A stretch of 64,000 nt of DNA from contig NZ_FTMZ01000018.1 of assembly GCF_900156335.1 (NCBI RefSeq), positions 1 through 64,000 of the forward strand. Direction: 5' to 3'. Each line of letters starts with the position of its first letter. The stretch's first letter is position 1. This document shows positions 1 to 64,000 of this stretch, one piece after another. The position numbers and the translations under genes were made by a program. The stretch is from Sphaerotilus natans. Its GTDB lineage: Bacteria; Pseudomonadota; Gammaproteobacteria; Burkholderiales; Burkholderiaceae_C. The notes beneath the pieces were generated by a model. The model saw only the letters and a program-made list of their open reading frames with translations, had not been told where the DNA came from and searched no databases.

Positions 1-378
1 CACGCCCGCCAGGAGCGCGAGCAGCTCCAGGCCCAGGCCCGCGCCGAGCGCGACCAGGCCCGCGTCGCCATCGACGAGGCCGACACCCGCGCCCGCGACG
101 CCGAGCGCCGCGCCGCCGCCGACATGGACCGCGAGCGCCAGGCCCGCCTGCGCGCCGAGCAGCGCCTGACCGAGCAGACCCGCGACAGCACCGCCCAGCT
201 CGAGCGCGAGCGCGCCCAGGCCCGCGCCGAGCAGCTCGCCCAGCTCGAGCGCCACGCCCGCCTCGAGGCCCGCCTGGCCCAGCTCCAGTCCGAGCGCGAC
301 CGCCTCGAGGCCGAGCGCCTCAGGGCCAGAATGAAAGAACGTCGCGTGCAGCAGCGTTCCCCGTCCTCAAGAAAGTGA
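1..378 (+). CDS. C-terminal part of a coiled-coil protein, possibly KfrA-like (5' end outside window)
   Basis: The frame is open from base 1 and ends at the TGA at 376-378. The first ATG, at 124, is inside the protein, so the true start lies upstream. The 125 visible residues are almost wholly Ala, Arg, Glu, Gln and Leu in a heptad-like pattern without proline until the last residues, which is typical of a long alpha-helical coiled coil. Proteins of the KfrA type (N-terminal DNA-binding domain and long coiled coil, known from plasmids and from phage or defence islands) end this way, but the N-terminal domain is not visible and the assignment is only a suggestion. It lies 95 bp upstream of an XRE-type gene on the same strand. 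Confidence 0.6.
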   Translation, partial: HARQEREQLQAQARAERDQARVAIDEADTRARDAERRAAADMDRERQARLRAEQRLTEQTRDSTAQLERERAQARAEQLAQLERHARLEARLAQLQSERDRLEAERLRARMKERRVQQRSPSSRK

Positions 379-473
379 GTACGAGTTCAAACAGGCACTT
401 TATGCTGTCAATATGATGTCTGGGCAACTTTAATCATTCCGGCCACAGTACGGGCTCCATTGCAGGAGAACCC

Positions 474-1868
474 ATGAGGACAAGGACAGGCAGGCCCACC
501 TTCCAGCTGGACGCGAAACGACTCAAAAGCGTTCGTGAGGAAGCGAAGTTGACGCAGGCGCAGGTGGCCCAGCGCGCGCATGAGCTGCTCAAGAAGCCCC
601 TGGCGACGGCTGACACGGCGACGAAGCACTATCAGAAGATCGAGCGGACCGGTCGCACCAGCCAGGCCATGGCAGACGCCTTGGCCAAGGCGTTGAACAC
701 GACGGTGAACGTGCTGCAAGGCAATGCTCCTGACAAAGGGCCGAGCTTGATCGAAAGCCTGGAGCGCCAGTTTAGACACCAACTGGAAACGGGCGCCAGT
801 CCGGTCTTGCAAGAGGCCTTGGCGCAGGAGGCCCTGGCGCAGCGTGGAGACCCGGATCCGGATCCCGTGCGTACCTTTGCCGAGGAGGTGGCCAAGCGGA
901 TCGAATACATGCAGCTCGGCCCGCCAAGGGACGAACTGGCCCGTCTGGTCGAACTGACCGGCTGGACTGAGGCAGAACTGATGAGGCCCATGAGCATCGA
1001 CGGCCATTGGTTCGTGATGTCCACGATTCACGGCGTGCGCAGGTCGGAAATCGTCCTCGGCGCCGACCATGTGCCGCACTGGATCCAGTATTCGATCCAG
1101 GATGACTGGCCCGACTTCCCCGGAGGATCCATCTGGTCGGACTGCGTCATCACCATGCGCGAGGAATTGCCGTGGCTCCACGTCGAGGTACAGTCCCCGT
1201 CCATCCCGGCCTTGCGCAACACGTTCAGCTTTGTTCGGTGCAGTCCGACCCCGTCGGGTCTTCACTGGACCAATCCGTCGTGGCGCGACCGCTTCTGGCT
1301 GGATGACTCCTTGCGGAAGTGGGCCTTCACCCACGCCAATTTCGTCGTCGGATTCGATGGCCAGAGGGTGCCGAGTGACATGCGCGCTCTTCGCCTGCTC
1401 ATCGAAAGGCCAGACCATGACGATGACGAGCAACTCGCCGTGGTCAAAGGCAACCTGGAAGAACTGTCGGACGACGTTATTGACAACTTCAAAGGTGAAG
1501 GCCAACACGACCTGGTCGTCAGCTGGATCGCCTCTGGGCTCTGGGAGGCAGTGAAGCCGTTGCTCCACGATTGGCCTGCAGACCAGTGGCATGTGAAGTC
1601 AGACACATGCATCGTGGACACATGCATCGTGATCAGCCTCGACGATTCGATCAGGTGGAAAGACTGGTCAGGTCGGGGTGCTCCTCCCCCCAGCGTCGGG
1701 TACCGGCTGCGGCTGGTCGAGCAGCTCGATGATGGCAAGTTCCGGCGCGTGCCCTGGCGGCGATCCAGCGTCGAGTTGATCGCGGAGAGGCTACGGAAAC
1801 GCCTCAGCGAAGAAGCCGAGCGCAATCGCGCATCCAAGGCGCCGCAGGCTGCGCTTCCACCGGCCTAG
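474..1868 (+). CDS. XRE-type helix-turn-helix protein with a large unrecognised C-terminal domain
   Basis: This is a 464-residue protein. Residues about 12-75 read as an XRE/Cro-type helix-turn-helix (LKSVREEAKLTQAQVAQRA, then a recognition-helix region and an LAKALN segment). The remaining ~390 residues match no family I know; they are rich in Trp and acidic residues and end in a basic helix. The ATG at 474 is preceded by a good ribosome binding site (CAGGAGAA, 463-470). Residues DTCIV occur twice in a row because of an exact 15-bp tandem duplication (1602-1631). It lies 89 bp upstream of the viperin gene on the same strand, so it may regulate that gene or act with it (inference). Base composition is visibly less GC-rich than the housekeeping genes of the window. 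Confidence 0.75.
   Translation: MRTRTGRPTFQLDAKRLKSVREEAKLTQAQVAQRAHELLKKPLATADTATKHYQKIERTGRTSQAMADALAKALNTTVNVLQGNAPDKGPSLIESLERQFRHQLETGASPVLQEALAQEALAQRGDPDPDPVRTFAEEVAKRIEYMQLGPPRDELARLVELTGWTEAELMRPMSIDGHWFVMSTIHGVRRSEIVLGADHVPHWIQYSIQDDWPDFPGGSIWSDCVITMREELPWLHVEVQSPSIPALRNTFSFVRCSPTPSGLHWTNPSWRDRFWLDDSLRKWAFTHANFVVGFDGQRVPSDMRALRLLIERPDHDDDEQLAVVKGNLEELSDDVIDNFKGEGQHDLVVSWIASGLWEAVKPLLHDWPADQWHVKSDTCIVDTCIVISLDDSIRWKDWSGRGAPPPSVGYRLRLVEQLDDGKFRRVPWRRSSVELIAERLRKRLSEEAERNRASKAPQAALPPA
1602..1631 (+). repeat. Exact 15-bp tandem duplication inside the XRE-type gene
   Basis: GACACATGCATCGTG occurs twice without a spacer, adding five codons (DTCIV) in frame. It looks like a recent slippage event. 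Confidence 0.9.
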
Positions 1869-1957
1869 CCTCACCGTCTATCTATCCAATTCTTCGAGTC
1901 ATCCGCACGGACGCAGGCCCGTGCTGGCTGAACTCAGCCCATCGATTTGCGATTCAC

Positions 1958-2890
1958 ATGTCGAGACCCGGGTCATCCATGCGCCAAAGCCATGAAAGAA
2001 ACGCCAGCCGCGATGCGCACAGTCCCATCGTCATCAACTGGCATGTGACCGAGAACTGCAATTACCAGTGCGGCTACTGCTACGCCAAATGGTCAGGCCT
2101 GGACCGCAAAGATTTGATCCGCGATCCTGATGCAACAACGGCCTTGCTCCAGTCGCTGCATGCGCACTTCGTATCGGCTGGAGGCGGGCCGAGGCCGCGT
2201 TTGAACTTCGCCGGTGGCGAGCCACTGCTGCATGGCCGTCGTTTGATCTCGGCCATGCGACTCGCACGATCCATCGGGTTCGATGTATCGATCATCACGA
2301 ATGGCAGTCTACTGAACGAGCGCCTGGTGGCCGACCTGGCGCCAGAGCTGTCCTTGTTGGGGCTGAGCATCGACGCCGTGGCGCCCACCCCACTTGCGGC
2401 GATCGGGCGGGAAAACCGACGCGCACGCCAGATTGATCTCGCTGCCTTGGCCGGGCATGTGGACCAAGCCCGGCGCATCAATCCTGCGCTGATGCTGAAG
2501 ATCAACACGGTAGTGTGTTCAGCAAACTGGCAAGAGGACTTGTCGGGTGCGATCAGTGGATTGGCTCCGACGCGGTGGAAGGTGTTGAGGATGCTGCCGG
2601 TCGTCAATCGGAACCTTGAGGTATCCGACATGCAGTTTCGAGCCTTCATCGATCGACACGCTTCGCTGGAGCATGTGATTTCGATCGAAGGCAACGACGA
2701 CATGGTGGGCTCGTACATCATGGTCGACCCGAGCGGGCGCTTCTTCCAGAACCGTGCGGGCGCATCTGGCTATGACTACAGTCCACCGATCCTCGAAGTC
2801 GGGGCCGGAGACGCGTTCGCTCGGATCGGCTGGTCTGCGGTCAAGTTCGCTGGGCGGTACGCGCGCACCTTATCGGTGGTGCCCGCATGA
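1958..2890 (+). CDS. Prokaryotic viperin (radical SAM nucleotide-analogue synthase, antiviral)
   Basis: This 310-residue radical SAM protein has the marks of the viperin (RSAD2) family. They include NWHVTENCNYQCGYCYAKW at about residues 27-45 with the CxxxCxxC cluster motif, FAGGEPLL (the GGE SAM-binding motif), VSIITNGSLL, LSIDA followed by IGRENRR, LKINTVVCSANWQEDL, a TRWKVLR segment and a late SYIMVDPSGRFFQN segment. Each has a clear counterpart in human viperin. Known viperins convert CTP, GTP or UTP to 3'-deoxy-3',4'-didehydro nucleotides that terminate RNA synthesis, and bacterial members protect against phage. The nucleotide kinase gene often found beside bacterial viperins is absent. 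The start is uncertain: neither ATG 1958 nor the in-frame ATG 1979 has a clear ribosome binding site. The C-terminus (FAGRYARTLSVVPA) is shorter than usual after the conserved region. GC content is lower than in the neighbours, suggesting transfer. Confidence 0.88.
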   Translation: MSRPGSSMRQSHERNASRDAHSPIVINWHVTENCNYQCGYCYAKWSGLDRKDLIRDPDATTALLQSLHAHFVSAGGGPRPRLNFAGGEPLLHGRRLISAMRLARSIGFDVSIITNGSLLNERLVADLAPELSLLGLSIDAVAPTPLAAIGRENRRARQIDLAALAGHVDQARRINPALMLKINTVVCSANWQEDLSGAISGLAPTRWKVLRMLPVVNRNLEVSDMQFRAFIDRHASLEHVISIEGNDDMVGSYIMVDPSGRFFQNRAGASGYDYSPPILEVGAGDAFARIGWSAVKFAGRYARTLSVVPA

Positions 2891-2924
2891 GGTATGCCCT
2901 TCTTCGCCGCCCCCCGTCACCCCC

Positions 2925-3040
2925 CAATGCAGCCTCACCCCCCGTGCCGCCGCGCAGCGCGCACGGCGGCTCGGCGCAGTCGATCAGGGCCTCGGCGCGC
3001 TCGAGCGCGCGGGCGGCGTGGCGGCTTCAGCGGTGCGGCG
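2925..3040 (-). pseudogene. Remnant of an Rrf2-family regulator, copy A (with internal deletion)
   Basis: Read on the minus strand this gives RHAARALERAEALIDCAEPP followed by CALRGG, then a jump to TGGEAA. It is nearly identical to copy B at 8701-8912 but lacks about 110 bp covering the middle of the Rrf2 C-terminal part. No start or HTH region is present. It abuts the hairpin repeats that follow, as copy B does. Confidence 0.65.
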
Positions 3041-3170
3041 GGGGCCCTCGCATCCGCGAGGGTGACGGGGCTTTGCGTGGGCCCTCGCCTTCGCGAGGGT
3101 GACGGAAAAGCTTCGTCATCCCCGCGCCCCCTTCCGTCATCCCCGCGCAGGCGGGGACCCACGCAGGCCA
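3041..3170. repeat. Hairpin (REP-like) repeat cluster 1
   Basis: There are two forward units (hairpins CCCTCGCATCCGCGAGGG and CCCTCGCCTTCGCGAGGG, each ending GTGACGG), then a partial and one full reverse unit (CCGTCATCC leading to the hairpin CCCCGCGCAGGCGGGG, then ACCCACGCAG). Forward and reverse units are diverged versions of one sequence in opposite orientations. The cluster fills the gap between the viperin gene and the 3' end of the first TPR gene and may act as its terminator. Confidence 0.85.
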
Positions 3171-3182
3171 CCCGCCCGCCCG

Positions 3183-5780
3183 CTACGGCGTCATCTCCTT
3201 CAACACCTGGCGCCACAGATCCGGCCACGTCTGCTGGTCCGGCGGCAGCTGCCCGCGCTCCTGCAGCCCCTCCAGCACCGCCAGCCCTCGCTCCAGCAGT
3301 GCCCGCCGCTCGGCCTTCGGCAGCGCCGGCGTGTCGAGCTGCGACAGCTGCCAGCAGGACCCCGCCAGGCCCATCTGCCCCACAGCATTGTCGGGGTCGC
3401 GCTCGACCATCCGGCGCGCGACCTCCAGGCTCGCCTGGTAGCTCTTGAGCGCCCCGCCCAGGTCGCCCTGCGCCTGCTGCACTTCGCCCATATTCAAGTG
3501 ACTGACCCAGAGACCGGACTGCCCCAGGAGACTGCCGAGGTCGAGCTCGACCAGTCGGCGCGCGGCCTCCAGGCCCGCCTGGTAGCTCTGGAGCGCCCCG
3601 CCCAGGTCGCCCTGCGCGCTCTGCACATCGCCGATCTTGTTGTGGCTGGCCAAGAGATTGCGCTGCCACTCGGCATTGCCGGGGTCGCGCTCGACCAGCT
3701 GGCGCCGGATCTCCAGGCTTGCCTGGTAGCTCTTGAGCGCGCCGGCCAGGTCGCCCTGCGCCTTCTGCACGTCGCCGATCCGTTGGTGGCTGACCGAAAG
3801 ATCGCGCTGCCACTGGGCCTTGCCGGGATCGAGCTCGGCCAGCCAGCGCCGGCCCTCCTGGCTCGTCTGGTAGCTCTGGAGCGCCCCGCTCAGGTCACCT
3901 TTCGCTCTCTGCTCGTCACCGATCCGTTCGTGCTGGGCGGCGATGCTGCTCTTGCTCTGGGGATGGTCGGGGTCGATCTCGGTCATCCAGCGCCGGCTCT
4001 CCTGGCCCGCCTGGTCGCTCTTGAGCGCCCCGTCCAGGTCGCCCTGCGCCTTCTGCACGTCGCGGATCCGCTCGTGGCTGGCCGCGACACTGTACCGCCA
4101 ACCCGTCTCGCCGGGTTCGCGCTCGGCGAGCGCGCGCACGATCTCCAGGCCCGCTTGGTAGCTCTGGAGCGCGCCAGCCAGGTCGCCTTGCGCCTTCTGC
4201 ACGTCGCCGATCCGGTCGTGCTGGCTCGCGATCATACTCTTGGTGTTGGGGTCGAGCTCGGGGAGCCCGCGCCGGACCTCCAGGCCCGCCTGGTAGCTCT
4301 TGAGCGCCCCGGCCAGGTCGCCCTGCGCCTTGTGCACGTCGCCGATCTTGTTGTGGCTGACCGAGAGATTCTTCTGCCACAGGATCTCGCCGGGATCGCG
4401 CTCGGCCAGCAGGCGTGTGATCTCCAGCAAGGTCTGATAGCTCTTGAGCGCGCCGGCCAGGTCGCCCTGCGCCCTGTGCATGTCGCCGACCGAGATGTGG
4501 TTGAACGAGAGCTCGTTCTGCCACTTGGTGTTGCCGGGATCGCGCTCGACCAGCCGGCGCATGATCTCCTGGCTCGTCTGGTGGTTCTTGAGCGCGCCGG
4601 CCAGGTCGCCACGGGCGCCATCGTGCAGCCTGAGGCCGATATTCTCGTGGCTGACCGAGAGCGCGTGCTGCCACTGGGCGTTGCCGGGGTCGCGCTCGAC
4701 GAGCCGGCGCGCGATCTCCAGGTGCGCCTGGTAGCTCTTGAGCGCCTTGCCCTGGTCGTCCAGCAGGCCATGGCCTTCGGCAATCTTGTCGTGGCTGACC
4801 AGGAGCGCGTTCTGCCACTCGGCGTTGCCGGGGTCGCGCTCGACGAGCCGGCGCACGATCTCCAGGCTCGCCTGGTAGCTCTTGAGCGCCCGGCTCCACA
4901 TCATCAGTGCGCTCTGCGCGTCGCCGGTCCGGATGTGGCTGACCGACAGCGCATGCAACCACGTCGGATCCTCGGGCACCTCCACCAGCCGCCCTTGCGC
5001 GGCCCGCTGCGCCCGCTGAAACGCCTCCAGCGCCCGCGCGCTGCGTCCATCGGCCAGCGCCGCGTCACCCGCCTCGATCAGCCACCAGAACGTTTCCGGC
5101 TCGACATCATCCGCCCGCTCCTCGAACGCCTCGACCAGCAGCCACACGCCCTTGTCCGGGTCCAGCCGCGTCAGCGCCAGGCTGGCCTGCGAGGCCAGCA
5201 CGCTGGCCGCCAGCCGGCGGGAGGCGCGGAGCTGCGCCTTCAGCGGCCGGGCGTCCGCCCGCGCGATCTGCAGCGCCTCGCCCAGCAGCGTGTCCACCTC
5301 GTCGAAGCGCCCTGCCCACCGCGCCGCCTGCGCCTGCGTCACCCGCGCCTGGATCGGCGCCGACGTCACCGGGATCGCCGCCAGCCGCGTCTCCAGCGCC
5401 AGGTGGCTCCGCAGGATCTCGCCCAGCTGCTGCTTCAGCCTGTTCGGCGGCACCTTTCGGCGCGTCAGCGTCTCCATGAACTGCCGCACCGAGCCTTCCG
5501 TGTACGCCGCGCGCTGCGCCTGCTGGTTCAGCTCGGCCACGAACCTGCGCAGCAGCTCGTCTCGCTGCGGGCCCTGCGCCTTCAGCAGCGTCTGCACCTG
5601 CTGCGCGCTGATGCGGTGGTCGTCGATCGTGCCCCCGCTCATCGGGCCGACGGCGACCTGGTTCGATCCCGCCACGCTCGTCTGCGTCTGCGTCTGCGTC
5701 TGCGCGCCGACCGAGCCCGCGCTGGCCAGCGCCGCCAGCAGCAACAGCGGCACCGCCCTCCAGGACGAGGCGCGCGTCAT
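3183..5780 (-). CDS. Exported TPR protein with 11 near-identical 48-residue units (TPR paralogue 1)
   Basis: This is an 865-residue protein. Residues 1-26 form a signal peptide (RAVPLLLLAALASAGSVGAQ), followed by a QTQTQTQT stretch. Residues about 30-300 are an alpha-helical region of unknown function. From about residue 300 there are 11 units of about 48 residues built on GDVQKAQGDLAGALKSYQ, then LEIRRRLVERDPGNAEWQ. The end (SQLDTPALP, then PPDQQTWPDLWRQVLKEMTP) is shared with the two paralogues downstream. TPR arrays are protein-binding scaffolds, and the signal peptide places this one in the periplasm or outside; its partner is unknown. The nearly uniform units point to recent expansion or gene conversion. 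Long open frames on the opposite strand are by-products of the repeated GC-rich codons. Confidence 0.85.
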   Translation of the reverse strand: MTRASSWRAVPLLLLAALASAGSVGAQTQTQTQTSVAGSNQVAVGPMSGGTIDDHRISAQQVQTLLKAQGPQRDELLRRFVAELNQQAQRAAYTEGSVRQFMETLTRRKVPPNRLKQQLGEILRSHLALETRLAAIPVTSAPIQARVTQAQAARWAGRFDEVDTLLGEALQIARADARPLKAQLRASRRLAASVLASQASLALTRLDPDKGVWLLVEAFEERADDVEPETFWWLIEAGDAALADGRSARALEAFQRAQRAAQGRLVEVPEDPTWLHALSVSHIRTGDAQSALMMWSRALKSYQASLEIVRRLVERDPGNAEWQNALLVSHDKIAEGHGLLDDQGKALKSYQAHLEIARRLVERDPGNAQWQHALSVSHENIGLRLHDGARGDLAGALKNHQTSQEIMRRLVERDPGNTKWQNELSFNHISVGDMHRAQGDLAGALKSYQTLLEITRLLAERDPGEILWQKNLSVSHNKIGDVHKAQGDLAGALKSYQAGLEVRRGLPELDPNTKSMIASQHDRIGDVQKAQGDLAGALQSYQAGLEIVRALAEREPGETGWRYSVAASHERIRDVQKAQGDLDGALKSDQAGQESRRWMTEIDPDHPQSKSSIAAQHERIGDEQRAKGDLSGALQSYQTSQEGRRWLAELDPGKAQWQRDLSVSHQRIGDVQKAQGDLAGALKSYQASLEIRRQLVERDPGNAEWQRNLLASHNKIGDVQSAQGDLGGALQSYQAGLEAARRLVELDLGSLLGQSGLWVSHLNMGEVQQAQGDLGGALKSYQASLEVARRMVERDPDNAVGQMGLAGSCWQLSQLDTPALPKAERRALLERGLAVLEGLQERGQLPPDQQTWPDLWRQVLKEMTP
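5679..5702. repeat. Hexanucleotide repeat (CGTCTG)4 in TPR gene 1
   Basis: Four exact copies of CGTCTG encode the QT repeats just after the predicted signal peptidase site. Copy-number change would alter the length of the mature N-terminus without shifting the frame. Confidence 0.85.
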
Positions 5781-5797
5781 GGCCGGGCCCCGCTGCT

Positions 5798-5815
5798 GTC
5801 GTTGTCGTTGTCGTT
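5798..5815. repeat. Hexanucleotide repeat (GTCGTT)3 upstream of TPR gene 1
   Basis: Three exact copies lie 18-35 bp upstream of the ATG (minus strand), in the leader. Copy-number change would alter spacing between any promoter and the start codon. Confidence 0.75.
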
Positions 5816-5834
5816 GATCGTTGCACCGCTCATC

Positions 5835-6080
5835 TTCACGCCCTTTTCGTCATCCCCGCACCCTCTTCCGTCATCCCCGCGCAGGCGGGGACCCACGCAG
5901 GGCACTGCGGTTGTTCATCGTGGGCCCTCGCATTCGCGAGGGTGACGGGCTTTGCGTGGGCCCTCGCCTTCGCGAGGGTGACGGGCTTTGCGTGGGCCCT
6001 CGCCTTCGCGAGGGTGACGGCGCCGTCATCCCCGCACCCTCTTCCGTCATCCCCGCGCAGGCGGGGACCCACGCAGGCAG
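5835..6080. repeat. Hairpin (REP-like) repeat cluster 2
   Basis: The 312-bp gap between TPR genes 1 and 2 consists mainly of these units: partial and full reverse units, a full reverse unit at about 5868-5900, forward units at about 5920-5947, 5952-5982 and 5988-6020, then a partial and a full reverse unit (about 6045-6078). Reverse unit, ~18-bp spacer (TGCGGTTGTTCATCG at its end) and forward unit form an ~80-bp palindrome with ends CCGTCA and TGACGG. Confidence 0.88.
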
Positions 6081-6092
6081 CCCGCTCGCCCG

Positions 6093-7772
6093 CTACGCCC
6101 CCATCTCCTTCAACGCCTGGCGAAACAGATCCGGCCATGTCTGCTTGTCCGGCGTCAGCAGCCTGCGCTGCTGCAGCCCCTCCAGCGCCGCCAGCCCGCG
6201 CTTCAGCAGCGCCCGCCGCTCAGCCCTCGGCAGCGCTGGCGTGTCGAGCTGCGACAGCTTCCAGCAGGACACCGCCAGGTCGGTTTGCCACTGAGCATGG
6301 CTGGGGTCGCGCTCGACCAGCCGGCGCCGAATCTCCAGGCCCACCCGGTAGCTCTTGAGCGCCCCGCCCTGGTCGCCCTGCGCGTGCAGCACATCGCCGA
6401 TCTTGTTGTGGTGGGTCGAGAAATCGCCCTGCCACTCGGCCTGGCCGGGGTCGCGCTCGGTGAGCCGGCGCGCGATCTCCAGGCCTGCCCGGTAGCTCTT
6501 GAGCGCCCCGCCCAGGTCGCCCTGCGCCTTCTGCACGTCGCCGACCAGGCCGTGGCTGGCCGAGAGATTGCGCTGCCACTCCGCATGGCCGGGATCGCGC
6601 TCGACCAGCCGGCGCCGGATCTCCAGGCCCGCCTGGTAGCTCTGGAGCGCCCCGTCCAGGTCGCCCTGCGCGCTCTGCGTGTCGCCGATCAGATCGTGGC
6701 TGACCGAGAGATCGCGCTGCCACTCGGCGTTGTCGGGATCGCGCTCGACCAGCCGGCGCGCGATCTCCAGGCCCGCCTGGTAGCTCTGGAGCGCCCCGGC
6801 CAGGTCGCCCTGCGCCTTCTGCACGTCACCGATCCGGTCGTGGCTGATCGAGAGCTCGCTCAGCCACCGGGCGTTGCCGGAGTCGCGCTCGGTGAGCCGG
6901 CGCCGGCTCTCCAGGCTGGCCTGGTAGCTCTTGAGCGCCCCGCCCAGATCGCCCTGCGTGCGCAGCACGTTGCCGATCAGGTCGTGACTGCGCGAGAAAT
7001 CGTGCAGCCACTGGGCCTGGCCGGGTTCAAGCTCGACCAGCTGGCGCCGGATCTCCTGGCCCGCCCGGAAGTTCTTGAGCGCCCCGGCCAGATTGCCCTG
7101 CGCGCGCAGCACGTCGCCGATCAGGTCGTGGCTGATCGAGAGATCGCGCTGCCACTGGGTATTGCCGGGGTCGCGCTCGACCAGCCGGCGCCGGATCTCC
7201 AGGCTCACCTGGTAGCTCTTGAGCGCGCCGGCCAGCTTGCCCTGCGCGCCCTGCACGTCGCCGACCAGGCTGTGGCTGATCGAGAGCTCGCGCTGCCACC
7301 GGGCATTGCCGGGGTCGCGCTCGACCAGCCGGCGCCGGATCTCCAGGCTCGCCTGGTAGCTCTTGAGCGCGCCGGCCAGGTCGCCCTGCGCCTTGTGCAC
7401 GTCGCCGATCCGGTCGTGGCTGATCGAGAGATCGCGTTGCCACTCGGCGTTGCCTGGGTCGCGCCTGGCGAGCCGGCGCGCGATCTCCATGCCCGCCTGG
7501 TAGCTCTTGAGCGCCCCGGCCAGGTCGCCCTGTGCAAGCTGCTCGTCACCGATCCGGTCGTGGCTGGCCGAGAGATCGTGCAGCGTCTGCTCCCCGGCAT
7601 GGCCCGACCCCGATCCGTCCGGCTGCGCCGCGGCCTGCCCCGCGCTGGCCAGCGCCGCCAGCAGCGCCCCCGTGATCAGCACCCAGCGCGGCAGCCCCGC
7701 TGCGGACTGCGCTGGACTCGGCACCGGCGCTGTTGGCGCGGCTGTGCCTTGGCGTGGCTTGGTCATGGCCAA
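6093..7772 (-). CDS. Exported TPR protein with 9 units (TPR paralogue 2)
   Basis: This is a 559-residue protein from the TTG at 7772, or 557 from the ATG at 7766. A GGGAG seven bases before the TTG makes TTG plausible; spacing to the ATG is 13. A hydrophobic segment at about residues 28-48 (WVLITGALLAALASAGQAAAQ) serves as signal peptide or anchor. Nine 48-residue TPR units built on QGDLAGALKSYQ fill most of the rest. The C-terminal ~60 residues (SQLDTPALPRAERRALLKRG and on) match paralogues 1 and 3. It probably works in the same cell-envelope role as paralogue 1; no enzyme domain is visible. The upstream 78 bp is identical to that of paralogue 3. Confidence 0.85.
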   Translation of the reverse strand: MAMTKPRQGTAAPTAPVPSPAQSAAGLPRWVLITGALLAALASAGQAAAQPDGSGSGHAGEQTLHDLSASHDRIGDEQLAQGDLAGALKSYQAGMEIARRLARRDPGNAEWQRDLSISHDRIGDVHKAQGDLAGALKSYQASLEIRRRLVERDPGNARWQRELSISHSLVGDVQGAQGKLAGALKSYQVSLEIRRRLVERDPGNTQWQRDLSISHDLIGDVLRAQGNLAGALKNFRAGQEIRRQLVELEPGQAQWLHDFSRSHDLIGNVLRTQGDLGGALKSYQASLESRRRLTERDSGNARWLSELSISHDRIGDVQKAQGDLAGALQSYQAGLEIARRLVERDPDNAEWQRDLSVSHDLIGDTQSAQGDLDGALQSYQAGLEIRRRLVERDPGHAEWQRNLSASHGLVGDVQKAQGDLGGALKSYRAGLEIARRLTERDPGQAEWQGDFSTHHNKIGDVLHAQGDQGGALKSYRVGLEIRRRLVERDPSHAQWQTDLAVSCWKLSQLDTPALPRAERRALLKRGLAALEGLQQRRLLTPDKQTWPDLFRQALKEMGA

Positions 7773-7844
7773 TCGGGTACTCCCATCGTTTGCAAGCCAC
7801 TCTACCGACGAGCCCCCCGGGAAAATGTAAAAAATCGCCAGAGG
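7767..7844. repeat. 78-bp exact direct repeat, copy 1 (leader of TPR gene 2)
   Basis: This stretch is identical to 10820-10897. It covers the 5' leader, the ribosome binding site region and the TTG codon of TPR genes 2 and 3. Identity over non-coding bases shows a recent segmental duplication. Confidence 0.9.
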
Positions 7845-7859
7845 CTTTTTTCCGTCGTC

Positions 7860-7975
7860 CCCGCCCCCTTGCCGTCATCCCCGCGCAGGCGGGGACCCAC
7901 GCAGGGCACGGCGGGCGGTGATCGTGGGCCCTCGCCTTCGCGAGGGTGACGGGCTTTGCGGGGGCCCGGGAGTGA
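7860..7975. repeat. Hairpin (REP-like) repeat cluster 3
   Basis: One reverse unit (about 7872-7904), a spacer ending GGTGATCG, one forward unit (about 7923-7951) and a decayed forward unit lie between TPR gene 2 and the toxin gene. Confidence 0.85.
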
Positions 7976-7986
7976 CAGCGCCAATG

Positions 7987-8022
7987 AAAACGCCCTTGCG
8001 GCGCGTGCAGCAAGGGCGTTTT
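7987..8022 (-). terminator. Rho-independent terminator of the yefM-yoeB operon
   Basis: A 13-bp perfect stem (AAAACGCCCTTGC with GCAAGGGCGTTTT) and a 10-nt loop lie 28 bp beyond the toxin stop codon. On the minus strand the stem ends in TTTT. The flanking A and T tracts make it potentially bidirectional. Confidence 0.85.
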
Positions 8023-8049
8023 CTGAAGGATGAGGATGCGCGTGAAAGA

Positions 8050-8364
8050 TCAGCGATCGCCGTAGTGATAGCGGCACTGCACGATGGTCAGCGCGTCCTG
8101 CTCGTAGAGATAGACCAGACGATGCGTCCGGTCGATGCGACGTGACCAGAAGCCGCTCAGGTCGCCACAGAGGGGTTCAGGTTTGCCGGTGCCCTTGAAC
8201 GGGCTCCTCAAGCACTCCTGGATGAGTGCGTTGATGGCGGCCACCGCCACGGCGTTGTGCTGCTGATGCCAGAGATAGTCGTCCCAGGCGTGATCGGTCC
8301 AGCGCAGCGATGCCTCTGCACGGGTTTCAGCCTTGTTGCGGCTTTTCTTGCTGGAGGCGTTCAT
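8050..8364 (-). CDS. yoeB: Toxin YoeB (ribosome-dependent mRNA endonuclease)
   Basis: The protein has 104 residues from the ATG at 8364; a longer frame to 8421 exists but its extra N-terminus is not toxin-like. The family signature is clear: WTDHAWDDYLWHQQ near the start, RSPFKGTGKPEPL, LSGFWSRRIDRTHRLVY and a final CRYHY. YoeB cuts mRNA in the ribosomal A site and is held inactive by YefM. The conserved Arg of SRRID and the HRLVY and CRYHY residues of the active site are all present, so it appears intact. The start codon lies inside the 3' end of the antitoxin gene (38-bp overlap), which implies translational coupling. The tail is basic at the N-terminus (NASSKKSRNKAETR), slightly longer than E. 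coli YoeB. Confidence 0.93.
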   Translation of the reverse strand: MNASSKKSRNKAETRAEASLRWTDHAWDDYLWHQQHNAVAVAAINALIQECLRSPFKGTGKPEPLCGDLSGFWSRRIDRTHRLVYLYEQDALTIVQCRYHYGDR

Positions 8365-8635
8365 CGACGGGATCTTTCGCCGCGGCGAGATCGAAAGGCC
8401 TGCTGCGGGCCTGCCCGGCACGCAGCTGCTCGATGGACTCCATCAGACGCACCGCATTGCGGGGCGAGCCCAGCAGGTGCATCGTCTCCTGCATGCTGTT
8501 GTAGTCCGCGAGGGACAGCAGGACCACATGCTCTCCGTTGACGCGTGACACCACAGTGGGTTCGTGATCGCGGCAGACGGCGTCCATCACGGACTTGAAG
8601 CCGGCGCGTGCTTCGCTGTAAGTGATGATGTTCAT
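8327..8635 (-). CDS. yefM: Antitoxin YefM (Phd/YefM family)
   Basis: The protein has 102 residues and starts MNIITYSEARAGFKSVMDAV, the usual N-terminal DNA-binding and dimerisation domain of Phd/YefM antitoxins, with VVLLSLADYNSMQET following. The C-terminal third is charged and presumably disordered, the part that wraps YoeB. It is the first gene of the operon and overlaps yoeB. An operator with two TGTAC(A/G) cores lies 45-62 bp upstream of its start, in agreement with YefM autoregulation in E. coli. Confidence 0.93.
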   Translation of the reverse strand: MNIITYSEARAGFKSVMDAVCRDHEPTVVSRVNGEHVVLLSLADYNSMQETMHLLGSPRNAVRLMESIEQLRAGQARSRPFDLAAAKDPVDERLQQEKPQQG

Positions 8636-8679
8636 GGGGTGCTCTGGTTTGCGTCGTGTCAGGGTTCAGGGACAGATTC

Positions 8680-8697
8680 TGTACAACATCCTGTACG
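8680..8697. promoter_or_regulatory. Probable YefM-YoeB operator
   Basis: TGTACA (8680-8685) and TGTACG (8692-8697) lie 12 bp apart centre to centre. The known E. coli yefM-yoeB operator has TGTACA cores with the same spacing. It is placed just upstream of the antitoxin start. Confidence 0.75.
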
Positions 8698-8700
8698 CGG

Positions 8701-8912
8701 TCAAGCGCCCCGATGCAGCCTCACCACCACCTCCCCCGTGCCGCCGCCCATCGCGTCGGCCAGGGTGTGGCGGTCGAGCTCGGCGTAGAAGGCGTCCTCG
8801 GCCTGGTCGAGCAGGCCCTTGAGCGTGCAGGCGCCGCGCAGCACGCACGGCGGCTCGGCGCAGTCGATCAGGGCCTCGGTGCGCTCGAGCGCGCGGGCGG
8901 CGTGGCGACTTC
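8701..8912 (-). pseudogene. Remnant of an Rrf2-family (iron-sulfur) regulator, copy B: C-terminal part only
   Basis: The minus strand reads in frame as ALERTEALIDCAEPPCVLRG, then ACTLKGLLDQAEDAFYAELD, RHTLADAMGG and on to a TGA at 8701-8703. This is the C-terminal region of an Rrf2/NsrR/IscR-type regulator: three cysteines of the cluster-binding type, CxLKGxL and the DRxTLAD motif. The N-terminal winged helix and the start are gone; at the 5' side the reading frame runs into hairpin repeats. A shorter copy of the same remnant lies at 2925-3040. I judge it non-functional. Confidence 0.75.
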
Positions 8913-8919
8913 AGCGGCG

Positions 8920-9135
8920 CGGCGTGGGCCCTCGCATCCGCGAGGGTGACGGGGCTTTGCGTGGGCCCTCGCCTTCGCGAGGGTGACGGGAACGGGGCGA
9001 GGGTGACGGCGCCGTCATCCCCGCGCCCTTTTCCGTCATCCCCGCGCAGGCGGGGACCCACGCAGGGCACGGCGGGTGGTGATCGTGGGCCCTCGCATTC
9101 GCGAGGGTGACGGGAAAGCTTCGTCATCCCCCCCC
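8920..9135. repeat. Hairpin (REP-like) repeat cluster 4
   Basis: Forward units lie at about 8926-8952 and 8957-8990, then a truncated forward unit, partial and full reverse units (about 9010-9066) and a forward unit (about 9083-9112). With copy B of the Rrf2 remnant this fills most of the 630-bp gap upstream of the PEP-CTERM gene. The last ~110 bp (9150-9265) are more AT-rich and probably hold that gene's promoter, though I cannot point to clear -35/-10 boxes. Confidence 0.85.
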
Positions 9136-9265
9136 GGCACACCCGCTTTTCCGGCTTTCAACACCCCCCGCGGTCACGGGAGTACCGGTTTTTTTCGCAG
9201 AAATCGCAATGTAGATTGATCCATGTCCATTTCGGGACAAGATTTTTTACATCGAGAGTCTGCGC

Positions 9266-9844
9266 ATGAAACTCATCCGAAACCAGAAACCCCTGATCGC
9301 CGTGGCCGCCGCCGCACTGCTGGGTATCACCAGCCCGGCCCAGGCCGATACCTTCTCGGTCGATTTCAGCGGCACGTTCAGCTATGCGAACCCGTTCAGC
9401 CCGCCGCTCGGCTCGCCGCTGGACGTCGACATGGAAGTCACCACCGCCGGCGACGCCAGCAGCCCCGAGGCCATCACCGACATCACCGGCACCATCCGCG
9501 GCAAAACCATTTCCAGCTTCCAGAACGGCATCAGCGCGACCTTCTGGTTCGATGGCTCCACCGGCCTGGGCCATTTCAGCAGCATGGGCCTGTACGCCTA
9601 CACCAGCGACGGGCTGTGGAATCTGCGGGACACGGAAGCCATCCTGCTGGGCCCGATTGGCAACTCGGGCTACAGCTCCAGTCCGGCCACCAACATCTGG
9701 TCGATCAGCCCCGTCGCACCGGTGCCCGAGCCCGGCAGCATCGCGATGATGGTCGCCGGCCTGGGCCTGCTGGGCCTGCAGGCTCGCCGCCGCACCCGCC
9801 CGGCCGCAGCAGCCACCCCCCAGGCCGACGCGATCGCGGCGTGA
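9266..9844 (+). CDS. PEP-CTERM sorting-domain surface protein
   Basis: This is a 192-residue protein. Residues 1-28 are a signal peptide (IAVAAAALLGITSPAQADTF). The middle is a beta-rich, Gly/Ser/Thr-rich region without a recognised domain. Near the end stands VPEPGSIAMMVAGLGLLGLQ, then RRRTR: the PEP motif, membrane helix and basic tail of the PEP-CTERM signal recognised by exosortase A. A 20-residue Ala-rich extension follows the Arg cluster, which is longer than usual. Such proteins are exported, processed and linked to exopolysaccharide or floc matrix. No exosortase gene is in the window, but an O-antigen-ligase-like protein of the sort used with exosortase is at 58199-59542. Confidence 0.88.
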   Translation: MKLIRNQKPLIAVAAAALLGITSPAQADTFSVDFSGTFSYANPFSPPLGSPLDVDMEVTTAGDASSPEAITDITGTIRGKTISSFQNGISATFWFDGSTGLGHFSSMGLYAYTSDGLWNLRDTEAILLGPIGNSGYSSSPATNIWSISPVAPVPEPGSIAMMVAGLGLLGLQARRRTRPAAAATPQADAIAA

Positions 9845-9849
9845 TGGCG

Positions 9850-10060
9850 GCGCGTGGGCCCTCGCATCCGCGAGGGTGACGGGCTTTGCGTGGGCCCTCG
9901 CATCCGCGAGGGTGACGGGGCTTTGCGTGGGCCCTCGCCTTCGCGAGGGTGACGGGAACGGGGCGAGGGTGACGGGGTCGTCATCCCCGCGCTCCTCTTC
10001 CGTCATCCCCGCGCTCCTCTTCCGTCATCCCCGCGCAGGCGGGGACCCACGCAGGCCACC
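9850..10060. repeat. Hairpin (REP-like) repeat cluster 5
   Basis: Three full forward units (about 9852-9881, 9886-9917 and 9922-9955) and a truncated one follow the PEP-CTERM stop. Three tandem reverse units come next, the first two truncated, the last complete (ending about 10056), just before the 3' end of TPR gene 3. Confidence 0.88.
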
Positions 10061-10066
10061 CGCCCG

Positions 10067-10825
10067 CTACGGCGTCATCTCCTTCAACTTCTGGCGTAAC
10101 AGATCCGGCAACGTCTGCTGGTCCGGCGGCAGCTCCCCGCGCTCCTGCAGCCTCTCCAGCACCGCCAGCGCGCACTCCAGCAGTGCCCGCCGCTCAGCCC
10201 TCGACAGCGCCGGCGTCTCGAGCTGCGACAGCGCCGCGCCCAACGCCACCAGGCCCACCTGCCCCACAGGATTGTCGGGCTCGCGCTCGGCGATCCGGCG
10301 CGCGACCTCCAGGCCCGCCTGGCAGCTCTGGAGCATCCCGTCCAGGTCGCCCAGCACCTCATGCACTGCGCCCATATTCAAGTGACTGAGCAAGAGCTCG
10401 AGCTGCCACTCGGCATGGCCGGGGTCGCGCTCGAACAGCCAGCGCCGGATCTCCAGGTTCGCCTGGTGGATCTTGAGCGCGCCGGCCCAGTCGCCCTGCT
10501 CGCACAGCACGTCGCTGATCAGGCCGTGGCTGATCGAGAGCTCGCACTTCCACCAGGCGTTGTCAGGGTCGCGCTCGGCCAGCCGGCGCCGGATCTCCAG
10601 GCCCGCCTGGTAGCTCTTGAGCGCGCCGGCCAGGTCGCCCTGCACAAACTGCTCGTCGCCGATATGGTCGTGGCTGACCGAGAGATCTTGCAGCGTCTGA
10701 TCCGTCTGATCCTCCCCGGCCTGGCCCGACCCCGATCCGTCTGGCTGCGCCGCTGCGGGCGGGGCTGAACTCGGCACTGGCGCTGTTGGCGCGGCTGTGC
10801 CTTGGCATGGCTGGATCGTGGCCAA
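10067..10825 (-). CDS. Shortened TPR protein with 3 units, no signal peptide (TPR paralogue 3, possibly decaying)
   Basis: It encodes 252 residues from a TTG at 10825. It has the same start region as paralogue 2, but the ATG used there is ACG here (10817-10819). About 23 residues with the hydrophobic segment are missing in frame (PVPSSAPPAAAQPDGSGSG). Only three 48-residue TPR units remain, with more substitutions (for example GDLDGMLQSCQAGLEVA). The shared C-terminal region (SQLETPALSRAERRALLECA onward) is complete. If translated from the TTG, which has GGGAG at good spacing, the product would stay in the cytoplasm. It could be a pseudogene in an early stage. Confidence 0.7.
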   Translation of the reverse strand: MATIQPCQGTAAPTAPVPSSAPPAAAQPDGSGSGQAGEDQTDQTLQDLSVSHDHIGDEQFVQGDLAGALKSYQAGLEIRRRLAERDPDNAWWKCELSISHGLISDVLCEQGDWAGALKIHQANLEIRRWLFERDPGHAEWQLELLLSHLNMGAVHEVLGDLDGMLQSCQAGLEVARRIAEREPDNPVGQVGLVALGAALSQLETPALSRAERRALLECALAVLERLQERGELPPDQQTLPDLLRQKLKEMTP

Positions 10826-10897
10826 TCGGGTACTCCCATCGTTTGCAAGCCACTCTACCGACGAGCCCCCCGGGAAAATGTAAAAAATCGCCAGAGG
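10820..10897. repeat. 78-bp exact direct repeat, copy 2 (leader of TPR gene 3)
   Basis: It is identical to 7767-7844. Differences begin exactly at the codon that is ATG in gene 2 and ACG in gene 3. Confidence 0.9.
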
Positions 10898-10936
10898 GCA
10901 AGCCGTCTCGTCACCGCACTGCAGTAGAACCCCCCC

Positions 10937-12040
10937 ATGTACCGCCGCGCCTTCCTCGCCACCCCCCTGCTGCTGACCCCGCCGCTCCACGCTGCAACGC
11001 CAGGCCCCCCAGCCGCCCCCACCTCCCTCGACACCCGGCTCGGCGCCATCGCCACCGGCGCCGACAACCTCCACGGCGTCGTCGTCGAGCGGGCCGGCGT
11101 GGTGCTGGGCGAGTGCTACCGCGACGGGCACGACCGGCTCACCACCGCCCTGTGGTCCACCCCGACGCACTTCGATGCCGACACGCTCCACGATGTGCGC
11201 TCCATCAGCAAGTCGGTCGTCTCGCTGCTCTGGGGCATCGCGCAGGCGCGCGGCCTGGTGCCGCCGCTGGACACGCCTGCCCTCGACCTGCTGCCCGCGC
11301 TGGCCGACCTGCGCCGCGACGGGCGCGAGGCCATCACCCTGGCCCACCTGTTCGACATGACCAGCGGCCTGGCCTGGACCGAACCCGGCCGCCTCGGCCT
11401 GCTCGACGACGACGAGTTGCGCCTCTACTGGCGCGCCGACCCCGCCCGCTTCGTCTTCGAGCGCCCGCTCGTCAGCGCCCCCGGCACCCGCTGGCAGTAC
11501 CACAGCGGCGGCACCGCCGTGCTCGCCCAGCTGCTCGCCGAGCGCACCGGCCAGCCGCTGCCCGCGTGGGCCGACGCCGTGCTCTGGGCGCCGATGGGCA
11601 TCACCCGCTGGGCGTGGACCGCCGACTTCCGCGACCGGCCGCTGGCCTTCACCGGGCTGCGCCTGCGCCCGCGCGACCTGGCGCGGCTGGGCCGGCTGGT
11701 GCTCGGTCAGGGGCGCTGGCAGGGCCGCGAGGTGGTGCCCGCCGCCTGGCTGGCCGAGTCCCTGCAGCCGCGCGTGGACGTGCCGCCACTCGGCCCGGTG
11801 CTGACCGGACTGCGCTATGGCCGCTTCTGGTGGCATGGACAAATCCCCGACCCGCGCCCGGCACACCGCGACAGCCCCCTGTCCTGGACCGCCGGCTTCG
11901 GCAACGGCGGCCAGCGGCTCTACCTGGTGCCGGCGCTGGACCTCGTGGTCTCGGTGTCCGCCGGCGCCTACGGGGAGCCGGCGGTGAATGCGCGCGTGGA
12001 CCGCTTGCTGCGGGATGTGGTGGACAGCGTGTCGGGCTGA
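10937..12040 (+). CDS. Exported serine hydrolase of the beta-lactamase (class C / esterase) family
   Basis: The protein has 367 residues. A Tat-like or Sec signal peptide comes first (MYRRAFLATPLLLTPPLHAA). The SxxK motif is S89-I-S-K92 in VRSISKSVVSLLWG; YHSGG at about residue 189 matches the YxN/S region; GFGNGG near residue 320 takes the place of the KTG/HxG motif. The 'LAHLFDMTSGL' segment is typical of 6-aminohexanoate-dimer hydrolases and EstB-like esterases rather than true AmpC enzymes. I expect a periplasmic esterase, amidase or peptidase; resistance is not implied. It is divergent from TPR gene 3 (111-bp gap containing the 78-bp repeat). Confidence 0.85.
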   Translation: MYRRAFLATPLLLTPPLHAATPGPPAAPTSLDTRLGAIATGADNLHGVVVERAGVVLGECYRDGHDRLTTALWSTPTHFDADTLHDVRSISKSVVSLLWGIAQARGLVPPLDTPALDLLPALADLRRDGREAITLAHLFDMTSGLAWTEPGRLGLLDDDELRLYWRADPARFVFERPLVSAPGTRWQYHSGGTAVLAQLLAERTGQPLPAWADAVLWAPMGITRWAWTADFRDRPLAFTGLRLRPRDLARLGRLVLGQGRWQGREVVPAAWLAESLQPRVDVPPLGPVLTGLRYGRFWWHGQIPDPRPAHRDSPLSWTAGFGNGGQRLYLVPALDLVVSVSAGAYGEPAVNARVDRLLRDVVDSVSG

Positions 12041-12054
12041 AGGGGATGTCGAGG

Positions 12055-12228
12055 GGCGTCATCCGGGGACCCACGCAGGCCACGACGGTTGTTCATCGTG
12101 GGCCCTCGCATTCGCGAGGGTGACGGCGCCGTCATCCCCACCCTTCCGTCATCCCCGCGCAGGCGGGGACCCACGCAGGGCGCGGCGGGTGGTGATCGTG
12201 GGCCCTCGCATCCGCGAGGGTGACGAGA
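12055..12228. repeat. Hairpin (REP-like) repeat cluster 6
   Basis: A truncated reverse unit (ends CACGCAGG about 12079), a spacer with GGTTGTTCATCG and a forward unit (about 12098-12125) are followed by a reverse unit (about 12146-12180), a GGTGGTGATCG spacer and a forward unit (about 12197-12224): two R-spacer-F palindromes in a row. Confidence 0.87.
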
Positions 12229-12236
12229 ACGGCGAT

Positions 12237-12533
12237 TCACCCCGTGATCTCCTCCCACAGATCCCGCCACGTCGGGTTGCTGGCTTCGATCAGCCGGATC
12301 TTCCACTCGCGCCGCCAGTGCTTGAGCGCCTTCTCGCGCGCGATGGCCTCGGGCATCGTCGCGTGCGACTCGTACCAGACCAGGCGCTTGACGCCGTGGC
12401 GCGCGGTGAAGCCGTCGGCCAGCCCTTGCCGGTGCTGCCAGACGCGCTGCACCAGGTTGGAGGTCACGCCGATGTACAGCGTGCCCAGGCGCTGGCTGGC
12501 CAGCAGGTAGACGGCGGGACGGCGCGGGTCCAT
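12237..12533 (-). CDS. GIY-YIG superfamily nuclease-like small protein
   Basis: The protein has 98 residues from the ATG at 12533; the frame stays open further upstream but only through repeat sequence. AVYLLAS and TLYIGVTSNL are the two strands of the GIY-YIG motif (here VYL-YIG); RVWQHRQG holds the conserved Arg-His region, then WYE and EAIAREKALKHWRREWK complete the fold of the small UPF0213/YhbQ-like proteins. A catalytic Glu is expected near the end of the fold. The family has DNA endonuclease folds, but functions are mostly unknown. It is bracketed by hairpin repeat clusters 6 and 7, only a few bases from each. Confidence 0.85.
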   Translation of the reverse strand: MDPRRPAVYLLASQRLGTLYIGVTSNLVQRVWQHRQGLADGFTARHGVKRLVWYESHATMPEAIAREKALKHWRREWKIRLIEASNPTWRDLWEEITG

Positions 12534-12594
12534 GCCCGGCAGTGGAGCGCGCCGGCCGTGGCGGGGGGATCCCGCTGGAGGGGGATGCGGGGGG

Positions 12595-12750
12595 GGCTGG
12601 CGTGGGCCCTCGCATCCGCGAGGGTGACGGGCTTTGCGTGGGCCCTCGCATCCGCGAGGGTGACGGGCTTTGCGTGGGCCCTCGCCTTCGCGAGGGTGAC
12701 GGTGCTTTTTTCCGTCATCCCCGCGCAGGCGGGGACCCACGCAAACCACC
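12595..12750. repeat. Hairpin (REP-like) repeat cluster 7 (last in the window)
   Basis: Forward units lie at about 12600-12628, 12634-12664 and 12670-12702, with a reverse unit at about 12713-12745. No further copy is seen from 12,780 to the end of the window. Confidence 0.87.
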
Positions 12751-12809
12751 CACGCCCCCGTCATCCCCGCGACACCCCCGCCCCACCCCCGCTGCCCACA
12801 ATCCCCCGC

Positions 12810-13298
12810 ATGAGCCCCGACACCCCCACCCCCCGCGACCCCGCCGAGCAGGCCCGCCTGCACCTGGCCATCACCGAGCTGTGGGAGCAGCGCCTGAGCT
12901 TCAACCAGCTCCTCGGCCTGAAGGTCGACGCCCTCGACCCCGCCGCACCCCGCCTGCGCTTCGACATGCGCCCCGAACTCGTCGGCCACTACCTCCATGG
13001 CCGCCTCCACGGCGGCGTCATCTCGGCCGTGCTCGACGCCACCGGCGGCTTCGCCCTCACCCTGGCCATCGCCCACCGCCACCCGCTCGAGAACACCGCC
13101 CAGATCCTCCACCGCTTCGGCCGCATGGGCACCATCGACCTGCGCGTCGACTACCTCCGCCAGGGCCTGGGCCAGCACTTCATCGCCTCCGCCGAGGTCA
13201 CCCGCCTGGGCGGCCGCGTCGCCTCCACCCTCATGCGCATGCACAACGATGAAGGCCTGCTCATCGCCACCGGCGCCGCTTCCTACATCGTCAGCTAG
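12810..13298 (+). CDS. PaaI/YigI-type hotdog-fold thioesterase
   Basis: The protein has 162 residues from the ATG at 12810. LVGHYLHGRLHGGVISAVLD contains the hotdog active-site HGGVxxxxLD motif (Asp at the start of the long helix), followed by TIDLRVDYLRQG and the late LMRMHNDEGLLIATGAASYI strand pair. The family hydrolyses acyl-CoA thioesters; the E. coli YigI-like members act on medium to long chains. Substrate cannot be told from sequence. It follows the repeat cluster directly and marks the start of the ordinary chromosomal part. Confidence 0.85.
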   Translation: MSPDTPTPRDPAEQARLHLAITELWEQRLSFNQLLGLKVDALDPAAPRLRFDMRPELVGHYLHGRLHGGVISAVLDATGGFALTLAIAHRHPLENTAQILHRFGRMGTIDLRVDYLRQGLGQHFIASAEVTRLGGRVASTLMRMHNDEGLLIATGAASYIVS

Positions 13299-13380
13299 TC
13301 GTCCGACGCCGCCCGACACGCAGGAAAGACGGGAACCACACGCAGCCGGACGCTGACTTGTCCCGACCCGAAGCAGCCCC

Positions 13381-13914
13381 ATGCTGAGGAGCATCGCCCC
13401 CTCGCCCCTCCTCTCCATCTGCATGCTCGGAGTCCCCGCCATGGCTGCCCTCTTTCTCTGGATCTTCGTCTTCGCGCTGCTGGCGGTCTGGTCTCTCGCC
13501 GTCTGGGCCGGCCACGCCGGGGCCGTGTGGGCAGTCTCGCAGGCGGGCTCGCTCTCGGGCTCGGCCGCCGACGTGGCGGCCTTTCCCCTGCCGCCCTGGC
13601 TCGAGCTCTGGGTGCCGCGCGAACTGCTCGAGTGGCTGCCCCGCATGGCGGCCGACCTGGCTCCGCTGATCGACAGCCTGCTGCAGGCCGTGCCCGCCCT
13701 GGCCGGCGCCCTGACGGTGGTGGCCGGGCTGCTCTGGGCCCTGGGCGCGCTGCCGCTGCTCCTGCTGGGCGTGGGCCTGCAGATGATGCTGATCGCGCGT
13801 CGGCGCCTTCCGTCGCCGGGTCACCGCACCGGCTCCAGCCCTGGCTCCGGCTCCACCGCGCACGGCATGGCCTCGCTGATCGGCCGCTGGCTGCGCCAGC
13901 GTTTCGCCCGCTAA
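13381..13914 (+). CDS. Membrane protein of unknown function
   Basis: It has 177 residues from ATG 13381, or fewer if the ATG at 13441 (MAALFLWIFVFALL) is used; neither has a strong ribosome binding site. One hydrophobic helix lies at about residues 20-45 and another at about 105-140 (LAGALTVVAGLLWALGALPL and on), with an amphipathic Pro/Leu/Trp-rich stretch between (FPLPPWLELWVPRELLEWLP). A basic, Ser/Gly-rich tail follows. I do not recognise the family. It sits 82 bp after the thioesterase gene and 33 bp before the glycosyltransferase gene. Confidence 0.65.
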   Translation: MLRSIAPSPLLSICMLGVPAMAALFLWIFVFALLAVWSLAVWAGHAGAVWAVSQAGSLSGSAADVAAFPLPPWLELWVPRELLEWLPRMAADLAPLIDSLLQAVPALAGALTVVAGLLWALGALPLLLLGVGLQMMLIARRRLPSPGHRTGSSPGSGSTAHGMASLIGRWLRQRFAR

Positions 13915-13947
13915 GGCCACAGTGAAACAGGATGTATCCTTGCGCCC

Positions 13948-15027
13948 ATGCGGGTTTCCATCCTGATCAGCAGCCACAACTACGCACGCTTCCTGGCCGA
14001 GGCGATCGACAGCGCGCTGGCCCAGCGCAACGGCGGGCCCGACGCCCTGCCGGTGCCCGAGGTGGAGGTCGTCGTCTGCGATGACGCCTCCAGCGATGGC
14101 TCCGATGCGGTGATCCGCCGCTACGGCACCCGCATTCGCCACTGGATCAGCCCGGACAACCGCGGCCAGGCCTCGATGATGAACGCCGCGATGGCGCTGT
14201 CCACTGGCGACTGGGTGCTGTTCCTGGACGCGGACGACCGGCTCGAGCCCCAGGCCCTGGCCCACTGCCTGGCACGGCTGCGCGCCGAGCCCGACGGCGG
14301 CCGCGACGTGGCCAAGATCCAGTTCCTGCTGCGCTGCATCGACCGCGAGGGCCGCTGCATGAGCCGCACCATCCCCTATCTGATGCACGACGGCGACGTG
14401 CGCCCGCTGATCCGGCGCTTCGGCAGCTACGGCGGGCCCCCCTCGAGCGGCAATCTCTACCGCCGCAGCGCCATCGCCCGCTATTTCCCCCTGGCCGAGG
14501 CCGACTGGCGCCGCGCCGCCGACACGCCGCCCTTCATCCTGGCGCCTTTTCAGGGCCGCGTGCTGGGCATCGATGCGGCGCTCGGCGCCTACCGCATCCA
14601 CTCTGGAACGAACCGCGCCCGGGGTTGCTTCGGCAACATCGCCGCCCGCCATGCCGACACGCTTCGGGTGGACCGGCACCGCCGCGAAGCGTCGCTGGCC
14701 CTGCTGGCGCGCCACGGTGGCGAGCGCATCGAAGGCCCCTTCCTGCCGGCCCCCTGGAACCTGCGCACCCGCGTGCTGTCCTGGCGCACCGAGCCGCAGC
14801 GCCATCCCTACCGGCATGACGACGCGCTGCGCCTGCTGCAGCTGCAAGCGCGCTCGCTGCGCGAATGCCCGGGCTATACCCGGCCGGAACGCTATGCCTC
14901 GCAGCTCTGGCTGATGGCGATGCTGGTGGCACCGCCCGCGCTGGCCAGCCGGATGGCGGTGACCAACACCTCCGGCCGGCTGCGCAGCTGGCTGCGCAGC
15001 TTTCGGCCTGACACGGCCGTCGCATGA
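13948..15027 (+). CDS. Family 2 glycosyltransferase
   Basis: The protein has 359 residues. The N-terminal GT-A domain begins MRVSILISSHNYARFLAEAI; VVVCDDASSDGSDAVIRRYG binds the nucleotide sugar, NRGQASMMNAAMALSTGDWV follows and FLDADD is the DxD metal site. The remaining residues are less conserved and end in a possible amphipathic helix. Family members add sugars to surface polysaccharides. The stop codon overlaps the start of the next gene (ATGA, 15024-15027), so the two are translationally coupled and probably act in one surface-glycan step. Confidence 0.9.
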   Translation: MRVSILISSHNYARFLAEAIDSALAQRNGGPDALPVPEVEVVVCDDASSDGSDAVIRRYGTRIRHWISPDNRGQASMMNAAMALSTGDWVLFLDADDRLEPQALAHCLARLRAEPDGGRDVAKIQFLLRCIDREGRCMSRTIPYLMHDGDVRPLIRRFGSYGGPPSSGNLYRRSAIARYFPLAEADWRRAADTPPFILAPFQGRVLGIDAALGAYRIHSGTNRARGCFGNIAARHADTLRVDRHRREASLALLARHGGERIEGPFLPAPWNLRTRVLSWRTEPQRHPYRHDDALRLLQLQARSLRECPGYTRPERYASQLWLMAMLVAPPALASRMAVTNTSGRLRSWLRSFRPDTAVA

Positions 15028-15967
15028 ATTCAGGCCTGCTGGACCGCCTGCGCCATCTGGGTCGGCGCCTGCGCGGCTTTCGTCGGCCGGACCTGTGGCT
15101 GGCGCGCCGGCTCGGCCGGGTGCTGCCCGACCGGCTCTATCTGGCCGTCGGCCACCTGCTCTACTTCGGCCGCTGGCCGGACTACGCGCACCCTCGCAGC
15201 TTCAACGAGCACATCCAGGCCTACATGCTGCGCTGCCGCTCGCCGCTGCTGCAGCTCGCCGCCGACAAGGCCGCCGCCCGGCAATGGGTGATCGAGCAGG
15301 TCGGCGACACGCATGTGCTGCCGCAGCTCGGTCTGTGGACCCACGCCGATGCGGTGCCGCTGCGCACGCTGCCGCGCCCCTGCGTGCTCAAGCCGACGGT
15401 GGGCAGCGGCCGGGTGATCTTCCTGCGCGAGAACGATCCGCCACTGGACGCCACCGCCGAGGTCGCGCTGCGGCTGGAGATGCAGCGCTGGCTCGACACC
15501 GACTTCAGCCGCCAGAGCCGCGAGTGGTGCTATGCCGGCCTGCGCGGTCGCATCCTGGCCGAGCCGATGCTGAGCGATCCGCGCGAGCCCGGCGGCATTC
15601 CGCCAGATCACAAGGTCTACGTGATCGGCGGTGCGGTGCGCTTCATCCAGGTCGACCGTGGCCGCTTCGGCCGCCACACCCGCAATCTCTATGACACCGA
15701 CTGGCGGCGGCTGCCGGTGCGGCTGACGCTGGACAACCATGCGCCGGACCCGCGCCCGCCCGAGCTCGACCGGATGATCGCGCTGGCGTTGAAGCTGGCC
15801 GCGCCCTTCGAGTTCCTGCGCGTCGATCTGTACCTGTGCGAGGGGCGGCTGATCGTCGGCGAGCTGACCAGCTATCCCGGCGCCGGCTTCGAGCGCTTCA
15901 TCCCGTCGGACTTCGCGCTCGAGCTGGGCGCGCACTGGACACGCGCGATGCGCGCCCGCCGCGACGA

Positions 15968-15980
<13 letters not shown>
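15024..15980 (+). CDS. TupA-like ATP-grasp protein
   Basis: The protein has 318 residues. [20 protein letters not shown], then [38 protein letters not shown] (ATP-binding Lys and loop), [19 protein letters not shown] and [20 protein letters not shown] (late metal-binding Asp/Glu) are the marks of the TupA-like ATP-grasp group. These are found in capsule, teichuronopeptide and polysaccharide clusters and probably ligate an amino acid or similar group to a glycan. It is coupled to the glycosyltransferase upstream. The 3' end overlaps the convergent glgP gene by 13 bp. Confidence 0.82.
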
Positions 15981-18448
<2,468 letters not shown>

Positions 18449-18478
18449 GGGAATGATCGGGCGAAGAGGGAGAGATCG

Positions 18479-19947
18479 TCAGGCGCTGACCTGGCGGTAC
18501 AGCGCCTGGTAGTGGCGCGCGGCGGCCGTCCAGCCGAAGTCCTGCCGCATCGCGCGCTGCTGCACGGTACGCCAGTCGGCCGGGCGGCGGAACAGCGCCA
18601 CAGCCCGCTCGGCGGCCCACAGCAGCGCGCCTGCGGAAAATTCGTCGAAGACGAAGCCGGTGGCGTCGCGGTCGAGCGTCTCCAGTCGCGTGTCGGCCAC
18701 GGTGTCGGCCAGACCGCCGACGCGGCGCACCAGCGGCAGCGTGCCGTACTTCAAGCCGTAGAGCTGGGTCAGCCCGCAGGGCTCGAAGCGCGAGGGCACG
18801 GCGATCGCGTCGCTGCCGGCGATCAGCCGGTGCGCAAAGCGCTCGTCGTAGCCGATGCGCACCGCGATGTCGGCCGGATGGGCGGCCGCCGCCTCGGCGA
18901 AGGCCGTCTCCATCCAGGCGTCGCCGCTGCCCAGCATCGCGAACTGCCAGCCCAGCGCGCGCAGGCCCGGCAGAGCTTCCAGCACCAGGTGCAGGCCCTT
19001 CTGCTCGGTCAGGCGGCTGACGATGCACAGCAGAGGCCTCGCCGGATCGACCGCCAGGCCGAGCTCCTGCTGCAGCGCCGCCTTGCAGGCGGCCTTGCCG
19101 TCGAGCGCGTCGACCGCGTAGTTCGCCGGCAGCAGCGTGTCGGTGGCCGGATGCCAGACCGCGTCGTCGACGCCGTTGAGGATGCCCGAGAGGTCGACGC
19201 CGCGGGTGCGCAGCAGCCCGTCGAGGCCGCAGCCCTGCTCTGGCCCCTGGATCTCGCGTGCGTAGGTCGGGCTGACGGTGGTCAGGCGGTCGGCGAAATA
19301 CAGCCCGCCCTTCAGGAAGCCGAGCTGGCCGTGGAACTCGACGCCGTTGACGCCCCAGAAGCCGCTGGGCAGGCCCAGCTCCTGGAAGTGATGCCCGGCG
19401 AAGCCGCCCTGGTAGGCCAGGTTGTGCACCGTGAAGACGCTGCCGGCGAAATGCTGGTGGCGCGCCTGCTGCGCCGCACGCAGGTAGACCGGCGCCAGGC
19501 CGGCGTGCCAGTCGTGCGCATGCAGCACCGTCGGATGCCAGAAGGGATCGAGCCCCTGCGCCAGCTCCGCGGCGACCCAGCCCAGCAGCGCGAAGCGCAG
19601 GTGGTTGTCGCCGTACGGGTGGCGATTGGCGTCCGCATACGGGCCGCCGGGGCGGCGGTAGTAGCCGGGCGCGTCGATCACGTAGGCGGTGACGCCCTCG
19701 CCCACCGCCGGCAGCCGGCCCCACAGCAGCCGCGCGCCGCCGCTGCCCCAGTGCAGCGCCGGCGGCGGCTGCAGCTCGGCCACGACCACCGCCTCCTGCA
19801 GCCCGTCCAGGATGGCGTCGAAGCCGGGCAGCAGCACCCGCACCTCGTCGCCGAGCGCAGCCAGCGCCGGCGGCAGGGCGCCGGCGACATCGGCCAGACC
19901 GCCGGTCTTCAGCAGCGGGAAGATCTCGGCACAGACCTGCAGGACTC

Positions 19948-19951
<4 letters not shown>
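18479..19951 (-). CDS. glgA: Glycogen synthase (ADP-glucose type)
   Basis: The protein has 490 residues. The start [20 protein letters not shown] contains the KTGGL ADP-glucose binding motif. [24 protein letters not shown] and the C-terminal [20 protein letters not shown] (catalytic Glu of the GT5 E-x7-E motif) are all intact. It elongates alpha-1,4-glucan from ADP-glucose. The start overlaps the glgC stop (ATGA, 19948-19951), giving coupled production of the enzyme making ADP-glucose and the one using it. Confidence 0.97.
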
Positions 19952-21216
<1,265 letters not shown>

Positions 21217-21266
21217 GAGGCAGGTCTCCTTGTGCTCTGCTTGCTGTGTTCGGGTGGGCGGGAATC

Positions 21267-25119
<3,853 letters not shown>

Positions 25120-25139
25120 CGCCGCCCCTGACCGATCCG

Positions 25140-27455
25140 TCAATCGATCACCAGCATCACGGTGGCCAGCGGCGGCAGCGTCATGACGATCGACTGCGCC
25201 TGGTCCTGCCACGGCAGCGCCTCGCTCTCGAGCACGCCGTTGCCGACGCCCGAGCCGCCGTAGACCGCCTGGTCGGTGTTGATCAGCTCGCGCCAGGCGC
25301 CGGCCTGCGGCACGCCGATGCGCCAGCCGTGGCGCACCACCGGCGTGAGGTTGCAGATCACCAGCACCCGCGCGGCGTGGCCGGCCTCGTCAGGCGCGGC
25401 ACGGCGCTCGAAGACGATCACCGAATGCTGCGCGTCCTCATGGCTGACCCAGGCGAAGCCGTCGGGCTGGACATCGCGCTGGTGCAGCGCCGGATAGTGG
25501 CGCAGCACGCTGTTGAGGTCGCGCACCAGGCGCTGCACGCCGGCATGCGGCGCCTGCTCGAGCAGCGGCCAGTCGAGCTGCGCGGCCTCGTTCCACTCGT
25601 TCCACTGCGCGAACTCGCAGCCCATGAACAGCAGCTTCTTGCCGGGATGGCCCCACATGAACCCGAGGTAGGCGCGCAGGTTGGCGAACTTCTGCCAGTC
25701 GTCGCCTGGCATCTTGCGGATCAGCGAGCCCTTGCCGTGCACCACCTCGTCGTGCGAGAGCGGCAGCACGAAGTTCTCGCTGAAGGCGTACATCAGCGAG
25801 AAGCGCAGCTGGTCGTGATGGTGGCTGCGGTAGACCGGATCGCGCGAGAAGTAGGCCAGCGTGTCGTTCATCCAGCCCATGTTCCACTTGTAGTGGAAGC
25901 CCAGGCCGCCGGACTGCAGGTCCTCAGAGGGCGGGCGCGTCACCATCGGGAAGGAGGTCGACTCCTCGGCGATCATCACCGCCTCCGGGCGCTGCGTGCC
26001 GACGATGAAGTTGGCGCGGCGCAGGAACTCGATGGCCTCGAGGTTCTCGCGGCCGCCGTGGCGATTGGGGATCCACTCGCCGTCGCGGCGGCTGTAGTCG
26101 CGGTAGAGCATCGAGGCCACCGCGTCCACCCGCAGGCCGTCGATGCCGAAGCGCTCGATCCAGTACAGCGCATTGCCGACCAGGAAGTTGCGCACCTCAG
26201 TGCGGCCGTAGTTGTAGATCAGCGTGTTCCAGTCCTGGTGGAAGCCCTCGCGCGGATCGGCGTGCTCGTAGAGGTGCGTGCCGTCGAACTCGGCCAGCGC
26301 GAAGGCGTCGGTCGGGAAGTGGCCCGGCACCCAGTCGAGGATGACGCCCAGCCCGGCCGCGTGCGCCGCGTCGACGAAGGCGCGGAAGTCCTCCGGCGTG
26401 CCGAAGCGCGAGGTCGGCGCGTAGAGACCGGTCGGCTGGTAGCCCCAGGAGCCGTCGAAGGGATGCTCGTGCACCGGCAGCAGCTCGATGTGGGTGAAGC
26501 CCAGGTCGCGCACATAGGGCACCAGCTGCTCGGCCAGCTCGCGGTAGCTGAGCCAGCGGCCGTCCTCGCCGTGCCGCCACGAGCCCAGATGCACCTCGTA
26601 GATCGACACCGCCGCGTCCAGCGCATTGGCCTGGCGGCGCGTCTCGTCGATCGCCACGCCAGGCAGCAGGCGCTGCACCACCGAGGCGGTCTGCGGCCGC
26701 ACCTCGGCGCGGAAGGCGTAGGGGTCGGCCTTGACGCGCACCACGCCGTCGGCGCCCAGCACCTCGAACTTGTAGAGATCGCCCTCGCCCACCTGCGGCA
26801 CGAAGATCTCCCACAGCCCGCATTCATGGCGACGGCGCATCAGGTGGCGCCGGCCGTCCCACTGGTTGAAGCTGCCGACCACCGAGACGCGGCGCGCGCT
26901 CGGCGCCCAGACCACGAAGCGCGTGCCGCCGGTGCCCTCGTGGATCTGCGGGTGCGCGCCCATCCATTCGTAGGGGCGGTGGTGCGTGCCCTCGGCCAGC
27001 AGGTAGAGGTCGGTGTCGCGGATCAGCGGCGCGAAGCGGTAGGCGTCGTCGACCACCACCGGCTCGAGCGCACGGCCCTCGGCGTCGGTCCAGCGGATGC
27101 GCAGCCGGTAGGCGAAGGGGTTGCGCCGGCGCGGCACCGCACCGGTGAACAGCGCGCTGCTCTCCTGGCGTGCCAGCGTGCACAGCCGCCGGCCCAGCGT
27201 GTCGAGCAGATCGACCTCGGCCGCGCCGGGCAGCAGCGCACGCACCACCAGCGCGGTGCCGGTGTGATGCATGCCGAGCACCGAGAACGGATCGCCGTGG
27301 TCGGCGCGCATCAGCGCGTCCAGCGTCGCGGCATCGACCCGGCCGGTCTCGGGCACGACAGCCGGCGCAGCGGCCACCGTCTGGGATTTCTTCTTCGCGG
27401 GAGCGGCTGGAGCCGGGGCCGGGGCCGGGGACGGAGCGGAGGTCTTGCGGGGCAT
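25140..27455 (-). CDS. glgB: 1,4-alpha-glucan branching enzyme
   Basis: The protein has 771 residues from the ATG at 27455. The first ~40 residues are a low-complexity Ala/Pro/Lys extension ([19 protein letters not shown]). It is followed by the N-terminal domain of GlgB ([11 protein letters not shown]), the CBM48 domain ([20 protein letters not shown]) and the GH13 barrel. [20 protein letters not shown] has the nucleophile Asp, [10 protein letters not shown] the acid/base Glu and [15 protein letters not shown] the third carboxylate. It makes alpha-1,6 branches in glycogen. It is the second gene of the operon. Confidence 0.96.
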
Positions 27456-27483
27456 GGAGCGAGAAGAAAGCGGTGAACGGGAG

Positions 27484-29145
27484 TTATGCAATCGCCGCGC
27501 CAAGCGGATCGATCTGCAGGCGCAGGCCATCGGCGGACAGCCGGGCCGAGACGCCCAGCGGGGTGCCGGTCTGCAGCGCGACACCCTGCCAGGCGACCGG
27601 CAGAGGCAGCTCGACCGGCTGGTCCGTGGTGTTGAAGGCCAGCAGCATGCACTCTTGCGGTGCATCGATGCGATCAATCCGGCGCTCGAACATCAGCACG
27701 GCGTCGGGCGCATCGATGAAGCGGATCGAGCCCTCGCGCAGCAGCGGCGTGGCGCGACGCCAAGCCAGCAGCGCCTGCGCGGTCTTCAGCACCGAGTCCG
27801 GCGCGGCCTGCTGGCGGTCGACCGCCCTCGCCTGCTGCGCCGCGCTGACCGGCAGCCAGGGCTCGACGGTCGAGAAACCAGCCTGTACCACATCGGCCTG
27901 CCAGGGCATCGGCGTGCGGCAGCCGTCGCGGCCCTTGAACTCTGGCCAGAAGGCCAGGCCGTAGGGATCCTGCAGCCGCTCGAAGGGCACATCGGCCTCG
28001 GGCAGGCCGAGCTCCTCGCCCTGGTAGAGGCAGACGCTGCCGCGCAGCGTCAGCAGCATCGCCAGCTGCAGCCGGGAGCGGCGGTCATCAGGCTGGCCGT
28101 CGCTCGACCAGCGGCTGGCCACCCGCGGCACGTCATGGTTGGAGAAGGCCCAGCAGCCCCAGCCGCCGGTGCGCGCGATCTCGCGCTCGAGCTTCTCGAC
28201 CTCGGCGCGCAGATGCGCAGGCGCGCAGTGGGCGGTCAGCAGGCTGAAGCTGTAGGCCATGTGCAGGCGGCGGCCGGCCTCGGTGTAGTCGGCCATCAGC
28301 GGCGGCGCGTTCTCGTCGCCGACCTCGCCGATGCTGGCCGCGCCGAAGGCATCGAGCACGCCGCGCAGCCGCTCGAGGAAGGCCAGGTTCTCCGGCCGGC
28401 TCTTGTCGTGCAGGTGCTGCTGCATCGCGTAGGGGTTGTCGGCGCGCACCGTCGAGACCTCGCCGCCTTGCGCCGGCGGGTTGTCGCGCAGCAGCGCGTC
28501 GTGGAACTGGTGGTTGCAGGCATCGAAGCGGAAGCCGTCGACGCCCTTCTCGCACCAGAAGCGCACCTCGCCGAGCAGCGCGTCCTGCACCGCCGGGTTG
28601 TGGAAGTTGAGGTCCGGCTGGCTGCTCAGGAAGCTGTGCAGGTAGTACTGGCGCCGGCGCGAATCCCACTGCCAGGCGCTGCCGCCGAAGACGCTGAGCC
28701 AGTTGTTCGGCGGCGTGCCGTCAGGCTTCGCATCGGCCCAGACATACCAGTCGCTCTTCGGGTTGTCGCGGCTCAGGCGGCTTTCCTGGAACCAGGCGTG
28801 CTGGTCGGAGGTGTGCGAGAGCACCTGGTCGATCATCACCCGCAGGCCCAGCTGGTGCGCGCGCGCCAGCAGCAAGTCGAAGTCGGCCAGCGTGCCGAAG
28901 ATCGGATCGACATCGCGGTAGTCGGCGACGTCATAGCCGAAGTCCTTCATCGGACTGCGGAAGAAGGGCGAGATCCAGATCGCGTCGACGCCCAGCGCAG
29001 CGACATGGTCGAGCCGTGCAGTGATGCCCGGCAGGTCGCCGATGCCGTCGCCGTTGCTGTCCTGGAAGCTGCGCGGATAGATCTGGTAGATCACCGCGCC
29101 GCGCCACCAGGTCGGATTTTTCGTGTTCTGGGTCATGCGTTTCAT
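27484..29145 (-). CDS. GH13 alpha-glucosidase (exo-acting)
   Basis: The protein has 553 residues from ATG 29145; an in-frame ATG at 29136 is possible. [66 protein letters not shown] (nucleophile Asp), [11 protein letters not shown] (acid/base Glu) and [13 protein letters not shown] are the GH13 motifs in the arrangement of bacterial alpha-glucosidases (subfamily 23-like). [13 protein letters not shown] fits the same group. It probably hydrolyses maltose and short dextrins from glycogen or from outside. No signal peptide is seen, so it should act in the cytoplasm. It leads the glycogen operon, 28 bp before glgB. Confidence 0.92.
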
Positions 29146-29352
29146 CTTGCCATGTAACCGTGACGGAACCCATCCTGAGGAAGACCCGGCTGTTCCGATT
29201 TGCGGCAGAGCAATTCAAGCAAGCGGCATGCCTCGAAATTTCACCGATCCACTGGCGAGACCCACGAACAGATGATTTGTGACTTAAGTTGCATCTGGTA
29301 GCGTTCTGCTGCGTGAATTTTTCGCGCAAGAACCTGAAAACACATCGTTGCC
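29146..29352. other. Divergent intergenic region of the glycogen operon and an acyltransferase gene
   Basis: This 207-bp stretch is clearly more AT-rich than its surroundings and must hold the promoters of both divergent units. TTGTGA at about 29276 followed by TAGCGT about 17 bp later is a weak candidate for the plus-strand promoter. I cannot identify an operator. Confidence 0.45.
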
Positions 29353-30414
29353 ATGCCAGGAACATCACGCATCCCCCGTCAAGCCGTCCTGGGAGATCAG
29401 ACCGGCTCACCCCGACAGGACTGGGTCGACATCGCTCGCGGGCTGTGCATCCTGGCGGTCGTCGGCTACTGGGCCACGCGCAGCCTGCATGCCAGCGATG
29501 GCGCCGCCAGCTGGCTCGGCTATCTGAGCGCCGCGATGCAACCCTTCCGGATGCCGGACTTCTTCCTGCTGTCAGGCCTGTTCATGGCGCAGGTGATCAA
29601 CCGGCGATGGCGTCACTTTCTCGATCGCCGGGTGCTGCACCATCTGTATTTCCTGCTGCTGTGGGCGCCGATCCTGGTGATCGGGCAATGGCTGCTGGGC
29701 CAGCACCGTCCGCAGGGCATGACGGATGCGCTCGCACAGCTGCTGCTGGCGCTGTGGAAGCCGCCGGCGATGCTGTGGTTCCTGCTGATGCTGCCGATCT
29801 ACGCGCTGGCCTCGCGCCTGCTGCAGGCGGTCTCGCCCTGGATCGTGGGCCTGGCGGCCACGCTGATGCACCTGTTCCCGCTGCACACCGGCATTCCGGT
29901 GCTCGACTGGTTCGGCATGTACTTCGTGTTCTTCCATGCCGGCCATGTGCTGGCGCCCTTCTTCATGGCGCTGGCCGCGCGCAGCCAGGACAAGCCGCGC
30001 TGGGCGCTGCGGATGCTGGCGCTGTGGCTGCCCGCCCATCTGGTGCTGATGCTGTACAAGCCCGCCCCCTGGCCGCTGGTTCAGTTCATGCTGGGCATGG
30101 TCGGCATCACGGCGGTGGTGATGGCGTCGGCCCTGCTGTCAGGCCGGACACCCGGCCTCTGGCTGCAGCGTGCCGGGCACGGCTCGCTGGCCATCTATCT
30201 CGGCTTCTGGCTGCCGATGCAGGCCTTGGCGCCGCTGCTGGCCGATCTGGGCCTGCCGCTGGCCTGGCGGGCGCTGCTTCTGCCGGCCGGTGCGATCGTC
30301 GTCGCGCTGGCGCTGAACCGGCTGGCGCTGCGTCACGGCGCCGCCTGGCTCTACCGGCGCCCGACGCGAGTGCAGCTGCCGGTCGATACCGGCGATCGCC
30401 GGGTGGCGACCTGA
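29353..30414 (+). CDS. Membrane acyltransferase (acyltransferase-3 family)
   Basis: The protein has 353 residues with about ten hydrophobic helices. The start region RQDWVDIARGLCILAVVGYW has the family's conserved (D/R)-x-x-(R/K)G-x-x-I-x-x-V-x-x-H/Y element, though the usual catalytic His is Tyr/Trp here. MPDFFLLSGLFMAQVINRRW and FLDRRVLHHLYFLLLWAPIL continue the pattern of OafA/OpgC-like proteins. These transfer acetyl, succinyl or similar groups to glycans at the membrane. The divergent position beside the glycogen operon has no known functional meaning. Substrate unknown. Confidence 0.8.
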   Translation: MPGTSRIPRQAVLGDQTGSPRQDWVDIARGLCILAVVGYWATRSLHASDGAASWLGYLSAAMQPFRMPDFFLLSGLFMAQVINRRWRHFLDRRVLHHLYFLLLWAPILVIGQWLLGQHRPQGMTDALAQLLLALWKPPAMLWFLLMLPIYALASRLLQAVSPWIVGLAATLMHLFPLHTGIPVLDWFGMYFVFFHAGHVLAPFFMALAARSQDKPRWALRMLALWLPAHLVLMLYKPAPWPLVQFMLGMVGITAVVMASALLSGRTPGLWLQRAGHGSLAIYLGFWLPMQALAPLLADLGLPLAWRALLLPAGAIVVALALNRLALRHGAAWLYRRPTRVQLPVDTGDRRVAT

Positions 30415-30424
30415 GGGCCTGATC

Positions 30425-30661
30425 TCAGTGCTCGTCCTCGGGCAGCTCCTCGTCGGGAACCATGCCGGCGTCGATGCTGCGGTCGAACAGCTCGATCTCG
30501 GTCAGCGCATGCGGAATCAGCGGTCGGTCGAGCGGCCGGCAGACCCGGCGCTGCAGTCGGCCCAGGCGCTCCGAGCGCTCGACGGCGGCGAGAATGTCCT
30601 GCGGATTCATCATCAGGGCGAACGGATCGGCGGGAAACGTCGTGTACTGCTGGGCGTTCAT
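30425..30661 (-). CDS. Small conserved protein of unknown function
   Basis: The protein has 78 residues from ATG 30661 (MNAQQYTTFPADPFALMMNP); an in-frame ATG at 30682 adds seven residues. It contains QDILAAVERSERLGRLQRRV, then CRPLDRPLIPHA, and an acidic end (DEELPEDEH). The codon usage matches the neighbours, and the sequence has the look of small proteins found in related Burkholderiales, but I cannot assign a function. No hydrophobic helix is present. Confidence 0.65.
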   Translation of the reverse strand: MNAQQYTTFPADPFALMMNPQDILAAVERSERLGRLQRRVCRPLDRPLIPHALTEIELFDRSIDAGMVPDEELPEDEH

Positions 30662-30776
30662 CGTGGCACTCCTGAAATCCATGAGGCCACTCTAGAACCG
30701 GGCCGAGCTGCGCACCATCGGCGCCCTGCCCGAGCGCATGTCGGAAGCTGTCCGACAGCCCGTCCGGCGACGTCCG

Positions 30777-31727
30777 TCAGCGTCGCGGACGCACCCGCAG
30801 AGCCAGCAGCACGCCGGCCACCAGCAGCACGATGCCCGCCAGCGTGGCCGCATCCGGCCAGCGCCCGCGCAGCACCATCGCGTAGCCGAGCGCGGCCAGC
30901 GTCTCGAACACGATCAGCTGCCCGAGCAACGCGGTGGGCAGGCGCTGGCTGGCGGCGTTCCAGCACAGCGTGCCGACCCAGGACGCCAGCAGGCCCACGG
31001 CCAGCATCAGCAGCACGAAGCGCAGCGGCTCCGGCCCGAAGGGCATGGCCACGCCCAGCCCGGCGGCGCCCGCGGGCGTCAGCGAGACCAGCCCCAGCGC
31101 GCCATAGCCCAGCACCGCCAGCGGCAGCGTCATCAGCCCCTGCGCGGTGGCCCAGCTGCGCGGATGGCGGTCCGGGTGGGCGCGCATCCAGTCGGCGTTG
31201 CGAATCGGGTACCAGGTCCAGCAGGCGACCGCGGCGACCGACAGCAGCGCGCCGGTCAGGTAGCGGCCGGCGTCCAGGCTGCCCTCGGCACGCAGGCGCG
31301 TCAGCTCGACCTGGTTGACGCAGGCGATGCCGATGGCGATCAGCACCAGCGGCGGCAGCAGCTCGCGCCACGGCAGGCGCTCGCGCGGATCGCGCAGGTT
31401 CGAGCAGATGGCGATCACCACCGGCAGCGTGCCGATGATCATCGTCGGCAGCGCGCCGCCGGCGCGCTGGATCGCCGCGGCCAGGCAGAGGTAATAGAGC
31501 AGATTGCCGATGGCCGAGAGCTTCAGCGCCTCGATCCAGTCGCCGCGCTCGAGCTCGCGCAGGCGCGCGCGGTCGAACCAGGCGATCGGCAGCGCGATCA
31601 GCCCGAAGGCCAGATAGCGACCGCAGGACAGCAGCGCGGCCGGATAGTCCGGCAGCAGCAGCGGCGTGACAAAGACCAGGCCCCACATCAGGCCAGCCAC
31701 CAGGGCACAGAGAATTCCGATCGACAT
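30777..31727 (-). CDS. EamA/DMT-family transporter
   Basis: The protein has 316 residues with ten predicted membrane helices in two EamA halves (first begins IGILCALVAGLMWGLVFVTP; second in LTGALLSVAAVACWTWYPI). The C-terminal end is basic (RVRPRR), inside-positive. DMT proteins export metabolites or amino acids; the substrate is not evident. It lies 54 bp downstream of an AraC-type regulator gene on the same strand, so the regulator may control it. Confidence 0.88.
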   Translation of the reverse strand: MSIGILCALVAGLMWGLVFVTPLLLPDYPAALLSCGRYLAFGLIALPIAWFDRARLRELERGDWIEALKLSAIGNLLYYLCLAAAIQRAGGALPTMIIGTLPVVIAICSNLRDPRERLPWRELLPPLVLIAIGIACVNQVELTRLRAEGSLDAGRYLTGALLSVAAVACWTWYPIRNADWMRAHPDRHPRSWATAQGLMTLPLAVLGYGALGLVSLTPAGAAGLGVAMPFGPEPLRFVLLMLAVGLLASWVGTLCWNAASQRLPTALLGQLIVFETLAALGYAMVLRGRWPDAATLAGIVLLVAGVLLALRVRPRR

Positions 31728-31781
31728 GCCGGGCAGTGTCGGTCAGGCGTGCCGGCGGGGTCTTGTACCGGATTGCTGCAG

Positions 31782-32621
31782 CTACAGCTGCAATTGCTGG
31801 CGGTAGCGCGCCGGTGTCACGCCGTAGCGGCGCGCGAAGGCGCGGGTCAGATGCGCCTGATCGGCCAGGCCGGTGGCGGCGGCCACCTGCGCCAGCGGCT
31901 CGCCGGCGGCAATGCGCCGCTTGGCCTCGAGCAGGCGCAACGCCATCAGCATCTGCTGCGGCGTGGCGTGGTGCTCGCGGCGAAAGCTGCGCAGGAAATG
32001 GAAGGGGCTCAGGCCCGCGGCAGCGGCCAGCTCGTCGAGCGTCAGCGGCTCGTCCAGGCGCGCGCGCATCAGCTCGATCACCGGCCGGAAGCGCGTGGTG
32101 GCGCGGGCCTCGCGCGGCGCGGCCGCGTCGCGGGCATGCGGGCGCAGGGCCTCGACCAGCTCGACGAGCAGGCTATCGAAGGCCAGCGGCTCGGCGCCCT
32201 GCGCGGCCGCGCGCCAGATCTGGTGCATCAGCGCGCTGACCGGCGCGACGGTGCGCGGATCGCGGATCAGCGCATCGTCGAAACACCAGGCCGAGCCGCC
32301 GCCCAGCCCGCGCAGCAGGTCCTCGTCCAGATAGAGCATCCGGTAGGACCAGCCCTGCGGCGTCTCGGCGCGGCCGGTGTGCAGGTCCTCGGGCTGCATC
32401 GCCACCAGCGTGTCCACCGGCGCGAGGTGCTCGGCGCCGCGCAGCCGGAAGCGCTCGACGCCCTGGTCGATCACGCCGAAGCCGTAGGCGTCGTGGCCAT
32501 GCGGCTCGAAGGCGCAATCGACGATGCGGGCGCGGTAGAGCTCGACGCCGGCGCGGTGCGCCGGGCGCAGGAACTCGGCGCGGTCGCGCGGCGAGTCGAA
32601 GCGCTCCGGCACGCCCTCCAT
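31782..32621 (-). CDS. AraC-family transcriptional regulator with AraC-like ligand-binding domain
   Basis: The protein has 279 residues from ATG 32621 (MEGVPERFDSPRDRAEFLRP). The open frame extends further upstream, but there it runs antisense-like through the decarboxylase gene. The N-terminal cupin domain includes FEPHGHDAYGFGVIDQGVE (two His typical of AraC_binding), and two C-terminal helix-turn-helices are LTLDELAAAAGLSPFHFLRS and PLAQVAAATGLADQAHLTRA, followed by RYGVTPARYRQQ. It probably regulates the adjacent transporter, perhaps also the upstream decarboxylase, in response to an amino acid or amine (inference). Confidence 0.9.
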   Translation of the reverse strand: MEGVPERFDSPRDRAEFLRPAHRAGVELYRARIVDCAFEPHGHDAYGFGVIDQGVERFRLRGAEHLAPVDTLVAMQPEDLHTGRAETPQGWSYRMLYLDEDLLRGLGGGSAWCFDDALIRDPRTVAPVSALMHQIWRAAAQGAEPLAFDSLLVELVEALRPHARDAAAPREARATTRFRPVIELMRARLDEPLTLDELAAAAGLSPFHFLRSFRREHHATPQQMLMALRLLEAKRRIAAGEPLAQVAAATGLADQAHLTRAFARRYGVTPARYRQQLQL

Positions 32622-32644
32622 CGTCTGCGCGGCCCCCAGGTGGC

Positions 32645-34903
32645 TCAGGCCTTCACGCAGTCGATGAAGTAGCGCTTGCGCCCGCCGCCGATGTCCTCCT
32701 CGACCAGGCCGTGCACGTCGGTGTGGAAGCCGGGGAAGCGCTCGTTGAAGTCGCGGGTGAAGCGCAGGTAGTCGACGATGCGCTTGTTGAAGCGCTCGCC
32801 CGGGATCAGCAGCGGGATGCCCGGCGGGTACGGCGTCAGCAGCGAGGTGGTGATGCGGCCCTCGAGCTGGTCGATCTCGACGCGCTCGGTGCGGCGGTGC
32901 GCGATGTGCGCGTAGGCGTCGCTGGGCTTCATCGCCGGCTCGACATCCGACAGATAGACCTCGGTCGTCAGGCGGGCGATGTCGCCCTCGGCGTAGGCCT
33001 TGTGGATGAGCTGGCACAGGTCCTTCAGGCCCAGGCGCTCGTACATCGGGAACTTGGCGGCGAACTCGGGCAGCACGCGCCAGATCGGCTGGTTGCGGTC
33101 GTAGTCGTCCTTGAACTGCTGCAGCGCGGTCAGCAGCGTGTTCCAGCGGCCCTTGGTGATGCCGATGGTGAACATGATGAAGAACGAGTACAGGCCCGTC
33201 TTCTCGACCACCACGCCGTGCTCGGCCAGGTACTTCGAGACGATCGAGGCCGGGATGCCGGTCTCGGCGAAGTCGCCCGACACGTCCAGTCCGGGCGTGA
33301 TCAGCGTCGACTTGATCGGGTCGAGCATGTTGAAGCCCGGCGCCAGGTCGCCGAAGCCGTGCCAGCTCTCGTTGGCCTGCAGCACCCAGCCTTCGGCGCG
33401 GCCGATGCCGTCGGCGGCCAGCGCCGGCGGGCCCCAGACCTTGAACCACCAGTCGTGGCCGAACTCGTCCTCGACCTTGCGCATGGCGCGGCGGAAGTCC
33501 AGCGCCTCCTTGATGCTTTCCTCGACCAGCGCGGTGCCGCCCGGGGGCTCCATCATCGCCGCGGCGACATCGCACGAGGCGATGATCGCGTACTGCGGGC
33601 TGGTGGAGGTGTGCATCAGGTAGGCCTCGTTGAAGAGGTGGCGGTCGAGCTTCTGCTCCTGCGCGTCCTGCACCAGCACCTGCGAGGCCTGGCTGATGCC
33701 GGCCAGCAGCTTGTGGGTCGACTGGGTCGCGTAGACCATCGCCTGCTTCGGACGCGGGCGGTTCTTGCCCATCGCGTGGTAGCTGCCGTAGAACTTGTGG
33801 AAGGCGGCGTGCGGCAGCCAGGCCTCGTCGAAGTGCAGCGTGTCGATCCAGCCGTCCATCATCTGCTTGATGGTCTCGGTGTTGTAGAGCACGCCGTCAT
33901 AGGTGCTCTGCGTCAGCGTCATGATGCGCGGCTTGATGCCGGTGGTGTCGACGCCGGCCAGCAGCGGGTTCTTCGCGATCTTGGCCTCGATGGCCTCGCG
34001 GGTGAACTCGGTCTGCGGGATCGGGCCGATGATGCCGAAGTGGTTGCGCGTCGGCGTCATGAACACCGGAATCGCGCCGGTCATGATGATCGAGTGCAGG
34101 ATCGACTTGTGGCAGTTGCGGTCCACCACCACCACGTCGCCCGGCGCCACCGTGTGGTGCCAGACCATCTTGTTGGAGGTCGAGGTGCCGTTGGTGACGA
34201 AGAAGCAGTGGTCGGCGTTGAAGATGCGCGCGGCGTTGCGCTCGCTCTGCGCCACCGGGCCGGTGTGGTCGAGCAGCTGGCCGAGTTCCTCGACCGCATT
34301 GCAGACGTCGGCGCGCAGCATGTTCTCGCCGAAGAACTGGTGGAACATCTGGCCCACCGGGCTCTTCAGGAAGGCCACGCCGCCGGAGTGGCCCGGGCAG
34401 TGCCAGCTGTAGGAGCCGTCGCGCGCGTACTCCATCAGCTGCTTGAAGAACGGCGGCGCCAGGCCGTCGAGATAGGTGCGCGCCTCGCGGATGATGTGAC
34501 GCGCCACGAACTCCGGCGTGTCCTCGAACATGTGGATGAAGCCGTGCAGCTCGCGCAGGATGTCGTTCGGGATGTGCTGGCTGGTGCGCGTCTCGCCGTA
34601 GATGTAGATCGGGATGTCCGGGTTGCGGAAGCGGATCTCCTCGATGAATTTCCGCAGGTTCAGCACCGCCGGATCCAGCTCGGGGCCGGGCGTGAACTCC
34701 TCGTCGTCGATCGACAGGATGAAGGCCGAGGCGCGGCTCTGCTGCTGCGCGAACTGGCTCAGGTCGCCGTAGCTGGTCACGCCCAGCACCTCGAAACCCT
34801 CTTTCTCGATCGCCTGCGCCAGCGCGCGGATGCCGAGGCCGGAGGTGTTCTCCGAGCGGAAGTCCTCGTCGATGATGACGATCGGGAAATGGAAGCGCTG
34901 CAT
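32645..34903 (-). CDS. Orn/Lys/Arg decarboxylase (fold type I, PLP-dependent)
   Basis: The protein has 752 residues from ATG 34903. The N-terminal wing domain (MQRFHFPIVIIDEDFRSENT) is like a response regulator receiver; the main domain has SYSWHCPGHSGGVAFLKSPV, HCFFVTNGTSTSNKMVWHHT and STHKLLAGISQASQVLVQD, where the His-Lys carries the PLP. Length and domain order match the inducible arginine/lysine/ornithine decarboxylases (AdiA, CadA, SpeF group). Which of the three substrates is used cannot be decided by eye; arginine is common for this subgroup in Burkholderiales. It may take part in polyamine synthesis or acid resistance. Confidence 0.92.
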   Translation of the reverse strand: MQRFHFPIVIIDEDFRSENTSGLGIRALAQAIEKEGFEVLGVTSYGDLSQFAQQQSRASAFILSIDDEEFTPGPELDPAVLNLRKFIEEIRFRNPDIPIYIYGETRTSQHIPNDILRELHGFIHMFEDTPEFVARHIIREARTYLDGLAPPFFKQLMEYARDGSYSWHCPGHSGGVAFLKSPVGQMFHQFFGENMLRADVCNAVEELGQLLDHTGPVAQSERNAARIFNADHCFFVTNGTSTSNKMVWHHTVAPGDVVVVDRNCHKSILHSIIMTGAIPVFMTPTRNHFGIIGPIPQTEFTREAIEAKIAKNPLLAGVDTTGIKPRIMTLTQSTYDGVLYNTETIKQMMDGWIDTLHFDEAWLPHAAFHKFYGSYHAMGKNRPRPKQAMVYATQSTHKLLAGISQASQVLVQDAQEQKLDRHLFNEAYLMHTSTSPQYAIIASCDVAAAMMEPPGGTALVEESIKEALDFRRAMRKVEDEFGHDWWFKVWGPPALAADGIGRAEGWVLQANESWHGFGDLAPGFNMLDPIKSTLITPGLDVSGDFAETGIPASIVSKYLAEHGVVVEKTGLYSFFIMFTIGITKGRWNTLLTALQQFKDDYDRNQPIWRVLPEFAAKFPMYERLGLKDLCQLIHKAYAEGDIARLTTEVYLSDVEPAMKPSDAYAHIAHRRTERVEIDQLEGRITTSLLTPYPPGIPLLIPGERFNKRIVDYLRFTRDFNERFPGFHTDVHGLVEEDIGGGRKRYFIDCVKA

Positions 34904-35328
34904 GGCGGAAGGGTCTCCGAAGACCAGGGGGCGGTGGAACAGGAAAAAGCGAAGGGCGAAGTGTAGGGCCAGCGCGTGACGCGACGACGATGGACGAGGC
35001 CTGCGGTGGGATGTGCCTCGCGCAGGGTGCGTCACCCCGGCTCATGTGTTCCTGGACACGAACACGACACAGGCACCGGCAGGGGTCTGGTTCGCTCAGA
35101 CACAGATCCTTCTACACCCACTGAGAGAACAATTATCCGTATGGGGTTGCCAATCCATCAAGTCATTTGAGACTTTCTGGATGCCAATTAGCTTTCTAGA
35201 CTGCTTGCCATGGCATCAATCACCCTGGAACAAGCAGGCCTGCAGTCCATGTGCAAAGTGAGTCATGGCGTGGGAAGCGCAGCACCGACCCATGCATCCG
35301 ATGCGTCCGGTCATGAGGCACTGTGGCC
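34904..35328. other. 425-bp intergenic region, no gene recognised
   Basis: It separates the decarboxylase gene from the cupin operon. The middle (about 35100-35215) is notably AT-richer than the rest of the window and probably carries the operon's promoter and regulatory sites. Short open frames here do not look like proteins. I cannot name a binding site. Confidence 0.5.
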
Positions 35329-36474
35329 ATGAGCGGCGCAAACGGGCTACGCATCGCCATGGCATCTCTGACGCTGTCTCTCGCGGGGCCTTCCCTGGCA
35401 CAGAGCGCTGAGTCGAGTCTTCGGATCACACACCATGGCTCGCAAGAGGCGGTGCGTGGCGCGGCGAACCACTTCTCAGGTGTCGTGCAGGTCGAGCTGC
35501 GGTTTGCCAGCGAGTTCCCCGCTCGCGTCAGTGGCGGCCTGGTCAGTTTCGAGCCTGGTGCCCGCACGGTCTGGCACACCCACCCGCTTGGGCAGACGCT
35601 GTTCGTCACCCGTGGCCTTGGGCTCGTGCAGCGATGGGGCGGTTCCGTCCAGGAGATGCGTCCGGGCGATGTCGTCTGGATTCCGGCTGGCGTGAAGCAC
35701 TGGCACGGTGCCTCGCACGCGAGTGCCATGAGCCACCTGGCGATCGCAGAACAACTCGACGGCAAGACCGTCGACTGGCTGGAACCGGTCGCCGATGCGG
35801 TGCCCGCCCAGGTGGCGGCGCCTGGCGCCATCGATGCGCTGACCGCCAAGCAGCAGGCCATCGCGGCTGTCGCTGCGTTCGCGGCCATGAGCGACATGCC
35901 CCGGCTGAACGCCGCGCTCAACCAGGGGCTGGATGCTGGACTGAGCATCGGCGAAGCCAAGGAGATCCTGGTGCAGCTCTACGCGTATGTCGGCTTTCCG
36001 AAGAGCCTCAATGCGCTGGGTGAGCTGCTGAAGGTCACGCAAGGCCGCCAGCAGCGCGGCATCCACGATGCCGCTGGCCGCGAACCCGTGCGTCCCATCC
36101 CGGTAGGTGAGGAGCTGTTGGCTGTGGGCGCGCTCAACCAGGCGCGCATCGCCGGGGGAGCCGTCAAGAACGCGGTGACGGACTTTGCGCCGCTCATCAA
36201 CCAGTACCTGCAGGCGCACCTGTTCGGCGCCATCTTCGAGCGCGACAACCTCGACTGGGCCAGTCGTGAGCTGGCGACCGTCGGCGCGCTGGCCGCCACG
36301 CCGGGCGTCGAGGCCCAGTTGCGTTCGCACCTGCGGGCCAGCCTGCGGGTGGGCTTGACCGCGGCGCAGCTGCGGCAGTTGACGCAGGTGCTGGCCGAAC
36401 GCGTGGATCCGGCGGCGGCCGGGCGCGCGGAAGCGGCACTGAACCAGGCGCTCGCAGCCGCGACCGGAGGATGA
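35329..36474 (+). CDS. Exported cupin fused to carboxymuconolactone decarboxylase-like domains
   Basis: The protein has 381 residues from ATG 35329 (a GTG at 35323 is alternative). Residues 1-25 are a signal peptide (LRIAMASLTLSLAGPSLAQS). Residues about 35-150 are a cupin: PGARTVWHTHPLGQTLFVTR and PGDVVWIPAGVKHWHGASHA have the metal-binding His. Residues about 165-260 and 270-375 look like two CMD/AhpD-type helical units (AKEILVQLYAYVGFPKSLNA and DNLDWASRELATVGALAATP), without the CxxC of AhpD. Such fusions occur with oxidoreductase or hydrolase genes; the role is unknown. First gene of a four-gene operon. Confidence 0.85.
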   Translation: MSGANGLRIAMASLTLSLAGPSLAQSAESSLRITHHGSQEAVRGAANHFSGVVQVELRFASEFPARVSGGLVSFEPGARTVWHTHPLGQTLFVTRGLGLVQRWGGSVQEMRPGDVVWIPAGVKHWHGASHASAMSHLAIAEQLDGKTVDWLEPVADAVPAQVAAPGAIDALTAKQQAIAAVAAFAAMSDMPRLNAALNQGLDAGLSIGEAKEILVQLYAYVGFPKSLNALGELLKVTQGRQQRGIHDAAGREPVRPIPVGEELLAVGALNQARIAGGAVKNAVTDFAPLINQYLQAHLFGAIFERDNLDWASRELATVGALAATPGVEAQLRSHLRASLRVGLTAAQLRQLTQVLAERVDPAAAGRAEAALNQALAAATGG

Positions 36475-37553
36475 CCATGACCCTGAACCACAAGACCTTG
36501 CTGGCGATGCTGGCGCTGGGTGCGCTCTCCGCCTGCTCGACTCCGTGCGGCCACCTGTCCGACGGGCCCTTGCAGATCGCGAAACAAGGCAGTTTCGCGG
36601 TGGGCGGGACGGTGCTGACCACGCCCGGCGTCTACGACAACAACCGCCCCAGCGCCCAGGGTCAGACCTTTCACGGCGACCACATCTACGCCTTCTATCA
36701 GGTGCCAGCGCAGCCGCGGGCGCTGCCCATCGTCATGCTGCACGGCGCCTTCCAGTCGGCCCGCACCTGGGAGACCACCTTTGACGGCCGCGAAGGCTTC
36801 CAGACCCTGTTCCTGCGCCGCGGCTACCCGGTCTACCTGGTCGATCAGCCGCGCCGCGGACGGGCGGGCAACAGCACGGTCGCGGGCACGATCGAGCCGG
36901 CACCCAACGACCAGCTCTTCTTCGACCAGTTCCGCCTGGGCAAGTGGCCCGCCTATTTCGACAATGTCCAGTTCGACCGCCAGCCCGAGACCTTGAACCA
37001 GGCCTTCCGCTCGTTGACGCCCAACACCGGGCCGTTCGATGCGGGCGTGATCTCGGACGCCATGGCGGCGCTGTTCGACAAGACCGGCCCCGGCATCCTG
37101 TTCACGCACTCGCAGGCCGGCGGCCCGGGGTGGCTGACGGCCATCAAGAGCGACAAGGTCCAGGCCATCGTCGCGCTGGAGCCCGGCAGCGGCTTCATCT
37201 TCCCCACGGGAGAACTGCCGCCCGAGCTGCCAAGCGCGGCCGGCACGCTGAAGGCCGAGGCGGTGCCGCTGGCGGACTTCGAGAAGCTCACCCGCATACC
37301 CATCGTCCTCTACTACGGCGACAACTTCCCGACCGAGCCAACCGCAGAGCGCGGGCAGGACAACTGGCGGGTGCGCCTGCAGATGGCGCGGCTGTGGGTG
37401 GCCGCCATCAACCGCCACGGCGGCGACGCCCGGCTGGTGCATTTGCCGGAGATCGGCATCCGCGGCAACACCCACTTCCTGATGTCCGACCTGAACAACG
37501 TCGCCATCGCCAACCTCGTGTCCGCCTTTCTCGCCGAAAAGAAGCTGGACTGA
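36471..37553 (+). CDS. Lipoprotein alpha/beta hydrolase
   Basis: The protein has 360 residues. The N-terminus is a lipoprotein signal: LLAMLALGALSACS, with the lipobox Leu-Ser-Ala-Cys. IVMLHGAFQSARTWETTFDG holds the oxyanion HG, FTHSQAGGPGWL the nucleophile Ser (H-S-Q-A-G instead of G-x-S-x-G), and NTHFLMSD near the end the catalytic His. Family members are exported esterases of unclear substrate. The start ATG overlaps the previous gene's stop (36471-36474), and its own stop overlaps the next start by one base, so all three are coupled. Confidence 0.85.
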   Translation: MTMTLNHKTLLAMLALGALSACSTPCGHLSDGPLQIAKQGSFAVGGTVLTTPGVYDNNRPSAQGQTFHGDHIYAFYQVPAQPRALPIVMLHGAFQSARTWETTFDGREGFQTLFLRRGYPVYLVDQPRRGRAGNSTVAGTIEPAPNDQLFFDQFRLGKWPAYFDNVQFDRQPETLNQAFRSLTPNTGPFDAGVISDAMAALFDKTGPGILFTHSQAGGPGWLTAIKSDKVQAIVALEPGSGFIFPTGELPPELPSAAGTLKAEAVPLADFEKLTRIPIVLYYGDNFPTEPTAERGQDNWRVRLQMARLWVAAINRHGGDARLVHLPEIGIRGNTHFLMSDLNNVAIANLVSAFLAEKKLD

Positions 37554-39241
37554 TGCCCACCCCTTTCAAGCCACCGACCATGCGTACGCACACCTCCCCA
37601 TCCGCCCGCAGCGGCCCGAAGACGACCACGGCCGCACTGGCCCTCTCTGCCGCCTTGCTGACCGGCGGCTGGCTGCCTGCCAGCGCCCAGGCTGCGGATC
37701 CCTTGGTTCGCACCTCGAGCGGCCCGGTGCAGGGCCTCGTCGATGACGGCGTGCTGACCTTCCGCGGCATTCCCTATGCGACGGCGCCCCGCTTCATGCC
37801 GCCGATCGAGCCGGCCGCCTGGTCGACACCGCTGGCCGCCACCCAGTACGGCCCGATCTGCCTGCAATCCGGGCAGAACCCCTTCCCGGGCCAGGCGCCG
37901 AAGTTGCCGCAGAGCGATGACTGCCAGAACCTCAACGTCTGGGCGCCTGCCGGCAAGACCGCCAAGAAGCGTGCGGTGATGGTCTGGCTGCACGGCGGGG
38001 GCTTTTCCGCAGGCTCGTCGATGGAGGCCATCAGCTACGAAGGCAAGAACCTCAGCAAGACCGGCGACGTGGTCGTGGTGTCGGTCAACCACCGGCTCAA
38101 TGCCCTCGGGCACCTCGACCTGTCGGCCTATGGTGACGCCTACAAGTACTCCGCCAACCTGGGCGTGATGGACCTGGTGGCGTCGCTGCAATGGGTCCGG
38201 CGCAACATCGGCCAGTTCGGCGGGGACCCGGCCAATGTCACGGTCTTCGGCGAGTCGGGCGGCGGCGCCAAGGTGCTCACGCTGATGGCCACCCCGGCGG
38301 CCCGCGGCCTGTTCCAGAAGGCCATCGTGCAAAGCGGTGCGGTCGAGCAGATGGGCATGAACCTGACCGCGCCCGCCACCGGCCGCCGCGTGGCCGAACT
38401 CACGCTGCAGCAGCTCGACATCGCCCCCGGCGACGTGGCGCGCCTGCAGGCCGTGCCTTACCCGCAGCTGGTGGAGGCCACGCGCAAGGCGCTCAAGCAG
38501 ACGGCCGAAGAGCGGAAGCTGCCGGCGGTGCTGGGTTCGGGCTACGGCCTGGACTGGACGCCCACCATGGACGGCGACTACATCCCGGTGCAGCCCGCGG
38601 GCCAGACCTTCGCGGCGCAGTCCCAGTCCATTCCGCTGCTGATCGGCACCAACCTCAACGAGTGGACCACCATCGGCAACCTGCTGAACCGGGACCAGAT
38701 CCGCGCGGACAACAAGAACACCTGGTCGGCTGAGCAGGTGGCCGCCAAGCTGAAGGAACGCTTTGGTGACCAAGCCGATGCGGTCACCCAGGCCTTCTTG
38801 CGTGCCTATCCCGACAAGAAGCCAGCGGATGCGCTGTTCGTGGACACCTTCCTGCGCGTGCCGGCCCTGAAGACCGCGGGCCTCAAGGCCGATCAGCACG
38901 GCGCGCCGGTCTACACCTATGTCTTCAGCTGGGAGACCCCGGCCCTCGGCGGTGTGGGCATGGCCTACCACACGGCCGAGATCCCCTTCGTGTTCAACAA
39001 CATCGCCATCACCGGGGCGCTGACCGGCAACGGCCCCGAGGCCCACACGCTGGCGCAACGCATGAGCGGCGCCTGGGTGCGCTTCGCCAAGACCGGCAAC
39101 CCCAACGGGCCGGGCCTGCCGACGTGGACGCCCTACACCCGCGCCAGCGGGGCGACGATGGTGTTCGACAACACCGTGCAGGTGCGCCATCACCATGACC
39201 GCGAATTGTTGAAGCTGCTGGCCCCCGAGCCGGCGCACTGA
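37553..39241 (+). CDS. Exported type-B carboxylesterase
   Basis: The protein has 562 residues from the ATG at 37553 (TGATG overlap with the preceding stop). A signal peptide ends at about residue 48 (ALLTGGWLPASAQAA). RTSSGPVQGLVDDGVLTFRG begins the fold; VMVWLHGGGFSAGSS has the oxyanion hole, VTVFGESGGGAKVLTLMATP the nucleophile Ser in G-E-S-G-G, and YHTAEIPFVF the catalytic His. Type-B esterases hydrolyse esters and lactones of many kinds, including p-nitrobenzyl esters and mycotoxin esters. The operon context suggests degradation of an ester- or lactone-containing compound outside the cell (inference). Confidence 0.9.
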   Translation: MPTPFKPPTMRTHTSPSARSGPKTTTAALALSAALLTGGWLPASAQAADPLVRTSSGPVQGLVDDGVLTFRGIPYATAPRFMPPIEPAAWSTPLAATQYGPICLQSGQNPFPGQAPKLPQSDDCQNLNVWAPAGKTAKKRAVMVWLHGGGFSAGSSMEAISYEGKNLSKTGDVVVVSVNHRLNALGHLDLSAYGDAYKYSANLGVMDLVASLQWVRRNIGQFGGDPANVTVFGESGGGAKVLTLMATPAARGLFQKAIVQSGAVEQMGMNLTAPATGRRVAELTLQQLDIAPGDVARLQAVPYPQLVEATRKALKQTAEERKLPAVLGSGYGLDWTPTMDGDYIPVQPAGQTFAAQSQSIPLLIGTNLNEWTTIGNLLNRDQIRADNKNTWSAEQVAAKLKERFGDQADAVTQAFLRAYPDKKPADALFVDTFLRVPALKTAGLKADQHGAPVYTYVFSWETPALGGVGMAYHTAEIPFVFNNIAITGALTGNGPEAHTLAQRMSGAWVRFAKTGNPNGPGLPTWTPYTRASGATMVFDNTVQVRHHHDRELLKLLAPEPAH

Positions 39242-39258
39242 CGACACGAGGCCACGCC

Positions 39259-40362
39259 ATGCACCACACCGATCCAACCCCGAAGCGCCGCGAGTTCCTC
39301 GAAAGCTGCGCCGGTCTCATGTCCCTCGCTTCCCTGGCCGTTGCAGGAGGTTCCCTGATGTCCACGTCCGCTGTCGCAGCCGACCCCAAGCAGAACCCGT
39401 TCACGCTGGTCTACGAGGGCGCGATTGCGAAGAACGAGCCGGGCCAGGTCCACATCCACCCGGTCCAGTACGAGCTCAACGGCCTGAAGATCGCCGCCAA
39501 CGTCTACACCCCCCCGAACTACGATGCGGGCAGGACGTACGCCGCCATCGTGGTGGCGCACCCCAACGGTGGCGTGAAGGAGCAGACCGCGGGCCTGCAT
39601 GCGCAGCGCCTGGCCGGACTGGGCTACGTCACCATCGCGATGGACGCCGCCTACCAGGGCGGCAGCGGTGGCGAGCCGCGCAGCACGGACAAGCCGCAGT
39701 TCCGCATCGAGGACATCCATGGCGCGGCGGACTTCATCACCCGCTACCCCGGTGTCGATGCCACGCGCCTGGGCCTGCTGGGCATCTGCGGCGGCGGTGG
39801 TTACTCGTTGGCCGCAGCCAAGACCGACCGGCGCTTCAAGGCCGTGGCGACGCTGAGCATGTTCAATTCCGGGCGCGTGCGCCGCAACGGCTTTGCCGAC
39901 TCGCAACGCCAGACCCTCGAGCAGCGCCTGAAGGACGCGTCGGACGCCCGCGCGCAGGAAAAGGCGGGTGGCCCCATCCGGTATTCAGGCGATGCGAACA
40001 TGACCGACGCGCAGATCGCCGCGCTGCCCTTCGAGATGTACCGGCAGGGCTACCACTACTACTGGCGCACGCACGCCCATCCGGGCTCGACCTTCCGCTA
40101 CACCACCAGCAGCCTGCTGGACCTGATGCGCTGGGATGCCACCGACCAGATCGAGCTGATCACGCAGCCCCTGCTGATGATTGCAGGCAGCAAGGCCGAC
40201 AGCCTCTACATGACCGAGGAGGCTTTCGCCAAGGCCACCGGCACGCAGGACAAGGAGCTGTTCAAGATCGAGGGCGCGACACACATCGAGACCTACTGGG
40301 TCCCGGAGTATGTGGACGCCACAATCGGAAAGCTTGGGCCGTTCTTCGCTCGCACGCTGTGA
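39259..40362 (+). CDS. Dienelactone hydrolase-like alpha/beta hydrolase with Tat-type signal
   Basis: The protein has 367 residues. The N-terminus PKRREFLESCAGLMSLASLA has the twin-arginine RRxFL pattern followed by a hydrophobic stretch and an AVAAD cleavage region. The hydrolase core has AAIVVAHPNGGVKEQTAGLH, LGLLGICGGGGYSLAAAKTD (nucleophile Cys in G-x-C-x-G-G, as in dienelactone hydrolases) and the late IAGSKADSLYMTEEAF and EGATHIETYW (Asp and His of the triad). It is the last gene of the operon, 17 bp after the carboxylesterase. Confidence 0.85.
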   Translation: MHHTDPTPKRREFLESCAGLMSLASLAVAGGSLMSTSAVAADPKQNPFTLVYEGAIAKNEPGQVHIHPVQYELNGLKIAANVYTPPNYDAGRTYAAIVVAHPNGGVKEQTAGLHAQRLAGLGYVTIAMDAAYQGGSGGEPRSTDKPQFRIEDIHGAADFITRYPGVDATRLGLLGICGGGGYSLAAAKTDRRFKAVATLSMFNSGRVRRNGFADSQRQTLEQRLKDASDARAQEKAGGPIRYSGDANMTDAQIAALPFEMYRQGYHYYWRTHAHPGSTFRYTTSSLLDLMRWDATDQIELITQPLLMIAGSKADSLYMTEEAFAKATGTQDKELFKIEGATHIETYWVPEYVDATIGKLGPFFARTL

Positions 40363-40373
40363 TCGTTCGATTA

Positions 40374-40472
40374 GGGTCTGACTTGTCGAAGCGGATGGTG
40401 GCGACAGCGCGGAAATCCTTGAGGCGGTGATGCAGCGCTCGACGACGTTGCGGCCCTTGTAGGCCTGTAGGC
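40374..40472 (-). pseudogene. Scar of an IS5-type transposase (C-terminal fragment, frameshifted)
   Basis: On the minus strand LQAYKGRNVVERC, then after loss of one base HRLKDFRAVATIRFDKS, is the conserved GRNVxERCxxxLKxFRxxAxRxDK segment of IS5-family DDE transposases (the catalytic Glu lies in VVERC). The rest of the element is missing. It sits directly after the four-gene operon. Confidence 0.75.
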
Positions 40473-40497
40473 CACCTCGGCGCTCCCGGCCCGCCGG

Positions 40498-41040
40498 TCA
40501 GTCGTCGTCGGCCGCGTCCAGGCCGGGAAACAGCACCTCGGTGTAGCCGAAGCGGCTGAAGTCGCGCACCCGCATCGGATAGAGCGTGCCGATCAGGTGG
40601 TCGCATTCGTGCTGCACCACCCGGGCATGAAAGCCCTCGGCGATGCGGTCGATCGGCTGGCCACGCTCGTCGCGGCCGGTGTAGCGGATGCGTGACCAGC
40701 GCGGCACCACGCCGCGCAGACCCGGCACCGACAGGCAGCCCTCCCACCCCTCCTCTTCCTCGTCCGACAGCGGCTCGATCACCGGATTGATCAGCACGGT
40801 AGCCGGCACGACCGGAGCCTGCGGATAACGCCGGCTGGCACCGAAGCCGAAGATCACCAGCGCCAGGTCGACGCCGATCTGCGGCGCAGCCAGGCCCGCG
40901 CCTTGCACGGCCTGCATGGTCTCGACCATGTCGGCGATCAGCGCGTGCAGCTCGGAGGTGCCGAACTCGGCCTCGGTGACCGGTCGGGCCGGCTTCAGCA
41001 GTCGGGCATCGCCCATCTTCAGGATTTCGCGTCGGGTCAT
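40498..41040 (-). CDS. def: Peptide deformylase
   Basis: The protein has 180 residues from ATG 41040. All three motifs are intact: [19 protein letters not shown] (zinc-ligand Cys) and QHECDHLIG (two zinc-ligand His and the catalytic Glu). It removes the formyl group from the N-terminal methionine of nascent proteins. An acidic DEEEEGWEG insert precedes the second motif and the C-terminus is acidic (DAADDD). The gene is not linked to fmt here; it may be a second copy. Confidence 0.95.
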
Positions 41041-41170
41041 GGCCACCATCATCCAGGTACGGTCAGGAACGCGAATTCTTGCGCACGAGATCGCATCGCG
41101 ACAGACCGATACCCCATGTCTGGTCGGCGTTCCGATTGGAAGACTCCGACGGCCATTACCATTCGTTACC

Positions 41171-42331
41171 ATGAATGCGCTTGCCGATCACATTGCTGTC
41201 CGTGAAATCCATTCCGCCTGCGAGGCCAGCACGGTCAGCTTCCGCGTCGAGCATGGCCTGCACGGCTGGATGAGGCTGCAGTCGCGCTGGCAGGCCATGC
41301 TGAGCGCGGGCCCGGATGCGGACTGCGTCTTCCGGCAGCCGATCTGGCACGGGGCGCGTCTGCGCCACCTCTGCAGTGATCCGGACGAGCTGTTCTTCGT
41401 CTGCGCCGAGCGGCAGGGTCGTCTGCTGGCGGTTCTGCCGCTGGCGCTGTCGGAGAAAGCCGTCGGACGCATGACCGCCATCCGGGAGCTGCGCACCCCG
41501 GTGCATGCGCATCAGCTGCTCTGCGACATCGCGCTGGCACCGGATCAGGACATCCATCGCCTCTGGCCCCAGATGCAGGCCTGGCTGCAGGGACCCGGCG
41601 CCCGCCACCTGCCCTCCTGGGATCTGCTGCGCATCGACGGCGTGCCCGGTGCCAGTGCGCTGGACCAGGCGCTGTGCGCCCAGGCCGGAGCACATCAGCG
41701 CACGCAGCTGCTGCGCCACAGCGCCTGGCTGGACTGCAGCGGCACGGTCGATCAGGCGCTTGCGCGGGTGTCGCGCAGCCATCACGGCAATGTGCGGCGC
41801 CTCCAGCGCCGAGCGATGTCGCGGGGGGCACTGCGCTTCGAGGTGGTGAGCGATCCGGCGGCGCTGCCTCAGGCGCTGTCGCATTTCCTTCAGGTCGAGT
41901 CTTCGGGCTGGAAGGGCGAGCGCGGCACCGCGATCGCCGCCTGCGAGGGTCTGAGCGGCTTCTACCGAACGCTGGCCGAGCAGTTCGCCCGCCATCGCTG
42001 CTGCCGCATCCATCTGCTGTGGCTGGACGACCGGGTGATCGCGGCGCAGTTCGTGCTGCTGGGGGCGCGCACGATGAATCTGGTCAAGATCGCCTATCTC
42101 GAGGAGGAGTCAGACATCGCACCGGGCCATCTGATCATGCGCGAGGCGATCGAGGCCGCCTGTGCCGACCCGGGCATCGACCGGCTCAGCTTTGTCTCGA
42201 GCCCCTCCTGGGCGCATCTGTGGAAGCCGCTGCAGGAGCCGGTCCGCCAGCACCTGATCTTCCGTGACAGCCTGCGAGGCTGGCTGCTGCACCGGCTGCA
42301 CGCGCATCGCCAGCCCGTTCAGGCCGGCTGA
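41171..42331 (+). CDS. GNAT (BioF2/CelD-like) acetyltransferase-domain protein
   Basis: The protein has 386 residues from ATG 41171. [20 protein letters not shown], then [60 protein letters not shown] and [18 protein letters not shown] follow the pattern of the FemAB-related CelD/BioF2 double-GNAT proteins, which occur in polysaccharide and cellulose clusters. Substrate unknown. It is divergent from def, with 130 bp between the starts. Confidence 0.8.
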
Positions 42332-42399
42332 ATGGCGAGCCGGATTCATCCATGCGATGATCCGCCCCCGATGCGATCGCGATTCCTTCCTGCACTGCC

Positions 42400-42978
42400 T
42401 TGATCTCCCGCTGGATACACCGCCGCGCCATCACCGGCTTCCTGCTGCTGCCCTGGCTGACCCTGGTGCTGGCCCTGGGCGGGCTGGCCGCCGTCGACCT
42501 TCTGCTGGGCGATGGCGTGCTGGCGCAGCAATGGGCTCAGGAGCCACGTCGCGAACTGCTGCGCCAGCTCGGTCTGGATCTGCTGTGGATCGTCGGCGCA
42601 CTCTATCTGCTGGGCACGCTGCCCTGGCTGGGCGGTCTGCTGCTCGGGGCGATGCCCGCAGCGAGTTCCGGCCTGCTGCTGATGCTGATCTGCGGCACCG
42701 CAGGGCTCGGTCTCGGGCTGTTCGCCGGGCTGTCGGCGCTGCAGCCGCAGTCCCTGGTCCTGGGCGGCGTCTGTGCGCTGGCAGGGCTGCTGTACGCGCT
42801 GAGCACCCGCCGTGCCCGCGCCCGACCGGCGCGCCGTCTCCCGGTGTCCGTCTTTCAGGACGATGATTCGGTCGCACCCGCGCCTTCCAGCCGGCCGGCC
42901 CGGACGCGGGCCCCGGCGCCCCTGCCTGTCCTGACCGAGCGCCACGATGCGCCGACCACGCTTCCTGCAGAGCACTGA
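42400..42978 (+). CDS. Membrane protein of unknown function (TTG start)
   Basis: The protein has 192 residues from a TTG at 42400. Three or four hydrophobic helices fill residues 10-135 (FLLLPWLTLVLALGGLAAVD, LDLLWIVGALYLLGTLPWLG, LLLMLICGTAGLGLGLFAGL and on). The rest is a Pro/Ala/Arg-rich cytoplasmic tail. I do not recognise the family. It ends one base before the ATG of the caspase-like gene and is probably translated together with it, so the two may function as a pair. Confidence 0.7.
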   Translation: MISRWIHRRAITGFLLLPWLTLVLALGGLAAVDLLLGDGVLAQQWAQEPRRELLRQLGLDLLWIVGALYLLGTLPWLGGLLLGAMPAASSGLLLMLICGTAGLGLGLFAGLSALQPQSLVLGGVCALAGLLYALSTRRARARPARRLPVSVFQDDDSVAPAPSSRPARTRAPAPLPVLTERHDAPTTLPAEH

Positions 42979-42979
42979 C

Positions 42980-44485
42980 ATGTCCCGCCTGATGTCCTCG
43001 CCGCGCAGGTCGGCGTCCTCCCGCCTCGGGGCGGCCCTGCTGGCCGCGCTGGCGCTGATGGGTGGTGGTGTCAGCGCCGCACCGCAGGCCGCAGCCCGCT
43101 CGCATGTCTGGCTGGTGGGCGGCGGCCCCGATCCGGATGGATCCCAGGGTCAGATCGAACTCAATGTGCTGTGGGTGGCCGACATCGTCCGCTCGGTGGC
43201 GCCTGCCGCATCGCTGAAGGTCTATTTTGCGGACGCTTCGCCTGAAGTCCGCGATGTGCGGATCTGGAGCCGGCCGGCCGACAGCCGCGAGAATCTGCAG
43301 CCCTTGGCGCGGATCTTCGGCCAGCAGGAATTCAACGGCAACCAGTACCGCAAGCACCGGGTGCCCGACATCGTGCACGGCACGCGGGCCGATCTGCTGA
43401 CACCGTCGCTGGCGCGCGAATTCGGCGCGATGGGCCCTCAGGACCGGGGACTGTTCGTCTTCAACGGCCACGGCCTGCGCGATCTGTCAGACCGGGCAGG
43501 CAACACGCTGCGGCTGTGGGACGACACGCGCATGTCGGTGCGCGAGCTCGAGCGGCTGGCCACGAATGCGCCGCCCAGCGCGCCGCTGCGCTTTGTCTTC
43601 ACCCAGTGCTATTCGGGCGGCTTCATGCGGCTGATCCGGCCGGACGCGCGCGACCTGCGCACGCTGGCCGCCTACAACCGCTGCGGCTTCGCGGCCGAAT
43701 CGGCCGACCGGCTCTCCGAGGGCTGCTCGGCCAGCATCGAGGTCGGCGACTACCGCGACTACACCACCTATTTCTTCGCGGCGCTGAGCGGGCGCCACCG
43801 CTCCGGCCAGCCGCTGGAGCGCTCGCCCGACCGCGACCGCGACGGCCAGGTCACGCTGCACGAGGCCCATGTGCACGCGGTGATCGAAGGCTACAACGCC
43901 GATCTGCCGCGCTCGACCAGCGAGACCTATCTGGAGCGCTGGCAGCCCGCCTGGCTGCGCTATCTCGATACCACCAGCGAACCGGACAATGAATACGGCC
44001 GGCTGGCCACGGAGCTGGCGCTGCGGCTGAAGCTGCCAGCGCGCGGCACGATGCTGCAGCGTGCCCTCGGCACCCGCCATGAGCAGCTGAACCGGCGCCT
44101 GCAGGCGATCGACGAGCAGTCGCGCCAGCTCGAGGGCGAGATCAGCCGGCTTCAGGGCGATCTGAAGCGGGGACTGGTGCAGCGCTGGCCGGAAGCCGCG
44201 CATGCGCACACCGCCGCCTATGTGCGCTTTCTGGCCACCGAGCTCGGTGCTGCGCAGGCTTATGTGACCGCCCGCCCGGACTATGCGCAGCTGGTCGAGC
44301 GCCAGGACCGGCATGCGGCGCTGGAACTGGAGCGCGTGGCCGTCGACCGCGACCTGACGCAGCTGGACAAGGTGCTTCGCCTGCGTCAGCTTTCACGGCT
44401 GCTCGATCAGTTCGAGCGCTTTGCCACGCCGTCCGCGCGGCGCGAGTACCAGCGGCTGATCCGCTGCGAACGCACGCCGCTCTGA
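42980..44485 (+). CDS. Exported caspase-like (clan CD) cysteine peptidase with an EF-hand-like loop
   Basis: The protein has 501 residues from ATG 42980. Residues 1-40 form a long signal peptide (LGAALLAALALMGGGVSAAP). GLFVFNGHGLRD has the catalytic His (about 164) and RFVFTQCYSGGF the catalytic Cys (about 210), in the order and spacing of caspase/legumain-type (C13/C14) peptidases. DRDRDGQVTLHEAH (about 284-297) resembles a calcium-binding EF-hand loop. The last ~150 residues are long alpha-helical, probably coiled coil (RLQAIDEQSRQLEGEISRLQ). It should act in the periplasm or outside. Its target is unknown; it is coupled to the membrane protein upstream. Confidence 0.82.
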   Translation: MSRLMSSPRRSASSRLGAALLAALALMGGGVSAAPQAAARSHVWLVGGGPDPDGSQGQIELNVLWVADIVRSVAPAASLKVYFADASPEVRDVRIWSRPADSRENLQPLARIFGQQEFNGNQYRKHRVPDIVHGTRADLLTPSLAREFGAMGPQDRGLFVFNGHGLRDLSDRAGNTLRLWDDTRMSVRELERLATNAPPSAPLRFVFTQCYSGGFMRLIRPDARDLRTLAAYNRCGFAAESADRLSEGCSASIEVGDYRDYTTYFFAALSGRHRSGQPLERSPDRDRDGQVTLHEAHVHAVIEGYNADLPRSTSETYLERWQPAWLRYLDTTSEPDNEYGRLATELALRLKLPARGTMLQRALGTRHEQLNRRLQAIDEQSRQLEGEISRLQGDLKRGLVQRWPEAAHAHTAAYVRFLATELGAAQAYVTARPDYAQLVERQDRHAALELERVAVDRDLTQLDKVLRLRQLSRLLDQFERFATPSARREYQRLIRCERTPL

Positions 44486-44508
44486 CCGACGGCGCTCTCG
44501 AACGCTGC

Positions 44509-45630
44509 TCAGGCCAGACCCGCCACCGGTGCGGTGAGCAGATGGCGGTAGCGCTTCATCGGGCCGGTGTCGACATAGCCCATCCAGCGCGCGACATCCT
44601 CCTCGGCATGGCCGGCCTGCAGCTGGCGCACCGCAAAGGTGTGACGCAGCCTGAAGGGCGCGCCGCCCTCGATGCCCAGCGCATCGAGCTGCGTGACCGC
44701 TGCACGGTGGCAGGCCGGATGTGACCAGGGCTTGCCCGACAGGGTCGACGGGAAGACCCATTCAGCGCACTGCATTTCCGCGCCAAGCATGCGCCGCGCC
44801 GCCAGCCAGAGGCGAAGCTGGCGGGCAGCCCAGTCCGCCAGCGGCACCTGATGCTCAGGACTGCTGCCATCGGCGACGATGGTGAGCCGCCAGGGCAGAT
44901 CCGGCTCTCGGCCACCGTCGCAGCTCACGTCGCGCAGGCGCAGCGCCCTGACCTGCCCAGGCGCCAGCCCGGCACCCAGCATCAGCGCCAGTGCGCAGCG
45001 GTCGCGCAAGACTTTCCAGGCGGCACCGGCAGCCGGGTCCAGCGACTGGAATTCGGTGCAGTGCGCGATCAGGCTCTCGCATTGCGCATCGGTCAGCACA
45101 TCGGGCACGGGCGTCAGCGCAGCCGCGTTGGCATGACAGAACGGAGGCTCCTGCATCAGGGCCAGCGCCGGCTCGTAGGCGGGCTGATCTTCCTGCTCGC
45201 GGGCGTGGTTGAGCACCCGGTCGATCAGCTGCAGCAGCCGCCAGGCGTAGCGCGGCGTCAGCTCGGTCCGGGTGCGGCGGGTTCGGACCTGCCGCAGTGG
45301 CCGGATGGCTTCGTGCTCGAGGAAATCCAGCAAGGCACGGCGGTCCAGCGTCTCCTGCCCTTTGGCGTCGGGCGGCCGCAGCGGATCCAGCCGGATGACC
45401 CGCGGGCCGGAGTCGCCTGAGCCTGCATCCGTCGACAAGGGCGCGCAGAAAGCGATGAAGGCCTGCCACATGTCCGCATAGATGCGCGCCGATTCCTCGC
45501 GCAGCCGGCCGCTGCCGCGAGGGCCGCGAGCCGGCGCCGAATCCAGCCAGGAATGGAAGCTGGCCTGCAGCCGGCCGACCAGCTGATCGGCCGCGGCGGG
45601 TTCGAACAGGGGCAAGGTGTTGGCATCCAT
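44509..45630 (-). CDS. Tyrosine recombinase (phage-integrase family), no element recognised around it
   Basis: The protein has 373 residues. The C-terminal catalytic domain shows LAPGQVRALRLRD (first Arg region), FRLRHTFAVRQLQAGHAEED (the second Arg and the His-x-x-Arg region), then RWMGYVDTGPMKRYRHLL, where the usual LGH is MGY and the nucleophile Tyr is in KRYRH. The N-terminal part is an arm/core-binding region. It could be an integron-like, plasmid-type or domesticated recombinase. No phage, conjugation or cargo genes lie beside it. The 257-bp upstream gap is AT-rich with inverted repeats. Confidence 0.85.
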   Translation of the reverse strand: MDANTLPLFEPAAADQLVGRLQASFHSWLDSAPARGPRGSGRLREESARIYADMWQAFIAFCAPLSTDAGSGDSGPRVIRLDPLRPPDAKGQETLDRRALLDFLEHEAIRPLRQVRTRRTRTELTPRYAWRLLQLIDRVLNHAREQEDQPAYEPALALMQEPPFCHANAAALTPVPDVLTDAQCESLIAHCTEFQSLDPAAGAAWKVLRDRCALALMLGAGLAPGQVRALRLRDVSCDGGREPDLPWRLTIVADGSSPEHQVPLADWAARQLRLWLAARRMLGAEMQCAEWVFPSTLSGKPWSHPACHRAAVTQLDALGIEGGAPFRLRHTFAVRQLQAGHAEEDVARWMGYVDTGPMKRYRHLLTAPVAGLA

Positions 45631-45636
45631 GAAAAG

Positions 45637-45757
45637 ATACTAACGAAATTGTTTTTTCAAAACAAGACGGACTGCAACTTTGTGCCTCGTTCAACCCAAA
45701 TCACGCAAATCACCCGCCATTCATTCCGCTCACCCTCTCACCAAAAGCTGTTAGTAT
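45637..45757. promoter_or_regulatory. AT-rich divergent promoter region with inverted repeats
   Basis: The perfect inverted repeat TTGTTTT-TTC-AAAACAA lies at 45649-45665. ATACTAAC at 45637-45644 and its exact reverse complement GTTAGTAT at 45750-45757 stand about 105 bp apart near the starts of the two divergent genes. These could be operators or recombinase sites; neither can be decided by eye. Confidence 0.45.
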
Positions 45758-45887
45758 TTTATTTGATGACAAAACCCCATTCGTCACGAAGCCAGATCCC
45801 GGATCTGCCGACCGGAATCGCCGGGGAGCGCGGATGGATGAAAATCGCGCATCTCCAGAGGCCCGCCAGAAAAGGAAAAAAACGCTC

Positions 45888-46781
45888 ATGAACACCGTCA
45901 GCCTGCCCGTCGACCTGCAACTGTGCGTCGAGAACGCCCTGGCCGAGGACATCGGAAGCGGCGACGTGACCTCGGTGCTGCTGTCACGGGCCCAGCAGGT
46001 CACCGCCCAGGTGACGATCCGCGAAGCCGCGGTGCTGTGCGGTCAGCCCTGGTTCGACGCGGTCTTCCGGATCCTCGACCCCACGATCCGCATCGAGTGG
46101 ACCGTCCCGGAAGGCTCGGCCGTGCAGGCCGACGACCTGCTGTGCACCCTCTCGGGCCCGGCGCGCGCGATCTTCACCGGCGAGCGCACCGCGCTGAACT
46201 TCCTGCAGACCCTCTCGGGCACCGCCACCTCGGTGCGGCGCTACGTGGAGGCGGTCGGCACGACGGGCACCTGCATCGTCGACACCCGCCAGACCCTGCC
46301 GGGCCTGCGCAGCGCGCAGAAATACGCCGTGCTGGCCGGCGGCGGGCTGAACCATCGTCTGGGCCTGCATGACGGCTTCCTGATCGAGGATGTGCACATC
46401 GCCTCGGCCGGCGGCCTGCGCGAGGCCATCTCATTCGCCCGCGCGCTCGGACTGAACGTGCCGATCATGGCCGAGATCCGCACCCGCGAGGACACGCTGA
46501 TCGCGCTCGACGAGGACATCGAGCTGGTGCTGATCGAAAGCCTGCCCCAGGAGCTGGTGCGCACGGTGGCCCGCATGGTGCGGGAACACCGGGAATGTGG
46601 CGGCCGCACGCTGGTGGAGTATTCGGGCGGCATCTCGCTGGAGACGGTGCGCATGCTGGCCGAGACCGGCGTGGACCGCATCGCGGTCGGCTCGATCACC
46701 AAGCATCTGCGCGCGGTCGACGTGACGATGCGCATCAGCCGCGAGCCGTCGGGCGTGGCGCCCTCCCCCGCCGGCGCCTGA
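45888..46781 (+). CDS. Quinolinate phosphoribosyltransferase (NadC)-like protein with replaced active-site residues
   Basis: The protein has 297 residues from ATG 45888, chosen for the AAAGGAAA about 10 bases upstream; ATG 45834 is in frame. The fold follows NadC throughout (LAEDIGSGDVTSVLL, TALNFLQTLSGTATSVRRYV, KYAVLAGGGLNHRLGLHDGF, VDRIAVGSITKHLRAVDVTM). But the catalytic DTRKT is DTRQT (Gln135), LIKENH is LIEDVH (Glu167 for Lys), the EVEVEN metal region is MAEIRT and LDNF is LIES. A second NadC with intact motifs is at 59753-61327. I infer that this one does not make nicotinate mononucleotide and has another role, or binds the ligand without catalysis. Confidence 0.85.
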   Translation: MNTVSLPVDLQLCVENALAEDIGSGDVTSVLLSRAQQVTAQVTIREAAVLCGQPWFDAVFRILDPTIRIEWTVPEGSAVQADDLLCTLSGPARAIFTGERTALNFLQTLSGTATSVRRYVEAVGTTGTCIVDTRQTLPGLRSAQKYAVLAGGGLNHRLGLHDGFLIEDVHIASAGGLREAISFARALGLNVPIMAEIRTREDTLIALDEDIELVLIESLPQELVRTVARMVREHRECGGRTLVEYSGGISLETVRMLAETGVDRIAVGSITKHLRAVDVTMRISREPSGVAPSPAGA

Positions 46782-46802
46782 CACGCCGCCCCGGACCGCC
46801 GC

Positions 46803-47192
46803 TCACGAGCGGTGCAGCGCCTCCTCGGCCTCCAGCCGGGAGAACTCCTCGTCGCTGAACAGCCGCGAACGGCTGAGAAAGGCCTTGCCCAGAGGGCCTT
46901 CCAGGCTGAAGTTGTCCCCGCCCAGCGGGGCGTCCACCGCGTCGACGATCATCTGGCTGCTCTTCCAGTAGGCGTACTGGGAACTGCTCATGTAGAAGGG
47001 CACGTCGCCGATGTGGCCCAGCAGGACATCGCTCGGGCTGATCGCCAGCTCACCCGGCAGATAGCAGTTGGGCGCGCTGTTGTCGCAGCAGCCGCTGGAC
47101 TGGTAGAACATCAGCGCGCCATGGCGAGCCTGAAGCTGCGCGATCAGCGCCAGCGCGCCTTCGGTGGCGGTCACGCGTGCAAGGGTCGTCAT
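46803..47192 (-). CDS. DUF779-family protein linked to aldehyde dehydrogenase
   Basis: The protein has 129 residues from ATG 47192. It contains ALMFYQSSGCCDNSAPNCYL with three Cys of possible metal-binding kind, and AYWKSSQMIVDAVDAPLGGD. The DUF779 family is found next to AcoD/ExaC-type aldehyde dehydrogenase genes in many proteobacteria, as here; its role is not known. It is separated from the dehydrogenase gene by 76 bp that include a strong terminator, so it should be transcribed mainly by read-through or from its own promoter. Confidence 0.88.
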   Translation of the reverse strand: MTTLARVTATEGALALIAQLQARHGALMFYQSSGCCDNSAPNCYLPGELAISPSDVLLGHIGDVPFYMSSSQYAYWKSSQMIVDAVDAPLGGDNFSLEGPLGKAFLSRSRLFSDEEFSRLEAEEALHRS

Positions 47193-47210
47193 GTCGTTCT
47201 CCCATGAATG

Positions 47211-47233
47211 AAAAAGGGGGACCGAAGTCCCCC
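47211..47233 (-). terminator. Rho-independent terminator after the aldehyde dehydrogenase gene
   Basis: On the minus strand GGGGGAC-TTCG-GTCCCCC is followed by TTTTT: a 7-bp stem, a UUCG tetraloop and a U tract, 35 bp beyond the stop codon. Confidence 0.93.
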
Positions 47234-47268
47234 AAAGGCATGACAGCTCGTCAATCGATCTGAACAGA

Positions 47269-48789
<1,521 letters not shown>

Positions 48790-48837
48790 CGATGTCTCCT
48801 TCAGTGTTGATGCCAGGGGTTGGGATGCCACCTCCAT

Positions 48838-48853
48838 TGCGAAGGTCGTGCCA
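48838..48853 (-). promoter_or_regulatory. Sigma-54 (-24/-12) promoter of the aldehyde dehydrogenase gene
   Basis: The minus strand reads TGGCACGACCTTCGCA, differing from the consensus TGGCACGrnnnTTGCa by one base; the invariant GG and GC are 10 bp apart as required. The predicted start of transcription is about 35-40 bases upstream of the ATG. Confidence 0.85.
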
Positions 48854-48976
48854 GCCCGTGAATCCGGCGCATTCCGGTGCGCTGTCGGGAACGAGATCGG
48901 ACATTCAGGCAGAAATGGCCCGTTTCCTGCTGGAAATCTGTTCAGGGGTCATTCAGTGATCAGGTCGGCGGTCCGC

Positions 48977-48997
48977 ACTGTCATTCGCCGAGACAGT
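48977..48997. promoter_or_regulatory. Inverted repeat, candidate activator binding site
   Basis: ACTGTC-N9-GACAGT is perfect and lies about 125-160 bp upstream of the sigma-54 promoter, a normal distance for an enhancer-binding protein. A further ACTGTC half-site is at 49028-49033. With the promoter it accounts for much of the 316-bp gap between the two divergent genes. Confidence 0.6.
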
Positions 48998-49105
48998 ACA
49001 TACCCGAGGCCGCGGCACGAGGCAAAAACTGTCACGGATCGGACCATCGGCGGCTGACTCCTGGCGAGACAATCGGCACGAAAAAACATAAGGGTAAACA
49101 CTTAA

Positions 49106-51115
49106 ATGAAAGATTCCGAACGTCCTGCGGGGGGCAAGACGCCACGGCTGCGGCCCCTGAAGCAGGCCTTGCTGAGCGGCGAGGTCGAGCCCGACACGCT
49201 GCCGGTCGACCCGCTGCTGCTGCGCTCCTGGCAGCGCAGCCGGGAGGCCGGGCTGACGCCGGCCGGCCTGGGCAGCGCCGGGCCGCATGCCTCTGCGGTG
49301 CAGCTCGCGCGGGCACGCGAGCGCCATCACGAGCTGATCGCGCACGCGCGGCCGGTGCTGGAATTCCTGTTCGAGCAGACCCGCGACACCGACAGCGTGG
49401 TGCTGCTGGCCGATGCGCAGGGCATGCTGCTGGACGCGATCGGCGACGCCGACTTCAGCCAGCGTGCCGCACGGGTGGCCCTGCGCCCCGGCGCCATCTG
49501 GCATGAGCAATGGCGCGGCACCAATGCGATCGGCACCTGCCTGGCCGAGGAGCAGGCGCTGGTGATCCACGGCGACGAACACTATCTGGACCGCAACGGC
49601 TTCCTGACCTGCGCCGCCTCGCCGATCGTCGATCCGGCCGGACGCATCATCGGCGCGATCGACATCAGCAACGATCACCGCCAGGCACACCGGCACACGC
49701 TCGGGCTGGTGCGATCGGCCGCGCGCATGATCGAGCAGCGCCTGTTCGAGACCCGCCACGCGCAGGGGCTGCGGCTGCGCTTTCATGCCCGGCGCGAAGG
49801 CATCGCCAGCCTGACCGAAGGCCTGATGGCGCTGTCGGACGACGGCTGGGTGATCGGCGCCAATGCGGCGGCGCTGTCGATGCTGAAGCTGGAGCGCGGC
49901 CACATCGGCGCGCTGCGCGCCGACAGCCTCTTCGGCCTGGACCTGTGCCGCATCGAAGCCATGGCCCGCCCGCCCGCTGAGCCGCGCGCGCTGCGCTGTC
50001 CGGACGGCACGATGCTGTGGCTGCGGGTCGACAGCAGTCACAGCATCGAGGTCATGGCGCGCCGCACGGATCGCCAGCCCGACGATGCGCTGCCGCCTGC
50101 GTCATCCGCATCCAGCGTCGCGGCAGCGACGGCAGCAGAGACGGCGCCGGAGAGGCCAGGACAGGACGACGCGCTGTCCGGCTTCGAGCTGGGTGACCCG
50201 ACGCTGCGCCAGATCGTCAACCGGCTGAGGCGCCTGAGCGGCGCACCGGTCGGACTGGTGCTGCAGGGCGAATCCGGCAGCGGCAAGAGCGCACTGGCCC
50301 AGGCGGTGCACCTCAACAGCCCGCGCCGGGACGGGCCGCTGCGGACGCTGCACTGCGCCAGCCTCGATGCCGACCTGCTGGACGACACCCTGTTCGGCCG
50401 ACCGCTGGAACGCCCGCCGGCGCCGGGCCTGCTGCGCCGCGCACGCGGCGGCACGCTGGTGCTCGACGAGGTGGCTGATCTGCCGCTGCCGCTGCAGGCC
50501 CGGCTGCTGCGGGTGCTGCAGGACGACATGCTGGCACCGCTGCCGGGCGAGCCGGCCCAGCCGCTGGATGTCGCGCTGATCTGCACCAGCCGGCGCCGCC
50601 TGATCGACGAGGTGGCCTGCGGCCGGCTGCGCGAGGACCTGTACTACCGGCTCAACGGCCTGACGCTGATGCTGCCGCCGCTGCGCGAGCGCAGCGATCT
50701 GGCTGCGCTGTGCCGCCAGCTGCTCGACGCGGTCGGCTCGCAGGCGGCGGTCGATCCCGGCCTGCTCGAGCGTCTGACGTGCTACCCGTGGCCCGGCAAC
50801 GGGCGCCAGCTCGCCAACGCGCTGCGCGCGGCCAGCGCCCAGCTCGAGCCGCACGAGCGCATGATCCGCCTCGATCATCTGCCCGACGACCTGCGCGAGG
50901 AGCTGGCTCAGCTCGCGCGGCAGCCACAGGGGCCGGACCGCAACCGTGTGGCGCGCCCCCCGCTCGATGCCGCGCAAGTGGCTCGCACGGTGGCTGCATG
51001 CGAAGGCAATCTGTCGGAGGCGGCGCGCCGGCTCGGCATCAGCCGCAACACGCTCTACCGGCGGCTGCGCGAGGCCGGCGAGGACGCCGGTGAGGCCGAC
51101 AGCGCCAGCAGGTGA
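49106..51115 (+). CDS. acoR: AcoR-like enhancer-binding regulator lacking the GAFTGA loop
   Basis: The protein has 669 residues. A GAF sensor domain (about 75-220; DTDSVVLLADAQGMLLDAIG, WRGTNAIGTCLAEEQALVIH as in AcoR) comes first, then a PAS-like stretch, an AAA+ domain (about 355-580) and a Fis-type helix-turn-helix (AARRLGISRNTLYRRL). Walker A is GESGSGKS and Walker B GGTLVLDEVADLP. But between LFG and GLLRRARGG only RPLERPPAP is found, where sigma-54 activators have the GAFTGA loop that contacts sigma-54. This is at odds with the good sigma-54 promoter next door. It presumably senses acetoin, ethanol or an aldehyde. Confidence 0.9.
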   Translation: MKDSERPAGGKTPRLRPLKQALLSGEVEPDTLPVDPLLLRSWQRSREAGLTPAGLGSAGPHASAVQLARARERHHELIAHARPVLEFLFEQTRDTDSVVLLADAQGMLLDAIGDADFSQRAARVALRPGAIWHEQWRGTNAIGTCLAEEQALVIHGDEHYLDRNGFLTCAASPIVDPAGRIIGAIDISNDHRQAHRHTLGLVRSAARMIEQRLFETRHAQGLRLRFHARREGIASLTEGLMALSDDGWVIGANAAALSMLKLERGHIGALRADSLFGLDLCRIEAMARPPAEPRALRCPDGTMLWLRVDSSHSIEVMARRTDRQPDDALPPASSASSVAAATAAETAPERPGQDDALSGFELGDPTLRQIVNRLRRLSGAPVGLVLQGESGSGKSALAQAVHLNSPRRDGPLRTLHCASLDADLLDDTLFGRPLERPPAPGLLRRARGGTLVLDEVADLPLPLQARLLRVLQDDMLAPLPGEPAQPLDVALICTSRRRLIDEVACGRLREDLYYRLNGLTLMLPPLRERSDLAALCRQLLDAVGSQAAVDPGLLERLTCYPWPGNGRQLANALRAASAQLEPHERMIRLDHLPDDLREELAQLARQPQGPDRNRVARPPLDAAQVARTVAACEGNLSEAARRLGISRNTLYRRLREAGEDAGEADSASR

Positions 51116-51732
51116 CCCATCTTCTCGCGCTTGGTCGCGAGATAGGCGGCATTCTCGGGGTTGGCATCGATCTCGTGCGGCTCGCGCTGCACCACCTCCA
51201 GCCCCTGCTGCTGCAGCGCCAGCAGCTTGATCGGGTTGTTGCTCATCAGGCTGACCGAAGCGACGCCCAGGTCCTGCAGGATCTCGGCGGCGGCCTCGAA
51301 ACGGCGGCTGTCGGGCGCATGGCCCAGCGCCAGATTGGCCTCGACGGTGTCCAGGCCCTGATCCTGCAGCGTGTAGGCGCGCAGCTTCTCGTCGATGCCG
51401 ATGCCGCGGCCTTCATGCCCGCGCATGTAGATCACCACGCCCCGGCCAGCCGCACTGATGCGCTGCAATGCCAGGCGCAGCTGCGGGCCGCAGTCGCAGC
51501 GCAGCGAGCCGAAGATGTCGCCGGTCAGGCACTCGGAATGCACCCGCACCAGCACCTCGCGCGCGCCGACCAGCTCGCCGCAATGGATGGCCATGTGCTC
51601 GATGCTGGTGCCGCGGTCGAAGTAGGAGGAAATGGTGAAGTCGCCATGCTCGGTGGGCAGGCGCGCGCTCGGGCCACGCCGGACATGGGCGTGGGCATCG
51701 GCGGCCGGCAGGAAGGTCGTTTCGGGCTTCAT
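51055..51732 (-). CDS. ribA: GTP cyclohydrolase II
   Basis: The protein has 225 residues from ATG 51732; an in-frame ATG at 51759 would add nine. VRVHSECLTGDIFGSLRCDC holds the three zinc-binding Cys, MRGHEGRGIGIDEKLRAYTL the catalytic loop, and VSLMSNNPIKLLALQQQGLE the end of the fold. It starts riboflavin synthesis from GTP. The 3' end overlaps the convergent regulator gene by 61 bp; the ~16 C-terminal residues past KREKMGHLL (a Ser/Ala/Arg-rich tail) come only from this overlap and are absent in E. coli RibA. Confidence 0.95.
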   Translation of the reverse strand: MKPETTFLPAADAHAHVRRGPSARLPTEHGDFTISSYFDRGTSIEHMAIHCGELVGAREVLVRVHSECLTGDIFGSLRCDCGPQLRLALQRISAAGRGVVIYMRGHEGRGIGIDEKLRAYTLQDQGLDTVEANLALGHAPDSRRFEAAAEILQDLGVASVSLMSNNPIKLLALQQQGLEVVQREPHEIDANPENAAYLATKREKMGHLLALSASPASSPASRSRR

Positions 51733-51806
51733 CGCAACATCGTCGGTCTGGAGCGGCATTGTCGCCGCATCCGCGCCGGCGTGCAGGCGTCGGCCCTGCG
51801 CCGAGC

Positions 51807-53036
51807 TCAGCCGCGCCGAGCGCGCCGACCGATCTCGAGCTTGGCGATGGCGTTGCGGTGCACCTCGTCCGGACCGTCGACCAGCCGCACGGTGCGCTGG
51901 TGCGCGTACATTTCCGACAGCCAGCTGTCCTGGCTCAGGCCCGCCGCGCCATGGGCCTGGATCGCCCAGTCGACCACCTGGCAGGACACCTTGGGCGCCA
52001 CCACCTTGATCATCGCGATCTCGGCCCGGGCGCCCTTGTTGCCGACGGTGTCCATCATCTTCGCGGCATTCATCGTCAGCAGCCGCGCCTGATCGATCAT
52101 GCAGCGCGACTCGGCGATGCGCTCATGCCAGATCGACTGCGCCGAGAGCGGCTGGCCGAAGGCGACGCGGGCGCTCAGCCGGTCGATCATCAGCTCCAGC
52201 GCCCGCTCGGCCGCGCCGATCGAGCGCATGCAGTGGTGGATGCGCCCCGGGCCCAGCCGCCCCTGCGCGATCTCGAAGCCGCGCCCCTCGCCGAGCAGGA
52301 TGTTCTCGGCCGGCACGCGCACGTTCTCCAGCAGCACCTCCATGTGGCCATGCGGCGCGTCGTCATAGCCGAAGACGCTCAAGGGGCGCAGCACCGTCAC
52401 GCCCGGCGTGTCGCGCGGCACCAGGATCATCGACTGCTGCAGATGGCGCGCCGCCTCGGGATCGGTCTTGCCCATCACGATGAAGATCTCGCACTTCGGA
52501 TGCCCGGCGCCGGACGAGAACCACTTGCGGCCGTTGATGACATAGTCGTCGCCATCGCGCCGGATCGAGCACTCGATGTTGGTCGCGTCCGACGAGGCCA
52601 CCGCCGGCTCGGTCATCAGGAAGGCCGAGCGGATCCGGCCCTCGAGCAGCGGCTCGAGCCAGCGTGTCTTCTGGGCCTCGGTGCCGTAGCGCTCGAGCGT
52701 CTCCATGTTGCCGGTGTCGGGCGCCGAACAGTTGAAGACCTCGCCGGACCAGATCACCCGGCCCATCAGCTCGCACAGCGGCGCGTAGTCGAAGTTGGAC
52801 ACCCCGCCCTCGCCCTTGTGCGCATGCGGCAGGAACAGGTTCCAGAGGCCGGCCTGGCGGGCCAGCGGCTTGAGCGCCTCCACCAGCGGCACCGGCTGCC
52901 ACGGATTGCCCGCGGCCCGCAGCGCCTGCATCTGCTGCTCGTGGAGAGCCTCGTTCGGGAAGATGTGACGATCGAAGAAGGCCTGCAGGCGCTCGAGCAG
53001 CTCGCGGCCGCGCTCGGTGGGGGCGATCAGGGACAT
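51807..53036 (-). CDS. Acyl-CoA dehydrogenase (ACAD10/11-like)
   Basis: The protein has 409 residues. [20 protein letters not shown] is the FAD-binding TEPxxxSSD segment of this subgroup, and [20 protein letters not shown] and [20 protein letters not shown] follow. [20 protein letters not shown], then [20 protein letters not shown] close the protein in the usual way. The subgroup acts on long or branched acyl-CoAs. It is 74 bp from ribA on the same strand and has no beta-oxidation partners in the window. Confidence 0.92.
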
Positions 53037-53264
53037 GACGACAGATCCTCGGCTGGGTTCTCGGCGAGACGGTGGCGGGACGGATCCGATTGAAGCACCG
53101 GCCCCGCCGGAGCGACGTCACGCAGGCGACGAGCCCGCGCTGCAAAAAATCGCGACTCCCTCTGGAACTTCAGGCCGTCGGTGCCATCTGATGGCGCGGG
53201 GGAAAGAACCTTCCCGACTTTTCTCCCTTCCCGAAAACCACTGCATTCCACAGGAGCCAGCACA

Positions 53265-53771
53265 ATGGGTCTGTTCGACATGTTCAAGAGCGATTCCGGC
53301 GACAAGATGACGCCGCACCTCGCCTTCACCACCTCGCTGATCTACATGATGAGCGCCGATGGCGAGATGGACAGCGAGGAAGTGGGCCATCTGCTGTCGG
53401 TGCTCGGCGGCAAGGACGACGGACGCGGCACGATCGGCGTGGGCGCACAGAACCAGGCCCTGCTGGACTCGGCGCTGAAGTACCGCCGCAAGAACTCGCT
53501 CGACACCTTCCTGGCCGAGGCCGCCCCGCTGCTGACCGACGCGCAGAAGATGTGCATCATGGTCAACCTGATCGACTCCTCGCTGGCCGACGGTCAGCCC
53601 GAGCCGGAAGAACAGCAGATGTTCGCCAAGTTCCTGCAGGCCTTCGGCATCACCGAGGAACGCTTCCGTCCCTTCTTCGAGGTCATCATGCTGAAGAACG
53701 ACCGCTCGGTCTTCACCAACCAGAGCCACCCGAAGAACGCGCCGGGCTACCAGGTCAAGCTGTCGATGTGA
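53265..53771 (+). CDS. TerB-like protein
   Basis: The protein has 168 residues from ATG 53265, with CAGGAG nine bases upstream. SLIYMMSADGEMDSEEVGHL and MVNLIDSSLADGQPEPEEQQ are the two DG(x)xxxxE acidic helix-loop motifs of the tellurite-resistance TerB fold (metal-binding in TerB). No other ter genes are near, so resistance itself is not implied. A strong bidirectional terminator follows at 53809. Confidence 0.8.
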   Translation: MGLFDMFKSDSGDKMTPHLAFTTSLIYMMSADGEMDSEEVGHLLSVLGGKDDGRGTIGVGAQNQALLDSALKYRRKNSLDTFLAEAAPLLTDAQKMCIMVNLIDSSLADGQPEPEEQQMFAKFLQAFGITEERFRPFFEVIMLKNDRSVFTNQSHPKNAPGYQVKLSM

Positions 53772-53808
53772 TCGTCGCCCCGGGGCCGTGCCTGGCCCTG
53801 GCGCAGCA

Positions 53809-53838
53809 AGAGGCGGCCTGCGGGCCGCCTCTGTCGTT
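53809..53838. terminator. Bidirectional terminator between convergent genes
   Basis: AGAGGCGGCC-TGCG-GGCCGCCTCT forms a perfect 10-bp stem followed by GTCGTTT. It lies between the TerB-like gene and the 3' end of the aldo-keto reductase gene; the U tract is weak. Confidence 0.7.
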
Positions 53839-54861
53839 TCAGGCCGAGAACTCTTCCGTGTCGATCTCGGTCTGGGTGGCGGCGTTGTAGCGCGTGCCGG
53901 CCACATTGCCCGGGTGGATGGCCGCCTCCAGGCGGGCGATCTGCTCGGGCGTGAGCACCACCGCCGCCGCGCCCAGGTTCTCCTCCAGATGCGCCACGCT
54001 CGTGGTGCCCGGAATCGGCAGGATGTGGTCGCCACGGTGCAGCAGCCAGGCCAGCGCCAGCTGCGCCAGCGTGCAGCCAGCCTCCTCGGCGACCCCGACC
54101 AGTGGCTCGAGCAGTCGCAGGTTGGCCGCATGGTTCGCGGCGGTGAAGCGCGGCATCGCCCGGCGGATGTCCTTCGCGTCGAAGCCGGAGACCTCGCGCA
54201 GCGTGCCCGGCAGGAAGCCGCGCCCCAGCGGGCTGAACGCGACGAAGGCCGTGCCCAGCTCGCGGCAGGCCTCCAGCACCGCGATCTCCGGGTTGCGCGT
54301 CCACAGCGAGTACTCGGTCTGCAGCGCGGCGATCGGGTGCACCGCATGGGCGCGGCGCAGCGTCGGCGCCGACACCTCCGACAGGCCGATCGCGCGGATC
54401 TTGCCCTCGCGCACCAGATCGGCCAGCGCGCCCACCGACTCCTCGATCGGCACCGACTTGTCCCAGCGGTGCAGATAGTACAGGTCGATGACCTCGGTGC
54501 GCAGTCGGCGCAGCGCCTCCTCGCAGGTGGCCTTGAGGGTGGCCGGACGGCCGTCGATCACACGCTTGCCGTCGACGCCGGTCATGCCGCACTTGCTCGC
54601 CAGCGTGAAGCGGTGGCGGTGCGGCGCCAGCACCCGACCGACCAGCTCCTCGTTGGCACCGAAGCCATACAGCGCGGCGGTGTCGAAATGGTTCACGCCC
54701 AGATCGAGCGCGCGCAGCAGCAGACTGGCGGCCGCCTCGGGCGCGGGTGGCACGCCATAGGCATGGCTGAGATTCATGCAGCCCAGACCGATCGGCGCGA
54801 CTTCGGCAGGGCCGAGGCGGCGAGACAAAGAGGTCGCGGCAGAGATCGCGGCAGAAGTCAA
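53839..54861 (-). CDS. Aldo/keto reductase (TTG start)
   Basis: The protein has 340 residues from a TTG at 54861, chosen because AGGAG precedes it by six bases; the open frame further upstream belongs to no homologous sequence. IGLGCMNLSHAYGVPPAPEA, GVNHFDTAALYGFGANEELV (catalytic Asp, Tyr), FTLASKCGMTG (Lys), IDLYYLHRWD (His) and the NADP-binding PIPGTTSVAHLEENL segment are all in place. It reduces aldehydes or ketones with NADPH. The context gives no substrate. Confidence 0.92.
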   Translation of the reverse strand: MTSAAISAATSLSRRLGPAEVAPIGLGCMNLSHAYGVPPAPEAAASLLLRALDLGVNHFDTAALYGFGANEELVGRVLAPHRHRFTLASKCGMTGVDGKRVIDGRPATLKATCEEALRRLRTEVIDLYYLHRWDKSVPIEESVGALADLVREGKIRAIGLSEVSAPTLRRAHAVHPIAALQTEYSLWTRNPEIAVLEACRELGTAFVAFSPLGRGFLPGTLREVSGFDAKDIRRAMPRFTAANHAANLRLLEPLVGVAEEAGCTLAQLALAWLLHRGDHILPIPGTTSVAHLEENLGAAAVVLTPEQIARLEAAIHPGNVAGTRYNAATQTEIDTEEFSA

Positions 54862-54947
54862 GCAAGTCTCCTGGAGGTCGTGGGTGAAGGGCTGCACATT
54901 CTGGACAGCCCCAGGCCATGCCTGCCAGCGAGGGTGACGACTAGCAG

Positions 54948-55424
54948 CTATGTCGAACCGGCAACACCCGGAACACCGGCCGGCGGATGCGCCGACGGCG
55001 GCTGGTTCAGCAGACACCAGTAGAGCTTGATCTGCGAGGTGACCTCGAGGAACTTGTCGAAGTCGACCGGCTTGACGATGTAGGAGTTGGCCCCGTCGCC
55101 ATAGGCCTGCGCGATGTCGCAGTCCTCGGCCGAGGAGGTCAGCACCACGATCGGCACGGTGCGCGCCAGGGCATGCTCGCGGTAGCGGCGCAGCACCTCC
55201 AGACCATCGACCTTGGGCAGCTTCAGGTCGAGCAGCACCACCAGCGGCAGCGGCTCGCCGGCCTCCCAGCGCGCCAGCCAGGCCAGGGCCTCGGCGCCGT
55301 CGCGGGCGACCTCGAGCGGATTGACCAGCTGGCTGCGCGCGAAGGCGCGCCGGGTCAGGTCCAGATCGATCGGGTTGTCCTCGACCAGCAAGATGGCGCG
55401 GCGCACCGGTTCGCTCGAGATCAT
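54948..55424 (-). CDS. Single-domain response regulator (CheY-like)
   Basis: The protein has 158 residues. ILLVEDNPIDLDLTRRAFAR, VVLLDLKLPKVDGLEVLRRY (phospho-acceptor Asp in LLDLKLP), PIVVLTSS and YIVKPVDFDKF (the Lys) make a complete receiver domain with no output domain; it resembles the Rcp1 group that works with phytochrome-like and bacteriophytochrome kinases. Its start overlaps the kinase stop (ATGA, 55421-55424), so it is the kinase's direct partner. Confidence 0.92.
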   Translation of the reverse strand: MISSEPVRRAILLVEDNPIDLDLTRRAFARSQLVNPLEVARDGAEALAWLARWEAGEPLPLVVLLDLKLPKVDGLEVLRRYREHALARTVPIVVLTSSAEDCDIAQAYGDGANSYIVKPVDFDKFLEVTSQIKLYWCLLNQPPSAHPPAGVPGVAGST

Positions 55425-57205
55425 TGCGGCATCTCCAGGTGGAAGACGGCACCACGGCCCGGCTCGCCCTGGGCCCAGACCCGGCCGCCCATGCGCTGCA
55501 TCGCCTTGCGCACGATCGCCAGACCGATGCCGGTGCCGGGATAGGCCTCGGCGCGCTCGAGCCGCTGGAAGATCTCGAAGATCCGGTCGTGATACTGCAT
55601 GTCGAAACCGATGCCGTTGTCGTGGACAGAAAGCATAGCGCAGCCATCCTCGCCGTGGCTGACACGCAGCCGCACGCACGGCGGCTGGCTGCGGGCGCTG
55701 AACTTCAGCGCGTTGTCGATCAGGTTGCGCAGCACCATGGCCAGGCCATCGGCATCGGCACAGGCCATGACCGGCGTGTCCGGCGCCTCGAGCTGCAGCA
55801 CCCGCCCGAGACCCGCCCCCAGGCCCAGGCCGGGATCATCGGTGCAGCGCGCCTCGATCGCCCGCCGCGCCAGATCGACCAGATCGACCCGGGCGCAGCG
55901 CACCTGGCGCTGCTCGAGATGGCAGTAGGCCAGCAGGTCGTGGATCAGCTGGTTCATCTGGCCGGCGCCGTGGCGGATGCGCGCCACCAGATCGCGCGCA
56001 CCGTCATCGAGCAGGTCGCCGTGCACCAGCTGCAGCATGCGGCTGTAGCCGTCGATGCCGCGCAGCGGCGCCTTCAGGTCATGCGAGACGGTGTAGGTGA
56101 AGGTCGCCAGCTCGCGGTTGGCGGTGGCCAGATCGGCGGTGCGCTCGGCCACCCGCTGCTCGAGCTCGGCATGGAAGCGCCGCATCCGGAACTCCAGCTC
56201 CTTGGCCTCGGTGATGTCGTAGCAGTAGCCGATGAAGCCAAGAAAGCGGCCCTGGCTGTCGTGCCGAGGCGAGCCATCGACGCGAATCCAGCGGTGGCGC
56301 CCGTCGGCGGCACGCAGCCGGTACTCCATGCTGAAGCTGCGCCGCGCGACGAAGGCGGCCTTGTAGGTCAGCAGGCAGCGCTCGATGTCCTCGGCATGCA
56401 CGCCCTCGGTCCAGCCGCTGCCCAGCTCCTGGGCCAGGGTGCGGCCGGTGAAGTTCAGCCAGGGCTGGTTGAAGTAGTCGCAGCCCATGTCCAGGCCGGA
56501 GGTCCAGATCAGCGCCGAGCCCTGGTCGGCCAGCGTGCGGAAATGCTGCTCGCTCTCGCGCAGCTCCTGCTCGAGGCGGCGCTGCGACTCCAGCAGCTCG
56601 ACCAGCGCCAGCCGCGCCTGCTCGGCCGCGACCAGCAGGCCGCGCGACTCGTCGGCCATGCCGGCATGGAGCTCGACCATGCGGTCGCTGTCCTTCAGCA
56701 TCTCGACCTGCTGCGCGGCGGTGATGCGCGCATCGAGCAGGCGCGAGACATGCCGCCCCAGCAGCTCGAGCATCTCCAGCTGCGCCGGCTCGAGCCGGCG
56801 CGGCCGGTGATCGAGCACGCACAGCGCACCGAGCCGCTCGCCGCTGGCCAGGCGCAGCGGCACGCCGGCGTAGAAGCGGTTGCGGTTGGCGGCCACCAGC
56901 GGGTTGTCGTGAAAGCGCGCGTCCTGGAGGGCATCCTCGCAGACCAGCGGTCCGTCCCCCAGCAGGGTGTGCGCGCAGGCCGAGATCGCCCGCGGCGTCT
57001 CGCTGACCGGCACATTGACGCGCGACTTGAACCACTGCCGATGCCGGTCGACCAGCGTGATCGCCGCCACCGGCGCATCGCACAGCCGCGCCGCCAGCAC
57101 GGCCAGCTCGTCATAGAGCGGCTCGGCGGCCGTGTCGAGAATGGCGCAGCGCGCAAGCGCCTGCAGGCGCTGCTCCTCGTCGGGCGGAATCGGGGCAGGA
57201 ATCAT
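55421..57205 (-). CDS. Hybrid-sensor histidine kinase (GAF-PAS-HisKA-HATPase)
   Basis: The protein has 594 residues from ATG 57205, with GGAGGTG upstream. Residues about 20-165 are a GAF domain (APVAAITLVDRHRQWFKSRV), about 220-345 a PAS domain with PAC motif (RHRWIRVDGSPRHDSQGRFL). The H box is TYTVSHDLKAPLRGIDGYSR; the N box is NLIDNALKFS, G1 DNGIGFD and G2 GTGIGLAIV. No membrane helix is seen, so it senses a cytoplasmic signal. It belongs to the Cph1/bacteriophytochrome-type kinase lineage in its catalytic core but has no PHY domain. Confidence 0.92.
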   Translation of the reverse strand: MIPAPIPPDEEQRLQALARCAILDTAAEPLYDELAVLAARLCDAPVAAITLVDRHRQWFKSRVNVPVSETPRAISACAHTLLGDGPLVCEDALQDARFHDNPLVAANRNRFYAGVPLRLASGERLGALCVLDHRPRRLEPAQLEMLELLGRHVSRLLDARITAAQQVEMLKDSDRMVELHAGMADESRGLLVAAEQARLALVELLESQRRLEQELRESEQHFRTLADQGSALIWTSGLDMGCDYFNQPWLNFTGRTLAQELGSGWTEGVHAEDIERCLLTYKAAFVARRSFSMEYRLRAADGRHRWIRVDGSPRHDSQGRFLGFIGYCYDITEAKELEFRMRRFHAELEQRVAERTADLATANRELATFTYTVSHDLKAPLRGIDGYSRMLQLVHGDLLDDGARDLVARIRHGAGQMNQLIHDLLAYCHLEQRQVRCARVDLVDLARRAIEARCTDDPGLGLGAGLGRVLQLEAPDTPVMACADADGLAMVLRNLIDNALKFSARSQPPCVRLRVSHGEDGCAMLSVHDNGIGFDMQYHDRIFEIFQRLERAEAYPGTGIGLAIVRKAMQRMGGRVWAQGEPGRGAVFHLEMPQ

Positions 57206-57240
57206 CGCGACGACACCTCCGCAAAAGACATCCGCCCGGC

Positions 57241-58167
57241 TCAGCCTGGCAGCGAGCTGGCCGCAGCCGCCTGCGGCAGCCCGCGCGCCAGATCCGACAG
57301 CAGCCGGGTCGCCTGACGCAGCAGCGGCGTGGGTCGCTGACGCGACGACACCGCCCGGCACAGCACGCTGCGCAGCCCCGGATCGAGAATCGGCCGCACC
57401 GCCAGCAGGTCCGCCCGGCCGGAGGCCGCCACCGCGCTGGCGGTCAGCACCGCCTGGCCGTAGTCGGCGCAGACCAGATCGATGATCGCCGCGACGCTGG
57501 AAACCTCCCAGGCGATGTCGAGCTGCAGCCCGGCATGCATGGCGCGCGTCTCGAGCAGGCGCCGGATCACATGGGCGCGTTCGGGCAGCACCAGCCTCGC
57601 GTCGGCCAGCTCGGCCATCGACAGCGGCCCGCGCCCGGCCGACGCCAGCGCATCGGCGCGCTGCACCAGGCACAGCGGCTCCTCCAGCAACGGCACGAAC
57701 TCCAGCCCCGGCTGAGCCTCCGGGTTGTAGAGCAGGCCCAGATCGACCCGGCCCGAGGTGATCCACTCGACGATGTGGGTCGACAGGCCCTCGACCACCG
57801 CCAGACGGGCGCGCGGCATGCGGCGGCGAAAGCCGTCGATCAGCGGCAGCGTGAGCTGGCGGCCGATGGTCGGCGGCAGGCCGATGGTGATGCGCCCGAC
57901 CGGCTCGTCGCGGTTGGAGGCCATGTCGGCGCGGGCCTCGCCGACGCGCTGCAGGATGGCCAGACTGTGCTCGAGCAGGCGCTGGCCGGCCTCGGTCAGC
58001 GTCACGCCACGGCCGTTGCGCAGCAGCAGCGTCTCGCGCAGCTCGATCTCGAGCGCACGCACCTGCCGGCTCAGCGCCGACTGCGCGATGCCCAGCACCA
58101 CCGCGGCGCGGCTGAAGCTGCGCAGCTCGGCGACGTGCACGAAATAGTCCAGTTGTTTCAGATCCAT
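57241..58167 (-). CDS. LysR-family transcriptional regulator
   Basis: The protein has 308 residues. The N-terminal winged helix MDLKQLDYFVHVAELRSFSR, then AAVVLGIAQSALSRQVRALE, is typical; the remainder is the periplasmic-binding-type effector domain (ITIGLPPTIGRQLTLPLIDG). It reads like the nitrogen-assimilation/CbbR-like group by its YFVHVAE start but no target can be named; it lies 35 bp upstream of the kinase gene on the same strand and 31 bp downstream of the ligase gene. Confidence 0.92.
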   Translation of the reverse strand: MDLKQLDYFVHVAELRSFSRAAVVLGIAQSALSRQVRALEIELRETLLLRNGRGVTLTEAGQRLLEHSLAILQRVGEARADMASNRDEPVGRITIGLPPTIGRQLTLPLIDGFRRRMPRARLAVVEGLSTHIVEWITSGRVDLGLLYNPEAQPGLEFVPLLEEPLCLVQRADALASAGRGPLSMAELADARLVLPERAHVIRRLLETRAMHAGLQLDIAWEVSSVAAIIDLVCADYGQAVLTASAVAASGRADLLAVRPILDPGLRSVLCRAVSSRQRPTPLLRQATRLLSDLARGLPQAAAASSLPG

Positions 58168-58198
58168 GTCGGATCGGGAGTATGCCGCCCGATCTGCA

Positions 58199-59542
58199 TC
58201 AGTGCGAGCGCACGAACAGCATGACGCCGAAGATCGTCAGCCCCATCAGCCGCAGCGTGTCGCGGCGCCAGTCGATGCTGAGCAGCGGCGCGGGCACCTG
58301 GTGCGTCGGCATCGAGCGCACCGCGCAGTGCCAGGCGCCGATGCACAGCGCCAGCAGGAAGAACAGCGCCGGCCCGTAGGTGCGCGACAGGAACCAGGCG
58401 CAGGTCAGATAGCCCACCATCGACGAGCGCAGCAGCGAGGCCGTCTGCCACGCCGGACTGCCCTCCGGCAGCTGCTCGAGCGTGCGGTTCAGGCTCTTGT
58501 AGGTCAGCACGATCAGGCCCATCCAGACGAAGTAGCCCAGCAGGCCCAGCTCGGCGAAGCACAGCACGAAGGAGTTGTGCGCCGTCAGGTAGTTGTATTC
58601 GAGATAGTTGCCGTAGCCGGCGCCGAAGATCGGGTTGCGCTTGAGCAGATCCAGGCCGATCACCCAGGACTCGATGCGCTCCTCGGCCGACTTCTCCTTG
58701 CCGGAGAACTCCCGCCCGCCCGACATGTTGCCCACCAGCTGCACCGCCACCATCGAGCCCAGCAGCAGCATCGTCTTCGTCGTGCCCAGGGCCTTGCGCA
58801 CGCCAAAGAACAGCAGCGAGGCCAGACCGAGCAGCGCCCCGCGCGACTGGGTCAGGAAGATCGCATAGATCATGAGCGCGCCGGGCGCGATCACCCGCAC
58901 CAGATTGTTCAGCCGCTGGTCCGGCCGCCAGCCCGCGCCCCACAGCATCGGCAGCGTCATCACCAGCACCTGGGCAAAGTCGTTCGGGTCAGCCAGGAAG
59001 CCCACGCTCTTGAGACGCCACAGGAACCAGCCGGAATCGTCACGCGCGGGAATGACGGTCTTCAGGTCCGGCATCGTCGACGGATCGTCGTTGTCGTGCG
59101 CCGGCGCTGTCTGGCGCAGCACCAGCTTGTCCATGTTCTCGCCGGTGTGATAGGCCTGGATGCCGAAGACGCAGTTGAGCAGCATCGCCAACACCACCGC
59201 GTTCATCGTCGACTTCAGCCGCTCCAGCGTGGTCAGGTTCAGCACCGCCAGCAGGAACAGCATCGAGGAGGTGCTGAAGTCGCTGATCGCATCCATCGTG
59301 CCGCCAGGCCAGGGCGACAGCAGCTTGGACACGCCGATCAGCACCCACAGCCCGAAGATCAGCTTGAAGTGGATCGGGCGCGCGCCGGCCTCCTTCTTCG
59401 CGGCTGCGGCGACCACCGAGGTGATCACCGCCAGCAGCCACAGCCACAGCATCGGGCGCAGCTCGCCCAGCTCGGGCATGAACAGCTCCACCGGTCGGAA
59501 GAAGGTCAGCAGGATGTAGGCCTGGAACAGCTTGAAACTCAT
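58199..59542 (-). CDS. O-antigen ligase-like membrane protein (exosortase-system type)
   Basis: The protein has 447 residues and about eleven membrane helices. The start FKLFQAYILLTFFRPVELFM, PDLKTVIPARDDSGWFLWRL, and the Wzy_C segment ALMIYAIFLTQSRGALLGLA with NPIFGAGYGNYLEYNYLTAH NSF following (catalytic His in AHNSF) fit O-antigen ligases and the putative O-glycosylation ligases of exosortase-A systems. A PEP-CTERM protein is encoded at 9266-9844. A 10-bp stem hairpin (59547-59569) sits just in front of the ATG. Confidence 0.82.
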   Translation of the reverse strand: MSFKLFQAYILLTFFRPVELFMPELGELRPMLWLWLLAVITSVVAAAAKKEAGARPIHFKLIFGLWVLIGVSKLLSPWPGGTMDAISDFSTSSMLFLLAVLNLTTLERLKSTMNAVVLAMLLNCVFGIQAYHTGENMDKLVLRQTAPAHDNDDPSTMPDLKTVIPARDDSGWFLWRLKSVGFLADPNDFAQVLVMTLPMLWGAGWRPDQRLNNLVRVIAPGALMIYAIFLTQSRGALLGLASLLFFGVRKALGTTKTMLLLGSMVAVQLVGNMSGGREFSGKEKSAEERIESWVIGLDLLKRNPIFGAGYGNYLEYNYLTAHNSFVLCFAELGLLGYFVWMGLIVLTYKSLNRTLEQLPEGSPAWQTASLLRSSMVGYLTCAWFLSRTYGPALFFLLALCIGAWHCAVRSMPTHQVPAPLLSIDWRRDTLRLMGLTIFGVMLFVRSH

Positions 59543-59546
59543 GATC

Positions 59547-59569
59547 GGGTGATCTTAGAAAGATCACCC
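59547..59569. promoter_or_regulatory. Perfect inverted repeat over the leader of the O-antigen ligase gene
   Basis: GGGTGATCTT-AGA-AAGATCACCC (plus strand) ends 4 bases before the ATG on the minus strand, where the ribosome binding site should be; no other SD is visible. It may be an operator, or an RNA hairpin that limits translation. Confidence 0.6.
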
Positions 59570-59752
59570 CGGGGTACTCAGGGGTATTCCGACCCGGACA
59601 CAGAAACCTCGGCCAAAAGTGATTTCTCGATTCAGGCCCCTCTTTTGCCCCGGTGAATTTGAAATATATGAAACAGGATTCATCTCTCGGACCTGCTACG
59701 CTCGCGACCCGTCCGCTACTGTCCGTTTTCACCGCTCCCCCGACCACCCGCC

Positions 59753-61327
59753 ATGCACTTCGAAGACAACGAGACCCTGGAAGCCGCACGCGCACGCAAC
59801 ATCCGCGACGCGCTGCAAGAGGACATCGGCCGCTGCGACTGGACCGCCGAGCTGGTGCCGGCCGACCGCCGCGTGCAGGCGCGCGTCGTCGCCAAGGAAG
59901 ACGGCGTGCTGTGCGGCCGCGACTGGTTCGACGGCTGCATGCACGGCTGCGACGCCTCGATCCGCATCGACTGGGCGGTGGCCGAGGGCGCGCGCTTTGC
60001 CGCCGGCACCGAGCTGTGCCGCATCGACGCGCCGGCGCGCGCGCTGCTCAGCGCCGAGCGCTCGTCGCTGAACTTCCTGCAGATGCTCTCGGCGGTCGCC
60101 ACCGTGACCCGCGAGCATGTCGACGCGATCGAGGGCCTGAGCCCGAACCCGAACGGCTGCGTGGTGCTCGACACCCGCAAGACCCTGCCGGGCCTGCGCC
60201 AGGCGCAGAAGTACGCGGTGCGGGTGGGCGGCGGCGCCAACCAGCGCATGGCGCTGTGGCACGGCATCCTGATCAAGGAAAACCACATCGCCGCGGCCGG
60301 CGGCATCACCGCGGCGCTAAAGGCAGCCCAGGCGCTCGACTCGGGCGTGAGCATCCAGATCGAGGTCGAGAACCTCGCCGAGCTGGAGGAGGCGCTGGAG
60401 GCCGGCGCCACCAGCGTGCTGATCGACGACTTTTCCTTCGACGACATGCGCGCGGCGGTGGCGCTGAACCGGGGCCGCGCGCTGCTGGAGGTCTCCGGGG
60501 GCGTCGACATGACGACCATCCGCGAGATCGCCGCCACCGGCGTCGACCGCGTCTCGATCGGCCGGCTGACCAAGGACGTGCGCGCGATCGACCTGTCGAT
60601 GCGGGTGCTGCCGGCCGCGCGCGAGATCGCGCCGGGCCTGGTGGTGCGCGGCTTCGAGCCGCCGCTGCGGCTGAGCGACTTCCGCCTGATCGCCTTCGAC
60701 ATGGACTCGACGCTGATCAACATCGAGTGCATCGACGAGATCGCCGATGCGGTCGGCCGCAAGGCCGAGGTCGCCGCGATCACCGCCGCGGCGATGCGCG
60801 GCGAGATCACCGACTTCAAGGACAGCCTGCGCCGGCGCGTGGCGCTGCTGGCCGGCGTGCCGGTGGCGGCGCTGGAGGCGGTCTGGACCGAGCGGCTGCG
60901 GCTGAATCCCGGCGCCGAGGCGCTGGTGCGTGCCTGCCAGGCCGCCGGCCTGAAGATCGTGCTGGTCTCGGGCGGCTTCACCTTCTTCACCGACCGGCTG
61001 CGCGATCTGCTGCAGATCGACCACACCCGCAGCAACCTGCTGGAGATCGACGCCGACGGCCGCCTCACCGGCCGGGTGCTCGACCAGGACTGGGGCGACA
61101 TCTGCGACGGCGAGGAAAAGCGCCGCACGGTGCTGGCCCTGTGCGCGCAGCATGGCATCGATCCGCGCCAGGCCATCGCGATGGGCGACGGCGCCAACGA
61201 CCTGCCGATGATGGGCGCGGTCGGCCTGTCGGTGGCGCATCACGCCAAGCCGGCGGTGCGCGAGCGCGCGATGGTGGCGATCGAGTCCGGCGGCCTGGAC
61301 CGGCTGCTGGAGGTGGTGCGGCCCTGA
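59753..61327 (+). CDS. nadC-serB: Fused quinolinate phosphoribosyltransferase-phosphoserine phosphatase (NadC-SerB)
   Basis: The protein has 524 residues in one uninterrupted frame. Residues 1-285 are NadC with intact motifs: VLDTRKTLPGLRQAQKYAV, GILIKENHIAAAGG, IQIEVENLAELEEAL, LIDDFSFD and SIGRLTKDVRAIDLSMR. Residues 305-524 are the HAD phosphatase SerB: IAFDMDSTLINIECIDEIAD (nucleophile Asp316), VLVSGGFTFF, and MGDGANDLPMMGAVGLSVAH. E. coli SerB has an N-terminal ACT-like part instead. The first half makes nicotinate mononucleotide (NAD synthesis), the second serine from phosphoserine. No stop or frameshift separates them. Whether the halves are cut or the fusion works as such is unknown. 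Confidence 0.93.
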   Translation: MHFEDNETLEAARARNIRDALQEDIGRCDWTAELVPADRRVQARVVAKEDGVLCGRDWFDGCMHGCDASIRIDWAVAEGARFAAGTELCRIDAPARALLSAERSSLNFLQMLSAVATVTREHVDAIEGLSPNPNGCVVLDTRKTLPGLRQAQKYAVRVGGGANQRMALWHGILIKENHIAAAGGITAALKAAQALDSGVSIQIEVENLAELEEALEAGATSVLIDDFSFDDMRAAVALNRGRALLEVSGGVDMTTIREIAATGVDRVSIGRLTKDVRAIDLSMRVLPAAREIAPGLVVRGFEPPLRLSDFRLIAFDMDSTLINIECIDEIADAVGRKAEVAAITAAAMRGEITDFKDSLRRRVALLAGVPVAALEAVWTERLRLNPGAEALVRACQAAGLKIVLVSGGFTFFTDRLRDLLQIDHTRSNLLEIDADGRLTGRVLDQDWGDICDGEEKRRTVLALCAQHGIDPRQAIAMGDGANDLPMMGAVGLSVAHHAKPAVRERAMVAIESGGLDRLLEVVRP

Positions 61328-61343
61328 CCGCACCGACCCGGGG

Positions 61344-62285
61344 TCAGCCGCGCCCGCCCAGCGTGGCCTGCACGCTGACCTCGTCGAGCCAGTCGTCGTA
61401 GTCCTGCAGGCTCAGGCCCAGCACATGCAGGGCCATCGCGCCGCCACGCTGCCACTCGACATGCTGGCGGTGGCGCGCGGCCGGCCGCACCGTCATGCGG
61501 TCGGCCACCAGGCCGAGCGCGACCAGCAGACGCACCCGGGAGGGCTGCTCCGGCGCCGAAGTCTCGGGCGTCAGCACCCGGGCATCATGATGCCGCCCGA
61601 CCGCGCAGGCCAGACCGGCGTCCAGCCCCCAGTGCAGTGCCAGGCGCTCGGCCACTTCGGCATGGTCGATGCCGTGGCGGCTGCGCTCGACCTCGGTGAC
61701 CGGGCGGTGCCCGAGATTGGCCTCGGCCAGCGTGACCCGGTAGCTGGGCGACTGCAGCTCGAGCATCATCAGCGCCACCGCGCTGTCGCACAGCAGGCCG
61801 AAGCCCAGCGCCAGATCGGCGCTTTCGCCGCCGTGCCGGCGGGCCAGCCAGGCCAGCACCCGCGCACGGTTGAGGCTGTGCGCCCAGAAGCCGGCCCAGG
61901 ACGCGCAGGGACCGCCCGCGCCGTCTCGCTGCAAGGCCAGCGCACGCATCTGGCCCACCAGCGCCAGCGTGCCGAACAGATCGACCGCCCGGCGCACGCC
62001 GAAGGCGTCGACAGCCGCCTCGAAGGTGGAGCGCCGCCCGCCCGGCGGCCCCAGGCCCAGCGAGATCGCACACTGCATCAGCAGCGCGCAGCTCGGCGCG
62101 TCCAGCGCGGCGGCCAGGCGCGACAGCGCGGCCGGAGATTCGCTGCGCAGCTGCGACAGCAGCACCGGCGCCGCAGGCAGCGCCAGCGCCTGAACCGACC
62201 CGGCCGCCGCTGGCAGCAGCCCGCCCGCCGCCTCGTCGGCAGCGCTGGCAGGCCTGGCGATGGCGCACAGCAGGGTCTCGGTCAT
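61344..62285 (-). CDS. HDOD-domain protein
   Basis: The protein has 313 residues from ATG 62285. SPAALSRLAAALDAPSCALL, then RRSTFEAAVDAFGVRRAVDL, FWAHSLNRARVLAWLARRHG, GFGLLCDSAVALMMLELQSP, HAEVAERLALHWGLDAGLAC and GRHHDARVL are the helical HDOD pattern, with the residual HD-like His-His-Asp at the end. HDOD proteins take part in c-di-GMP and motility signalling; no catalytic HD metal site is complete. It is convergent with nadC-serB (16-bp gap). Confidence 0.82.
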   Translation of the reverse strand: MTETLLCAIARPASAADEAAGGLLPAAAGSVQALALPAAPVLLSQLRSESPAALSRLAAALDAPSCALLMQCAISLGLGPPGGRRSTFEAAVDAFGVRRAVDLFGTLALVGQMRALALQRDGAGGPCASWAGFWAHSLNRARVLAWLARRHGGESADLALGFGLLCDSAVALMMLELQSPSYRVTLAEANLGHRPVTEVERSRHGIDHAEVAERLALHWGLDAGLACAVGRHHDARVLTPETSAPEQPSRVRLLVALGLVADRMTVRPAARHRQHVEWQRGGAMALHVLGLSLQDYDDWLDEVSVQATLGGRG

Positions 62286-62391
62286 GCGCCCTATTTCGGC
62301 CCCGGGCGCCCTGTCTGTAAGCATGGGTCCGTGCAGTCTGCACGGTGGAAAGACTCCGGGTACGGTACCGGGTTCGGGTGCAGGACCCGGT

Positions 62392-62892
62392 TCAGGCGGG
62401 ACGTGCGCCCATCACCACGATGCCGTCGGCATCGGCGCAGATCCAGTCGCCGGGGCGCACCGTCACGCCCTGGATCTGCACCGGCTGGTCGAGCAGGCCG
62501 GGCTGGCGCCGTTCGGTGGGCAGCGGCATCGGCGCCAGCGCACGGATGCCGACATCGCAGACCGCCAGCTCGGCGACATCGCGCACGCAGCCGTCGACGA
62601 TGACGCCGGCCCAGCCGTTGCGCGCCGCCGCCGCGCCGATGTTGCCGCCCACCAGCGCGCGGCGCAGCGAGCCCGCGCCATCGACCACCAGCACCCGGCC
62701 CTCGCCCGGCCCCTCCAGCAGCGCCTTGACCGAGGTGTTGTCCTCGAAGCACTTGACGGTGACCGCGGTGCCGCTGAACGCGACGCGGCCGCCGAACTCG
62801 CGGAACACCGGCGGCAGCACGCGGAAGTCGCCGCTGGTGTCGCCCTTGAAGCGGTCGCACAGGTCGCAGGTCGGAATCAGGTCGGTCGTCAC
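62392..62892 (-). CDS. rraA: RraA-like / HMG aldolase-family protein
   Basis: The protein has 166 residues. TCDLCDRFKGD, FSGTAVTVKCFEDNTSVKAL, VLVVDGAGSLRRALVGGNIG and GVIVDGCVRDVAEL, ending GDWICADADGIVVM, are the family marks. RraA binds and inhibits RNase E; related proteins with the conserved Arg-Asp of CVRD are 4-hydroxy-4-methyl-2-oxoglutarate aldolases. Both are possible here. A long hairpin (62932-62973) stands between it and dsbD. Confidence 0.9.
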   Translation of the reverse strand: MTTDLIPTCDLCDRFKGDTSGDFRVLPPVFREFGGRVAFSGTAVTVKCFEDNTSVKALLEGPGEGRVLVVDGAGSLRRALVGGNIGAAAARNGWAGVIVDGCVRDVAELAVCDVGIRALAPMPLPTERRQPGLLDQPVQIQGVTVRPGDWICADADGIVVMGARPA

Positions 62893-62931
62893 GGAAGCTC
62901 TCCTCTCGGTTCAAAGGTCCGCGACGATGCC

Positions 62932-62973
62932 ACGCCGGGCTGACGGCACCCTGGCGCAGCGTCAGCCCGGCGT
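62932..62973. terminator. Long perfect hairpin between rraA and dsbD
   Basis: ACGCCGGGCTGACG pairs fully with CGTCAGCCCGGCGT (14-bp stem, 14-nt loop). It has no U tract on either strand. It lies 36 bp beyond the dsbD stop, so it may protect or terminate that transcript. Confidence 0.6.
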
Positions 62974-63008
62974 CAGGTCGAATATCGCCGCGTCAGTGGA
63001 TGCGCGGA

Positions 63009-64000
63009 TCAGCGGATGCCGGCAGCCTCCAGGCTGGCGAGAAAGGCGTCGGCCTTCTGGAAGCCGATCACCCGGCGCTCGGACTGCTCGCGCCCGGCCG
63101 CATCGAAGAACAGGATGGCCGGCGGCCCGAACAGGCCGAAGCGGCGCAGCAGCTCGCGGTCGTCGGCGTTGTTGGCGGTCACGTCGACCTGCAGCAGCAG
63201 CACGCCGGCCAGGCGCTCGCGCACCCGCGGGTCGGTGAAGGTGTAGCGCTCCATTTCCTTGCAGGACACGCACCAGTCGGCATAGAAGTCGAACATCACC
63301 GGTCGGCCGGCCTCGCGCACCGCCGTCTCCAGCTCGGCCAGCGTGCGCACCCGGCGGAAATGCACCGGCTCGCCAGCCGGTGCGCCGCCCAGGCCCAGGT
63401 TCACGCCCAGATGCGCCAGCGGCGCCAGCGCATCGCGCCCGCCGCTGGCCGCGCCACCCCACTGCGCCAGCGCCAGCAGCGCGCAGACCAGCGCCAGCGC
63501 GCGCACCGCCAGACCGCCGGCGCCAGGCCGGGCCGCCCGCCACAGCACCGCAGCCAGCGCCAGCGCCAGCGCGCCCCAGCCGATCATCGCCACCACCGCC
63601 GGCAGCAGCGGCAGCACCATCCACAGCGCCACGCCCAGCAGCAGCACGCCGAAGACATGCTTGACCGACGCCATCCAGGCCCCCGCCTTCGGCAGCAGCG
63701 ATCCGGCCGACAGGCCCACCAACAGCAGCGGCACGCTCATGCCGATCGCCATCGAGAACAGCGCCAGCCCGCCCAGCACCACATCGCCGGTGCGGCTGAT
63801 GTAGACCAGCGCGCCGGCCAGCGGCGCGGCCACGCAGGGCCCGACGATCAGCGCCGACAGCCCGCCCAGCAGGAAGACGCCGCCATGGCGCCCGCCGCGC
63901 AGGCCGCTGCCGGCCTGGCTGAGACGCGACTGCAGCGCCGCCGGCATCTGCAGTTCGTAGAGCCCGAACATCGACAGCGACAGCAGCACCAGCAGCAGCG
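63009..64000 (-). CDS. dsbD: Thiol:disulfide interchange protein DsbD, C-terminal part (runs off window)
   Basis: At least 330 residues are visible; the N-terminal periplasmic domain and first membrane helices lie beyond base 64,000. ALIVGPCVAAPLAGALVYI has one of the paired membrane Cys. The C-terminal thioredoxin-like domain has FDFYADWCVSCKEMERYTFT with the CxxC motif. DsbD carries electrons from cytoplasmic thioredoxin to the periplasm for DsbC and cytochrome c maturation. The domain order gives no sign of truncation up to the window edge. Confidence 0.95.
   Translation of the reverse strand, partial: LLLVLLSLSMFGLYELQMPAALQSRLSQAGSGLRGGRHGGVFLLGGLSALIVGPCVAAPLAGALVYISRTGDVVLGGLALFSMAIGMSVPLLLVGLSAGSLLPKAGAWMASVKHVFGVLLLGVALWMVLPLLPAVVAMIGWGALALALAAVLWRAARPGAGGLAVRALALVCALLALAQWGGAASGGRDALAPLAHLGVNLGLGGAPAGEPVHFRRVRTLAELETAVREAGRPVMFDFYADWCVSCKEMERYTFTDPRVRERLAGVLLLQVDVTANNADDRELLRRFGLFGPPAILFFDAAGREQSERRVIGFQKADAFLASLEAAGIR

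Follow-up and report, generated by a model that had tools for sequence, protein, structure and literature searches.

How is a bacterial viperin switched on, and why do some of these enzymes stand beside a hicA gene that has no hicB? Both points are raised as open in Gerdes 2024 (PMC10865869), in which the regulation of RNases adjacent to prokaryotic viperins (pVips) is also posed as a question and in which hicA beside pVip is already published. The locus described here has a pVip directly behind a gene for a large HTH protein, and a HicA-like open reading frame (ORF) that follows pVip in a related species is absent. The window, i.e. the whole stretch of DNA that was analysed, is the left 64 kb (64,000 nucleotides) of contig C26 in a genome of 4.63 Mb, and the contig starts at window base 1. 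The features of the locus are the following.

1 to 378, + strand: 3' end of a coiled-coil ORF that is cut by the contig edge, a doubtful part of the system; present at the same place in Sphaerotilus sulfidivorans with 90% DNA identity.
474 to 1868, + strand: gene for a 464-aa protein that starts with an XRE-type HTH and continues into a long C-terminal region of no known family, a putative regulator or sensor (sub-threshold Pfam matches, PHROGs, the S. sulfidivorans partner and relatives at loci L046 and L068).
1958 to 2890, + strand: pVip, a predicted radical SAM nucleotide dehydratase (NF038283, PADLOC PDLC02903, fold, residues and tree).
2036 to 2083, + strand: [4Fe-4S] motif region NWHVTENCNYQCGYCY with C34, C38 and C41 (sequence and viperin alignment).
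2887 to 2895, + strand: remaining first three codons of a HicA-like ORF, the rest of which is absent (DNA alignment with the S. sulfidivorans locus, L005).

A sequence-only reading of this DNA had claimed a viperin at 1958-2890 from its motifs, and the region does encode a genuine prokaryotic viperin. The ORF codes for 310 aa without a frameshift, it contains the quoted motifs, and its profile scores are far beyond chance. The NCBIfam model NF038283 matches with 317.4 bits (cut-off 180, E 7.2e-95), whereas the MoaA model TIGR02666 gives 49.8 bits, far below its cut-off of 284.05. At E<=0.01 the protein matches 51 NCBIfam families, and among the best 25 of the 51 only viperin_w_prok is above its own cut-off. 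The top PADLOC model is PDLC02903, for viperins without kinase association (299 bits, E 5e-90), with the model for kinase-associated viperins behind it at 269 bits. When the PDB was searched with phmmer, the viperins of Nematostella, mouse and Trichoderma were in the lead. The motifs had been described as shared with human RSAD2; they are indeed present in the ORF, but the match to RSAD2 was shown with the mouse and not the human protein (E 1.3e-25 to the mouse RSAD2 chains).

The nearest named relative is the pVip of S. sulfidivorans (L005), which is 92% identical at the protein level, and the same protein occurs in genome G006 of the window's genus; by these two matches the host is most likely a Sphaerotilus species. 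The first Met of the S. sulfidivorans protein is the equivalent of window residue 8, thus the true start of the window pVip is probably at 1979 rather than 1958. The other end had been called short, which did not hold. The alignment to NF038283 reaches model position 280 of 281 and the C-terminal ends of the two Sphaerotilus proteins coincide, therefore an unusually short C-terminus is ruled out.

Mouse viperin numbering is used for the active site, and the roles of the residues are presumed to be those seen in mouse viperin structures. The three cluster cysteines (equivalents of mouse C84, C88 and C91) are identical in 22 of 22 aligned viperins, as are the equivalents of N77, N222, W246, K247 and Y302. 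The R245 position is occupied by R or K in all 22 proteins and the K220 position by K in 21 of them. The cluster and nucleotide-site set of the window protein consists of C34, C38, C41, N27, K181, N183, R206, W207, K208 and Y253, and the position of mouse K319 is Y272, likewise in most aligned pVips. An AlphaFold2 model built from eight sequences (pLDDT 76.5, pTM 0.79) was compared to the PDB with Foldseek, where viperin chains take every one of the first 30 places (best E 3.9e-18, TMq 0.70); the first non-viperin in the list is a sactipeptide maturase. In a tree of 25 rows the window pVip groups with those of S. sulfidivorans and G001 at 99/95 support, among the pVips and not inside a MoaA or peptide-modifying group. 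The MoaA-like outgroup row, whose MoaA identity was judged by eye, has a branch of 9.19 and is placed among the viperins away from the side of the window protein; since the outgroup is not on one side in either of two trees and the branches are long, its placement is unstable and only the nearest clade is used for conclusions. Viperins as a single clade were not rejected (p-AU 0.154). Profiles, fold, conserved residues and tree all support the viperin reading. The enzyme itself is an ordinary pVip, and the unusual part is its neighborhood.

Within the genus, 4 of 13 genomes have a pVip match above the cut-off. Sampling at class level gave 5 of 369 genomes and at phylum level 4 of 398, and each count includes the window's own genome. 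The pVips of G005 and G001 are only 39% and 59% identical to that of the window; judged by these identities, the four pVips of the genus do not form one vertical lineage. Of 72,556 plasmid records 14 match at E<=1e-12, no pVip match was found in phages at E<=1e-8, and none was found in viral contigs. The spot had also been described as lower in GC, and this is the case, as the values are 0.607 for pVip and 0.622 for the XRE gene versus 0.694 for the whole window. The patchy distribution of pVip and the lower GC would be compatible with horizontal transfer.

Other pVip loci show features of their own. The pVip of L032 is located near a Cmr1 fragment and a Csx1/CARF gene, that of L007 near Cas1 and that of L048 near Drt1a; CRISPR repeat arrays near the pVips of relatives were seen by eye only. 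Two viperin genes adjoin in G244 (L052, 6092-8006). The second, at 7062-8006, is an intact ORF of 315 aa with 61 bits to a PADLOC pVip model, that has lost the middle cluster Cys as well as the RWK and KxN sites and has GDE in place of GGE; it is likely a pseudo-enzyme beside an active-looking pVip. G624 has a broken second viperin remnant (L055, 571-1148) with its own HicA-like ORF behind it, about 11 kb from an intact pVip. A conserved ORF of about 111-117 aa is located directly 3' of pVip in L051 (5750-6085), L053 (5986-6321) and L057 (7006-7359). It contains repeated CxxC...WHL pieces, and no convincing Pfam match was found for the two that were scanned.

The XRE-type gene that had been noted beside pVip is present upstream on the same strand at 474-1868. 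Its N-terminal HTH matches Pfam models below their curated cut-offs (HTH_31, 22 bits versus 27), PHROGs regulators and, weakly, CapH, and no known family was matched outside the HTH. No HicB domain was matched in Pfam or NCBIfam, and a profile search of the PDB gave nothing at E<=1. The AlphaFold2 model of the protein, made from two sequences, is poor (pLDDT 49) and gave nothing at E<=0.001 in Foldseek. In S. sulfidivorans a copy with 77% protein identity is located directly before pVip. In each of the two Sphaerotilus species the genes are thus adjacent and share a strand; 89 nt separate them in the window, counted to 1958, and 14 nt in L005. Simple Nei-Gojobori dN/dS values between the two species are 0.48 for pVip and 0.64 for XRE. 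By these values and the protein identities, both genes are judged to be under constraint, XRE less tightly, and neither is broken. No sigma-70-like promoter was found in window 300-3300, where 0.6 were expected, and no inverted repeat precedes XRE in the window; L005 has one 7-nt pair there.

Four members of the XRE family were found, ranging from 425 to 481 aa. Two of them are relatives with 35-36% identity, one on a Thauera humireducens plasmid (L046) and the other in G1027, a Burkholderiales genome of another family (L068), and neither has a pVip beside it in the stretches examined. The genome samples that were searched overlap. Three matches were obtained in 100 relatives, one of which is weak and covers the HTH part only (G049, E 8.7e-4), one in the 321 genomes of the class (the window's own), two in the 250 of the order (the window's own and G1027), and one plasmid record matched. 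With the Thauera protein as query no match was found in phages, and viral contigs also gave none. XRE accompanies pVip in 2 of 21 pVip loci, both from one genus; since the other 19, that of G001 included, lack it, XRE does not qualify as a general partner of pVip.

The flanks of the locus were also inspected. The S. sulfidivorans copy of the coiled-coil ORF has no Pfam match. A 28-base palindromic (REP-like) element occurs in eight exact copies in window 3136-12741; they lie between TPR-repeat genes, always on the + strand, and none would be expected by chance. Window 3183-11866 contains three large genes on the - strand that belong to a single TPR-repeat family, and in S. sulfidivorans this family flanks the XRE-pVip segment on either side. 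A probable YefM/YoeB toxin-antitoxin pair, named by eye, is located at 8050-8635 on the - strand. At L068 (4853-7094, G1027) a dGTPase-type gene (PADLOC 252 bits) and a nucleotidyltransferase-like ORF are directed towards the XRE/HicA-like pair. The nucleotide kinase often linked to pVip had been reported as missing, and clustering with the kinases of L048 and L056 found no VakA-type kinase among the ORFs of window 1-12,000, the region upstream of the contig edge being out of view. A gene for an ankyrin-type protein of about 900 aa is divergent from pVip in 5 of 21 pVip loci (L006, L009, L010, L011 and L056) and matches PADLOC PDLC02908 in both loci that were scanned, L009 and L056. At L073 (G1027) such a gene is divergent from a HicA-like ORF without pVip. 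A relationship between the XRE and ankyrin-type proteins was not detectable with hhalign (probability 0.2%).

The gene order in S. sulfidivorans is XRE, pVip and a HicA-like ORF of 75 codons, the start of which overlaps the pVip stop. Comparison of the window and L005 DNA shows that about 270 bases are missing after three retained HicA-like codons. The ORF is present in G001 too, whose pVip is the next to branch off in the tree, therefore its loss in the window lineage would be the simpler reading. A HicA-like HMM was built on seven pVip-linked ORFs from loci without XRE and searched in six frames against 69 loci including the window (485,792 bases, many loci overlapping); its best score in the window is only 7.1 bits. 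A ten-row profile (A4) gave nothing at E<=1 in the window's genome, G000, and one match each in G006 and G001, both at pVip.

The HMM gave 21 rows above 60 bits, corresponding to 11 distinct places. Eight of these follow a pVip, one follows the pVip remnant in L055, and the XRE relatives L046 and L068 account for the other two. Seven places match by construction, as their ORFs were used to train the HMM, which does not apply to L005, L046, L068 or the additional copy in L055. A HicA-like ORF is thus downstream of XRE in three of four XRE loci (L005, behind pVip, L046 and L068). Twenty pVip loci have DNA that can be read past the gene, L010 being the one that ends inside pVip, and in eight of them (L005, L006, L009, L011, L032, L047, L054 and L055) a HicA-like ORF comes after pVip; L009 and L011 belong to different species within one genus. 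The ORF is without annotation in the gene table of the Thauera record. Pfam HicA_toxin is passed by one of ten ORFs (L055, 29.3 bits, cut-off 27), three score below it and six have no HicA match, and the best match in a PDB profile search is HicA3 at E 0.55. The label HicA-like is used because of the one ORF that passes, the family alignment and the published link between hicA and pVip. Going by the matches found, the family also occurs away from pVip and XRE. G1027 has a second copy, at L073, beside the ankyrin-type gene mentioned above. A search of 307 class genomes gave four matches, one of them a pVip locus and three (L074, L075 and L076) beside other large ORFs matched by neither the XRE nor the ankyrin HMM. 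A weak match in G005 (L077, 30 bits) is likewise without a pVip, XRE or ankyrin gene.

How might such a locus work? The best explanation, to which we give a probability of about 0.78, is that pVip makes ddhNTPs, XRE controls the locus and the HicA-like ORF has been lost. This explanation starts from the pVip identity, the conserved residues, the gene order, the conserved linkage and the absent ORF, all observed, and adds co-transcription, regulation by the HTH protein and toxicity of the HicA-like protein, which we infer. Its support also includes the Cmr1/Csx1, Cas1 and Drt1a genes near the pVips of L032, L007 and L048. It is weakened by the absence of a promoter match and of an inverted repeat before XRE, by the 19 pVip loci that lack XRE, by the poor XRE model and by the HicA-like ORFs that have other neighbors. 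The substrate of the enzyme is most likely at least one ribonucleoside triphosphate, which would be dehydrated to its 3'-deoxy-3',4'-didehydro form (ddhNTP), and such products would terminate phage RNA chains. The chemistry and the anti-phage role are proposed for the window pVip by analogy, because both are described for the viperin family in PMC10732462, PMC10865869 and PMC12926258; no applicable rule for predicting the substrate of a pVip was found in the literature searched. XRE and pVip are most likely co-transcribed, and control of the locus by XRE, as a repressor or sensor, is likewise most likely; it is possibly a partner of the HicA-like protein. Upon phage infection pVip would be made, following repression or sensing by XRE. 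The overlapping genes of S. sulfidivorans would yield the HicA-like protein together with pVip, and the window may be a derivative that dropped the HicA-like arm and retained the HTH protein and pVip, both intact.

It is possible, if doubtful, that XRE instead pairs with the HicA-like protein, as its antitoxin-like partner or its sensor, with pVip as cargo between them and the window XRE as a leftover. The HicA-like ORF follows XRE without pVip in L046 and L068 and follows pVip in L005, and the HMM, which was trained without any XRE locus, gives these three 98.5, 61.7 and 87.7 bits, respectively, while the next best in the 69 loci is 11.0. However, there are only four XRE loci, the gaps between XRE and the ORF in L046 and L068 (239 and 287 nt) are wide for such a pair, and the L068 ORF is altered in its second half. 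Most ORFs of the family also miss the Pfam HicA cut-off. In addition, an XRE gene that is intact without the ORF, at a dN/dS of 0.64, is not expected for long of a pure leftover.

A broader proposal, equally tentative, is that a large HTH sensor or antitoxin and a HicA-like RNase form a module that accepts a viperin, that the ankyrin-type protein is a second kind of partner and that the window is a variant. Phage sensing would then set free a toxin that blocks translation and, with it, the enzyme that makes chain terminators. The XRE-type protein would found an undescribed partner class for pVip-type HicA-like proteins, and the ankyrin-type protein would be an unrelated second partner in the same slot, with pVip and the HicA-like ORF in L006, L009 and L011 and without pVip in L073. 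The window would be a natural variant with viperin and sensor and no HicA-like protein.

Does pVip work alone, with XRE as an unrelated chance neighbor in one Sphaerotilus lineage? XRE is confined to a single genus among the pVip loci (2 of 21), it was not found in the genome of G001, which has the nearest other pVip, and the two genes diverge at unlike rates, all of which would fit. This is nevertheless unlikely, as order and strand are kept in two species although XRE is only 77% identical, both genes are intact, and two distant XRE relatives have a pVip-type HicA-like ORF downstream. It is very improbable that pVip is decaying after loss of the HicA-like ORF. The ORF is gone and a dN/dS of 0.48 is not very low, but the enzyme is full-length with all catalytic residues kept, no frameshift and 92% identity to the S. 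sulfidivorans protein. A radical SAM enzyme of the MoaA, NifB or peptide-maturase type, suggested by weak scores to many such families (e.g. the 49.8 bits to MoaA), is ruled out for practical purposes, since those scores are far under their cut-offs, the viperin score is six times higher, and fold and conserved residues point to viperin.

For the favored explanation, in which XRE controls a pVip locus that lost its HicA-like ORF, the hicA neighbor of viperins is known, and the link to an XRE-type HTH family is apparently undescribed. No report of an XRE-type HTH protein as partner of pVip or of a HicA-like protein was found in the literature searched. A conserved HTH protein that occurs with a HicA-like ORF, with or without a viperin, is a concrete candidate for the regulator or antitoxin that is missing. 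Its loci come in three arrangements (HTH-pVip-HicA-like, HTH-HicA-like and HTH-pVip), which amount to a natural experiment.

The window protein resembles the pVips of NF038283 and PADLOC PDLC02903 in sequence, fold, cluster motif and nucleotide-site residues, with no difference in the enzyme itself. PDLC02911 describes pVip with a VakA kinase, as in L048 and L056, and PDLC02908 describes pVip with an ankyrin-type neighbor, as in L006, L009, L010, L011 and L056; neither partner was found beside the window pVip. CapH, a CBASS regulator (PADLOC PDLC04142), is similar to XRE in the HTH part only (18.5 bits), the long C-terminal part is not shared, and no CBASS gene is nearby among the ORFs read. 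The HicB antitoxins (classes 1-8 in Gerdes 2024) are comparable in that a regulator-like protein adjoins a HicA-like gene, and in classes 3 and 4 the HicB protein includes an HTH or RHH (PMC10865869). XRE differs from them as its HTH is at the N-terminus of a protein of 425-481 aa in which no HicB domain was found. The closest comparison is with the hicA-pVip loci, class 10 in Gerdes 2024. S. sulfidivorans is alike, with the HicA-like ORF directly behind pVip. The window differs in that it has no HicA-like ORF and its pVip comes after an HTH gene from an undescribed family, and the same HTH family also goes with a HicA-like ORF without pVip in two loci.
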